A stretch of 64,000 nucleotides of DNA from Styela clava. Lineage: Eukaryota; Chordata; Ascidiacea; Stolidobranchia; Styelidae. Below the pieces are notes generated by a model that saw only the letters and a program-made list of their open reading frames with translations, did no database searches and had not been told where the DNA came from. How positions within the stretch are numbered: the first letter of the stretch is position 1; each line of letters opens with the position of its first letter. The translations under genes and the position numbers were made by a program. Shown one piece after another: positions 1-64,000 of this stretch. The stretch covers positions 13,228,151-13,292,150 of the forward strand of contig NC_135257.1 in assembly GCF_964204865.1 (NCBI RefSeq), given 5' to 3'.

Positions 1-22
1 GGTAGGAAACTACACGAGACCC
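1..22. mobile_element. Right end of a family-B hAT-like MITE, cut by the window edge
   Basis: The first 22 bases match the right terminus of the elements at 51020-51472, 51495-51964 and about 22915-23227 (pattern GGTA-GAAACTACACGAGACC). Only the terminal inverted repeat lies inside the window. Family membership rests on terminus similarity seen by eye. Confidence 0.55.
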
Positions 23-737
23 AAATTGGGGAAATATTTCAATGATTTCAGGACTTGATAATAAATGCTGATCTGAATAAGCTTTTGTTAATTTCTATAT
101 CTATGGGTAATATTGTGATTTACGATAGTGTCAGTTTCTATTCAGAATGATTCTTAATTCTCTTGGGCTTGTTGTCATTAGGCCTTTAATTCTAATCATA
201 ATAATCAGTTAAATCTATTATTAAAATTTTCATCCAAATGTAGCCTATCTATAAATGTGAAACCTGAAATGAAATAAGGAAACCTGAGCTTTCCTTATTG
301 TGAAATCTAATCTTTCTTTCACTCCAAACACTAGTATTTGTACTTATTTTGTAGTTTCGTGCTAAAAGTTATAATTTCCAAACATACTTCATTATGTTTT
401 CCAAACATTAAATAATAACTCAGTTTGAATGATATATATAAGAATTTGATTAAAAAAAATGACTCCTTTTTCAAAATGTATTTCTTTTTCCACTGCAGTA
501 TTATAAAGTGCAAATTCTGATTAATATTCAAATATTACCGGTAAGTAATTTGACTGACTTTTTTCATAGCCCTGGTTTTGCATACTGCTATCTCTAATTG
601 CTTGTTTTCAATTCTATGCTAGTTTATTATTCTCATTTGTTTACGAAAAGTTATTAGTCTGTACATATCAAACCCCAACACTACATTTTTGAAGTTAATA
701 ATTAATTTTCCAACTGATTTAGAAATTAGTTACAACA
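23..737 (+). promoter_or_regulatory. Upstream region and probable 5'UTR intron of DNAAF2
   Basis: This stretch holds no convincing coding sequence. A good donor (GTAAGT) begins at 541 and an acceptor (ATTTAG) ends at 722, 16 bases before the DNAAF2 start codon, so a short leader exon ending at 540 and an intron of about 180 bases are likely. No TATA box is clear. The acceptor could instead receive a trans-spliced leader if the organism uses one; the sequence alone cannot decide. Confidence 0.4.
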
Positions 738-3278
738 ATGGAGCAAAAATTTGGTGACAAGTTAGGCTCGTTAGATTTAACTGATGATGAGATCAAGAGA
801 CTTGGTGAATGCATGAAAGATGATAAGTTTATGGATCTTCTCCGCGATTATACAATGGCAATTAGTGATCCAGAAAACAAAAAGAAGTATGAAGAAGAAA
901 TAGCAATGCTTGAAATAGAAAGAGGAAACGATGTCAAGTTTATCCATCCTTGTCCTGGTCATGTACTGAAAACAAGCAGAAATGGAGAAGATAAATGCTT
1001 TATCAATATATGTTCAAGTCCAAAAGTCGGGAAACCAGTCAGTAAAGCAACAGTTCAAGGTGCTACTCGTGGCATGCAATGGTCTATTCCTCACAGTCTA
1101 TCACAACCAAGAGAAGACAAGGATAAAGCGGGAGGGAATTGTTTTGTGTATGATGTTGTCTTTCATCCTGATACTTATCATATGTCGGAGAAAAATACAA
1201 GATTCCGTAAAATGATTCATGACATGGCGCTTGATGCGGTTGAACGTCTTTTCAGTGTGACGTTGGACAAAATTAATGTCAAAAAGCCAAAAATGAAGTT
1301 CAAAGGACTACCTCAAGCTTCAATAATAAGAACTCCGAGGGAGGATACAAGAGAGCTTGATGCCAAGATTGATGACCCAGATGATCCTCTTAAAGTTCCA
1401 TATCCTCCTACGCCAAATGGTCATGCACAAAAAGACACTGGAGCATCTACTAAAGCTAAAGAAAATGCTTCTGAAACTCCAAAAACACAGTCAAATAATA
1501 AATGTGACCACAAATTATTTAGGGAAGGACAATCAGATATTCTTCCTATTGTTTCGAGTGTTGTTGAAATTCAAAAAGAGGAATATGTGGAGCCTAAATA
1601 CACTATCGCACATCGAGGATATTTTGAAATGAGTGATTATTACAATGTCAATGAAAATAAAGTGCATTCTACTCGTCCCCGTGAGATTATTATGAACATA
1701 GAGTTGCCTATGCTGAAAGCAGCTTCTGCTTTGCATCTCGAAATATTTGAGGATAGGATTTTCTTGGAATGTGCCAAACCAGTCAAATATAAATTGAGCT
1801 TGAACCTTCCCTATGGAGTGGATGACAGCAAAGGTCATGCCAGATTTGATAAAAGCAAGCGACGTTTAACAATCACACTTGAAGTTCTTCCACCAAAAAG
1901 ATTGCAACTTCCGGCAATAGTTTCACAGGATGAAAATGCTTGCGGTTCTTGTTTCCAGAAAGAAGGGGAAAGCAAATCTGAACCAAAGAAAGAACAAAAT
2001 GAAGACCCTTCTGAAAATGATTTGCTACCATCTGACCATCCAAGTGGTCTAGTTCATGGACGTACACAATGTAGGCATCAAAATCATGGGGAGCTGTGGG
2101 ATGTTAAATATGAAAATGACTGGAACAAAGAGACTGACCTGGGAATGCTTTCTAACCCTTCACCATTCTTAGTTGAAAAATTATTAAATTATGAAATGGG
2201 AAAAAAGAAACCAAAATATGTGAAAGTACGTCCACAAATTTTTTATCACCAAGATGAAGCTTATGTAACCATAATTGTGAATATTAAACTTATCGATTCA
2301 AAGAAATTGTGGTACGTTTTGCAACACAATTGCCTTCAGTTTTCCTGCATGACAGACACCGATGAATTCAGCCCAGATTCAACTCGTAACATATATCAGT
2401 TCATGCTAAGTTTCAACGAAAATGATTTTGTCGACCCAAGACGATCTCGAGTAGATATTTCTTCTGAAAATGCAGTATTTTTACTCAGAAAGCATCTCAT
2501 TAGTTGGCATGAATGGCAGACAGTGAAAATGGGATTTGATTCTACTATGTTAAAAACAATCTCATTTGCAACTGAACAAAATATTAACGACCTCATTACA
2601 TCAGTTGAATCTCAAGTACAGAAGAACCGAACCCGAGAGTTTGAGTGTGAAAATATTTCTGATGGACAGAATTCAGAGCTACTTGCGTTGAAATTACTCC
2701 CTAAAGAGATTACCGATGAAGAGCGATTGCCCGGAGCAGAAGACGTGGTCGACGAACAGAATGTAGGTCACTTACCTGGACTTGAACCCGATCTCGTAGA
2801 GGCTCGTAAAGATAGAGATGAAAAAAAGAAACGCTCAATAAGGATCGATCATGAAAGAGTTATGTCAAAGACTTTAAACCTTGCCGGAAGCCATTTTGAA
2901 GTAGAAACGGATGAAGATGATGATTCTGATACTTATGAAACGGCTGATTCTTCATCTGAAGAGGAGAAGATACTTCGTTTTCGGAGAACTCGGAATGATT
3001 CTACTAGTCATGAGAATGCAACTCGAAAAAAAGACTCTCAAAGCAAAGAAAAAGTGGAAGAGGAGAAAGATGAATGCTTTGAGGAGGTGTTGGCAAAAAT
3101 CAATGCAAACGCTTTTCAGAAACTCAATAAAATGCAAGAAGATGCCAGAAAAAGAAATGAAACTATAATTTTCCGTGAATTTAAGAGAGGAGGTGGGGAG
3201 GAAAAAAAGACATTTACAAATCACTCTACTCGAACTAGAATTCGTCTCAATAATGAAATGCTGTTTGAAACTGATTAA
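738..3278 (+). CDS. DNAAF2: Dynein axonemal assembly factor 2 (kintoun), intronless
   Basis: An 846-residue protein in one exon, close to the usual kintoun length of about 840. Kintoun is a cytoplasmic co-chaperone factor that pre-assembles outer and inner dynein arms before import into cilia. The N-terminal region (residues about 10-60) has the helical segment typical of the family, followed by a PIH1 domain (about 65-210; HPCPGHVLKTS near residue 70 and FINICSSPKVGKP near 98). Residues about 287-385 look like the CS/p23-like domain, containing IELPMLKAAS and an L-NLPYGVD motif. The tail is charged and probably disordered, with an acidic stretch near 718-740. The ATG at 738 gives the conserved N-terminus. 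A leader exon probably precedes it. The uninterrupted CDS differs from vertebrate DNAAF2, which has introns. Identity is from recognised family sequence, not a search. Confidence 0.93.
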   Translation: MEQKFGDKLGSLDLTDDEIKRLGECMKDDKFMDLLRDYTMAISDPENKKKYEEEIAMLEIERGNDVKFIHPCPGHVLKTSRNGEDKCFINICSSPKVGKPVSKATVQGATRGMQWSIPHSLSQPREDKDKAGGNCFVYDVVFHPDTYHMSEKNTRFRKMIHDMALDAVERLFSVTLDKINVKKPKMKFKGLPQASIIRTPREDTRELDAKIDDPDDPLKVPYPPTPNGHAQKDTGASTKAKENASETPKTQSNNKCDHKLFREGQSDILPIVSSVVEIQKEEYVEPKYTIAHRGYFEMSDYYNVNENKVHSTRPREIIMNIELPMLKAASALHLEIFEDRIFLECAKPVKYKLSLNLPYGVDDSKGHARFDKSKRRLTITLEVLPPKRLQLPAIVSQDENACGSCFQKEGESKSEPKKEQNEDPSENDLLPSDHPSGLVHGRTQCRHQNHGELWDVKYENDWNKETDLGMLSNPSPFLVEKLLNYEMGKKKPKYVKVRPQIFYHQDEAYVTIIVNIKLIDSKKLWYVLQHNCLQFSCMTDTDEFSPDSTRNIYQFMLSFNENDFVDPRRSRVDISSENAVFLLRKHLISWHEWQTVKMGFDSTMLKTISFATEQNINDLITSVESQVQKNRTREFECENISDGQNSELLALKLLPKEITDEERLPGAEDVVDEQNVGHLPGLEPDLVEARKDRDEKKKRSIRIDHERVMSKTLNLAGSHFEVETDEDDDSDTYETADSSSEEEKILRFRRTRNDSTSHENATRKKDSQSKEKVEEEKDECFEEVLAKINANAFQKLNKMQEDARKRNETIIFREFKRGGGEEKKTFTNHSTRTRIRLNNEMLFETD

Positions 3279-3886
3279 TTTGTGTTTATTTTTGTGGCTT
3301 TTTTGGTGCCTGTTAATAATACAAGTAGTGTGATTTATTACTTGTTGTGGAATTTGTCATGTCTGAAATTGTTAATGTAGAAAAACAACATTTGCATATG
3401 ATCACAGTTCGCTGTTGAATTTTATAATCATCATTTTGAATGATAAACAATCTGGCTTTGCTCATCTTTGGATCTTACCTGATTGAATTTGTGTCTATAT
3501 ATTTCTGTTGTGCATCAACAAATTGTCTTGTTTGCATTTTTGCTAACATTAATTTTGAATTTGTATAAATGCAAGTGTTCTATTAGCATTTCAAAAATGT
3601 AGTTGAAAGATAATGAAATGTAACCTGTTCAAGTCTGTTTATAATTCAACTTCTTTGTGTGATATTTTCTTCTTGCCTTTTGCTCATAATCTATAAGCTT
3701 AGGTGGGAATTTTGGTTTATTGGTTTCGACTATATAGTAGTTATTTGAACCTGTGTACACTGTATTTCTATTTATTTTTAGGAAGTAATAGTTACTTAAA
3801 ATGCAGTCATTTAGTTAGTTATTCATAAGGCATAAGAATTGATGAATGATGTTTTCACTGTAAAGTAATCTTCTACATCTGGTCTG
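3279..3886. other. DNAAF2 3'UTR and PPM1E/F upstream region
   Basis: About 600 bases between the DNAAF2 stop and the next start codon, both genes reading rightwards. The sequence is AT-rich with no ORF worth calling and no canonical AATAAA that I can place confidently. The short gap suggests that the PPM1E/F promoter lies here. Confidence 0.5.
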
Positions 3887-6800
3887 ATGGCCACATACGA
3901 TAACACAGTGCAAGGTTTCAAACTATTCTTAGAGGATTACACAAAGACAGATTGTCCTACTGATGAAACACCTTTGCCTTTTCGTCCTCAATCATTTATC
4001 CTGACTGAAGATGAAATTAAAGGGGATGTGTTGGATTCATGTCTGAATGTATTAGACACTGCGTAAGTTTATTCAATTCTATTCTCTTAATTCTGCACCT
4101 CCGGTTGAAACAATTACTGTATATTTTTAGGTTCATATTTCAAACGTTGAATAGACCTATGTTGGTATTTGCTGACATTTCTAATGTCTATACAGACAGT
4201 CTTTTTCAGGGTAATTCTAAAGAGCAGTTAATATATAGTATATATTTCACACATGAAACAAATATTATTGTCGTCTATTTGAAAATTGGTTGGGATCAAA
4301 GAGGGAAACATTTTTTTAATTCTCGAATTAAATCTTATCAAAATATTGTGTTGGCATAGCAGAAAGATATTTTGTTTATTAGCCATAGAATGGGTTTCTT
4401 TATTAGTATGATAGGAACTTGTGGTAGTTATTCAAAATTTGTCCCAACCTATGTAATTCAATACATATACGATTGATGGTGTTGAAATTTTTAATAATTT
4501 GAATATTCTCAAATCCTGTACGTATTATTTGCAATATACAAAAAAGTTATTCGTATTAAATTATTCTGTAACCTCTACATTTGATAAATTGATTGGTTGA
4601 CTTGTTTCAATGAATGTGTGTTACTGAAGTTTATATATTCGCCTTTATATTTGTGTTGAATACGGTACTTTTATTTAGTCTAATTCATAATGTATGTTAT
4701 TATCATTTTCTATTATAGGTAATTTAATAATTGAAAAAGTAGTCTGTTTGTCTTGTCAAAGGGTGGAAATTGGCTATTACAAAACTATGACATATTTATA
4801 ATTTTCCCCCCTATTTGTTATGAACTGAAAGAATTTATGAACTTCACTACAGATCGGTCGTTGCCAATAACTCTAGGTTAATCTTTAACCAAATCTGGCA
4901 GTAACAGCGCGATGAAGTGATGCTTGTACACAATAGCTTTTGTTTGATAATATCATTCATATCCAAATAAAAGCAGATTTCAATGGTTTCATTTTTATAT
5001 ATTGTTCTTGTACATTTATCCACCAATATAAAACATCCGCACCTTGAAGGATATTTACCGACAGACAAGAAAAGTTTGTTTTTGAATGTTTGCACTGAAA
5101 ATAAAGAAATTTTAATTATGGTAATAAATCTAAATGTATTATGTTTGTTTTTGCAATAAAATAGAGTGTTGGCTGTTGCCACACAAACTTTCTTTGAACA
5201 TCGTCTGAGTAAATAATGGAAAATTGAGTTTTCCTAATCTTATTATTATATTTCTAAAATTCCTACAGTCTTCAAATTCATCAAATAGTTTAGAAATTAT
5301 TTTACCAACGCATATTACATTACAATTGTTATACCAAAGTTTAATATCGAGACATCATATAGGTGACCCCCAAAAAATAAACCTATATTTTTCGAAAATG
5401 AAAAAAATTTATTTAACAAATAAAACTTCTTTTTGTATTGTATTATGTTGTTTGTATTATGATTGTACCTAAAAGTTTCAGTAATTTTAGACGCTTTGCA
5501 CAAAACGATTTCAACTCAGCGAGAAATGTGAAATTTACCTTGCAAAGAATATCAGTTTTGGTGAACTAATACTATGATATTGAAGTGTATTAAATTGGAT
5601 TGGGCCATCTACCTGTGATATAGTACATATCTATTACTCTAGTCTCTTAAAATCTCTCCTGGTTCCACTTTAAAATTATTTTGATAGGTAATTGCTAAAG
5701 GGGAATAATACAATATCATGAAGTCCGTATGATCCACATTTTTGTGGAGAAGTACCTTATATTTTTTGCCATAAAATCGCAATTTCTGGAATTTCAATTA
5801 CTATTTTTCCATCAAAAGTATAATTCAAAATGCTTGAAATTCAAGTTGAATAGGCCTATAATTTATGTTTCTGGTAATATGATGAAAAATACAATTTCTG
5901 CCAGTCAATTTTTCAGGAATTTGATATTCCTCTTACGAAAAAATTATCACCATTCTTACACATCCATTTTCTCATGATGATTAATGTATAATGCATGTTG
6001 TGTTTGACAGTACAAATATTCTTTCAGACAATGTCCAGAGTTCCTCAAGTATTCCATCGCAAATGAAGTCGGAAACCACGTCATAGCTGGCGGTCTAGAA
6101 CAATACAAAAAAGAAATTCAGAATGTAGATTTCGAAACACCATGCACTTGTGAGCATTAAATTGTATTGTCCAAATTCATTTCCTCCATATAGCATTGTT
6201 TAAGGTACTTCGAAGTATGTGAACCAAGATGGCGGACACTGAAACGTAGTATGTGTACCTGGTTAGGGTTAGGCCATAATTTCAGGTACAAATACTACGG
6301 GAGTCACTTGGCTAGTCCCCGAACTTGTAATAGAACCAAAATAAGGAAAATTGGAATAAACTTATGGCCTAACCCTAACCTGGTACACATACTACATTTC
6401 AGTGTCCGCCATCTTGGTTCACATACTTTGGGAGTATCTTAAATAAGGTATGTTTTTAGTGCATGGTAGTTAATAATTTTGTTTTCGTTCCCAGATTATT
6501 CAGCAATAGCAATTGCCAAAGTATCTGTCATTGAAGTTCATCACTTATGCGAAAAATGGAAAAATGATTTTCCCGGTTTTAAAATTCCAGTGTTACCCAC
6601 TTATTCTGTGTGCGGGATTAAAAATACTCGACGGAAAATGGAAGACAGGCACACTGTGATCACTGACCTCAATGCATTACTTGATATAAAAGTAGGTTCA
6701 TTTACATTGTACTTTTTATCCTATTCTATTATATATGGAATATTGGGTTTCTTCTTAGTCCTACCACTGCTACCAGGGATTCCTACGTAGACATTTTGTT

Positions 6801-9800
6801 TTCTACTCTGAAATATATTTTATTTTAATTTGTTTATATTTTTTGCCCTAAAATGAAATGCTGAAATTTTCTGAATTTTTTATTGATTGATAACATTTAC
6901 TACTGGTATTTAGAATTAAAAAAAAAACAGTAATCAGCTAGCAATATTGTAAATCTTGCTAGCTGATTACTATTTTTTTTGCAAATTTTAAACACCAGTA
7001 ATAAATTTTTAGTGATTTATTTCAGATTCAGATCAAATACATATTTACTGAGTTTAAAAAAATATCGATTGTATAAAATTTCCAATGTATTCAATATTCG
7101 ATAATTCAATATTTCTGAAGTTAATTAAAAATGAACAAATACCTATCTTTGAAGACTAATGTAGTATCTCTTGTAATTTTCATACATCGTATTCACAATA
7201 ATTTTGCAATTCAAATATTTAAGGACATGCCACACACACAGTATTATGGGGTATTCGATGGTCATGGTGGATTGGATGCTTCTGTCTATTCTTCAAAATT
7301 TTTGCACTTGAGACTTGCTCAGCATGAATTGTTTAAAACCGATGTACAACAAGCTCTTAAAGATACCATTCTACAGCTCGATAAAGATTATTGCGACAAG
7401 TCACAACGGGATGTAAGTCTTATCTTGTTCAGTGTTAATAAATGTTTGTGTATTATTTCTTGGAAGTTAACAAGTATGATAAAAACACAATTCAATCGAA
7501 AGTTTGTGACATGAAATTTTTTCTTTATATCTATCAATGGGGGCAAATTAAGACAAATGGGATGAATGTTGAATTTTTGATAAAAATTTCATTTGAAAAG
7601 ACGCAGTTTTTTTTTTAAGATGGTTTATTTTTAATCATAATTGCGGCAATATTGATCAAATTATTTCGATAAAAAGTTATAGGAAATTGATGAAAATCAA
7701 AAATGATATTTTCTAATTTATTCAAAACAGCTTTTTCAAGTTTCGGCCTTGTGGATCAAAGCCCTCAAATAGTAGGATATCAGTGATCATTATGTTATAT
7801 ATTGCATTGCCACACATCCAGCAACATTGCTCTCATTTTTCATCTCATGTTTCTGCTAAATCTCAAACATTGCATAAGGATTTTATTCTGTTCTGACAGT
7901 TTGTGGTCACTTTTGACCCACAAGTCATCTCCGGAATGCTTTGAAACACAAATAAATCTTTGTTATTTTAGATTTGTTGGTTCTTGTGCTCAGTCTAATT
8001 TCTTCGAGTGCTTTTAACAATAGTAATATAATATATTTAATGCCCACATTATTAATATTATTAGTATAAAATGATGCTATTAAATATTCCTGACCCGTTA
8101 TCAAAGGAGTTGTCGGATATAATTTCAAATAATTCATAGTATCTTTTGTGATAAATGTGGACATCGTGGCAAAAGCATTACAGCAAACTATGAGGTTAAA
8201 ATCTCGATTTCAAATTCCATGCCCATCACCCAGGATGTAATAAACTGGGTGGACAATGCTAACCCAGAATGATTTCTGACCTTCCAAATTATCGTAGCTC
8301 CTTACCTAGCAGTGGCTGCTTGTACAAAGCCTATTTTAGAGCAAAATGGTAATATAAATCAATAGTGATATAAAATTATACAATGTTATAAAGCATTATA
8401 AAGAATCACTGCACATAATTACCTAATTTGTCTCTGCATTAGTTTTATTAAACCAGTTTTATAAATATATTTACAGAACTTGAGAAGTGGTACTACAGCA
8501 GTTATTGCTGTCATCAGAGAAAATAACCTATATGTTGCTTGGATTGGTGACAGTCAAGCTGTCTTGGTTCGAGATGGTAATCCTGTTCAAGTTAGTCTTT
8601 AATTTACCTTTTTGGTTGCGGATAGGTAAACTATTGACTTTTTTTAAACAATACATTTCGCCTATGTTTGTGTCACTTTGTACATATATAATACAGAGCA
8701 AATTCTTCTTTTTTTATTTATTAAATTGACTCAAATAACAGATGCTTGAATTTGTGTTTATTGTATTGTTCAATACTAATAGGTCACAAATGTTGCAATA
8801 ATATCTCCAGTACATAATTACATGCAATTATGGCATTTAGGTGTTTCACACAGGTTCGTATGAATCCGATCTTGCAATGTCGAGAAAATTAGCAAGCCTT
8901 TACCTATTTTAAGACATTAGGTGACATTGGCTCAGATGCACCAAAGCTAACGACTGGCGTTATATTTGAAAGTTCGAATGTTTTATATAAGATCCATGTA
9001 AAGAGTGTCATGTTATTGTTTGTGTCATTGTTCTTATCATGTAATTTGATGTTAAGTTCAGTTATTGTTATCTGTACTCCCGAAGTATGTGTACCAGGTT
9101 AGGGTTAGGCCATAATTTCAGGTACAAATACTACGGGAGACACTTGCTAGTCCTCGAACTCGTAATAGAACTAAAATAAGGAAAATTGGAATAAAATTAT
9201 GGCCTAACCCTAACCTGGTACACATACTACGTTCCGGTGTCCACCATGTTTGACAAACCATGTTAACTTTAGCAGTTTTTATCATGGCTTACTGTAAAAC
9301 AGGTCCATAGGCATCGCTCTATGCTTTTGCTATAAAAAATGTAGGTGCTTATTGTGACATCACTGTTGGGTTTTAGCTTATTTCACTCAATACCACCACA
9401 TGACCAAACTCAAAAATCCAGTGAAAGGAGCTTTAAAGTTTCATGAAAAATGTATATATATATATCGACATGGGGTCACACTGGACACTTGAAAGTTGTC
9501 TTTGGGGTCATCCTGTAAAAAGCTTGGTTTAGTTCATATATTTCGTGTACATGTTCTGTGTGTAATATTCTTCCTGAACTCTCTTCCAACGCATTAATTT
9601 TCATAGTTGATGGAACCACACAAGCCTGACAGAGAAGATGAAAAGCATAGAATAGAAGAATTAGGTGGATGTGTTATTTGGTTTGGTGCTTGGAGAGTCA
9701 ATGGCACATTATCAGTCTCAAGAGCGATAGGTGAGTGTTTTAACCAGAGATGTCTAAACTGGATAGAATATTCGAATCAATTCTAAAAATATTGTATTAT

Positions 9801-12800
9801 ATGTTTTGTATTTCTGATTTTGAAAATATTTTAGGATATTTTATTTGGAAAATAATCATTTTGGGAAATTGAAGTTTTACCTAACCAAATTTCTGAAAAC
9901 TGTAAAAGATATAGAAAACCAAATGTTCGATTGTACCAAAAAGTTTCAGTAATCTATGACGCTCTGCACTAACGTCATATAGAAGTCTAGATACCTGGGT
10001 CTGTTTGTGGGGGCATGGGGGTCATCCCGTACTTGGATTATTTTATTTTTTTTATACCTTGGATTTTGGTCATGAAATAATTAATTTTTTCATTGATTGA
10101 AGAATTTGGTAGAGCAATTGTATTTTTATTTTCAAGTAACTAACTTTTATAATATGATCTGTATTTTATTTCTCTACCAGGAGATGCTGATTACAAACCT
10201 TTTGTATGTGGGGATGCTGACACAACTATGAAAGAATTTAACAATACAGAAGATTATCTTTGTCTTGCTTGTGATGGTTTCTGGGATGTTTTTGATGGCG
10301 AACAGCTTTCTAAGTTGGTGAGATATAGTTGCTTTTAAAGAGGTGGAAGTTCTCAGAGTCAAGTTCTGATTTTTGTTGGGCAACCAAACCCAAAGTCAGA
10401 TGTATGAGACTATTATACATTTTTCTTGAATACACAGTTCCAGTGGCTTTGCATGTAAATTTGTAATGCGTATTCACAATATATATATAAATTTCTCATT
10501 TTCAACCTTTTGCGTTAAGTCTTTTGGTTTGAAATTGGAAAATGTGGATGTATATAGACCAGTGTTTCCCAACCTTTTTTCGTCGCGGACTCCTTTCTCA
10601 CCAGGGAAAATCTTTGTGGACTCGATGTGCGTTCATTTTGTAACCGAACTCTGTGCGAAGAAGCAATGAAATCAAAAACAACAGAATTTTAACGAAGTAG
10701 GTTTATTATCCACATTCACCAATTTTTTTAATGGGAAGTGGGAACCATAGCGAGACAAACTTAAAATATATTATGCGATCACTGAGGACAATTTGCTGAG
10801 GAAAATTATAGGAAGGAATTTGAACCTAAAATTTTCAAACAAATTCATTCTGATTATTATCTTTCATGCCGGCTTTGATTGTCCTTCGTAAAATTAAAAA
10901 TTAACAATATCTTTATTTCTATCGAGTCTATGTTATTTTTGCTTCAAAACAAAACCTCTGGAATGTTTTCACTGTGTATTCGTTGAAATCTGATAGAATT
11001 CACCTAATGGTACTTCATATTCAAATTAATATATCCGTTCGAAAATATTTGAAATTTACTTTTTGTTATTTGTATTGGTGATTCGAATTTTACCAAATGG
11101 CCCACTAGAAAAATGTGAAACTCACATGATATGGGTGCACAATAAGATCATTTAAAAATTGGAGCAACGATGTTACAGGAAACAAATGATAAAAAAAAAA
11201 TTTCAACGTAAGTGAAAGGTTCGTGTAGATTTGTGTTTTTGTCAGAAAACGGCAAGTGCCTTATGCAATCCAATTGTTTGATTCAGCGAGGCGCGATTGA
11301 CGCGCTGTGTCCAAGTCACATGTTACTAGGTATTCTAATAGGTTGCTGTTCAAACATTTTGCCCGACCCTTACTCAGTAATCGGTAATTATTGACTCGAT
11401 TAATTTTATGTGAATAAACTTGCCTTTTATGTTCTATGTAAATACTAATGTAAATCGTAACTTGGCTGGTACTTAAGTCTCGTAAGAACGTTTTCGCCCC
11501 GCAGTGAATTTCGTGACACTAAAAAGGTCAGTGACCTACATGAAATATACTACTACATAACTTTCTAAAACGGTATTGCTCATTGAGAACTCATTCAAAC
11601 GCGGACTCAGGTTGGGAAACACTGATATAGACGATGAGTAAAGATGTTTTATGAAATGTGTTTTCAAAAAAGAAAATGTTAGTGAAAATTTTAAAATCTC
11701 CATCTACAAATCTTTTTATTTTCTGGTTTTTATTTCAATATCTCAGGTATCTGATCATATGAAAGAGACAAACGGAGACAGAAGTACTCTAGCAAGAAAA
11801 CTTTGTACAAAAGCAAAAGAGGCAGGCTCGTCAGACAATATCACTGTACTTATTGTTTTTCTCAGAGATAAGATACCAATTAAGGATGAGTCAGTCAATG
11901 GAAAGGAAAAAGTCACCAACAGAGGTGATTTACTGAAACATATACCATATTTTATGGATGATAGGGTGCACTATCAATAAATTGCTCACTTTGGGTTTTT
12001 ATTCATACATAAGGTACAACAGGTACTGGTTTTAAGTGTAGGGAATAAAGCATTACCTGATTCATACATTAGACATTCGAGAGGGTGATTTTTGAAAAAA
12101 AGGGTATTTATCGTGAACGTTGTGGTCCAAGGCACACAATTTTTGAGAAAAAAAGGTGTTTGGAGCGCACCTTTATGGTTCGTAAATTGTCTGAAATAAA
12201 TGTATTTTTCTTTTATTACAGATGAGGAAAATGTGGAAACAGATGAAAAAAATGGAAACAACCCTAAAATTGAAATTAATAATGGTGATACAGTTGATTT
12301 GCCAAAAAACGAGATTCCACCAGAAGGCAGTGTTATGGTCCAAGGCAGTAGACTTCAACCATCATTGAAAGACAGACCACCTCACAAAATATTTGTCAAT
12401 AAACCCAATGGTCTCAATTTCAAGGTAAAATTTGAATATTTTTTCAAGCAATTATGCAACTGGCCATTCAGTCCAAAAGTATACTGATTTGGTGGTTGGG
12501 TAATTAGATAGAATAGGTTGTCATCAGAGGATGTGTTTCGGGATAAAAAGATGGATCAATCAAAACTTTGTCTTCATGAGAAAAATCAACGTTATATTTT
12601 GGACTTTGATACATAATTATTCAGTTGCATAAATGATCCCTAAAATTTATGGAATAGTTTGTGTATAGCTGTCCCTATAAATATTTTTTTGCAATATTGA
12701 CTTGTAAAGTTCTTGAGTTACCAGGTTTTTTAAATTACACTTTTACTAGTAGTTTCTATTTTTGAATATGCAATGTTTTAGCTCTTTATGCTACGTGTTA

Positions 12801-15438
12801 TTCAAAGTGACATTTTGAACATAAGATTTCTAGATTCTATTTTTTTCAGGTCAGCGTAATTGTGACAGAATCAACGCCACATGCAAAACTTAGAAACTCT
12901 GTGAAAACACATAAATCACCTTGGCAGAGGTAACAAAATTTAAATGATTAAATTTAATTTATAATTCTTGTCTGGATCAGGCCAAAGTGTTTTTTATGTA
13001 ATGAGGGAGGCCAACACATCAATCACCATGCAGCAGCTAGCTAGGCTCTGTACAATTGCTCATTTTTAAGTGAGGAGCTGCTATTTATTGATGTATCGGA
13101 ATTAGCATCACCACCGAATTTATTACACTCTAGGTTAGGTGATGGGCATGGGATTCAAACCTGTTATTTTTAACCTCACGATGCCAACATAGCCAAACCA
13201 AAACTCTAGACCAAGTCTCTGCACTATTATGTTATATAACATTTTTCAAATATCCATAAACAACACAACAAGCAGTCATACCAACTGACTCTAGTTCCTG
13301 GAGATTCGCTAATTATCTATCCAATTTAAATTAATGACTGGAAATTACTATTTCTACAGTCCACAAGTTTCTCCTGCAATAGAACGAAGAGATACGAGAG
13401 GTAGTTTATTATCACAAAGTACATACGATTCTGATGATTTGAGAAATGAGCTCAATTTTAGAACAAATTTGGAAAACCATGCCAACGTGAGTTCTTTTTT
13501 ATCAACAAGCATTCTAAAATAATTGGCGATTTTTAGCTTCAAACAATTGCCCAATTGAATAGATCGTGCATATTAATTATGGGCACCTGTGAATAGTGGA
13601 TTCAGCCTAGAATTTATTTTATAGATGAACGGCCAATATGTGCATCCAGTCCTTCCAGCGATTGTAAGAGATGGAAAAGATGCGGTATGTAAAAAATGAG
13701 TTTTTCCGATCTTCTGTGTTTTGTTGAAGTTTTACTCATTAACAAAGCATAAAGTAGTTCTCACTGAAAAGAGAGTGATTTTGTTGGCAGATGTATTTGT
13801 GTAAACTACACTATAAGCTGAATGAAGGGTACTCCTGAAGTATGCGTACCAAGATGGCGGGCACCTGAACGTAGCATGTGTACCAGGTTAGGGTTAGGCC
13901 ATAATTTTATTGCAATTTTCTTATTTTAGTTCTATTACAAGTTTGGGGACTAGCCAAGTGACTCCCGTAGTATTTGTACCTAAAATTATGGCCTAACCCT
14001 AACCTGGTACACATACTTCGTTCCGATGTCCACCATCTTGGTTCACATACTTCAGGAGTGTCGAATGAAGGACCTAACATAATATATAGTCAGCTTACTT
14101 GTAGATTGATTCATTAATACAATTTTGTATCATAAGATTACCAAATGTTATAATTATTTAAATTTATTTACCTTGTAAATAAAAATACTAAACAACGTGA
14201 ATATTCAATTTTATACCTCAAATCCATTTTAAGCTGAATAATTACGAATGAATTCTGGAATATTTATCTGTTAAATTTAGCTGTTAGCTGGAATATAATA
14301 TCTTATGAAATAATTTTGTGACTTACCTCCGTAATAATCAGTCAAGATCGCCAAGAAGAAACACCCCATCACCATATTGCAATTCTGAACCATCAATGTC
14401 TGTGAATCATTATCCGATCAAACCACCCACAGTTCCAAGACAGTCGAGAGGACGAAAACTTTATAGAACCAGTATTGTAATGAATAACTTACATATGGAG
14501 AATGGTGCTGAAGTGAAGGGGTATGTTTATTTGAACATTCAAAAAATGATAAAATTGTTACATTATAATTAGGTGTTTATTTAATTTTTTGTGCAGTGTA
14601 TTGGATTTTTATATTTATCCTCGGGAGAGGAGAGCTGATAAGACGGTTTAATCTTAGTTTGGGTAGAGTATAATGATACTGTAAGTTACATAATGGATGG
14701 TGAAGTAAGTGCTCAAATGAGCTAGTCTGCAACAACTCGTATATTGTAATTTATTGAATTTATACTGTGAACCTCTGCATGGCACTCTGTATTGTATTGG
14801 AAATCTTATACATGGTGTACAGCACAATCCGCTAACATTGAGTGATTTAACTGACATTTGTTTGCAACAATTAGCTTATGTCGTGAATATTGATTGTTAT
14901 AGCAGTAAGCTGTCCGATCCCTATTAGAAAGCATTCATATACCTATCGGAAGCATTTTGATAAATTCTACCAATTGTGCTGATATATATGGTACATAATA
15001 ATTATGAAGCTGATATGCATTGATATAATTGTACATGCCTTGTGCCTTATATTGAAATATGACAGATTGCTGTATTTCAGATATAATTCTGGATGGCAGG
15101 AACGAACATTTACCAGACGAATGTCCATGTCTGTGCCAGATAAGAGACGTCGGAGGCCACAGTCACAATCTTATGGAAATATGTACGACATAAGGCAGAA
15201 CAGCGGTACTTCAAATGCTTTTCCAATTGATAATGGAATTCAAAAAGAAAACTTGATATCAGCTTATTGGAGAAGAAATCACTTTGATACCGATATCGCA
15301 ATTACAAACTCTTTACATAATAAAATTAAACCCAAAAAGAACAAGGACAAAAGACTTTCGGTTAATACTAATAAAGTTCCAGCGACACTGCCAGTGAGAA
15401 TGTTGTATCGGAGACAAAGAAGTCAATCTGCTCTCTGA
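3887..15438 (+). CDS. PPM1E/PPM1F-type PP2C Ser/Thr phosphatase (POPX-like), 14 exons
   Basis: Metal-dependent PP2C phosphatase. PPM1E and PPM1F dephosphorylate PAK and CaM kinases; which paralogue this represents is open. Exons read by frame: 3887-4062, 6028-6149, 6495-6691, 7224-7412, 8477-8590, 9607-9730, 10181-10317, 11747-11924, 12222-12424, 12850-12929, 13360-13486, 13625-13684, 14342-14520, 15081-15438. They total 2244 nt (747 aa) with every phase matching. Catalytic motifs are present in order: RRKMEDRH (about 145-152), YGVFDGHGG (about 173-181), SGTTAV, GDSQAV (about 252), SVSRAIGD (about 302-309), CDGFWD (about 338) and SSDNITV (about 381-387), so the metal-binding aspartates look intact. 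Residues 415-747 are a basic, Ser/Arg-rich tail, as in the long POPX1 form. Introns hold transposons at 6204, 8155, 9075, 10560, 13000 and 13828. A polyadenylation signal AATAAA lies at 16457. Confidence 0.85.
6204..6438. mobile_element. Palindromic MITE, family A, copy 1
   Basis: A 235-base element in intron 2 of the PP2C gene. Its arms are inverted repeats: the left has GAAGTATGTGAACCAAGATG and the right its complement ending near 6438. The inner arms read GGTTAGGGTTAGGCC and its complement, around an asymmetric core. It matches copy 3 (13828-14062) with the core inverted. The flanks TTGTTTAA and TTAAATAA are only a weak 8-bp target duplication. Confidence 0.85.
7545..7765 (+). repeat. Dispersed repeat family C, copy 1
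   Basis: About 200 bases in PP2C intron 4 that resemble two stretches in KIF17 introns (56565-56795 and 58850-59050). The shared core is an AATCATAATT-like word, then AATAAAAAG, then CAGCTTTTTCAAGTTT and a terminal AAGCCCTC-like end. Divergence is high. No termini or target duplications were found, so the class is unknown. Confidence 0.55.
8155..8335 (+). repeat. Possible tRNA-derived SINE, copy 1
   Basis: Shares with 13000-13205 (opposite strand) the string TGAGGTTAAAAT, then a TTCAAATTCCATGCCCATCACC-like word and an RTGTAATAAA word followed by GGTGG. The first part resembles a tRNA B box (GGTTTGAATCC in the better copy). It lies in PP2C intron 4. No poly-A or microsatellite tail is clear, so the SINE assignment is tentative. 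Confidence 0.4.
9075..9250. mobile_element. MITE family A, copy 2, internally deleted
   Basis: Has the family-A left terminus (GTACTCCCGAAGTATGTG) joined directly to the inner GTACCAGGTTAGGGTTAGG arm. It lacks the segment between the two GTATGTG words, as if deleted by recombination between them. The right arm is kept to about the CCACCAT word and then degenerates. It lies in PP2C intron 5. Confidence 0.8.
10560..11624. mobile_element. Non-autonomous hAT transposon with perfect 8-bp target duplication
   Basis: The left end reads CAGTGTTTCCCAACCT and the right end its near complement AGGTTGGGAAACACTG, the classic terminus of many Charlie/Tip100-type hAT elements. The 8-mer ATATAGAC flanks it on both sides (10552-10559 and 11625-11632). 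The 1065-base interior has only short ORFs, the longest 60 codons at 11212, with no transposase motif. It sits in intron 7 of the PP2C gene, between the DGFWD and DNITV exons. Confidence 0.93.
12050..12195. repeat. Degenerate MITE related to the element at 60595
   Basis: Shares with 60595-60712 the word TTTTTGAGAAAAAAA followed by a GCACCTT word and a GGTYCGT-AAAT terminus. The opposite end is decayed. It lies in PP2C intron 8 and runs close to the acceptor at 12221. Confidence 0.4.
13000..13205 (-). repeat. Possible tRNA-derived SINE, copy 2
   Basis: On the minus strand it reads GGCTATGTTGGCATCGTGAG, then GGTTTGAATCCCATGCCCAT, which resemble tRNA A-box and B-box promoter elements in the right order and spacing. 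The following sequence matches 8155-8335. It lies in PP2C intron 10. Confidence 0.45.
13828..14062. mobile_element. MITE family A, copy 3, with perfect 8-bp target duplication
   Basis: A 235-base element with termini GGTACTCCTGAAGTATG and CATACTTCAGGAGTGTC, flanked by GAATGAAG at 13820-13827 and 14063-14070. An 8-bp duplication fits the hAT superfamily. The arms carry CAAGATGGCGG (a YY1-like word) and GGTTAGGGTTAGG. The asymmetric core is inverted relative to copy 1. It lies in PP2C intron 12. Confidence 0.92.
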
Positions 15439-17056
15439 GCCTGATACCACACACACACACTGAGGTGGTGTGGGCAACCTGCTTAGTGCATGCTCCCATA
15501 GCTGAGCACAAGATTTTCTGAACTTCTATATCAAATTTTTTTTAACACTGACGAATGGTATCTCTTGTCATGGTATGGATGGGTGAGGCCTGATTCTTTC
15601 ATTCTGACATATAATCCTTGTTAAGGGGGAGTACAATATGGTATGCCAGAACCATTTCCACAATATTTGTATCACATCTGCTTGTTCTGAATCTTCTCTA
15701 TAAAACTGTTTGTGTGCCTATATTCACAAGGTCACCAAAAGATTATAATTTTCGCAAGACGTATTGATTTTCGTGTTATTGACTGCAATCACAATATCAT
15801 AAATTTTAAAAAAAATCGTGAGATTTGAAATTGTGTTTCTTCATAATGTTGCCAGTGCCTTCCTACCGCAAGTATATTGTGAAAATAACATTGTTGCCTC
15901 AAATGATTGCTTGATAGTAGTTTTATATTTATGTAGATTTATTTTTTGTTATTGATTAAGTGCTTTATTGCATTACCCAGATGTTTTATCACATTATTGG
16001 TTTCATTTTTTCAGTCCAATCGAAATATGAAATGTCATGAAAAATTATTTGATTACCATTTTTCCTTGTTAAAATAATGTCATCGGAGAAGAGCTGAGAA
16101 TATTATTTTTAATCAGTTCACACTAGATTTAAAATTATGATATTTATTCAGATATTTTGAAATTTTCGCCATCAAATATCAATGTCTTTGCTCTGAAAAA
16201 ATGGGTCTGGTTCTTTCTATTCTTAGTTTTTCATAAGATATGTAGTGCTCTCATTCACCTTTATCTGTTTTTGTTGTTAGCCTTATTCAAGATAGATATA
16301 CACTGTAACCAGGTTTTCAATCCCAATAATATCTACTTTTCTTGCTTGAAGAAAGGTGCAGATTCTGTTTTAATCAGTATGTAAGACAAGTTTGATTATT
16401 TTTGTACAATCATTGTTCAGAAATTATTTTTAACAATTATGTATGTTTGATATACAAATAAATTAATTAAACAAGTGTTTCAGTTTATCCATTGTGTAAC
16501 GGTTGCGAGAAATGTCAGAATGTTTAGCTCTAGTATTCCAGATACTAAAACCATGGTGTATCCACTGATCTCATATTTGTTTGTTGCGTCTAGGCGAAGT
16601 TTTCCTGCTTGTAAAAATTCTCTCCAAAATATGTTGGTTCCTATTAGACAAAGTGCGTGTTTACCAACCTTTGACCCCAGAATTTGTCTACAATTATGGT
16701 AGCTAATTTTTGACTAGTCAATCCGCGACTTCCAGGACCAATCTAAAACCTTCGTGAGGACTTACTAAATGACCTGCATTTAAGAAACGCCACTAAAAAC
16801 TGATAAATAGCTTTTAAGATAAGCTAACAATTCACAGCCATGTTTAAAAATCTTGAGCAAGAAAAGTGTTCGCTAAAATTCCAATTGGTATTTCACCATG
16901 GACATATTACTGATTAGCCAATATTACTGAAAGTTGATGCCAGGGGAAACCAAACATATTCGTGCATTTGTATTTTATTCTAAATTTTAATAGAATTTTT
17001 TCAAAACAAATGTGATAAATACACATGAATAAACAAATATGATAATACATAAGTTT
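15439..17056. other. Convergent 3' ends of the PP2C gene (+) and AK8 (-)
   Basis: The stop codons of the two genes face each other across 1.6 kb. A CA dinucleotide run follows the PP2C stop. AATAAA at 16457-16462 (+) is a plausible PP2C polyadenylation signal. TTTATT at 16974-16979 gives AATAAA on the minus strand about 80 bases past the AK8 stop. Nothing coding was seen. Confidence 0.55.
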
Positions 17057-18508
17057 TTAGTCTTTTCCGAGCTTTCTTGGTAATGGATTAACCAGAATAC
17101 TATCAACAAATTCAAAGACAGTGTGAGGATCCTGATCAGCATTAATCCTCACTGAACCATCATCTCTATAATATTCAGTCAAATCTTCAGAATACACGTG
17201 ATAGTCTTCCAGTCTTGAACGAACTGTTTCCTCTTTATCCTTGGGATTTTGCACACAACGAGCTTTTACATCAGCAGTTCGAGGAGGATTAAAAAGAGTG
17301 TGGTATCTTTCACCACTTATCGGATCTGTCAAGCGGTAACACAATCGTTCTACAATTACGTCATCTGGTATGTCTAAAAAGTATACTCTATTCGGTTTCA
17401 AACCACTATCGGTCAAGTTTTCTGCTTGTTCTCTTGTGAGTGGGTAGCCATGTAAGACCCAACCTCTTGTAGTAGCATCAAGTTGTGTTAACCTATCAGA
17501 AAGTATCTTGCTAACAAGATTGTTTGGAGGTTTTTGTTCTTCTTCGACATATTGCCTGACTGCTTCTCCTAGTCTTGTCTCATCTGCAACTTGCTGTTTA
17601 ATCAGTAATCCACAAGACACATCAACAATATTATATTTTTGAGCAAGTTGTGCTGCCACAACACTTTTGCCACTGCCTGTTGGACCAATTAAAACAATCC
17701 TTGGTGTATGAGCGGCTTCGGATCGTTGACGAGTATTAATGAAAGAGATTGCTTGAGCAAGAACATCCACTTTCGGTTGATCAGCATTCAACTTCTTGCA
17801 AACTTTTGCGTATGTGTTTGAAATTCCATCAGCATTTCTATTATATTCATCTAGCCTTTCTTTTGTGTCTGTCTCTGACATCTTGTCTGGCTCAATCAGT
17901 CTGGCTTGAATATTAACATCTTGTGGCCAATCAAAAGTTGTGTGATAAACATCACCAGTTATGGGATCAACTCGTTTACCACCTTGGCGTTCCATTAAAA
18001 CCACATCAGGTGCATCCAATATGATAGCATGTGTTGGCATTATTCCATAACTTTGGAGTGCGTACGCTTGGGATCTATTTCTTGGAAATCCCTCCAAGAT
18101 AAATCCTCTGCGCAAGCAGTCTTTTCTTTTTACTCTGTCTCTGATCATTTGAACCCATAATGTGTCTGGAACTGGCTTCTTTTCTGCGAGCAATGCATTT
18201 GCCTTCTTGGAATGTTCTGAAAGTTCATCTGACAGTATTTCCTGTTCTGTTACAAGCACTGAGTTGATTTGCTTGCTTAGAGTTGTACTTATACATGTCT
18301 TTCCGCTCCAAGGTGGGCCAACGACCACGATTTTAGTCGTGTCACTGCTGTCTCTTTTAAGCCAGTCTATCATGAACTGAATGGGATCATCAGGTTTTTC
18401 AACTATTACTTGACTGAGAAGGCGTTTGTACATATCGAATATTTCATGTTCTTCTGCGTACACTCCAAATTCTGGAGGTATTCGTAATGGCTTTTTACTA
18501 GTATCCAT
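17057..18508 (-). CDS. AK8: Adenylate kinase 8, intronless
   Basis: A 483-residue protein with two adenylate-kinase-like modules in tandem. It starts with the AK8-specific N-terminus rich in IPPEFGVYAEEH. The first P-loop is GPPWSGKT (64-71) and the second GPTGSGKS (275-282). Each module has its own substrate and lid elements: GFILEGFPRNR (135-145) and KRVDPITGDVYHT (178-190) in the first, GWVLHGYPLTREQA and LTDPISGERYH in the second. AK8 interconverts AMP, ADP and ATP and is linked to motile cilia. Length agrees with vertebrate AK8 (about 479). The uninterrupted CDS is notable because vertebrate AK8 has many introns; both P-loops are intact, so nothing suggests a pseudogene. AATAAA lies on the minus strand at 16974-16979. 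Confidence 0.94.
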   Translation of the reverse strand: MDTSKKPLRIPPEFGVYAEEHEIFDMYKRLLSQVIVEKPDDPIQFMIDWLKRDSSDTTKIVVVGPPWSGKTCISTTLSKQINSVLVTEQEILSDELSEHSKKANALLAEKKPVPDTLWVQMIRDRVKRKDCLRRGFILEGFPRNRSQAYALQSYGIMPTHAIILDAPDVVLMERQGGKRVDPITGDVYHTTFDWPQDVNIQARLIEPDKMSETDTKERLDEYNRNADGISNTYAKVCKKLNADQPKVDVLAQAISFINTRQRSEAAHTPRIVLIGPTGSGKSVVAAQLAQKYNIVDVSCGLLIKQQVADETRLGEAVRQYVEEEQKPPNNLVSKILSDRLTQLDATTRGWVLHGYPLTREQAENLTDSGLKPNRVYFLDIPDDVIVERLCYRLTDPISGERYHTLFNPPRTADVKARCVQNPKDKEETVRSRLEDYHVYSEDLTEYYRDDGSVRINADQDPHTVFEFVDSILVNPLPRKLGKD

Positions 18509-19518
18509 GTTTTGCTGTAGAACAAACTACTACCGTATCGTAATAAAAGAGCAGTATGAAAAGTTTGGACGATAAACGACGTCGTTGTCATGGGAGACGT
18601 TGACTATTTTGGGAGTCGCTTATCAGAAATCCGGTTGAGGTGCCCGAGAACGGCAACTTGTTTTACTGTCCTAATGAGAACTGCAACTTGTTTTACCGTC
18701 CTAATACGATATTGTCGTCGCATCTCATGTAGATAATAAGAGTTGATTAATATGTCAAGCGCCATATACCGTACGTGGCCTCTTCTGTAGAGAGAAATCG
18801 GGCCCCTAGTCTTGGTTTTTAGCGCAGTTACACAAGTCGCGTGCTGTCAATCAAATGCAGTGTAGTACTGCGGAAGTGTGATTCATTCAGTCACTTACAT
18901 AGATTGCCAGACATAGGACTCTCGATCATTATAGAAAAGTCAATGCTATTTATCTGTGGGCCTACGCACAAACAATGTAACAGGCTTTGTTTTATCATTC
19001 TACTACACGTGACTCAGGTTGATACTGGTAACCTTTTGAACGATGTGTATAGATAATTTTATAAGCAGTACTGGACTCCCACTTATCGCAGGGCGATTAA
19101 CATGGTCTCCAGTTGATACAGCTTCCTCAACTGACAGAGCCACAGATATGCAACAAATACCTGGTCAACTATTCACATGTCCAACCTGAACAAGTCTTCT
19201 ACTACGAAATGACTATGAAAATAGTGTTCAGACCTTTGTGCAAATCAACACTTCTAAACAGCCCAATACTCATGAAATACCAATGAAACAGTTTCGCAAA
19301 ATTTGAACCTTCATCTTTATATGTCAAGAGCAAGTTTTTAAGCAATGTCGTATATCTAACCGCGCCAAACACTAGAATCCCCAATGGCCAACACAAAACT
19401 CCAGATTTAAAAATTCTATTTTATTCTTGATTGTTTTCATTCCCTATACCACACACTCCATATATTTCCAACTCTGGCAATGCTTCTGCATGATGCAAAA
19501 TAGTAAACATGTTAAACT
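18509..19518. other. AK8 upstream region and EIF3E downstream region
   Basis: About 1 kb with no ORF resembling a protein. The part next to AK8 (18510-18850) is relatively CG-rich and probably its promoter; it repeats the phrase ACTGCAACTTG/CGGCAACTTGTTTTAC around 18650-18700. TTTATT at 19420-19425 is a candidate minus-strand polyadenylation signal for EIF3E. Confidence 0.4.
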
Positions 19519-22500
19519 TCACCACCCTTCTTTTGGACCACCAGCCCAATGTGGAACCTACAAAACAACACATGAATTAAGATAGATAAGAGTCATTATT
19601 TCAATCTTTTCTTTAATTGGTGAGAACATTTATGAATCTCCCATCAATCAGAATTTTCTGAATTAGCGTTTCGTAATTTGATCATGATATACGGTAGTTT
19701 ACTATGAAGATACCATCAGTCATCACACACTTAAATATCAGAACAGTGGTATTCATATTTGTGAGCAATGGATTGGGTTAGATATGGGATTAAATAACTA
19801 GAAATTATATGAGGCATCTTGAGATAGCAAAGACTCAAACCTCTCGCACATAACTGAGCCTCGTTCGAGATCGAAAACGTAAGTTTAGAAACCTGGGATC
19901 ATGAGCTAGCGGGAATTCTCTTAGAAATAAAATACTAATATGTAATTACCGTCTTTGTCATGTAATTGAGTTAAATTTCTTTTAATTGGAGCTTGAACTA
20001 TTTGACCAAATTTTGCATCAGGCGAGTTAAAATTATCATGCTAGAAACAGGTATCTATTTATTCGATTTTAAATATCCAAGTTCAAGAATTTGGATAATT
20101 GAGAGATTATTTCAATGAGGATTAAGAAGTGTCAATTTGTTTCCTATAAAGTATCCCAGCATGGAATTGCTGCATCGATTACATGCTCCCAATAAAAACG
20201 AAACTAGATTGATATTCAATAATCACTTACTGCACTTTCATTGGAACTTTTTTCCTTTGTCAGTCTTCTCTCTACATTGGTAGAGAGCATTTGACTTCGA
20301 AAAGCCAAATTCTTAGTTTTCTCTATAACCTGGTAACAAGAATGTCGGGTTTATTGGGCAATTGAAAACACCGATTGTGTCTGTAAGGAGTCCCAACCAC
20401 TTGTTGAAATTAGTATCAATATAGTGTTTATTCATTTTAATATGCAAATAAAACAATGAATTTATCAATACGTTTACACATAACTAATAGAAGAATTCTT
20501 GCATTTAACATAATTTTGAACCTGCTCATATGGTGACACTGCTTGTGTTCCCATCATGACATGGCCCAGTTTGGAGTCTATTTTAGCATCCAAGTGAGCA
20601 TTTCTGATTAGATTCACAATCCATCTCTCTGCATCTTCCGAACTCATGTTGAGTTTCTCTGCCAGCATATCAATGCTAATGCACTGCGTAGGAAGAAAAA
20701 ATTTATATTGATTCTACGTATCCAAAAAATGAAAAAAACCAACCATCAGATATTAGCACAAGATAATGACTGGGACTTCAAGAATCAATTGAGTTCATGT
20801 TTATCACATAAGCTAGGAACTAGTAATAGTCTTTAAGTATGACAATAGTTAAAACTCCTTAACTCTTAAAAACTTTACATTTTACTCTAAACACCACTGT
20901 TCAGTACAGCCAGACTCTTTTAATACTCATTAATAATAGTGTTAGAGCAATTAATATGGGGAAGCCAAATAATAAATAACATGAATTATATACCTGATGA
21001 ATACGGCAAAATGTTTCGAAAATGAACAATCTTGCATTTTCTATGAACTCATCAAGACAAGCAATGAGGAAGAAATCGTTTGCCAATACAGTCTCACATT
21101 CCCTCAGTTTTTCTTGAGCACGATCAAAATCAAAATGAATGTAAAGACATTCAATAAATTCAGTGACTGGGTCACGGTATGTGTAGGTCTCTTGTTGAAT
21201 TACACGAACAAGATCTTTCAAAACCTAGAAGACGAAGTTTGTTTAACCTAACTGCTAACTGTTGGATCTTTTGCACTAATGCAAAAATGTAAGATTTGGA
21301 AAACACCACCGCCACATTTTAAGTACTGCAGATTGAGCATTCGCTGTCGATAACCCCGACTTCGATAAATTCAGTGCTGGAATCCATCATTAAATAAAAA
21401 ATATCTAGACACTAATTTTTTTAATTTGAGCAGAGGGGGAGTGTTTTTTTTTGGCGGGGGCTTTCTAGAAAAAGTCAAAAATATTATAGATTATTTATTT
21501 ACCTAAAACTACCTATTACTTTACAATCAAATATTAATTGCTCACCTGTCTTCTCCTTTTACTTGTGATAACTGCTGTTGTGAGATAACGAAGTATCCAG
21601 GGACACATGGTTTGAATAGCATTTAAGTAAGGTAGTTGATAGAGAAAAAGTTCAATGATTTCATCTTTGCCCTTAGCATGATTGAAAAATACAAACAAAG
21701 ACCAATGGATCAGCCATGTCCTCTGCTGGAGTAGCTGAAACAAAACATATGTTTTAAAATTTAAAATACCAAAGTCTGTAAATCCACAGAAATTAATAAA
21801 TTAAACTTTGAGGTACATTTAAAATATATTCAAAAAATGTTCTCAAAACTAGAATCCATATTATTGATAAATCTATATATTTGACTATCAGCTCTGTATT
21901 TTATGGGTCTTTGAGCCCAACTGTCACATGCAGACGAATTTGCTGCCACCAGACTTCCACAGCTCTGAGCATGTTTTTACATAAATGAGGTCATGCTAAG
22001 AAAAAATAGCCTCCAACTCTAAAATTTCCAACTCTATTATTAAACATCTTATCCAATATATACATATAAATATAATATTGATATAAAGATGAGTGAAACT
22101 AGCAAATAACTAATGAGTGAAACCTGCAGAGGAGTAGCTATTGTGTTTGCATCTATTGTTTCTCGCAATCTATGCAAATCTTCCCAAGCTGTATCCCAAT
22201 TCTGCATCAATATTTCACTAGCCAGTTTCCCCCACAAAGTATCCATCGCATGTTTATCTGTCGGACTTACAAGAACTCTATGAAAATATAGGTATTCAGC
22301 AGCACCTGAAAATAATATTAATAGAATTCAGGTACCAAATGGATTGAACAACCAACTTTGACTATTAAAATCTCTATAGTCATACCTGAATAGTTACCAC
22401 ATTCATACTGGAACTTGGCATAATCATATAAAGAATCTAAGTCTTCGAGCCTAAATGCATGGTTTGTTTCCAGATATTCAAAAAGTTGTTTTCCGTCTCT

Positions 22501-23453
22501 GACAGTTTCGACCTGTAAAATCAGAGAATGTTGAGAAATGCAGCTTTATCATTCAGTTGAACTGTTCATCAAACAAGTACTAGCCGAAACTTTTTAAAAG
22601 AGCAAAATACTCACGAACTGGAACTATATGGTAAAATGCTCATATTTTCTACATTAAATGAATATTCTGGACAGAAAGTATTGATTTGTATGTTGTTATC
22701 AGCATTAGTATAAAATATCAGTCATTTGAATCCAATAATAAGCAGCACCAACCTGTTTACTGACTTCCGGGTTATTGAAAATCTCAACGATAGGCATAGT
22801 TTTTGTAGTATGAGATTTTAATAAGCCGACAACTTCTAATCTTTTCTCTGTTAGATGAGCAGGAGCCTCCTTAAAAATAAGAGCATCATTAAATAGAGCA
22901 CAAATGTACGTATATCAAATACCAACCCCTATTTGACTACACAATCCAAAAAATGACATCAATATCATGTCACAATCACTTCACGCCTCCAACCGATGAA
23001 ATGGCATCTGCGCCGACGAAAAAGAACTCACTAAGATCGTTGCGGCGAAAAAACAAGTGATCGGAGAACATCTGCGCATCTTGGATTACAGTTCGTATAG
23101 TTTAAAGGGCCTTAATACATCGTGGTGACATAATTTTTGGATGACACAATCAAGTGTGGGTTAGATGGACATAAGCTAAAATTGTTACACCCACTAGAAG
23201 TACTCATGTTGGAAACTACACTAGACCCAAATTGAAAGCTATCAGATGCTATACTTGCCTCGCCAGGATACAAAGTTTTATAAACATCCACTGCGAAATC
23301 CACCATGTTTGTGTTGCTCAGAAGATCAATTTTTCCTTTGTGCAAATCCCTTTCATCAAATATGTCTCGTTCAGATAAAAATTCCAATAATGGAAACACC
23401 AAGTGGCGATCCAAATAACAACCAATTTTTGATGTGAGATCATATTCAGCCAT
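19519..23453 (-). CDS. EIF3E: Eukaryotic translation initiation factor 3 subunit E (INT6), nine coding exons
   Basis: Subunit of the eIF3 complex, which binds the 40S ribosome and mRNA during initiation. Exons in transcript order: 23453-23259, 22869-22753, 22512-22386, 22305-22124, 21734-21546, 21224-20994, 20683-20522, 20329-20231, 19557-19519. They total 1341 nt, or 446 aa, matching the usual length of about 445, with phases consistent throughout. The N-terminus [11 protein letters not shown] and the later [25 protein letters not shown] and [19 protein letters not shown] stretches are hallmark eIF3e sequence; the last belongs to the PCI domain. The short terminal exon gives [12 protein letters not shown], like the Trp-containing tail of the family. 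Intron 1 uses a GC donor (GAG followed by GCAAGT). An alternative exon is possible at 19950-20040. Very high conservation makes the call firm. Confidence 0.95.
19950..20040 (-). other. Candidate alternative penultimate exon of EIF3E
   Basis: On the minus strand a 91-base open segment ([15 protein letters not shown] and onward) is bounded by a TTTCTAG acceptor and a GTAATT donor. Including it would shift the last exon by one base and replace the conserved VPHW tail with a longer basic one ending at another stop. No eIF3e similarity is seen in it. It may be a minor isoform or chance. Confidence 0.25.
22915..23227. mobile_element. Family-B MITE in EIF3E intron 1, left end decayed
   Basis: Matches the 51-52 kb elements: the GACTACACAATCCAAAAA word, GAAATGGCATCTGCGCCGAC (near-identical to 51665 onward), GATCGTTGCG, then GACATAATTTTTGGATG and the terminus GGAAACTACACTAGACC. 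It is shorter than the copies at 51 kb. The left terminus could not be placed and no target duplication was found. It ends about 32 bases from the exon 1 donor. Confidence 0.75.
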
Positions 23454-24938
23454 TTTAAATTTAATTGGAATAACTATACCTATATAACATAAAGAAAAAT
23501 TGAACCGTTTTAGTTTCCTAATTGATTTTTTCAAGTGGACTATATTTTAATTTAACTAATTGATTATCTTTTTAGAAAGAATTACACTCATTTCCCTTTT
23601 CCGAAATGTCTAATTTTAGTCCGTGATCTCAGCTGTCGGAATATCCAAATCATTTTCACAAGCCTGCAAACATCTAAACTTTCTCAAATTTGAGCAAATC
23701 ACTAGTAACGCAACTTGCATGCAGATCGTACAAATGAACTTTAGGATACTTCTAATTTTATAATATTGATCTATTCATTTAAACGAGAAGTAAACAATCA
23801 TACGGTGGGTACCCCTGAAATAAAGCACACAAATTCTCCTTTTCCTGTATTATAGCCACGCGAGTGTTCGAGTGATGGTGTTGAATGACGTCACTAGGGT
23901 TCAAGCATGCCTTGTCAACGCATCCTTTGTGGCCAAAGACATATTTTGTCTACTTCAAATGGCTAATTCGGTATATAAGGATGATTTTTCATTATTATTA
24001 TTTGTTTTATCCTATATTCATTTGTTTGTAGACAGCAATAACGCAAATAAATAATGCAGTAGTCAAAAATCAAGATCAAGGGGTCAAGGGTCATAGAAAC
24101 ATCACAAATACTTTGATTGTAACCGAAGTGAATATAGTCATTCATTAGTCTGTCACTTTGATTGTAACCGCCTAGCATCAAATTATGCACTCTTTCCCGA
24201 TAGGCAGTATTTTTGTTTCCGTAAATCGATTTCTTGCAGAATTCCCACAGCGAAAAACTATTTAAGCGTTGGTCTAATGACTCTAATTACATAATTAATG
24301 ATGTTAGACCGCCATATTTCAGAATTTACTTTTTTCTGTTTGTCGCAAATTTCTACTTACCTAATTCAAATTCTTTCCCCAACAACTCAAGGTAACAATC
24401 CCCAAACTACTCTACTGCTGTTGAAAAGAAGTTTTTCACTTCGAAGCTAGCTGTATCAGTATCTGAGTATACAGCAGGTTTATTGTCTAAGACTGAAATG
24501 ATACTGGTATTTAGTTTATATCAGTCCTAACTAATCTTCGATACCGTAGTCTATTGATTTCAATGAAATTCCCTAAAATCTGACATTCGTTTTAATGAAT
24601 GCATGTTTGCTAAAATGAATAACGCAATAAATTAGAAGCTATGACAGTATGACTATGAGAGATTCATGCTGATGTAAACCAGTTGTGTATAATCATAATT
24701 TTTGAACATCAATAATTTTTATATCAAAATATGTAAAACTTCAACTAAAGTTTGTCAACAATTAGACAATGGTTGTATGAATGACTATTATATCGATATT
24801 TAAAAAATATATATATAATTTTCAAATGCTGATTTATTCTAAATATTAATTTCGACTAATGTAAAAACTCATCTAGTCAGTGATTTCTCAATGTATTCCA
24901 GATGAAAAAACAGTTTGCATTAATTACATAAATAAAAA
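23454..24938. promoter_or_regulatory. Divergent upstream region between EIF3E (-) and GID8 (+)
   Basis: The two start codons are 1.5 kb apart and face away from each other, so both promoters lie here. A TTCCAG acceptor ends at 24900, 38 bases before the GID8 ATG, which suggests a GID8 leader exon upstream or trans-splicing. Short ORFs here (for example 23872-24054) have no protein-like features. Confidence 0.4.
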
Positions 24939-25625
24939 ATGGATGTGACAATGCAAGAAGAGAAATCTCCACAGAACGATAAAGAAAAATGGGTTGAAGA
25001 GATGGAAAATATGCACATTGAATCTGCTATTATGAACAGGTTAATCATGGACTATTTGGTAACAGAAGGATACAAAGAGGCTGCAGAGAAATTCGAAATT
25101 GAAGCAGGTATAAGTGCTTCGGAATGCCTGAAAGGAATCGAAGGTCGAATTAAAGTTCGAGATGCAATATTGAAAGGGTGTATATCAGAAGCAATCTCAC
25201 TCATCAATGATCTGCACCCTGAGCTTTTAGATGATGACAGAGTGTTACTTTTCTATCTGCAGCTTCAGCAGTTAATTGAACTCATACGTGAACACAAAAC
25301 GGAAGAAGCGTTGGAATTTGCCCAAACAAGTTTAAGTGAACGTGGTGAAGAAAGTCCAGAATGCCTTGTCGATATGGAAAGAGCTTTGGCTTTGCTGGCT
25401 TTTGAAAAGCCTGAAGAGTCGCCATTTTTGGACCTTTTATGCCCTGCACAAAGGCACAAAGTTTGGAGTCGTGTCAATGCTGCAATTATGGAATATGAAA
25501 ACAAAGAATCTGTACCTTGCCTAACAAAATTAATAAAGCTTCTAATATGGTCTGAGTCTCAGCTTGAGGCAAAAGGAGTGCATTATCATAAGATGAATGA
25601 TATTTCGAAGGGAGAAGTTTCTTAA
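24939..25625 (+). CDS. GID8: Glucose-induced degradation protein 8 homologue (TWA1), intronless
   Basis: A 228-residue protein, the usual GID8 length. GID8 is a scaffold subunit of the CTLH/GID E3 ubiquitin ligase. LisH motif at about 27-58 ([21 protein letters not shown] region), CTLH motif at about 66-125 ([20 protein letters not shown] onward), then the CRA region (about 120-205) with [16 protein letters not shown]. The ATG at 24939 is followed in frame by MQEEK, and the family core starts near residue 16. No intron interrupts the CDS, unlike the vertebrate gene. A polyadenylation signal AATAAA lies at 25972-25977. Family sequence is strongly conserved. Confidence 0.94.
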
Positions 25626-26787
25626 CATTTAGAGTGAATCAAGATTATGATTTATGAAACACTTAAATACATTTACATGTGGGCACTGTTCGGACATGCA
25701 GGTGCTATTGATACTTCCCTATGTTATATAATGAATTTTCTCAAATAGGCAAAGCATCTATGAAGAACATCTGTGCAGCTCATTTCATTCATAAATGTTC
25801 TTCAAGTCAATATCAACACTCCGCTGCATTTTACTAAGAACAATTGTGCACCATTAACCAAGGACACTTAATTGTACAGTTTTATGAAACCAAGAATATA
25901 CTTGAAGCTTCATAAACATGTATCTTTGCTATAAAAATTACCTAAGTGGTAAACTGTCTCTATAGTATTTCAATAAAGAAAGTCAGGAATGGAATTCCCT
26001 ACAGGACATTGATGGAGACAGGAAGAATGATAAAATTTTGTCCAGACTATTTTTTTTACCGCAGAATCATCAAGAATTAGTGTAAATAGCATAATGTCTC
26101 TACTAATATAATATTTATTCTCACTTATTTAATTAGGTCACTATTTCCCACCAATTAGTTGCCATTGTATCTCAAAAGCAGGATTGATTAACACACTAAG
26201 AGACCAGCCTCGAGAATCTTATGGGCCAATCACTCTCTTAAGTGGGCCACTTACAAGTAATAAACTTGGTTACTGGGCCCCCAAGGTTCATGAAAAACAG
26301 TTTAACTAGCGTCGATAACAATCTCCTTCCTGCCTGCTCATTTCACTGATGTATATAATGCAATAGGTATTTATTGCATGAGAAATTTGTATCCGTAAAA
26401 ACTATAGTCTTAATTTATAACAGGCGGAAGTGGGCCGGATGAAACACTCATGTGGACCGAGGGATGTATTAAAAAGTACCTTGTCTCTAAATATTGCATT
26501 GAAAAAAAGACTGTACAAATCAACATCCCAAAATAGTTTTCGCAATTTAATACTCCTGAATTCTAACATATTCATCTGAAAGGAACAAACTGATATGTTC
26601 TGTGGACAATTTAAAACATATTCTTCAGTCTATGTTGCATTCTAAAACAACTTGCGAAATTTGGATACTTAATCAAACCTTGTCTAGAATAACTGTTTCT
26701 GATCGTATACCTCTACATTACATAAATGAAATACAACAATATATTGAAATGGATCACACCATTTTATTACAATATGGAATATACCAC
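25626..26787. other. Convergent 3' ends of GID8 (+) and FAU (-)
   Basis: GID8 3'UTR runs to about 25995 (AATAAA 25972-25977). FAU has AATAAA on the minus strand at 26763-26768, 20 bases past its stop. Between them lies AT-rich sequence with no recognisable gene; a GGGCCACTTACAAG/GGGCCCCC patch at 26220-26285 and a GTGGGCCGGATGAAAC patch at 26430 may be decayed repeat. Confidence 0.45.
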
Positions 26788-27488
<701 letters not shown>

Positions 27489-27606
27489 TTTCTAAAAACA
27501 AATTATATAACATTATTCATCAGTACAGACATTTCATTCAAGAGAATTGTGCCACAAATGGATTTAATTAATCCTGAATTGATTTAAAAGGTATTGCCCT
27601 ATTATA

Positions 27607-28986
27607 CCAGACTGGATTTCAAGGCAGGTGAAGCCCGAAGGCGCTAGCGCTTCGTAGAAATGCACGCGAGCGAATTCAATTTTGCTTGCCGAAAACATGC
27701 AATTGCTCACTAATGAAAATCGGTTTAAATGGTTTTTAAATCAATAATCCGGTAATATAAAGATGCCAACAAATTGTAGCTCTACAATTGTGGACTACAT
27801 AATAGCTTGCAAGATTTGGCCTGATCGAAAAATGCGAAGCAAAAAAGACCGTATTTCAAAATTGCTTAGCGGTATGGTGCATCGTGTTGAATGATAGGAA
27901 TCCCGTGAGAATGGACCTTTGACCCCCGAAAAATTCTTCCTAAACTTTACCATTGCAAAATTTTCAAGGCTATTTTTAGAGTGCTTTTGCGAGTTGGCGC
28001 CTGTAAAACGGGGTATGTGTTGCAAACCATCATTATGATTCATAGCATACAATAATTTGTTTTTTAAAGTACCGGTAAAGAATTTTAGCCTGGTCTATCA
28101 CAGCTATTTCTACACTAATTTTTTATTACTGCTATTAAATTAAAACTCCTAGGAAGACAGAGTGATCATTGAATTATCTGATTTATATTCAAGTTTTCGA
28201 AACACAACTGAAAACTGACGAATAGAGTTCGAAAATGATGTAATGTTTATGACCATGCTTGAAAAAGTGTCTGAGCGGATGCGAAAAGGGAGTATTGTTA
28301 TGTCACTTTTTGCATCTTGCTGATTGGCCAATGTCACGATGTAAACAAGGAAGTCGATGCTTGGGGAAAGGTCCATAGTTATGGGCGAAAAGATCGCCAG
28401 ACTAGCCTGCGCTGGTCAGTTACTGATTCAGCGTATTTTTCATTCAATAATTTAACATCGATGTACTGAACAGTACCGCTATCTAAAGTTGCACAAACAC
28501 TCTCAAAATTAGTGACGAAGTATAAAAGTAATATTTGGGGTCAAATCTCCATTTTGTTCTGATTCAACATATTTTTCACCAAATAATTATACGTAAAAAC
28601 ACTCCCAAAATTAACAGATTAATGACAAAGTATGTTCATTTTGCTCTGATTCAACGTATTTCTTATCCAATAATTTTACGGGGATGTACTGAACAGTATC
28701 GGTATCCAAGGTCGCACAAACACTCAAAATTAATGACAAATTATAAAAATAACGTTTATGGGTCAAAGGTAAAACGTCCATTTTTGCTCTGATTCGACAA
28801 ATTTTTTATCCGGTAATTTTACGCCGATGTATTGAACAGTATTTAAAATCAGAATCAGTTGCACGCGGGCGCAGTTGATTTGCACGCCGTAAGCTATGAT
28901 TGTGGCCGGGAATCCTGATTTGCACGCGGGAATTTCCGATTGCACGCCTGATTTCTCGTTCAAAAAGGCCATGAAATCCAGACTGG
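27607..28986. mobile_element. hAT-like non-autonomous element, family D, long copy
   Basis: Begins CCAGACTGGATTTC and ends GAAATCCAGACTGG, with flanks CTATTATA (27599-27606) and CGATTATA (28987-28994), an 8-bp duplication with one mismatch. Within it, from about 28415 to 28830, a unit (TGATTCAACGTATTT, AATAATTTTACG, GATGTACTGAACAGTA, CACAAACACTC) repeats about four times at irregular length, explaining why it is twice the size of the copy at 30693-31339. Located in FAU intron 1. Confidence 0.88.
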
Positions 28987-29035
28987 CGATTATACACGCG
29001 TCTTTATTTTATTGTGCTCTTTTGACTGTTTTTGG

Positions 29036-29163
29036 TGGACGGGCATGTACTCGTACGTTTCTAACTTTTCATTAAGTAATGCCCATCCTCCAAATCCCCT
29101 GCATTTTGTTTGTCCGTTTGTTTCTTCCAGAGTGATCAAAATAAAATTGATTGATTGAATTAA
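29036..29163 (+). repeat. Retroposon 3' tail family E, copy 1
   Basis: Contains GGACGGGCATGTACTCGTAC, then ATGCCCATCCTCCAAATCC, GCATTTTGTTTGTCCGTTTG and an end AAAATTGATTGATTGAATT. Related stretches occur at 46875-46960, 50582-50732 and, reversed, 48545-48650. A conserved body ending in a variable short-repeat tail is typical of LINE or SINE 3' ends. Confidence 0.6.
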
Positions 29164-29285
29164 TCAGAGGTACTTGATCTCAGCAATTTCATTAATTCTG
29201 AATCCAAAGTTCAGTCGCTGCTGTTTTCAATTGAAAACGGATCTCAGCAGATTTCATAGATAGCATATAATTTGATGACTTACAC

Positions 29286-30601
29286 CAGGGGTCGACATCC
29301 TACAACCCGGCGGTTTTGACGATAATTTAATTTTATAACACACGCTCTGGAAGTTGAATATATTTGCTACGAAACAGAATTTATTGTGAGACATGTGTAG
29401 AATAAACTATATTATAACCTAACAATTTAGCGAACATCTACTCGTTTAACAAGCCTAAAAGTTATTTATAATTAGACGATTGGCAACACGCAGGAAAATC
29501 TTCGCAGAGGGTTCAATGGCGCAGAAAATATTCGAATAGAGCTTCTTGAGATGCAATGCAATGAGGAAATGAAATCCATATTTTATTAGAGAGATGTATC
29601 ACTGCTTGATTTTTTATTAAAAGTATATTCTTGAAGGAAATCTCTATCCAAAATTGACAAACCGTGCGAAAAAATTCGAATCCATGCTTGGAAGTACATA
29701 CATTCGACACCTCAAAACCAAACAGTGCTAAGTCCACTTTTCCAAAAAATGACATTTTTACACTGCTGATTTTCCTGGACTTAGCTCTACATTTTGGTCT
29801 ATTTGCCTTATGGACATAACCCTGCTTTTTTTAGGGCATTTGAGAACTAAACAGAGCTGAGTCTACTATAGTGGACTTAGCTCTGGATAACTGCATTGTA
29901 AGTTGGGGCTAAGTCCCTTTTTTGGACATAGCTCCTCTCAAAAAATATAATACAAAGCGCTAAGTCCATACCAGCCTCTATAATAACATAATAAAGGGGC
30001 CCTAAGTGCAATAAAATTGTTTCTGGTCCAGAAAATTGAGAGCCAAAAAGGGTTAAGTCCAAAAAAAAACCCCTCAAAAAAAATTGGGGCGGAGCCAAAT
30101 TTTTTTATACCATCTAAATATGGCCTTCATTGTAACTTTGGTGGACCATAAAAACTAGACATCCTCGATGTAAGGTATTAGAGAAATAAAAAAAAGAAAC
30201 AAAAAAAAACTTTTTTGCGTTTTTCTCAAAACTAGAAAAATGGACTTAGCCCAATTTGGATTTCATGCGTCGATGTGTGTACGAACAATTAATTTCAAAA
30301 GTGAACATTACAAAGAACAATCTGAAGACTCGGATTAGTGATGCCCATTTGGAAAATGTTCTAATCTTGGCCTAATAGTTATCAAGCGTGATGCAAAAAG
30401 TGCCACATTGGGTGTCATTTGTAAATTTTTTTAGTAAGACGACAGAGTTGAGTTCATGAGTTGCAACAGTTTTCGCACTGTTTAAAATCTGAAATTTCTG
30501 ATCTGTGAGAAAAAATTTGGGTTTCATCGGTCATCCGTCCTATTTTTAACTTTCTAAAAATACAAAAATATGTGCGGTCCGCCAAGACTTGCAACCCTTA
30601 A
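29286..30601. mobile_element. Candidate decayed hAT-like element between the two family D copies
   Basis: The left end CAGGGGTCGACATCCTAC and the right end (complement TAAGGGTTGCAAGTCTTGGC) are alignable with several mismatches, and CAGGGGTCG is a common hAT terminus. No clean target duplication was found. The interior has no coding potential but holds a recurring GCTAAGTCCA word. Assignment is tentative. Confidence 0.35.
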
Positions 30602-30692
30602 TTTAACACTCGCTCAAAAATTTCCCAAAAGTCTCAAGCCTGCCTGGTCATTCCATTTAGATGACTGAGCCTTCGAAATAGGTGGCTGAAGT

Positions 30693-31339
30693 CCAGTCTG
30701 GATTTCATGGCCTTTTTGAACGAGAAATCGGGCGTGCAATCAGAAATTCCCGCGTGCAAATACGAATTTCTGGCATGCAATTACAGCTCATGGCGTGCAA
30801 AACAACTGCGCCCGCGTGAAACTGACTTCGGCCTAAGATACCTTTCAATACATCCGCGTAAAATTACCGGTATTGGATACAAAATATGTTGAATCATAGC
30901 AAAAATGGACGTTTGACCTTTGACCCCAAACATTATTTCTATATTATTCTCACTAATTTTGAGAGTGTTCGTGCGACTTTATATACCGGTACTGTTCAGT
31001 ACATCCGTGTAAAATTATTGTATAAAAAATACGCTGAATCAAAGCCATAACTGGCCAGCGTCGGTGAGGAGGCGATCTTTCTCATTCAACACGATATGGT
31101 TTTTTGCTTCGCATTTTCCGATCATGCCAAATCGTGCAAGCTAGTATTAGTCGACAATTGTGGAGTTATAATTTTTTGGCATCTTTATATTACTAGATTA
31201 TTGATTTAAAAACTATTTAAACCGATTTACATTGGTGAGCAATTGCAAATTTTCGGCGTGCAAAATTGAATTCGCTCGCGTGCATTTTTGTGGAGCGCTA
31301 GCGCCCTCGGGCGTGCATCTTCCATGGAATCCAGTCTGG
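30693..31339. mobile_element. hAT-like non-autonomous element, family D, short inverted copy, perfect 8-bp target duplication
   Basis: Begins CCAGTCTGGATTTCATGG and ends CCATGGAATCCAGTCTGG; GCTGAAGT flanks it at 30685-30692 and 31340-31347. Its sequence is the reverse complement of parts of 27607-28986, so the two copies form a large inverted pair. The repeated CGTGCAA/CGTGCAT words near its ends are part of the family. It lies in FAU intron 1. Confidence 0.93.
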
Positions 31340-31681
31340 GCTGAAGTAGCGTCAATGATTACAGTCTTTTTAAGGCTTCCCCAACTCAGATAGCAGGATT
31401 GGTCTCCGATTCGTAAACACATATTAACTCAAAATAATTATATAAATCTTGATGAGAACAATGAGACTACCGGTATAGTAACTAATTTCCATGTTAGCAA
31501 GCACTTATTTTCCTGATTTCATATATTCGTATAACCGCACCAGTAATCTCCTTCCACCATTACGTTAAAACATAGCGACCAAAACAAGCTGGGGTATATT
31601 ACGTTCCATAGTTGCAGAATTTAGTGGAGGAAACTTTGCGTCACTATATTAGTCTAAAATCGATCTAAAACTCACTTACGA

Positions 31682-31741
31682 TATTCAAGAACGCCAGGCG
31701 TTGATCAAGCACAGCAACACAACAGGGTAAAAGGGAGAAGG
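31682..31741 (-). promoter_or_regulatory. Probable non-coding exon 1 and 5'TOP start of FAU
   Basis: On the minus strand a donor GTAAGTGAG follows GTTCTTGAATATC, and about 60 bases upstream is a pyrimidine run, CCTTCTCCCTTTT. Ribosomal protein mRNAs begin with such a 5'TOP tract, and FAU has an acceptor 3 bases before its ATG with no other donor evident. Exon assignment is inference. Confidence 0.5.
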
Positions 31742-33611
31742 CGATTGTGGCACCTGGGATGTGCAATGTGCTTAACTCGCTATAGCGAAAATGTATGTAT
31801 TTCTCTGGAATATTTTTATGGTATGGCTGTATGTGACACTTTCGATTCTGTTAGCAACGGACAATGTGATAGCCGTGAAAAAAGGCCCTGAAAAACGCCT
31901 AGAAAATGAGTTTTGTAGCGCACATACAGGAACTACCTGGAAATGATTCTAAAATGTTCCTTAGAAATTTAGTAACAAATAATGCCTTGTTCCCACTTCC
32001 AAAAGTTGCAAGTTTAACGGAAAGGACGCTTTTACTACAAGAAATATGTGCTACGATCTGTCCTATATTTTCTACATTTCCGGCAATGACTTCTGCATGA
32101 CGTAACAATTGAATTAAATCAGCTGTTAACGAGAGAATTTATTTTTTTTTTTTGCGTTGAGTTGGGTAGCCTTTCCATAGCTCTATTATTGTTATTAGTT
32201 AAGTTATGCTAAGACGTTGTTAAAAAGTATAAGTAAGTTGTTAAACATTTGTAGATCCTTACCACGGATATAGGTCGTGAGACGAGGGCTTAAATAACGT
32301 CCAAAAATGAGTTTTGTAGCACACATCTGGTAACTAAATGAATTCTTTAGTTTTGTATGAAAATGAACATACTGAACGCATTACAGCTTGTTCCACAATC
32401 CTGATGCGAAATTGAATATAAGGTGTTGCGTAAATTCAATAATCATAGGTTTACAGAGAGAGAGTTTATTTGTTTTGTCTACCAGACATCATATACACAA
32501 CAAAAACATGAATGATAATAAGCGGAACAGTTCTCGGTATAGACTGCGGGTGATAACGATACGACCATGCGATCATCAGAGTCAGTTACCACCCAACATT
32601 AATATCAATAAACATGAATAAAAAATGCTTCAGATATGTTTTAACATATTTTAGGTGTGTCCAAAAACAACATTAAATTTCCATGGAAAGAAAGAAAAAA
32701 TACTAAAATATTTTCTTATACACAATAGGCGTTTAAAGTTAAATAGAATTTCGGGGATGTTGCACACTTGATCAAGTGTGGTATTGGTCAAATTTTATAT
32801 GGATATGTATTTTTGAGTATATGGATGCATGAATTGCGTGGAATTGGGTTTTTAAAGTTGAAGGATACACAATAACTTTTTGTGTAAATGGTGGAAGACT
32901 TTAGGCAGCATATATATGAAGACGTTAAACAAAATAACTACAAAGTAACAAAATAAATTTGAACAGTTTATAAGGTTCAGAGAAAAAGGAAAAAAAAAAG
33001 CAAAATCTCAAAATTGAGCTTAAGCTGGGACATGCAAAATAATACAACAACGCAGCATAAGAACTATGTAATTCAAGAGGCCTACAGCACACTAACACAA
33101 ATGTATTTCTGTAACGTCTTGCCTGACCAAAATCAGACTTCCTCAGTCAACCATAATTTATTAGGTAAATTACGAAAAATATGCCATACATGTAACCAAC
33201 AACAAAAAATACTTTAATTGTGTGACAGCAGTCTCGAGGGACCTCGAAAGATCCTCAAGCAGCGACAACAACAACGCCGATTCAGATTAGCGAATAAATT
33301 TTATGTAATAACAACACATGAGCAGTTTACAACAAGAACAGCATAAGAAGTTTGCGTTGCATTCATTTTATAGAAGCTATCAAACGTAATCATTTTTAAG
33401 CAATGAAGTCACAAATCAACATCGTGAGCACAATAACACAAATAAATCAGTTATTTCTCACTTAGAAATTTACCGGAAAAGTAAAGAAAATTAAATGAAT
33501 GTACATTATGTACATAACATAGTGAACAGAAATGTTACAATTAGTCTTTTTTTAGTTTATGTGGCTATGTATTTGAACAAAAGCAATATTATTTCTCTGG
33601 TACCAAAGTTA
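31742..33611. other. Intergenic stretch left of the Rehavkus-like element, with one doubtful ORF
   Basis: Upstream of the FAU start. A 64-codon ORF at 31906-32100 (+) begins MSFVAHIQELPGND, and a mirror ORF on the minus strand (31899-32108) is equally long; I cannot recognise either. The start region of the plus ORF (about 31895-31927) recurs at 32300-32327. A word pair GATAACGATACGACC at 32535 recurs at 46665. Other ORFs (32388, 33014, 33495) look like chance. Confidence 0.3.
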
Positions 33612-33799
33612 CCCCAGCAGACATCACTCTCCTTTTTGAACGCGCCTATCACGGTTGCAAGAACTCAGATTTCAATTGAGCGATGCGAGAGTTTACGAAA
33701 AAAGCATCGATGCAAAATCAGCTGATGCTTGATGCTTTGCCAGATTGATCATGAAAACTGTGAATAATTGCCAAAAAAATATAGTTCTCCCCCAAATAT

Positions 33800-34720
33800 C
33801 AGTGTCTTACACATATATCCGCTTAGTATAATAAAAATAAGTTTAAGTGCTTATAATAAGAAGTAAAAACAACGAGTTTGACAAAGATTGGATAGGTGGG
33901 TGATATATTTATTATCTTTAAAACCTGGCCCAGTCGTCAAATTTTAATAAAAATGGCAAAAAGACCTATTTTGCCCCCAAAAAGATGTGTCTTACAATCA
34001 TGTCATCTCCATTTATAAATAAACAGCAGTAGAACATATAATAAAGTGTTTATACAACGAGTTTCAAAAACTTTGTATGGGGAGAAGATATTTTTATTAT
34101 CGTTTAAAGTTTAAACATGGCACGATAGTCAACTTATTAAAAAAAATGGCAAAATGACCTATTTTAACTCAAAAATGATTGTCTTACAATTACGGGCCCC
34201 TCATTTACACGAAACAAGCAATAGTACATATAATAAAGTGTCAATACAGCGAGTTTGAAAAAGTTTGTATGGGGGGAAGATATTTTTATTATCGCTTAAA
34301 CATGGCCTGCTAGTCAATTCATGATAGAAATGGCAAAGAAAAACTATTTTGTCACAAAACATAAGTGTCTTACAATTACGGCCCCCCCATTACACAAGAC
34401 CAGCAGTAGTACATATAATAAAGTGTTTATACAGCGAGTTTGAAAAAGTTTTTATGGTGAGAAGATACTGTAATTATCGCTCAAACATGGCCCGCTAGTC
34501 AATTTAATATAGAAATGGCAAAAAGATCTATTTACCCCCAAAAAATGAGTGTCTTACAATTACGGGCCCCTCATTAACACAAGACCAGTGGTAGTACATC
34601 TAATAAAGTGTTAATACAGCAAGTTTGAAAAAGTTTGTATGGCGGGAAGATATTTTTATTATCGCTTAAACATGGCCCGCTAGTCAATTTATGATAGAAA
34701 TGGCAAAAAGACCTGTTTTT
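33800..34720. repeat. Left tandem array (about 185-bp unit) of the Rehavkus-like element
   Basis: TGTCTTAC anchors occur near 33803, 33987, 34174, 34365 and 34549, so spacing is 184-191 bases. The first unit is the most diverged. The array is the inverted counterpart of 37665-38880. Confidence 0.9.
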
Positions 34721-34965
34721 ATAGTCGGGAAGTAATGACTAAATTTAAAACGTTTTATGTACCCAAAATTTGATTTAGGCAAGTTTGGTACAACAATAGG
34801 CTATGAAAAGTATAAGCATTTTACGCAAAATCATCGGTCTCTAACAAACATAACTTAGCAAAAGATAATCAAACACAGGGGAATCAAGGAGAAAAGTCAA
34901 CTGAAGCTAAAGCGTACTCGTTTCAACAACAGGTGGTTTAAACGTCTTGATGGAATCGCTGTAGT

Positions 34966-36174
34966 CAGGGGCGGATTATGCCCCTTTGGTGCCCTAAGCA
35001 CTAAAGACTTTGGTACCCCCGTATGTGTAATTCGATTATAAAAACAACAAAACCACATAAGTGTATTATCCATTAAAAATAAATCACAACCAACAGTAAA
35101 TAAAACAACTTTTACGAATATTTTTAGATTTTTTAACTGGTATATACAGCGAAAACTTTTGAGAAGGTCTCGCGGGCCGCAAGTCGGAGAAAACCCAAAA
35201 GAAAATATCGCGAGTTTACTTACTTTTGATTAATAAACAACGAGAGTTTACCGTTCTGATCAGACCAATATCATGCTGCACGGGTGGCGTGAACCTTCAG
35301 CGAGGACAAGCTTAATAGTGCCATCGTCAAATAACCACCGAGTCCGTCTAAGTTGGTATTTCGGGACCTTGCAGAAAAAAAGGGATTGCGCGGCGTTAAG
35401 TCGGCTCTGCGTTTCGTCACTACTGTCACATGGCCTACGCTTAAAAACAGAGGAGTGTTTTTACTAAAATAAAGGCACAAAGCGTTAGAAAAAAGGGGTT
35501 TGAATCTCGGGATTTCAACCCCTATTGGAATATATAAAAAAAAAAATAAAAAAGCCCTGCTATTAAATACAAATATACACTAAAATTGTTCTGTGGGCTA
35601 CACGTAAGGTACCAGAATGTCAGGGTTTGGACCACCCTGGTCTACCTTATCAAAAACTCCCGACTACGCTGATCACTAGATCGTTAAAATGCGATCGTGG
35701 AACCGCCACATAGTGCAAATAGTTCATTGGTTCAATTTTTAGAGAGAAAAAAAAGCAGCAACAAGGAGAATACTAGAAAGAAAAAACAATTTTACAAAAC
35801 GACTCATAGGCCATTTCGTGTCCAATAAATAAGTTTCAGTGTTTATTTTCGATAAAGAAGATAATATATTACTTGAAGACGAAAAATAAGCGAAAATTTG
35901 GAAGTTTGAGTCGTATGGTGAATTCGTAATATTTTAAACGAGAATATCGGTCATAGACCGAGGACTTATCGATCAAAAGTTAGGGGATCCCCCAAAACAG
36001 CGCTCTTACTGTATAGTGACACCTCGTGTCCCATCACTAATTAATTAATAACTCGCTAATTAAGCGACATAATTCGCCCAAAATAAATAGGCTTCTGGTC
36101 CGAGATATGATGAATGCACATGAAATATCTGGAGCAGATTCAATCTTGTTTTTGTGAGATACCGCGTGCATCTA

Positions 36175-36211
<37 letters not shown>

Positions 36212-36360
36212 TACCTATCAACATACTTACCGATTAAAATCGATAAGTAATAAACACCGATAAAATATTTAAAATTCTGCTATAAAAATTTCTGTGGTGC
36301 CCCTCTTTGCTTGGTGCCCTAAGCACGTGTCTATGTTGTTTAATGGTTAATTCGGCACTG
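34966..36360. mobile_element. hAT element inserted in the Rehavkus-like coding region, perfect 8-bp target duplication
   Basis: Starts CAGGGGCGGATTATG and ends TTAATTCGGCACTG, flanked by GCTGTAGT at 34958-34965 and 36361-36368. CAGGGGCGGAT is a common hAT terminus. TTTGGTGCCCTAAGCAC near the left end recurs in direct orientation near the right end (about 36310-36327). The 1395-base interior has no transposase ORF and carries a CAGA microsatellite at 36176-36209. Confidence 0.92.
36176..36209. repeat. CAGA microsatellite
   Basis: Eight to nine uninterrupted CAGA units inside the hAT element at 34966-36360. Confidence 0.95.
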
Positions 36361-37664
36361 GCTGTAGTGTATGATCAACTTCATAATTCCCTAATTAGGG
36401 AGTCTCAGGATAATTTGATTGTTCGTCTCGAAAAAAGGAAAGTTGAAAACAGAGACCAAATTGACCAAGAAATTGAGAAATGGGGTAAAAGATGTAGAAA
36501 TATGGGTAATGATAAATCGAAAGGTATATATTTATAGCCACCGTCTAGACCTCTGAAAGCTTCTTGCCTAATGTATTGATCGATAAAGATGTATTGAAAA
36601 CGGAAATGATATGTGAGGCGTCTTCTCAGTCAATGGCATTTGCGATTTAGTTCATACAAAATTGATTTTCAAAACTTGGTACATATGTCCAACGTTGGCT
36701 TTGAAATATTGAGCTCCGATACTAATTTCCAAAGGAATTGGTTCACATCGGACATTATAAATACCGCATCGCTAATTTTGTCATCGCAGTACCCAAATGC
36801 TGAGGGCCTTCAAAGCACGACACTTTATACCACAATATCTGGCCCAAAGGTCCACGCTCCCTGATAATCCCTGGGTAGCTGCGACAAACATATTTTCGTT
36901 CAATCAGAATACCATTCAAATCTATGATAGTTCGTACTTGAAATACACAGAAAATGACAAATATGCTATTTCGCTTCTCATGCGGCCAACATTAGGAACA
37001 AACAAACTACAGATTGAATTTCCTCTCGTCCAGCAACAAACGTTAGATGCATCATGCGGACCATTTGCAATAGGTTTTTGCATAGCTTTATGCAAAAGAA
37101 TTAGACCAGGGATATAGTTTTTGATGAGATAAAGTTCTAAAGTTCTAAACGATTTTCACCAAATTTCAATATCGACCGAAACCACAATAAAACTAATACG
37201 AAGTTCATGGTTATTCAGATATTTTTGTAACTGCCGACTGCCCTACATGCAAAATCAGACTATGATAGATTGCACTTCATGTTTGGAATGGTACCACCCG
37301 GAATGTTGCAATACTCCTGTGCCAACTGAGGCACTGGAAGATTGCAAAATTGAATGAAATTGCGAGAAATGCAATCGATGCTAAATTTTTCCGTTATATA
37401 TTCACCATAATCCTAACTCCAATTATTTTTCAGGTCCATCAGCTTCATGGACACACAAATGATCAGTCTAATTTACCTTTAGCAATATATGCCAAAAATA
37501 AGGGTTTTCTCTCTCGATCGTCGCCAGTTTTGAGAGATGAAAACCACCACGGTAGTTGGCACCTTGACGTGGTATGGTGGCTTACTACTGAGACCAACTA
37601 TTTACCCAATGCAGTGGGTGTGTTTTCCACCCCGAGTGTAAGTGGGGAACCCTGATTATAAAAC

Positions 37665-38880
37665 ACTTATTTTTTAGGGGCGAATTGCCATTTTTTCCCC
37701 ATAAATTCACGATCGAACCATGTTTAAACGAGAATAAAAATATTTTCCCCCATACAAACTTTTCAACACTTGGTTACATTTACTACTGCTGGTCTTGTGT
37801 AAATGGGGGGGGGGGGGAAGGGGGGGATTATAAGGATATGTAAACATTTATAATAAATAATATAGCACAAGTTATGGTGCATGGAATGGTTAATTTAATT
37901 GTAGGGCACCCTCTTTTTTGGGGCAGAATAGGTCTTTTCCCCATTTTTCTCATAATCTTTTATCGGGCAATGTTTAAACGAGAATAAAAATATCTTCCCC
38001 CCATACAAACTTTTTAAAATTCGCTGTATTACAATTTTATTACATGTACTACTACTGGTCTTGTGTAAATGTGGGAACCGTAATTGTAAGACACTCATTT
38101 TTTGGGGCAAAAGAGGTCTTTTTGCCATTTCTATCATAAATTGACTATTGGGCCATGTTTAAGCGATAATCAAAGTACCTCCCCCCCCCCCCCATACAAA
38201 CTTTTTTAAACCCGCTGTTTAAACACTTTATTATATGTTCTACTACTGGTCTTGTGTAAATTTGGGGACCTTAATTGTAAGACACTCATTTTTGGAGCAA
38301 AATAGGTCTTTTTGCCATTTCTATCATAAATTGACTAGCGGGCCATGTTTAAGCGATAACAAAAATATCTTCCCCCCATACAAACTTTTTCGAACTAGCT
38401 GTATGAGCACTTTATTATATGTACTATTGCTTGTTTTGTGTAAATGATAGGACCGTAATTGTAAGACACTCAATTTTGCGTGAAAATAGGTCATTTCGCC
38501 ATTTTTTTTCATAAGTTGACTATCGTTCCATGTTTAAACGATAATAAAAATATCTCCCCCCCCCCCCCCCCCTTACAGACTCGTTGTATAAACACTTTAT
38601 TATATGTACTACTGCTGTTTTTGTATAAATAGGGAGGACCATGATTGTAAGACACATCTTTTGGGGGGCAAAATAGGTCTTTTTACCAATTTTAGTAAAA
38701 ATTGACGACTGGGCCAGGTTTGAACGCTAATAAATATATCTTCCGCCCAACGACTAACATACCGCTTCCACCCATCCAATCTTTTTCAAACTCGTTGTGT
38801 TTACTTCTTATTATAAGCACCTATACCTATCTTTCTTAAACTAAGCGGATATATTTGTGAGACACTTATATTTGGGGGAG
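37665..38880. repeat. Right tandem array of the Rehavkus-like element, inverted to the left array
   Basis: Units are anchored by GTAAGACACTCA near 38088, 38276, 38460 and 38648, with diverged units on both sides. Each carries CCATGTTTAARCGATAATAA and CCCCCATACAAACTTTTT. Poly-C or poly-G expansions occur at the same unit position (37804-37827, about 38178-38190, about 38556-38572). Confidence 0.9.
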
Positions 38881-39072
38881 AACTATAATTATTTGGCAAT
38901 TATTCACAGTTTTCATGATTAATCTGGCAACCCATGAAGCATCAGCTGATTTTGCATCGTCTTCGTAAACTGCATGTCTTTTTCGTAAACTCTCGCATCG
39001 CTCAATTGAAATCGGAGTTCTGGCAACGGTGATCGGCGCGTTCAAAAACGAGAGAGATGCCTGCTAGGGACC

Positions 39073-40332
39073 GCTGTGAAGCTAGTAGCAAACGTACCGC
39101 TAGCCAAAATTATTAAATTTTGATGGCTTACGTTCGAAATGTGTGGAAAACTTGAGTAGGCTACCGGTAACCCTTTTTTTTATTTTAGTGCAATCTCATG
39201 CCTCCTAAGTCTGTAAGTGAAGAACATGCTGCTGGACTTAACACCTTTTTGATATAACTTCTGAACTTTATGTAATTTTAATAAATATTGGCTGTCTGTT
39301 AGAATGACCTACCGGTAAATTTAGAATGCTTAGGTTCGAGTTGTGTGAAAAACTAGATCTTGATTATTTAACAATAAAAGCTCATGCCGCTTGAGCGGGA
39401 AGACATTCCACTACAGCGAAATTGCTTTTGTTGTTTTCAATTATCAAAACTCCCACTTCGTTTTTATCGGAAAATTCAACCTATTCTATGTGTTACTGCA
39501 TTAGATTCTATGTTCAAAAATGGTGTTGAAACTTTTCCTTCAATGCTGTAATTTTCGCTGCAGCAAATTGAATAAGGCTGTTTTTATAATCGTAACTCCC
39601 ACTTTGTATTTACCGGAAGATTCAATTTGTTAAGTTGACTTACAGATATTAGTTTTAAATTTCAACTTATTCTGCTTCTTCCGCTTAAGGTTCAGCTTTT
39701 CAATGACTTCAATCATCTCACCTTTTGTCGGAAGTAATTTCATACACTTCTTCCTTTCAGGGTTCATCCTTATAGTTATAGTGACTTAAACCACCTTAAC
39801 TTTCGCCGGAAAAATTTCATTCATTTGTTCTTTTCGGGGTTGACCCTTTTAGTGACTTCAGCCACCCCACCTTTTGTGAGAATAATTTTCCTCCACTTCT
39901 TACTTTTAGGGTTCAACATTTTAGTAACTCCAACCACCTCAACTTTTCATTGGAAGAAATTTCATCCATTTCTTCTTTTTAATGTTCAGCTTTTTAGTGA
40001 CTTCCCATCCTCCTACAAAAGAAATTTCCTTCACTTCTTCTAGTTTTCAGCATTTTAATGTTCCTCAATTTTCCATTTTTTGGGACACTGCAACTTCCAT
40101 ATTTAATTCACTTCATTCGTTTCTTCCTTCAGCCTTTTAGTATTCTCCACCTGTTTCTGATTACTTTGAATTTTATTTCGCGATCCCTATAAAATTATTA
40201 ATATTCGAATATTACATATGAGACAAATCTTTGTTTCCTTGTCTCGCTTTCTTTCTTGTTCACTATGCAATTTATCTAAAAATTTTTTAGATTGTACTTC
40301 ATGTCATTGAAGGCTATATTTAAAATTGGGAA
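39073..40332. promoter_or_regulatory. Upstream region of the RAB15-like gene, with a degenerate minisatellite
   Basis: No ORF of interest. Two similar passages with AACTCCCACTT and TTATCGGAAAATTCAA (39440-39480 and 39585-39625) precede a minisatellite at 39685-40060. Leader sequence of the Rab gene probably lies in the last few hundred bases. Confidence 0.4.
39685..40060. repeat. Degenerate minisatellite, about five units of 72-76 bp
   Basis: The unit reads roughly GGTTCAGCTTTTTAGTGACT, then TCAACCACCTCACCTTTT, then GGAARAAATTTCATCCACTT, then CTTCTTTTCAG. Units start near 39688, 39760, 39836, 39908 and 39980, with a decayed sixth near 40045. Substitutions are frequent, so it is old. Confidence 0.8.
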
Positions 40333-43300
40333 ATGGATAGAGATTATGATGTGTTGTTCAGGATTATGGTTTTGGGTGACACAGGAGTTGGCAAGACTTG
40401 TTTATTGCAAAGATTTTGTGACAATGAATTCAGATATAGTCATGTCTGTACGATTGGTATGTATTAAGTAATCTTTCACTCTAAGTTGAGCCAGATATTT
40501 TGATTTCTGATGCCAAAATAAACCTGGATCACTGAATTTTAGTAGTTTCAATTCGAAAATAGCAAACATTATTATTTTTTACTTACTGTCTCTACTTTTA
40601 TATATATTGCTAACAACATTTTATGTTGTCTATCATAAGTCTGTAAGTCTATATTATGCACTTACCTAAGTATAGAATCTTTCTATTTTTACAGGAATAG
40701 ACTTCAAAATGAAGACTTTGGTTATGGATGGAATAAGAACAAGGATACAAATATGGTCTGAATCTTTTTCACTGTCATATTTCATGATTTATTCGTGTGG
40801 TTTTGCCCCTTTTCATCATTGTGGGATGTGTCAACCTCTATTTTTCATTAGTGTCAGCAATTATCACTGCTCCAATATGAAATAACGATGCGTTATGTAT
40901 GCTTTTTCATTTATGCCCGAGTTAAAAGCTTATTATTCATTAGCATATTTTGTTTTACTATGAATACAATTATTTGGGAAACTTTTATGGTTAATTGCTT
41001 CAGCATTTCTGTAATTTACTTCATCTTTCATGCTGTTTAATGGGCAATTTTTTTCATGATTCCATTATTCCAGCAAGTTTTATCAAATCAATGTATGCAG
41101 TTACATTTGTCGTTAAACATTTTCATATTAGATTCTTCTGTAAATTATATTTTGTTTATATAAAGATATTCTGTTTTATGATCAATAGTCTCGTCAATAT
41201 TCGATTTTATCAAAATTCATCGAAATATATGTACCTTTTTTTTGTAATTATTTTCTTTTATAAATTTTTTTGCTGCATGGCCATAAAGCAACTATAATAT
41301 ACTTATGATATTTTGCAGGGACACTGCTGGACAAGAGCGATATCGTAGCATCACAAGACAATATTTTCGAAAAGCACAGGTTTGATAATCATACATATAT
41401 TTCTTCTTTTCACTAAGCTGCTCTTCTTCAACGAACTTTTCTTCCTATATTTTTCAGGGAATCATACTGACATATGATACCACCGATGAGTCTTCATTTC
41501 TCAGCATCAGGGATTGGGCAGAAGACATCAAAGAAGTATGAATATGATTTACTGACAACAATTGCCATTTATCATATCTTAAACTTTATGTAATGTGGAA
41601 TAGATCGAAGTCTATCGGCTCCAGTATTGTCAGTTGAGCGAATGGAAAATATATTTTAAACTACCGTATATGCTCGTTTTACCGCCCGATCTTGATTAAG
41701 AGCCCGTTTGAATAGCCGCCCGTGTGAACAGAACATAAAAATAAGTAAGGGCCGGGGCTTGAATACCCACCCGATGTAAAAGCTGATTTTTCAGTGGTAG
41801 AGAACAATAGGAAATAAGAAACGCTTTTCTCACAACGCTGTTGAATTTGAAGTGCCGGTAGATACCACTCACGCCTTAGGCGTCCAAGTACATACCAGAT
41901 AGCATTGATTACGTAACACCATGGTTCTCAAACTGGGCGTCATGGCGCCCAAGTGCATCGTTTCAATATTGATAGGGCATCGCAAAACTTTTCTTCTTTT
42001 GCTGATTTGTACCTGCGGTGCGTAGAAAAAGTCAAAATTTTTGTTATTCTCGTTTAAACCATACTTGAGAACTGGAAATAACAATATATTAATTATTGTA
42101 ACGATCGAAAATAACAAGCGTCCGTGCTTGAATAAGAGCCGGTTTGAATAAGGGCCCGGTTAGTGAGTTGGTTGAAAAAAATATGGGCCCGGGCTACAAA
42201 ACGAGCAAATTTGGTAAACTAAAAAGTGCAATTTGTCAACAGCACTGTTATTTGAGATTTCGGGCTATACAATGAAATAATATTGGAATGGTATTTTCTT
42301 TTTACATGGTACTTTGTGCATATTAGAACCTAGGTATTTCCATTGATTATGTATCTGCTTTTCAGTTTGGAGACAAAGATGTGAATATCATATTAGCAGC
42401 AAATAAAAGTGATCGAGAAGATAGTCGACAAGTTTCTATTGAAGCTGGACAGCAGGTCAGTATAATTTGTATTATTTTGTGTCTTGTCTGTAATTAGTGG
42501 GATTCTTCATCATTAAAATAAATCAATACAATCATTGATAGCTTATGAAAGGTTGTGGTTATGCATTGAGAAAATAATTACTATGTAAGTGTAATTTATA
42601 AAAATGGAATGCTAATAGTCCCTGTGTTTGGTTTGTTTCTGATATTCTGAGTACCTAAACAAATAATTTAAAAATTGATTTGCTTGTACTACCGCAAACA
42701 GACAGTTTTAAAAGTATAGAATCAGTTTAAAAAATAGTATTTTACCAGTTTAATTTTTGTTGATTTATGATTTGTAACCCCAAAACTTTCATTTGTCTAC
42801 TTCTGTCATATTTCACACTTCGCATGTCAAAAAATGTGAATCATCACATCCCATACTGTCAATTGTGTTTCCTATTGATTTTGTCAGTTAGTGATGTTAT
42901 GTATTAGGTTGACTAATCAATTCCGACAGGAAAACAGGAACAGAATTTGCGTTTCGATAAATTATTTATTAACAGTATGTGTCTGTGATTTTTCCCCTCA
43001 GAATGCTTGTCGTATTTTGTCTGGTATTTTTTCATTAAAATTTGCTGGTGTTGACCTTAAAATGGCTCCTCACGATTGGAGATTTATGCAAATTGGTAAA
43101 CATTATATTTACGTTAGAAAATCAAACATAATATAAACAAACTGTTTAAAAAATACGGAAGCAATTTCTAAAATAGTATATTACCCGTAAGTGTCTGTCA
43201 TTTTTTCACTCGGAATGCTTGTCATATTTTGTCAGATTTTTTTTCATCAAAATTTGCTTGTGTTGACCCTAAAATGGCTCCTCACAATTGGAGATTTATC

Positions 43301-44511
43301 AAAATTGGTAAACCTTATATTTACGTTAGAAAATCGAAAATAATAATTTTCTTCGTATCATTACATGACAAATATCTAAGTGTTTATATAGTAAATAATA
43401 TCAATCTGAGAATACCCAAAGTGAACCAAATATTTGGATTCATTAAATGTTATGCAGTAATTTCTTGATTTCGAAAAATAATTCAGAATTCGTTTATAAA
43501 AAAAATTACAATTTTGGTTCAATTGACCTTACACGGTAGGTTTGTGCAAATTTGCGCAAAGTCTTTAAATTTGCATAGAACACTTGTACCACAAGCAAGA
43601 TCGCTGCCTTAAAAATACATCACTGAAATATGCCGTTTATTGCTTGATTTTAATATTTTTCATACTTCCAATATGTAAGTTATGCATCTGGACATGATAA
43701 TTTTTACAATGTTATATCATAAATTTAATAAATAATTACAATGGAGAGGTCCTGTCCTCCATCAAACAAAAAATGCATGTCCTGTATATCTAGCTCAAAT
43801 AAAAAAAAAATTCATTTATACTTTTATCATATTAAATCATCATTTCAAATTTTCAATGAATATGTTTTTAAAGTCTATAAGTATTCTTTATTGTCTTGTC
43901 ATCTTTTTTCTACCATTGCAGACACTAAGATTCTGTATTATTTTTTCTTATATTTCAAATTTCGGTATGTTCCCTCAATGATGGCAATGCAACCAACCTA
44001 AATTAAGCTGACATTCATTTAGGCTATTTTTTTTCATGTAGCAAAGGTGAATGCTTTACCTGTTACGTGCAGAAATTTGAAGGTTGTGAATTCTTACTCC
44101 AAGTGATTGACATTCAGGAAACACATTTAACGCATACTCTACACGTGAATTTGCACCAATTTCACATCCTGAACATTTTATGTAGTACGAATTATCATGT
44201 AAAGCTAAAAATGATTTGTATATTTTTGTTTCCAGCTTGCCGATGAATTAAAAATACCCTTCACCGAAGTGAGTGCTTATACAAGTGAAAATGTATCTGA
44301 AATGTTTGCCACAATAACAAGTTTAATACTAGCAAGGTACAAGGATGAAATAATCACTTCCATTCAAGAAAGGAGTCGAATATCATCATCCGAATCTGAA
44401 CATGATTTCAGTGAAGATGAAGGAATAGTTAAAGACCTTGATTCAGGAAAATCAAATGCCAATGGGGAAATTGAAAAACCACCAGAGTACAGTTGCTGTA
44501 ATATATTGTAA
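40333..44511 (+). CDS. RAB15: RAB15-like small GTPase, six exons
   Basis: Rab-family membrane-trafficking GTPase of 229 residues. Exons: 40333-40456, 40695-40755, 41319-41379, 41458-41535, 42366-42455, 44236-44511; phases agree (690 nt). Motifs: P-loop GDTGVGKT (15-22), effector Thr in TIGIDFKMKT (about 40-49), DTAGQE (63-68, catalytic Gln67), NKSD (121-124) and the VSAY base-binding motif (about 150-153). The C-terminus is CCNIL, so it carries a double cysteine for geranylgeranylation. MDRDYDVLFRIMVLGDTG and CDNEF-SHVCTIG are closest to RAB15 among Rabs I know, with Rab8/10/13 as alternatives. The hypervariable tail is acidic and Ser-rich. A polyadenylation signal AATAAA lies at 45237-45242. 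Intron 4 holds a MITE (41654-42226) and intron 5 a local duplication. Confidence 0.85.
41654..42226. mobile_element. MITE with CGTTTTACCGCCCG ends in RAB15 intron 4
   Basis: The left TACCGTATATGCTCGTTTTA has an inverted match on the right (complement TACCAAATTTGCTCGTTTTG), each followed by a GCCCG word. Both arms repeat GAATAAGAGCC-GGTTTGAATA-type words. Inside, at 41919-42080, lies what may be another element (CATGGTTCTCAAACTGGGCG with an opposed TTGAGAACTGG). The target duplication was not resolved. Confidence 0.7.
42985..43345 (+). repeat. Two-copy local duplication in RAB15 intron 5
   Basis: 43020-43135 and 43225-43345 share TTTTTCATYAAAATTTGCTK, GTGTTGACCYTAAAATGGCT, CCTCAC-ATTGGAGATTTAT and TATATTTACGTTAGAAAATC words in the same order, about 205 bases apart and over 85% alike by eye. 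Each copy is preceded by TGTCTG and TTTTTTC-CTC-GAATGCTTGTC words. Confidence 0.85.
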
Positions 44512-47104
44512 GCGATTGAAATGCAATTACAACCAAGTGTTGTTACCATATACAACGATGGGTTGAAGGTGAATGTTGGAGAGCTGTTATTTTGACTTTC
44601 GTTGGCTTGTCATGACTTCTAGTTAATATATCCACCAAAGAGCTTTGACTGCACTACAAGTTCTTCCTGATGAATGAAAGAGAATATGCGATTTTTTTTT
44701 TGGTTCTTAATTTTTTGTTATAGTTCATTGTACTTCATTGAAACAAGTTTTGTTCAGAACAAATCTGATGGGGTCAATACCCAATGTCAACAAATTTGCA
44801 TAGAATGTATATCTTATGAAATTCTTCAATTTTTAGGTTGTGCAGTACCAGTATAGGTATTTTGATTTTCCATTTAATGAAGAAATCGTCCATCTCTTAT
44901 ACTAGTAATTATTGAGTTTATGGTACTTGAAATTATTTGCTCTTATTTTTTAAGATGATAGAGCCTGACGACAGAACTTAAACACTTGCCACTGGTTAGA
45001 AAATTCAGTGTTATTATCAAATTCTTTATTATTTGAAATCTATGTTAAATATAATTTTTGTGTAAAAATGCTCAAACCAAGTTCGCAAGCTGCAATCGAA
45101 AGCTTCAAAATTGCAGATTGGATTTGCAAAACCACTGGCATGCAATGTACCACATATGTGGATTTATTGTAAATTTTTTGACACTATATATACAGAATGC
45201 AATTACACTCACTAGCCGTTTTTATTTTTGTACTACAATAAAAAAATAATTTTCCATGGGAACAATCTTCAATTATTATGCAGTACTTCAGTGGTGTGTA
45301 GCAATACACCGTTTTCAGTTTTTGTGAATTTCTGTTTTGCTGTAATACTTTTTCTCTTTTTTTACTTGATCATCTGTGCCATAGGTTTTTGGTATTTCAT
45401 ACTTCTATGTTATGTTGCATTATCGATGAGCTTCCTTGTTTCTTCAACATGTCTTTTGCACAACATATCATGTTGCACCTGTTGTGTTTTGGTTGTACGC
45501 AGCGTACTTACATATTTTTTTTGCACTTGGCTCCATAATAGAATTATTGCAAATTGTGTTAGTTATCAAGTTTATTATAATTCTTAATAATCGAGCACTT
45601 TACATTATTTTCCATTCCCAAAATGAAGACTATGAGTTATTGTTGTATGAGAATTAATCAGAGTTTTTTTTTTTCAATTTATAATATAATGAATTGTGTC
45701 AGCTGTATTCGGGCATTGCTGCAATAATTATCACTTAAATGATCTGCCTAAAACAATTTCACTGGTTGAATAATTTGACAATTCTTTATTTTGCATACCT
45801 TGTGTATTTTTTATTATTCCTATTATATTTATATATGTATGTATATCCATGTAGTGTTCCCTTTATTAAACTGCCACATATCATTGTGTAACCAAATATT
45901 TTGTATATGACAGCCATCCACCAATTGATGGACATTATTTTGTTGAGTTTATGCCAAATGTTTCCAATATGATTTATGTAATAAATTGGATATGCTGTAT
46001 CGACACAGAAACATGTATATTCAACAGATGTTAGTATTTGAGTGGCTGTCCACTGACTACTGCAGAAATGAGAATAATTTTTTCCAGGATCCTTCGGAGG
46101 TATAGTATTATGATAGAACATCAGCTACTTGAAAATGCCAGAAAGTGTGGGTTTATTAGAAGAGTTAATTTGTTTCATAATTTTTGTTGTTGCTAATGGT
46201 TTACGTTCTAAAAATCTCCACATTGATTGAAAATGTCAGAATAGCTACCGTGAACAGTAACACTAATTATAAAATTTAGTAGCTCCGTTTTTACTTATCT
46301 AGTTTTTGACCGTTTTTAATACAAAATGACCGCTGAGTTATTAGATTTGTAACAGTATCTGAATTTTGAAAAAACAAATGAAATTTGAAACTGCAAAAAT
46401 AATTCAATGTTTGTAATCAACATTGAAAAATTGGTAAGTGAAAAATGCCTATGTTGCCTGTGTAATTTCTATCGTTCGCGCTTTCCAAAACTTCATCATG
46501 CAACGTTTCATTTGAGAATCAAATTGAAAGAAAAAGTACAATATTTGAACTGCAATAGACGAGGGAGAGAGAAATTTTTTTATTGTTTCGTCAAACCAGA
46601 AAACACATACAATATATATGTGATAACAAAATGGGAAAAATTAGGTTTCGGTAGATGACTGGGTGGTAACGATACGACCTTTAACAGTCATCTGAGGGGT
46701 CGCGAAAAGACTATCAAAAGTCATGAGCAAAGTCACGCTTCCTCATGCACGCAAACAAAATTGACAAGGGAAAAATATCGAGTCTCACTCCTCGCCTCTT
46801 AGCAGGATTTGTTAAATTTTATTTGCTTCAAGTATGAAATGACTCTCGAATATGCTAAAAACTATTTTTTTAAGTTATGCCCGTCTCCCAGGTATCTTTG
46901 CATTTTGTTTGTCTGTTTACTCTTTGTATTGTTTATGTCAGAGAAATGATTGATTGATTGGTAACCAACGACTAACATACCAGCTCAGTCTCAGTGGCAG
47001 TCGCTCCGACCTTCGTCGGGTGCGGACGTGTCATTTGGAAAAGACTGGTGAATGCTACTCGTTGTATGTTTCGGTATTTATAATCTGTATCGCGTAATAT
47101 CAAC
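44512..47104. other. RAB15-like 3'UTR and intergenic region
   Basis: The Rab transcript probably ends near 45255 (AATAAA 45237-45242). The remaining 1.8 kb is AT-rich. Several ORFs of 70-120 codons here are hydrophobic or low-complexity and resemble no protein I know. A retroposon-like stretch occupies about 46640-46960. Confidence 0.5.
46640..46960 (+). repeat. Retroposon-like repeat ending in a TGATTGATTG tail (family E, copy 2)
   Basis: Starts near GACTGGGTGGTAACGATACG (a similar word lies at about 32529) and ends with ATGCCCGTCTCCCAGG, GCATTTTGTTTGTCTGTTT and TGATTGATTGG. This is the longest version of the family in the window, so its 5' part may show the full unit. Confidence 0.5.
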
Positions 47105-47337
47105 ATGAGCAAAGCCCATCCACTGGAATTAAAGAAGTTTATGGATAAAAGATTGGATTTAAAGTTAAATGGTGGACGATCTGTTGCGGGTATATTGCGA
47201 GGTTTCGATCCTTTTATGAATCTACACGTGGATGATGGAACAGAGCGTAGAAAAGATGGACCTGTTGGAATGGCTGAATGGTGGTCATTCGTGGAAATTT
47301 GATATTAATGTTGGAAGCATTGGAACGGATACAATGA
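47105..47337 (+). pseudogene. SNRPG: Sm ribonucleoprotein G (SNRPG) copy with +8 frameshift
   Basis: The first 48 codons are clear Sm-G sequence: [24 protein letters not shown] and [12 protein letters not shown] (Sm1 motif). The variable loop is a few residues shorter than usual. After VGM at 47272 eight extra bases (GCTGAATG, 47273-47280) shift the frame; beyond them the normal C-terminus [18 protein letters not shown] and a stop can be read in another frame to 47337. The real frame gives a 65-residue product without the Sm2 motif. The eight bases look like a tandem duplication of part of GAATGGCT. The copy has no intron. It is probably a retrocopy or dead gene; an assembly error in a live single-exon gene is the main alternative. 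Confidence 0.65.
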
Positions 47338-48229
47338 TTTTAAAGTGAACTAACTGAAAACGACAAAAGAACCCAACACCCCAATCCATGATTTGTGCAT
47401 AGACTGCTATGGAACATTCAATCCATTTACCAAGCTTGTTTTTTAGTAAAAAAAGTTTGTCACTGTGTCACTTTTGCAACGTAATGGACCTTTCCCCGAC
47501 ATCAAAACATCCGTATTTTCAACCAATCACAAGCGAGCAGATGTAAACAAACATTCCCGCTGAAAAGTCGCTCAGACAACTTTAGACGCGTTCCGCACAG
47601 GTTGCTGGCGGTTTAGGCAGATATTTGTCCTTTTTTTCTCCACAGGGCTGCGAGAATTAGAAAGCTGTAATACTGTATGTTACTTGTTGCAAATCACGTT
47701 CACGAAATCTATACCATACTAAAAGGCTGTACCCGTTGCAGGCACCTTGCAGGTTACGGTACTGTAGCCTACAGGTCACAACTGCTTTTCCGAACCAAAA
47801 AATAGTAGACAGTCATGCTGATGCAATCAAGGGTACCGGTAGCCTAACGTATATCAGTACGGGAGAATTTGTTTTCGATACGATGTTGCATTTTTATCAA
47901 TCAGAATCTATAAATGAATTATTTTGATAGACTAACTATGTGTAAACGCTGTGCATATATGGTATTTGCCGGTCTGACAACCTGTCCGGTACCTCTGTCG
48001 TTCAAATGGAGTAAGATTGGTACCTTTTCCGAATCCACATATTGACTGACAAAAAGCAATGAGGTGGATAAAGGAATGCAACAGACCTCACAGTATATTC
48101 AATCTAGGAAAAATCACCAGAAATACCTTCGTGTGTACCAAGGTAGCCTACGCCAACATAAATAATGTTTTCGATTCATGATATATTCAATATGTTAATT
48201 CTTATATGAAATAAATTTTCATACAAGCA
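47338..48229. other. Region downstream of the SNRPG copy
   Basis: Contains the left member of an 18-base inverted repeat (47483-47500, AATGGACCTTTCCCCGAC). ORF 47736-47927 is compositionally unremarkable. I see no gene here. Confidence 0.4.
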
Positions 48230-49757
48230 ATGCGTTCCATCATGCATTTTCATGGAGGCAAGGGACCAACTGATGAATACCCTGACCCTATATCAGATTC
48301 TTGTCGCCCAACAGAAAAGCACCATCGAATTGTGAAGTAAGGATTACTTATACCATAAGTCAACTTCGGATCATAATTTCACATGATTTGTCACCATTTG
48401 ATACAGAGACATGTGAATCTGACGAAAGTGAGAAAGGATTGTCAGGGATCCAACCAGATCTGCCCCCAGACTCTTTAGTTGAAACTACCTCAAGTGCCGC
48501 TGATGAAAAAGACAGCGCTTTGTCAGACAGCAGAAAAATGCAAGCAAGCATCATCATCATCATTTTATTTTGGTTCTCTGGCATAAAACAACACAAAAAG
48601 TCAACATACAAACAAAGTGCAGAGAAAAGTGGAAGTCGAGCATAACTTAAAATAGATATTTTAAAAAGTACGCGACTATCTACCAAAAAAAGAAATAATA
48701 ATAATAAAAGGGCACGAAAGAATTAACAAGATTCAGAATCGGAACTGCAACTGCAAAGTCACACCAAGCTGCTCCTGAAAACAGAAGTTGGCCCTGCACT
48801 TGGTAGTAACAACTGTGGTGTGTGATGAATATCCTTATTTTGTTAGGTTGTTTTGCATTTACCACTGTCATATAAATCACAACTTGTTCATAATTACCTG
48901 ATAACTTTAGAACCGAACCAAGTGGTGGGTGTTTGCCCATCTGACCATGGGCTGACTATATAACAATGAGGTAGTGCCCAGTGAGAGCAATTCTTCCATA
49001 TTATCAAGGGATGAAACCAGGCAGCTTTGATAAAATACCTCAGACGCTCCATTGCTTTCATATTTTTTGTTTGTTGTGCCCAAAAGCATATATCTGGTGT
49101 GTATTTTTATCCTATACAACACAATATCTGTAAAACTGTATAATTTGTAGTTATTTTCTTGGATTTACTTGCTTGTTCCTTCATCATATATTTTTTATAA
49201 TCTGTTATATCCCATTTCTACACTGACTGAATAAACTATATCGTAAAACCTATCACATAACCGACTGTTTTTGGTTGAACCGGTATGATTGGAACTCCGG
49301 CTCGATCTAACTTTGTGGGATTAGCACCAACTACAGACGACAAAACTGTTGGATCTATTTTGTTCCCTCCATATAGGTTGTTACCAATGCTGGGGAAGGC
49401 TTGGCTCAGCGGAGAATCTTTTAATCCCCTCAATTTCATCTGTTGGATAGTCTTGGTTAGTCCATTTAAACCATGTTCATCACTATAACATTATTGGTCT
49501 TATAATTTTATGTGGTATGTAATCGATCATAATACCTCAATAAACCTGTTGAATCTAATCTTTCAATAGTATATTTGCACCCATCTTACTGAGCTAATAA
49601 ATCTGTGTTTCTATGATAGGACATAAACGTAAGTGCCCTCACTGTGCCTAGCATGTACAAATTGCATCAGAGACTTGGTGACCATCCAGCGACACCACTA
49701 TTTGAAGATGATGTGGTGGCAGAGACTTCTGAACTTATCTATAGCACTTGGCTTTGA
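48230..49757 (+). CDS. Unidentified gene candidate, at least two exon-like segments
   Basis: Three plus-strand segments look coding but are not recognised. Segment a (48230-48336) starts MRSIMHFHGGKGPTDEYPDP and ends at a GTAAGG donor in phase 2. Segment b (about 48404-48540) reads ETCESDESEKGLSGIQPDLP and is acidic and Ser-rich; its junction to segment a does not keep frame with any acceptor I can see. Segment c (49620-49757) starts after a GATAG acceptor, reads DINVSALTVPSMYKLHQRLG, contains LFEDDVVAETSELIYSTWL and stops with TGA. An exon may be missing from the model. An 18-base inverted repeat encloses the whole region (47483 and 50425), so it might be carried by a transposon. Function unknown. 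Confidence 0.3.
48545..48650 (-). repeat. Retroposon 3' tail family E, reversed copy with ATG-repeat tail
   Basis: On the minus strand it reads GCACTTTGTTTGTATGTTGA, then CCAGAGAACCAAAATAAAAT, then an ATG trinucleotide run. This matches the GCATTTTGTTTGT, CCAGAGTGATCAAAATAAAA and GATT-repeat order at 29036-29163. Confidence 0.55.
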
Positions 49758-51011
49758 AATCTAGCGTTGAACCAAGATTGACGACTGAACCATCATGAAT
49801 GTATCTGAAAAAAATATTCATCTGTTCAGAATTACAGATTTCTGTAGTTTGTGCAATGTTTCCAAGAATGTATCTAAAAGACTTTTCAAACTGCCCCTGC
49901 ATTTCATTTGTTTCTATACTAAACCCACCAATTCAGCCTTAACTTGGACGCTATCTATCAGTCTATGAACTATGGGATACGGTATGGTACCGGTAGTCAC
50001 GCAGGTCTCCCAGTCCTATCACCACCCTCTGACATTCTACAACCATATAAGTTTAAATATCACCTTTCAATGAAAAGTTTTGTATCCTTCTCCTGCTGGG
50101 GGGAAGAAAAGTTCCTGGAGAACCAAGTTATAGAAAATTCATCTCTGAGTGATTCCATTTTTGTATGTTAAATAAGCTTTTAGAACTAAGTTAGGTACGT
50201 TAACGACAATGTGAAGGCGGAATAACGTTAATATTAGATCACTTGACAATATGTTATAACTTTAGAAGCACGAAAATACCGCCATCACCAGTGAAATGCC
50301 ATTCGAAGGCTTTAAAACGAGCAACGTACCACTCTATCGCCCTACGCAAGCCTGAATATTGGCAATGTTTGTCTGAGCGACCAAAATCAAAACAATAAAG
50401 GTCAAAGGTCGGGGAAAGGTCCATTGAACTAGGCCTACAGCATCACCATTTTTCGGCAGCGAGTGTTCTTTAATCCATATATCTGTAGGAAAAGCACATA
50501 CACGTCTCACATTTTAATTTGAATTTATAAGATATTGTCCGATGTCACATCGTGTTTTTGTTTTATTGTGTCTTGAGTGTTTTGGGGGGACGGGCACGTA
50601 CTGTACGTATTTAACTTCATTATTAAGTTATGCCCGTCCTCCAGGTCCTCTGTATTTTGTTTGCCCTTTGTTGTTTTGTTTCTTGTTTGTTTCAGAGTGA
50701 CCAAATAAAATTGATTGTGATTGATTGTGATTGTCTGTAAATATCCAATTATAACCTTTGACCCTTTCATTCGTTTAAACCGCTTGATTTATCGTAAACA
50801 AAATTTCCACGCCAACTCTGGACTGTAAGATTCTTTTAGCTTTGTTATCACATTCTCAGGGTTTGTTATTAGGTATTATTCTATTATTTTCACGAAGTTG
50901 TTAAATTAGCACTTTATAGAAATGTTGAAGAGTTCATATACAACAAGATGACGGAGTAAGGCGAGATTCTGTGAAGGTAAGTAACCTGGTTCAACTTTCA
51001 GACTTTTCTAA
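49758..51011. other. Intergenic region
   Basis: Holds the right member of the 18-base inverted repeat (50408-50425), a family E copy (50582-50732) and no gene I can support. ORF 49944-50171 has no recognised motif. Confidence 0.4.
50582..50732 (+). repeat. Retroposon 3' tail family E, copy 3
   Basis: GGGGGGACGGGCACGTACTG, TTAAGTTATGCCCGTCCTCC, TGTATTTTGTTTGCCCTTTG, CAGAGTGACCAAATAAAATT and a GATTGTGATTGATTGTGATTG-like tail, aligned with 29036-29163. Confidence 0.65.
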
Positions 51012-51019
51012 CTTCTGTG

Positions 51020-51472
51020 GGATCTGGTATAGTTTAGTACCACATCCACTTCTAGTTTGCCCGGCTCAACAATTTTTGCATATGTCAATCCTAACCCCCA
51101 ACTGACTAGGTCACCAAAAAATTACGTCATTCCGACGTCACAGTGGCGTAATGAGGCCCCCCGAAATATGCAGATGGCCGTCCAAAACGCGCAGACGATA
51201 ACCCGAAATTGAGCAAGCTATTTCTCTTGTTTTCTCGTCGCAACGATCACGATAGGAGAGAGATTGCCGGCTTTAGCAAGTTCTTGTCGGCGACGCTGGT
51301 GCCATTTCGGGCGATCGTAATTATACTTTGGCAATCCCTATGACGTGATGGTGGTGTAGTAGTGACATAATTTTTGGATGGCATAGTCAGGTGAGGGTTA
51401 GGAATAACATATGCAAAAATTGTTATGCTACGCCCACTGGAAGTACCTGTGGTACTAAACTATACTAGACCC
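51020..51472. mobile_element. Family-B hAT-like MITE with perfect 8-bp target duplication
   Basis: 453 bases; the left GGATCTGGTATAGTTTAGTA has an inverted match on the right (complement GGTCTAGTATAGTTTAGTA). CTTCTGTG flanks it at 51012-51019 and 51473-51480. Its subterminal arms read CAATTTTTGCATATGTCAAT and CTAACCC, and an inner GCAACGATCACGATAGGAGA segment has partial symmetry. Confidence 0.92.
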
Positions 51473-51494
51473 CTTCTGTGAACCTTGAATTTTT

Positions 51495-51964
51495 GGTTCT
51501 CGTGTAGTTTCGTACCTAACCCACTTCTACGAGCCGTAGAATACCGTAACAATCTTTTGAAATGCCAACCCTAACCCTCATCTGACTACGCCATCCAAAA
51601 ATTACGTCACTACGACGTCACAGTCACGTCATAGAGCTTGCCAAATACTCGTACGATCGCCCGAAATGGCATCGGCGCCGACGATAAAGAACTGACTAAC
51701 GTCAGCGATCTCTCTCCTATCGGGATCGTTGCGACTAGAAAACGAGAGAAATGGCTGTTCGATTTCAGGTTCTCGTCTGCGCCTCTTGGATGCAGTGGAT
51801 GACAGTTCACATAGTTTGAAGAACTCTATTACGTCACTATGACGCCGTAGTGACGTAATTTTTAGATGGTGTGGTCAGGTGGGGGTTAGGATTGACACGT
51901 GAAAAAATTGTTATGCTACGCCTACTAGAAGTACCGTACGTCAGGTACGAAAGTACATGAGACC
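51495..51964. mobile_element. Second family-B MITE, 22 bases from the first
   Basis: Left GGTTCTCGTGTAGTTTCGTA, right complement GGTCTCATGTACTTTCGTA. Flanks GAATTTTT and GAAATTTT are an imperfect duplication. The interior matches 51020-51472 and 22915-23227 (GAAATGGCATCGGCGCCGAC). The two copies lie in the same general arrangement, almost in tandem. Confidence 0.85.
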
Positions 51965-51972
51965 CGAAATTT

Positions 51973-54573
51973 TTTATCTTCGCTTCTTTCTTCAGGTCGT
52001 CATAATTTTAGACTTCTACTTTAGTAGTTCAATTGTAAAATATTGACTTGATATTGTCAACATGCATCAGTCAACTTGTGACAGAGAGATGTCAGGATGT
52101 TCATCAAAATTATTATGAAATAGAGGTCTGGTTACGGCTATACCGTTCCGATTCTGTATTCTATTTCGATTTTGCATCCAGTAGGAATGATTGATCAGGT
52201 TTTATTTTCCATATATAACTTCCCTTTGCGGCTATTTGTGGAGGTCAAGTCATAAGTCGTAAATCAAGTCCTAATAAAGTTGACTATAGTTGAATAAAGC
52301 ACTCGGCTTATAGTATAGTATAATACAATTCTAATTGCTTCACTGCGTAAATGGATGAAGCAAGATTATCATTTTAATCTTATTCTAATCGTTAATTTAT
52401 AATAAACCCCTGAATCTTTAACTGAAATTCAGATATTTTAGATAAATGAGTTAAAGATGCAAAATTCTGAGAAGAGATATGAGATGAAATTTTTGTTTTT
52501 GTCCATCACACACTAATTTTCGAAATTCCTGAAGTGATTTCATCATTCTGTTATATATTTTATCAAGCAAGTAGTGAAAAGACTGAATGACTGAGGGTCT
52601 AACAATAGAGCTGGTTAATCCTTCACAAATTTTGTTTATTATGTAAAACTGGGTTGTTCTCACACATATTTACTTCAAACAAGCCAGGCAGTCATTATTA
52701 TGTAAAATGTGTTAGATTTTTTAATGGAGCATACTGAATGTTTCCTGTTTAGCATTGTCCACCTAATTTTCATACATCATATCTGAAATAGTAATTATCG
52801 GATTTAAAATGAGGTCTTCAGCATGCGACTGCAAAATAGTTTGTTATAAAGCGGTACGAATTAGGTCATAATGTAGGTTACATGGTAATTTGAAAAAAAA
52901 TGTCTTATTCATATGCCTCTAGGTATCGTCCTGACCAAATAAACTTGTTGAGCTTCAATCCTGACTGCATAGCACATTGTAATGTCTTGTAAACTCTTAT
53001 CAGAAAATTATGACTTATGAAGCAAGCGCAATAGTTAGGAAACATTATTTTGCTTTCCCTCCAGTTGTAATGGTTATCTAAATCTTGCCATTGGTCAGTT
53101 ACAGATACTTTAAACATTCACATACCAGATTTGGTAACCAATGGAAAGTCCTGGTTTTAATAATATTGAGTCATCTTTCTTCCTTATTCCATCGGGGAAA
53201 TACTTTTATTTTCATATTTCATATTGTAGGCTTATTGTGCCATACAAAAGTAAGGTTGCCCATTACTATTACCTACAGCTGATACTATAATTTTTCACCA
53301 TTATAACATCTAATTATTCTAGATTAAAGTTTGGTGCAGCAGCGATGACCTACCTAATAACAAAGATACCTAAAAACAATAATCTTTCATTTTCATTTTC
53401 GAGTGCAAGTTTCAAATGAGATAGACTAATTTTTTTTTAATTTCCTGTCAAATATCCAAAATTTTAGCCTAATTATCTATTCTTCAATCGATTTTGCCAG
53501 AGAACCAATGTTGTGTAATTTGCCCAGACATTTCCAAAAACAACAATCAAACAAAATAAACAGAACTGTTTACTTATGAACATCCTAATTCATACCTCAA
53601 TTGTTGGTACTCGCGTTGAATGTTTATCAGGTCAGAGTAGGCCATATTTTTATTTCGATATTCATTATTTTAGTTCTATTAAGAGTTCAGAACTGTCTGT
53701 GTTAGCCAAGTGGATATACCCCCTACCAATTGGTTTCAAATCTTTTTACACAACTTGTTGTAAAGTAGGCAAACAAAATTAGTTATCTCTATATTAGTAC
53801 ACTTACTACTGGAGCGCCCAATTGTTGTTAATACATGTCTAAGATGGTTCTCTAGGATTTCTGAAAGATTTTAATTATAGTTGATATATTTATATATACC
53901 ATTAATTCAATCTTCATTTCTTGTGTAAACCACTGCTTTACCTAAGTATTTATTTAACAGAGAAAATAGATTTACCTAATCTTGGCTATTTAATTATTTA
54001 ATCTAAGCTGTCAGTCTATTATATAATGTATAGGGTTGCCTTTCTCTCTATATTATATGTCTATGTAACTATACTTTGTGTAAATGCCCAGCCCTGATTA
54101 TAATACTTATGAAACAGCTATTGTTTGCTATGACAAGTGCACTTTACATAAGGGCTTTTAATTTTTAATTATCATAAATTTCGAGAGCCAACGTCATATA
54201 GAAATGTGATGGATCAATAATAGTTGGACTTTTGGATTTATTACTGTATAGAGACATTTGAGTGAGAATTTAAGACTTTAATTTTATTTGAAAAAGGTTC
54301 ACTGTAAAAATTAGAATGACAAAAAGTTGACATACGAAAAATTTTTATTTGATAAAGATGAGAGAGCATAACTGTAAGCAAAATAAAAATCAACTGTGGC
54401 AGATTTTTCGTAATCATTTCAGGAAGCTAGAGATTTTTTCTAGAAAAAATATTTGTGTTACATTCGTTGGTACATTTAATGCAAGAATGAGGGATTAAAC
54501 AAAGTTTGTTACCATAATCAGTCACCTTTAGTATTGAAAATATAGTTTTCTTTTTTTCCTCACACTTGGCAAC
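51973..54573. other. Intergenic region upstream of KIF17
   Basis: About 2.6 kb with no gene that I can identify. Two minus-strand ORFs (52451-52663 and 52905-53117) have ordinary amino-acid composition but no recognised motif or splice context. The last few hundred bases probably hold the KIF17 promoter. Confidence 0.4.
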
Positions 54574-57500
54574 ATGAGTCTAAACATAAATCCAAGCAAG
54601 GTAAATATTTTTAAATGCTGTGATATTTTTTATTATACTATAAATCATGTCAATAATATCGATTTTAAAAAATAAGACTACTTAAAAGCGAAATCCTTGA
54701 ATCGTATTGAATAAATATCTATCGCATCTTTGCATTATACACATATGGGTCTACCAGCACATAAGCGGAAGAGAAGGTTAAGCAGATTGTTTTGCGGGAA
54801 CCCAATTGTTGTATAAATCTTGTTGAAAAGCTAGAATTACATAACAATTTATATTATTATTCATCTTATATAGAATTTATGCCGCTTAGAGGAAATTTCA
54901 AGTCACTAATTAAAATATCTCCTAAATTTTTTCATGCTGGATAATGTTTTATTAGCAAGATTATACTTTTTTTAATATCCATATATTCTTTATTTAGAAA
55001 GCTGCTGAATTATACAGTGGGAAGATGGCGGAATCTGTAAAAGTCATTGTTCGGTGTCGCCCTCTCAATGGAAGAGAAGCTTCTTTGAAATGCAAGGTGA
55101 TGTTTGTTTATGATAGTTATGTTAAGACTAAACACAGACTGGTTAACATATATAGCAATATATTATAGCGTGACATTCATAGCATATATATTATTTTTAA
55201 ACAAATATACATAAAACATACTACACCAGAAATAGCAGTTATGGTCGACTATTTTGCCTGTTACTATGGAACCATCAATCTTATTTAAGATATCATAGTC
55301 ATGATATACACATGTCTAGATGTCCATTTCATTGAATTATCGGACACAAAGTGGATTTATACTCAATGTTGCTAAATTGTTGTTTTCATTATTGTTGTTG
55401 TTAGGGTAAAAAATCCCCTTTTCTTCAATTAGGATAATTACTTTTATTATGTTTTTTCATACTTTCCATAAATTCTTGTGGATCATAGTTTCAGTTGTTT
55501 TTTGATATTTTTTTAGTGTATTGTGGAATTGTCAGAGGAGAGAGGACAATGTAATATCAGAAAACCTGGTAGTAGCTCAGATCAACCACCAAAACAATTT
55601 ACATTTGATGGAGCATATTTTACAGAATCAACCACAGAGCAAATTTACAATGACATTGCATACCCTCTGGTTGAGGTTAGTAATTTATCCTATATTTATT
55701 CTTGTATATTATTTATGTTCCAGGTATATAATAATGTATATAGAAATTAAATTAATTGAATGAAATAACAAAAAAAAATTTGAAAGGTAAGTGCAATCAG
55801 TCATTGCCAACAACTCTAAACAAGTGTATTCGTATTTTTGATCAGTGCTTCTAACATGGAGGACCAACTGAAAACTGATCCATCTGTCTGAAACAGGGGT
55901 ATTAAACAGGCAACGTGCGGGCCACAATTCAGCTTGCCAAGCCATTTAGTGTGGCCCTTCAACACTCAGATTTTTCCTCATCAAGCATTAAATCATAATC
56001 CGACAGTTTATGTTTAAAAAAGCGCTCACATGGATAAAAATACTTAAATTTTTTTTAGCTCTCGTTGCTGCATTAAATCCTTTGCCGCATTGCCTGGTGC
56101 ATTTATTACTTTGGGGCCAAGCGATAGAAGCATTCTCTATTTCCCTCCGTCTGTAAATATTTTTGTGACTCAGCTAGATGCCTGAAGTTGGTTATTTTTT
56201 TCAAATATCATTTGTTTTATCAACTTGATTATGCTACTGTCATATCAGTATTGGTCCCTAATGTATTACTATATATAACTCTTCATCATTCCAGGGTGTT
56301 GTAGAAGGATACAATGGGACAGTGTTTGCCTATGGTCAAACTGGATGTGGAAAATCATACAGTATGCAGGGTGTTGATGATCCACCTACTCAAAGAGGAA
56401 TTATTCCACGGGCATTTCAGCATATCTTTGAAAGCATAGAAGTATGGTTGATTATTCTGATAAAGAGCAGGATTTCATCATCGAATAATCTACTATTTGG
56501 ATTATATTAAGAAATAATATTTTAGAATTTGTTATACCCTAAATAAACGGTTTCAAGAGGATTTCAAGACAAAAGAGCAATTGTTGAAATTTTCTAAAAT
56601 TTAATTTGAAAAATATTACAAAGAAATAGGTGTTCTTAAGATGATATTTACGGTAATCATAATTTGAAGCAATATTTATCAAAGTATTCAATAAAAAGCT
56701 ACAGGAGTCAAGGATAAAAAAATATACGATTTTCTTATTTTCTCAAAACAGCTTTTTCAAATTTTGCTCTTTTAGGCTAAAGCCTGTGTTATAATGTATT
56801 CCAAATTGCGTCATGTTCAACAAATAACAAAAGAAGCCAATGTATATTTTATGAGTTGGATTTGTAAATGCATGAAAACCTAAGATTGTGATTGTATTGG
56901 TAATCAGTTTTTCTAAATTTGTTCATATTGTGAAACTTCAATTGCCCAATGATAAATTTTCAAATGAAGCTATTCTAAATTATTTCAAAAATCGAAAATT
57001 TAAATTGTTATCAAATATGATTAAATACGAATCGATTTGAATATTTTTTTCGTTTTGGAAATCCTTGATAAAAACGTCAAAATCAGATTGTTCAACCATG
57101 ATATTGAATTTAGCATTTTTTAAACAAGATTGTTCAAGAGCAATATTCGTAAAATTATTGATAGAATTTTCTGAACAAACACCTGTTCAAATATCTCATT
57201 AAATATTGAATATTTATTTTCCAGGTGGCTGAAAATACCAAATATCTTGTTCATGCATCTTATCTTGAAATATATAATGAAGATATCAGAGATTTATTAA
57301 GTAATAATATCAAACAAAAACTTGAGGTAAGAATGTATTGTTTTTGACCAAAATTATACCAACTTCAGGTATGACTGACGATGCACGTTTAGCAGCTTCC
57401 ATTTGCATATTTCAAATGAAAATTTGAAGCTGCATTTGCATTTCATGGTTATGGTCATCACCACCATTATAGATAATGTACTTTCCTTTTTAGAAAAATT

Positions 57501-60500
57501 TCCTTTGACTTCTAATTAAGATTGCGGCATTTGAAATAATAGGTAGTCTGAAATTTTTATTACCAATATTGCTGAGAACAAGACACAAGTAATCATTGAT
57601 ATGTAAGGGCTGAGTATGCCTTGAAAAAGAACTGAAACCCCATTATTTGACATGCCATCTACCCAATTTTTTACACCCTTAGTAAAGTGGTAAGTGTAGG
57701 TTTGGCCCGGAGGTCTTAAACCTGTGACACAAACATGCTATTAACCTCTAAGCAAATGTTATTCGAACTATTTTCTCCACAACCCACTTGGCACTGTCAA
57801 ATATTCTCTTTGTCCCTCGAGAACTGAAATAAAAATGAAGTAAAATTCAATAATACAATAATAATAAAATAGACAATATCTTTAGTGGGACCTAGGTGCT
57901 TGCTCATTCTCGAAAAGATCGAATCTTGGCTTTATTTCGGTAATGATGGGTCTCAGTACTGATTCTGAATCTTTCAAATAATTTGATTGGTATTTTGTTT
58001 TATTAACACAATTCAAGAGCCGGGAAAGATTTTACAGCTACCCCTGGGGCCTCAGCCGAGCCCTTTCACGACCTACAGGGGATCGGGAGCCCTGTTCTGA
58101 GCTCTATTTGTTGCCTGAACCGTGAAGGTGTTGTGGACTACATAGTTGTTTTTAAAATCATTTAAATATGTTCAATGTTCAGTTAAAAGAACATCCTGAT
58201 CGAGGAGTATATGTAAAAGAATTATCAATGCATCCAGTAAGCAATGTATCCGAATGTGAAACCATAATGGCATCAGGTTGGAGGAATAGATCTGTAGGTG
58301 CAACATTAATGAATGCAGATTCATCAAGATCTCATTCTATTTTCTCAATTTATTTGGAAGCGTGTGATACAGGTTTGATTTCATAGTTTTATAAACTTTT
58401 AATGGGTAGCCTACTGGTAATTATTTCATATGTGGACTTGTTCAATTTATCTTGATTTCAAGTAGCCCTATTATTAATTAATTTTCGATTGCGTAATTGA
58501 ATATTTACTATATGACTGATCAATTTCTTTCAAGTTCAGAAAATATTATTTAGTTGAGAAGGGGCATTTTTTGAGTATTGATTAAATTTTTTTTTGTCAA
58601 TGTGGCAGTTAGGTACTCCATGGACCATGGTGTTATGAAGTTTTAGCATTTTTAATATAACTCTTGTCTGTATTCATGTAGAATTTAACGAAATTTATTT
58701 AAAATAGTTTCAGAGTACCATCTTTTGGTAATTATAGCGTATATGTGCAAATGTAGATGAATTCTCTTCACTGTTTTGTTGCCCTGCATCACCTTTTTAT
58801 TGGTTGTCTAGGCCGAAGTATAAAATGTAGGTTTCATGACATAAAGTGAGGTATTCCGAAAAAATTACTGTTGAAATTGAAAATATCACAATAAATTAGT
58901 GCTTTTCATTATGATTTCTAATCATAGTTTGAAGATATTAAGCGAATTATTTTGAGAAAAAGTTCTAGGAGTTTAATAATAAATAATTGATGCTTTTGCC
59001 ATTTTCTCAGATCAGCTTTTTCAAGTTTTGCGCTTTTGGGTTGAACCCCTCGAAAATTCAACTAATTTGTCAAGTTTGATACCACAAAATATTTTTTATT
59101 TGGAAATTCGGCTGTTTATTATATAAATATTTAAATGACTTATCTATTACGATGAAAATGTCGTAAATTTGTTTGTTATTTCCATATCAACCACAGGAAT
59201 CGATGGTGGTGATCACATTCGTGCTGGAAAATTAAACTTAGTTGATCTTGCTGGAAGTGAAAGACAATCGAAAACAGGAGCAACTGGTGAAAGACTGCGT
59301 GAAGCAACCAAAATCAATTTATCACTTTCGGCCCTTGGTAATAAAATTTATGTTTGATCATCCATCCCAGAGATTTATATTTTATTTTTTCAGTATTTAT
59401 TGCCCAATTTATCATGTGAATTATGTCGAACCATTCATATTAGTTTATTCAAATACAACCTATATATTGGCCATGATGACATATATTTGTTTATAGCCTG
59501 TGCTTGTAAAATGTCAATTTTTATTGGGAAAGCTTTTGTTTCACTATCAGGCTTGTCACCGAAATTAATCGTGTACTCAGCCTAAATTATAAAATTATAG
59601 TAGATTGGTTGACACCACACAGTGCACATTAGTGTTGACGATTTTACATTAAGCTACTTCTACTACTCCATCTAATTATTCAAATTTTGTGACAATTGAT
59701 AATGGTGGGTGTTTATTTTTAGTCAGGCTCAACTTTTTTTACCTAAAATTGTTGAACAATACATTATTAGTGATTTTTTTTAGATAATTGGTGTCTATAA
59801 AATAAAAAAATATTGTTGAGCAGAACAGTTAAATAATTAAATAAATACAAATATTTCTGACTATTTTTCATATAATTTGCTATTAAAATCTGTGTTTCAA
59901 AATTTTTGGTATGTAATTGACAATATATGCTTGTCTTAGGAAATGTGATATCTGCTTTGGTCGATGGAAAATCAAAACACATTCCATATCGTGATTCAAA
60001 GCTGACTAGATTGTTACAAGATTCACTCGGAGGAAATACGAAAACTTTGATGGTCGCTTGTCTCTCTCCAGCTGACAATAATTATGAAGAAACTTTAAGT
60101 ACATTGCGGTAAGGTGGTAACCATACTTATTCATTGAATTTAGATCTTTATTTCATCAGAACTCAAACAATTACCAACAGGTCTAAGGTCCAAACGCAAA
60201 GTTGTCCTCTATATACTAATACTGTATTTTTATAAAACTTTACAAATTTGAAAGTGCTGACCCGAAATGTCTTAGAATTCCCAATACATATTTTGTGATT
60301 TTTTTATTTGTTTTATTAGAATTTTTCTTTGCTTCAAATTTTTGTCAGTGTTTCGTTGCTTCCTTTTCAATAATCTTGATGATGATAATAATGCTTACTA
60401 AGGTGTTTCTTTATGATTTTATTTTTCCAGTTATGCAAATCGTGCCAAAAATATCAAGAACAAGCCAAGAATAAATGAAGATCCTAAAGATGCTCTTCTC

Positions 60501-63261
60501 CGAGAATATCAAGAAGAAATCAAAAAATTACGGGGATTGCTGGCTGGACAACTTGGCCCAGAAGGAATAAAAGGTAAATATTACAATATTATATATACCA
60601 TATTTTACGGACCATAAGGAAAACTACCAATTTCATACATTAGGCGTACGCCCGATTTTTGAGAAAAAAAAGTATTTAAAGTGCACCTTCTGGTCCGTTA
60701 AATACGGTATGTTAAAATCAGCAAAATGCAAAATAACACAATCAGTGCTCTTGTGAAAAATGCTTTAAAGCCAGTGAGTGTATAATCATGATCTTGTATA
60801 TCTATATGACTTGGACATCAACTTTCAACCTATTTACTTCATAATATACTCGTTGGAATTTTCAATATTGTATTCCAATAAATTGTCGAGATAATTACTG
60901 AGTTGGGTCTTACTAGTGGTTTTTGAGTACGAATCTGAGTCATTTCATTCAAATGTTTCAAAACACTTCTCGACTTTGACCCAAGCTCAAGTCGAGTCAG
61001 TGGGCGACCCTCCACTACACTGGGTATAAGTAAACTTGTTGTTGGTATATGTGTTCTTGGGATGGTTGAGCAAACTTTTTAGTGACATTGATTTATATTT
61101 TTACATTACTGTATATAGCACTTGGAAGCAAACTACTAGATGATGGAGGTTAGTAAAGCAGTATGGTGGTCATTGAAAGAATCGAAATTTAATAAATTCT
61201 TTCATGGCAGTTTATCGTGGTTGTGTATAATTGTTCGACCTATTTTTGTCAAATTCTCTTCACAACCAATCAGTCGTTTATAATTTTTGTGTAAATTTAT
61301 GTATTTGTGTTTTACAGGTGATAGTTATTGTATGCCAGTGTTGTTCTAGTCAAAGATTTTGTTGTTGTTTTGTCCTATTATATGTGCAATGGTTTTTAAC
61401 ATTGAATAGATGTTAAAAACTATTCTTGTTTAAGGCTGTATTATATTAATAGATAGTAAGAGGAAAAACACATGTTATTATAAAAACTGTTGTCTGTACA
61501 ATTAGATCCAGTTTTCCAATTTGGAAAATTGCTGTTGAAAAATCAGGATAAGGCAATTTGCAAAATGAAGATTCTGATGCGTTTGCAGCTTTTGTACATG
61601 GTATTTACCATAACATTGCTGTGGCACACGTTAAATTTTTAAATTTTGCATAGATTTATTTGTTCACTATCATTCATGAGAAAAAAACAGATCTCAATTT
61701 TGAAATGTTTTATTGGTAGAATAAATAAATATACAGAGCATTGCAATGCACAGATTGGTGTTGTGACCAAGGACTATCTCATACCAGTGAAAAATCCTAC
61801 ATTCACTACTCGCATTTTCATCCAATATATGATTCAAATCTGAAACTTTGTTCAATGTGATAAAAACCTTTTTATTTCTGATTGTCAAATCTGGCTGGAG
61901 AAAATTGCATATTTTTGGAATTATAAGTCGAATTTCAGGTTATAATCAGCTTTTAATATGTTATCGGAAATAAAACAATTTAAATTTTTCCTGTGTCTGA
62001 GATGAATTACACAATTTTATTTAAAAAATGAAATTTGATGATCTGATATGCATGGTAAAAATTCAACATGCTTATCAATGCCAAATGTAATCTATAATTA
62101 AAAATCACGAAATAGGTCTCACAAATTTGGTTATTTAAATCATAACTATTATCTAATAATTATTGTAATTCTGAATTGAAAGAATTGTTACCAATGCTTA
62201 AATTTTAAGTTGATTTTATATATTATATATCACACAAGTTAAATCTCAATTTTCAGTTCATGGAAACTAAATGTTTCTTTACAAATATGATATCCTTTCC
62301 ATAATTTTTCAATTTTTTAATGAGTTCAAAGACATTATACTATTCCACCTAGTTTAGCATTTCATCCCAATTATGTATATTGCATAAGCTGGTTAGCTGG
62401 CTGTCAGTTCATTTTAGTTTGTGTAATCCTATCCTTATCTTATGGAAAAGAAGTTTAGCAATTTTAGGTGTCAATATACAAAATGTGTAATATTTTAAAT
62501 TTTTCTCAAAAGTTACATGTGTTTAAAATGTTTTAAATTGTCGTCTTATGTAACAAAAAATGAACTTTGACATAAAATTTCATTCTGATACCAATTAGAT
62601 TGATGAAGCAAACACTTAACGATTTTGCAAAGCATCTTAAGCGACAAATTTTTTAACAAAATTGCCAAAAGACATGCTGCATGTGTATTTACTATTTAAG
62701 AATATTTGCTCATGGCAAGGTAACACACACTCACTCAGAAAAGAAGACTCATCACTGATAAAAGTTTATTATATGAAGTTGTATTTGCAACTAACGCAGG
62801 TCTTAAATGAACCAAATTGTATATATAACTTTCAGTTAATAGTCTACCATTTACAAATTGATCATTTGATTGACAAACTATTCAAGATTCAACATAATTA
62901 CCTAATTTAGCAACATTGTTTTTCTTCAGCACCATGAGTTGCACTGACCATTCATCAATGCTAGTACTGTAGCTTTAAATAATTAATCACTAGTTGTTTC
63001 CCAGCTTACCACAGCATAGCTTCACTTATTGATAAGTGTATTGTGATGGGGTTTATCATTCTCCCATACTTGATTGTAGGTTAATTAGTAATATTTACAT
63101 TATTTTGACTTGATGATTTGAGATGATAAAAAAACATATTTTCAGCTTTATTGGAAGGTCAGTCGCCGCCTCCTCGGCCAAAATCTGTTTTCAAAGATGT
63201 TCAAGACGATGATGAAACTCAAGCAACCAGCACTTCTGATGACTCCGAAAACATCAGAATG
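54574..63261 (+). CDS. KIF17: Kinesin KIF17 (kinesin-2), motor domain and neck, truncated by the window edge
   Basis: Homodimeric kinesin-2 motor for intraflagellar and dendritic transport. Exons: 54574-54600, 54998-55096, 55517-55675, 56295-56441, 57225-57326, 58183-58372, 59197-59337, 59940-60108, 60431-60573, 61119-61148, 63146-63261; the gene continues past 64000. Counting from the ATG at 55025 ([14 protein letters not shown], the usual family start), motor motifs are P-loop GQTGCGKS (91-98), NADSSRSHS (about 204-212), [19 protein letters not shown] (from about 238) and the neck [41 protein letters not shown] and QKLELKEHP are KIF17-specific. An in-frame upstream exon (54574-54600, MSLNINPSK) could add 18 residues. 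The 30-base exon at 61119 is probable but may be alternative. Introns hold repeats at 56565, 58850 and 60595. Confidence 0.93.
55885..55975. repeat. hAT-terminus-like fragment in KIF17 intron
   Basis: CAGGGGTATTAAACAGGCAA followed by CGTGCGGGCCACA resembles hAT ends of the CAGGGGT-type. No partner end was found, so this may be a fragment. Confidence 0.3.
56565..56795 (+). repeat. Dispersed repeat family C, copy 2
   Basis: Shares AATCATAATTTGAAGCAATA, TCAATAAAAAGCTACAGGAG and TCAAAACAGCTTTTTCAAAT words, in order, with 7545-7765 and 58850-59050. In KIF17, in the intron after the P-loop exon. Confidence 0.6.
58850..59050 (+). repeat. Dispersed repeat family C, copy 3
   Basis: Same word order: AATCATAGTTTGAAGATATT, GAGAAAAAGTTCTAGGAGTT, TCAGCTTTTTCAAGTTTTGC, GGTTGAACCCCTCG. 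It ends about 150 bases before the exon at 59197. Confidence 0.6.
60595..60712. mobile_element. Short MITE with TATTTTACGGACCA ends in KIF17 intron
   Basis: The left ATACCATATTTTACGGACCA and the right complement ATACCGTATTTAACGGACCA are inverted repeats around 70 bases. This terminus type is widespread among animal MITEs. A degenerate relative lies at 12050-12195. Confidence 0.75.
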
Positions 63262-64000
63262 GTAATTATGATTTTTCTTAACCAATATCTCGCACATAAA
63301 TAATTAAAATTCAACCTCACATTGTTTTACTCAAAAAGAGAAAAGGTTACACCATGTTGCAGTTACTCTGTTTAGTGCAGTGAAACTACGTAAATAATTC
63401 ATTTAGTGTGCGAGATTGTGTGGATGCTGTACAGTTAGAATGTGATTGCCAGTTTGTTTTAGTGTCCAATTGGATCTGAAGTGAGAAATGTTTTGAGAAA
63501 TGTTTTGTTTCGAGGCTTGTATTTCGAATCCACTTCAGACTTGATATTGAAAAATTATGAATTTAGATTTATTGTTGGATTGTGATTGGTCAAATCTTTT
63601 TTTTTTTTAATATATATTTTACAATTTGAGAATTTTAGATACAGTTTTAGATATTTTTAAAGGCTTTATTTGATAATGCCATATTTTTCAGTTTTCTAAA
63701 TTGTAAGAAGTAGAAACTATTGTAGTTTGAATATTATGAATGCAGCTTTAATATACTGATCTTGAATTGATTATCAAATCAATCTCAATTGAATTTTTAA
63801 AATAAAATTACTCAAAGATATGTGAACTAGCTCAAACTTTCACAATCGCCTGTCTATCTAGCCTGACATGTGACTAAAAATTGACAGTCATTATATATTG
63901 AGTTTATAAACCAGTTAGTAAGATGATTATATTATGGTGGCGAATTTATAAATTTGTTAACATTTTTAGCTCAGCAATATTTTTGGGTTTTATACAAGTT

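Follow-up and report, generated by a model that had tools for sequence, protein, structure and literature searches.

A decayed Rehavkus-type transposon in the genome of Styela clava, and probable episodic copying between the mirrored repeat arms of its relatives

Rehavkus elements are DNA transposons of animals, a kind already described but little studied. Rehavkus-1_TC of Tribolium carries tandem arrays in its inverted termini, with a 164-bp unit and mostly five and eight monomers (PMC10218199, PMC6446971), and a minisatellite is described near the 3' end of Rehavkus elements (PMC6446971). The foldback-like elements Galileo and Tetris, too, have long inverted ends with internal repeats, and arms-only derivatives and chimeric ends are described for them; the authors proposed exchange between ends (PMC3573991, PMC4079207). 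The Tm1 Mutator/Foldback element of Meloidogyne combines a 9-bp duplication with composite ends and unequal numbers of tandem repeats, and the two ends of one element are reported to be 93.15% identical on average (PMC3169594). For the insertion sequence ISWpi1 of Wolbachia, flips of the interior and levelling of the ends via recombination between inverted ends have been described (PMC3004938).

The Styela clava elements described here share with Rehavkus the 9-bp duplication, a PHD finger in the transposase, arrays in the inverted termini and, in family 2, a 3' minisatellite. In this comparison of structure, they differ in a unit of about 185 bp (186 and 193 bp in other families), in arms of up to 38 units, and in the presence of a second, SGNH-like gene in relatives of the element, whereas the published table lists one ORF (PMC10218199, PMC6446971). 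The likeness to Galileo in the repetitive ends is accompanied by differences in superfamily (P), duplication length (7 bp) and transposase (PMC3573991, PMC4079207). Tm1 differs in its 13-15-bp repeats and Phantom-like transposase (PMC3169594), and ISWpi1 is a bacterial insertion sequence with 23-bp ends and no arrays (PMC3004938).

The window, by which we mean the whole analysed stretch of 64,000 nucleotides, contains one such element, with the following features.

33602..39069, + strand (that of the transposase remnant): whole element, an internally deleted old copy, from arm alignment, inverted pairs and remnant
33593..33601, no strand: 9 bp before the left terminus, the expected spot of a target duplication; no right-hand partner found
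33602..33868, + strand: left (5') outer inverted repeat, terminus ACCAAAGTTACCCCAGCAG
33869..34719, + strand: left array of ~185-bp units, four full and one partial, from TRF and unit profile
34717..34932, + strand: transposase remnant, residues 977-1057 of the 1423-aa relative
34966..36360, no strand: nested hAT-like insertion of 1395 bp, from its ends and 8-bp duplication
36358..37381, + strand: transposase remnant, residues 1065-1423 of the 1423-aa relative, in broken frames
Frame 36776-37117, + strand: C48-like piece within the transposase remnant
About 37211-37381, + strand: PHD-like piece within the transposase remnant
37636..38798, - strand: right array, inverted, of ~184-bp units, four full and three partial, from TRF and unit profile
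38768..39069, - strand: right (3') outer inverted repeat, overlapping the outermost unit by ~30 bp

The element, decayed and internally deleted, is one copy of a DNA transposon of Rehavkus type that is dispersed in the genome. An earlier note on this DNA had described about 5.5 kb bounded by inverted termini, and the two arms are indeed related: the left arm aligned locally with the reverse-complemented right arm over 33612-34717 and 37927-39069 (~1.1 kb), with 969 identities in 1092 aligned columns and 15 gaps comprising 65 gap positions, and a repeat search of 33000-39800 returned 44 inverted pairs, the longest of 234 nt at 91%. The mirrored arrays reported at the same time, five units on the left and six or seven on the right, were recovered with the full and partial units listed above; TRF placed them at 33869-34719 (period 185, 4.6 copies) and 37911-38749 (period 184, 4.5 copies). 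The left terminus lies at 33602 (ACCAAAGTTACCCC), slightly outside the start given earlier, and similarity on the right ends at 39069, short of the full terminus by ~10 bp. A 9-bp target duplication was sought at both flanks of this copy and was not found. Its interior covers 447 of the 1423 residues of a transposase-like relative (the C-terminal third), in pieces 49-69% identical with broken frames, and the transposase core is absent. The C48-like and PHD-like pieces that had been read in the interior are present, though their frames are broken and the C48 piece alone gave a sub-threshold Pfam match (E 0.063).

The window copy is split at 34966-36360 by what its ends and 8-bp duplication, the only features on which the class is based, indicate to be a later hAT-like insertion. 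The duplication, GCTGTAGT, lies at 34958-34965 and 36361-36368, and the insert has short inverted ends (CAGGGGCGGATT and CAGTGCCGAATT). This insert did not appear in the earlier reading of the element.

A search of the genome (376.6 Mb) with the left end of the window copy listed 41 matches, and among the best 40 of 58 candidates scored there were at least 18 loci with both ends, the window included, and at least four with one end. In a second search, the best 33 of 508 candidates were scored. Given that both searches scored the best candidates only, the copy numbers are lower bounds. We compared the 17 other two-ended loci (E01-E17) and the single ends E18-E20; the fourth single end was L002 (C16:19054002). 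The terminus ACCAAAGTTACCC was found, within one mismatch, at both ends of all 17 two-ended copies, and was not found within two mismatches at the E18 end. The 9-bp target duplication predicted for full copies was perfect in 14 of these 17, the others being E12 (8/9), E17 (7/9) and E16 (one inserted base). It was also perfect in C16, an element of a second family, and no target duplication was found at the ends of a further relative, C18. A pattern scan of viral contigs for relatives gave 194 matches, none of which was related.

Between two stop codons, the reading frame of E15 is open for 1423 aa, and the frames of E02 (1230 aa) and E08 (1182 aa) were ~99% identical to its product. The C18 transposase was 70% identical to the E15 protein, and the C16 protein 41% identical over 962 columns; the open frames of C16 (1278 aa) and its sister element C13 (1267 aa) were 86% identical to each other. 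Pfam assigned Peptidase_C48 to the E15 protein above the cut-off (1.3e-5) and did not report it in the family-2 C16 protein. Histidine, aspartate and cysteine residues of the C48 region, which we take to be the catalytic ones, occupy invariant columns, the C16 protein included. The PHD match was above the cut-off in C16 (26.6 bits) and under the 24-bit cut-off in E15 (20.3 bits). Against the PDB, the E15 finger matched PHF2/PHF8-type fingers (PHF2, 8.3e-7; 5.6e-9 for the isolated stretch), with retention of a tyrosine, a methionine and a tryptophan that are presumably the methyl-lysine cage residues. Finally, D, D, CxxH and E are invariant among three proteins of these elements, and we assume that the three acidic residues with CxxH form a putative catalytic DDE-like core of MULE type.

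The MULE domain itself (PF10551) gave no Pfam match at E<=1 in the E15 or C16 proteins, none of the 82 PF10551 matches across the genome fell at an element locus, and an hhalign comparison of one MULE protein with a profile of three rows revealed no similarity; because such profiles are shallow, this is weak evidence of absence. The Rehavkus reading of the earlier note is supported by structural traits, namely the 9-bp duplication, the PHD finger, the C48 domain in family 1 and the arrays in the inverted termini, and not by the MULE domain. Family 2 has, in addition to its arrays, a 74/85-bp minisatellite 3' of the frame; TRF reported no 3' minisatellite in 21 family-1 stretches.

A second gene, split and SGNH-hydrolase-like, is conserved among relatives of the window element. 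In E02, two exon-like stretches lying 5' of the transposase frame matched a GDSL-like profile in order, at 5.6e-5 (profile positions 57-106) and 0.038 (125-175), both under the curated cut-off. Both stretches are also present in E04, E05 and E15, and they were found in C18 at 67 and 56% identity and in C13 at 48 and 46%; C16 and E08 have the second stretch only. With Pfam alone, the family-2 frames gave no GDSL match. The conservation of this gene across families suggests that it has a function. A text search that covered few subscription papers found no earlier report of an SGNH/GDSL gene in a DNA transposon.

We analysed array units in copies other than E12, E18 and E20, the arrays of which are disrupted or single-ended. 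Units had to span about 160 profile positions or more to be included, and this cut-off shifts the 5' unit numbering in E14, E15 and E19; the orientation of E03 was assigned by hand, and that of E07 rests on 29 residues. The near-equal unit numbers seen in the window arrays did not prove to be a rule: arms contain 4 to 38 units, those of one copy differ up to 4.8-fold, and the correlation between arms was not significant (Spearman 0.28, p 0.30; 16 pairs, E01 and E19 left out). Shuffling of the arm pairings gave P 0.047, so any excess similarity in unit number over random pairing is slight at most.

Most family-1 copies show no current levelling between arms, which look separate at present. When the arms of 11 young copies were labelled by coding strand, 324.5 of 332 units best matched same-side arms of other young copies. 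Of 495 family-1 units, 275.4 were closest to a unit in the same-side arm of another copy and 17.8 to one in their own copy's opposite arm, of which 14.8 were in E01. The two arms were significantly segregated (P<0.05) within 12 of 18 copies, the remainder being E01, E06, E13, E17, E19 and the window copy. Arm-to-arm identity in the window copy is 90.8%, compared with 91.2 and 93.1% to the best ends of other copies; this copy is too old, and too short, to show any special arm-to-arm similarity. Position is kept in both arms by the outer repeat and the two units next to it, inner units lack a mirrored order (one of 18 copies was below P 0.05), and parts of the 185-bp unit are more conserved than others. 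E01 and E03 are almost arms only; in E01, units 1-7 are mirrored at 98-100%, and in E17, units 2-4 are mirrored at 97-98%.

A tree of 39 ends required five changes of side, versus one for a single history without exchange, and two of the five were forced by well-supported branches, the support values being rough. One cluster (99/94) joined the 3' ends of E10 and E16 to the ten youngest copies' 5' ends, and the 5' end of E07 together with both ends of E01 clustered with 3' ends (92/89). Identities of the outermost unit agreed with the tree on these changes: the 5' unit of E07 was 97.8% identical to the 3' type and 93.9% to the 5' type, and the 3' units of E10, E16 and E17 were 97.2, 95.6 and 96.7% identical to the 5' type versus 95.5, 93.9 and 93.9% to the 3' type, respectively. 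Such changes are expected with crossover or conversion between arms. Given that the 9-bp duplications of E01 and E07 are perfect, the change of side in these copies would have occurred inside one element or before insertion. The tree leaves out the stretch with a 14-bp terminal duplication. The two ends of the window copy had appeared as sisters in an alignment disturbed by that duplication, and the grouping disappeared when the stretch was excluded.

Over longer times the arms behaved differently from what the young copies show, as judged from one element for each sister lineage. C16 and C13 are 91.1% identical in coding sequence and 82.3% at 4-fold sites (17.7% of 385 sites differ), whereas their array units are 64.5-65.7% identical, a divergence of ~35%. 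Within C16 the arms are 91.4% alike and within C13 92.8%, and 31 of 49 units in C16 and 10 of 17 in C13 were nearest to a unit of the opposite arm. The arms of C18 are 89.9% alike and 59.7-60.6% alike to family 1, with the opposite arm nearest for 6 of 9 units. A comparison of the 193-bp C16 unit with the 185-bp family-1 unit revealed no homology. Units that are ~65% identical between sisters and 91-93% identical between own arms indicate that the arms of an element evolve in concert, and the identities in all three elements indicate that arms were brought together after the lineages split. On this sequence evidence, the concert is probably the outcome of episodic arm-to-arm copying.

Several other explanations were weighed against such copying. 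An element could have begun with two copies of one arm that then drifted without exchange. The young family-1 copies, with their 324.5 of 332 same-side matches, fit this history; the ~65% identity of C16 and C13 units between elements, versus 91-93% between own arms, does not, nor do the ends that change sides on the tree, and a fresh start in every lineage would itself amount to repeated arm copying. We therefore consider a one-off origin unlikely. Strong selection on binding sites could instead hold the two arms alike with no copying at all, given that one transposase serves both arms of an element and that conservation is uneven along the unit. The arms have nonetheless remained alike while units diverged by 35% between sisters, versus 17.7% at 4-fold sites, and variants that look silent yet are shared, as in the mirrored tract of E01, require copying, so that selection by itself appears quite improbable. 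The protein pieces might also have belonged to a host gene, SENP-like or with a PHD finger, that happened to lie between unrelated repeats, since C48 and PHD are host domains too and the nearest PDB fingers are those of PHF2/PHF8. Arms and coding region, however, have dispersed together with 9-bp duplications, which rules out the SENP-like gene and makes a host origin of either kind hardly credible.

The account that we favour, and regard as probably correct, joins the two conclusions: the window copy is a decayed Rehavkus-type transposon of a kind in which the arms are made alike again at intervals. The 1423-aa protein, with its DDE-like core, C48 and PHD domains, would cut at the ACCAAAGTTACCC termini and generate the 9-bp duplications; the 185-bp units may act as accessory binding sites, by analogy with what has been reported for Galileo repeats, and the PHD finger may steer insertion through a histone mark. 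Unit number would shift fast within an arm, largely independently of the opposite arm, and likeness would be regained now and then when the inverted arms copy from, or exchange with, each other; each restored state would then be propagated by transposition. Gene conversion, crossover that swaps ends, and template switching in gap repair are all candidate routes. For the question raised in the earlier note of how the two ends are kept alike, the results give part of an answer: they point to episodic exchange and away from steady levelling.

A broader proposal is more tentative, and we put it at slightly short of even. The Rehavkus arrays would form one evolving unit that changes faster than 4-fold sites but in step, since each arm would template the repair of the other when the element is excised or a gap is filled, and arm types would be able to swap sides; the elements would also constitute a two-gene group, in which a conserved SGNH-hydrolase-like gene plays an accessory part and the transposase may choose insertion sites by recognition of a histone mark through its PHD finger.

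Several unrelated superfamilies contain transposons whose inverted ends are long and repetitive, and these raise the question of what keeps the distant ends similar. Ends of this type are also a potential source of satellite DNA and of rearrangements. A conserved hydrolase-like gene carried by a cut-and-paste transposon would have an accessory role that calls for explanation. The genome of Styela clava holds enough copies and sister families for the evolution of ends to be tested from sequence alone, and in it the ends are separate lineages over short times and move together over long times.

The array unit was 185-193 bp long throughout family 1 (the family of the window copy), the related lineage C18 and family 2, but despite unit lengths within this range no sequence similarity was found between the family-1 unit and that of C16, a family-2 element. 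Two family-1 copies, E01 (locus L009, 7.4 kb) and E03 (L012, 6.2 kb), consist almost entirely of inverted array-bearing arms, with a spacer of <300 bp between the mirrored arrays. A third, E12 (L025/L026, joined positions 5140-8813), is a single copy with arrays in mixed orientation, possibly reflecting a nested or rearranged second copy.

Features of the window element, its surroundings and a related locus, L010, were as follows.

Window 34966-36360: nested hAT-like insertion, lying within the element and accompanied by an 8-bp duplication, GCTGTAGT
Window 39675-40004: 72-bp tandem repeat close to the element, on its right side
L010:5408-5767 and 6065-6325: split SGNH/GDSL-hydrolase-like gene (putative), upstream of the transposase frame
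L010:6532-7545: 49-aa repeat (DNA period of 147 bp) in the NH2-terminal part of the transposase frame

The hAT-like insertion makes up approximately half of the interior of the window element. Judged by eye, the minus strand of the 72-bp repeat would translate into a repeat of 24 aa. Long frames at window positions 723-3278, 17057-18526 and 24936-25625 resemble, on visual inspection, host genes of the Kintoun, adenylate kinase and GID8 types, respectively.

Copy number of the 49-aa repeat differs between elements. The split hydrolase-like gene is also present in loci L029, L039, L037 and L044, and three lineages keep it upstream of the transposase frame.
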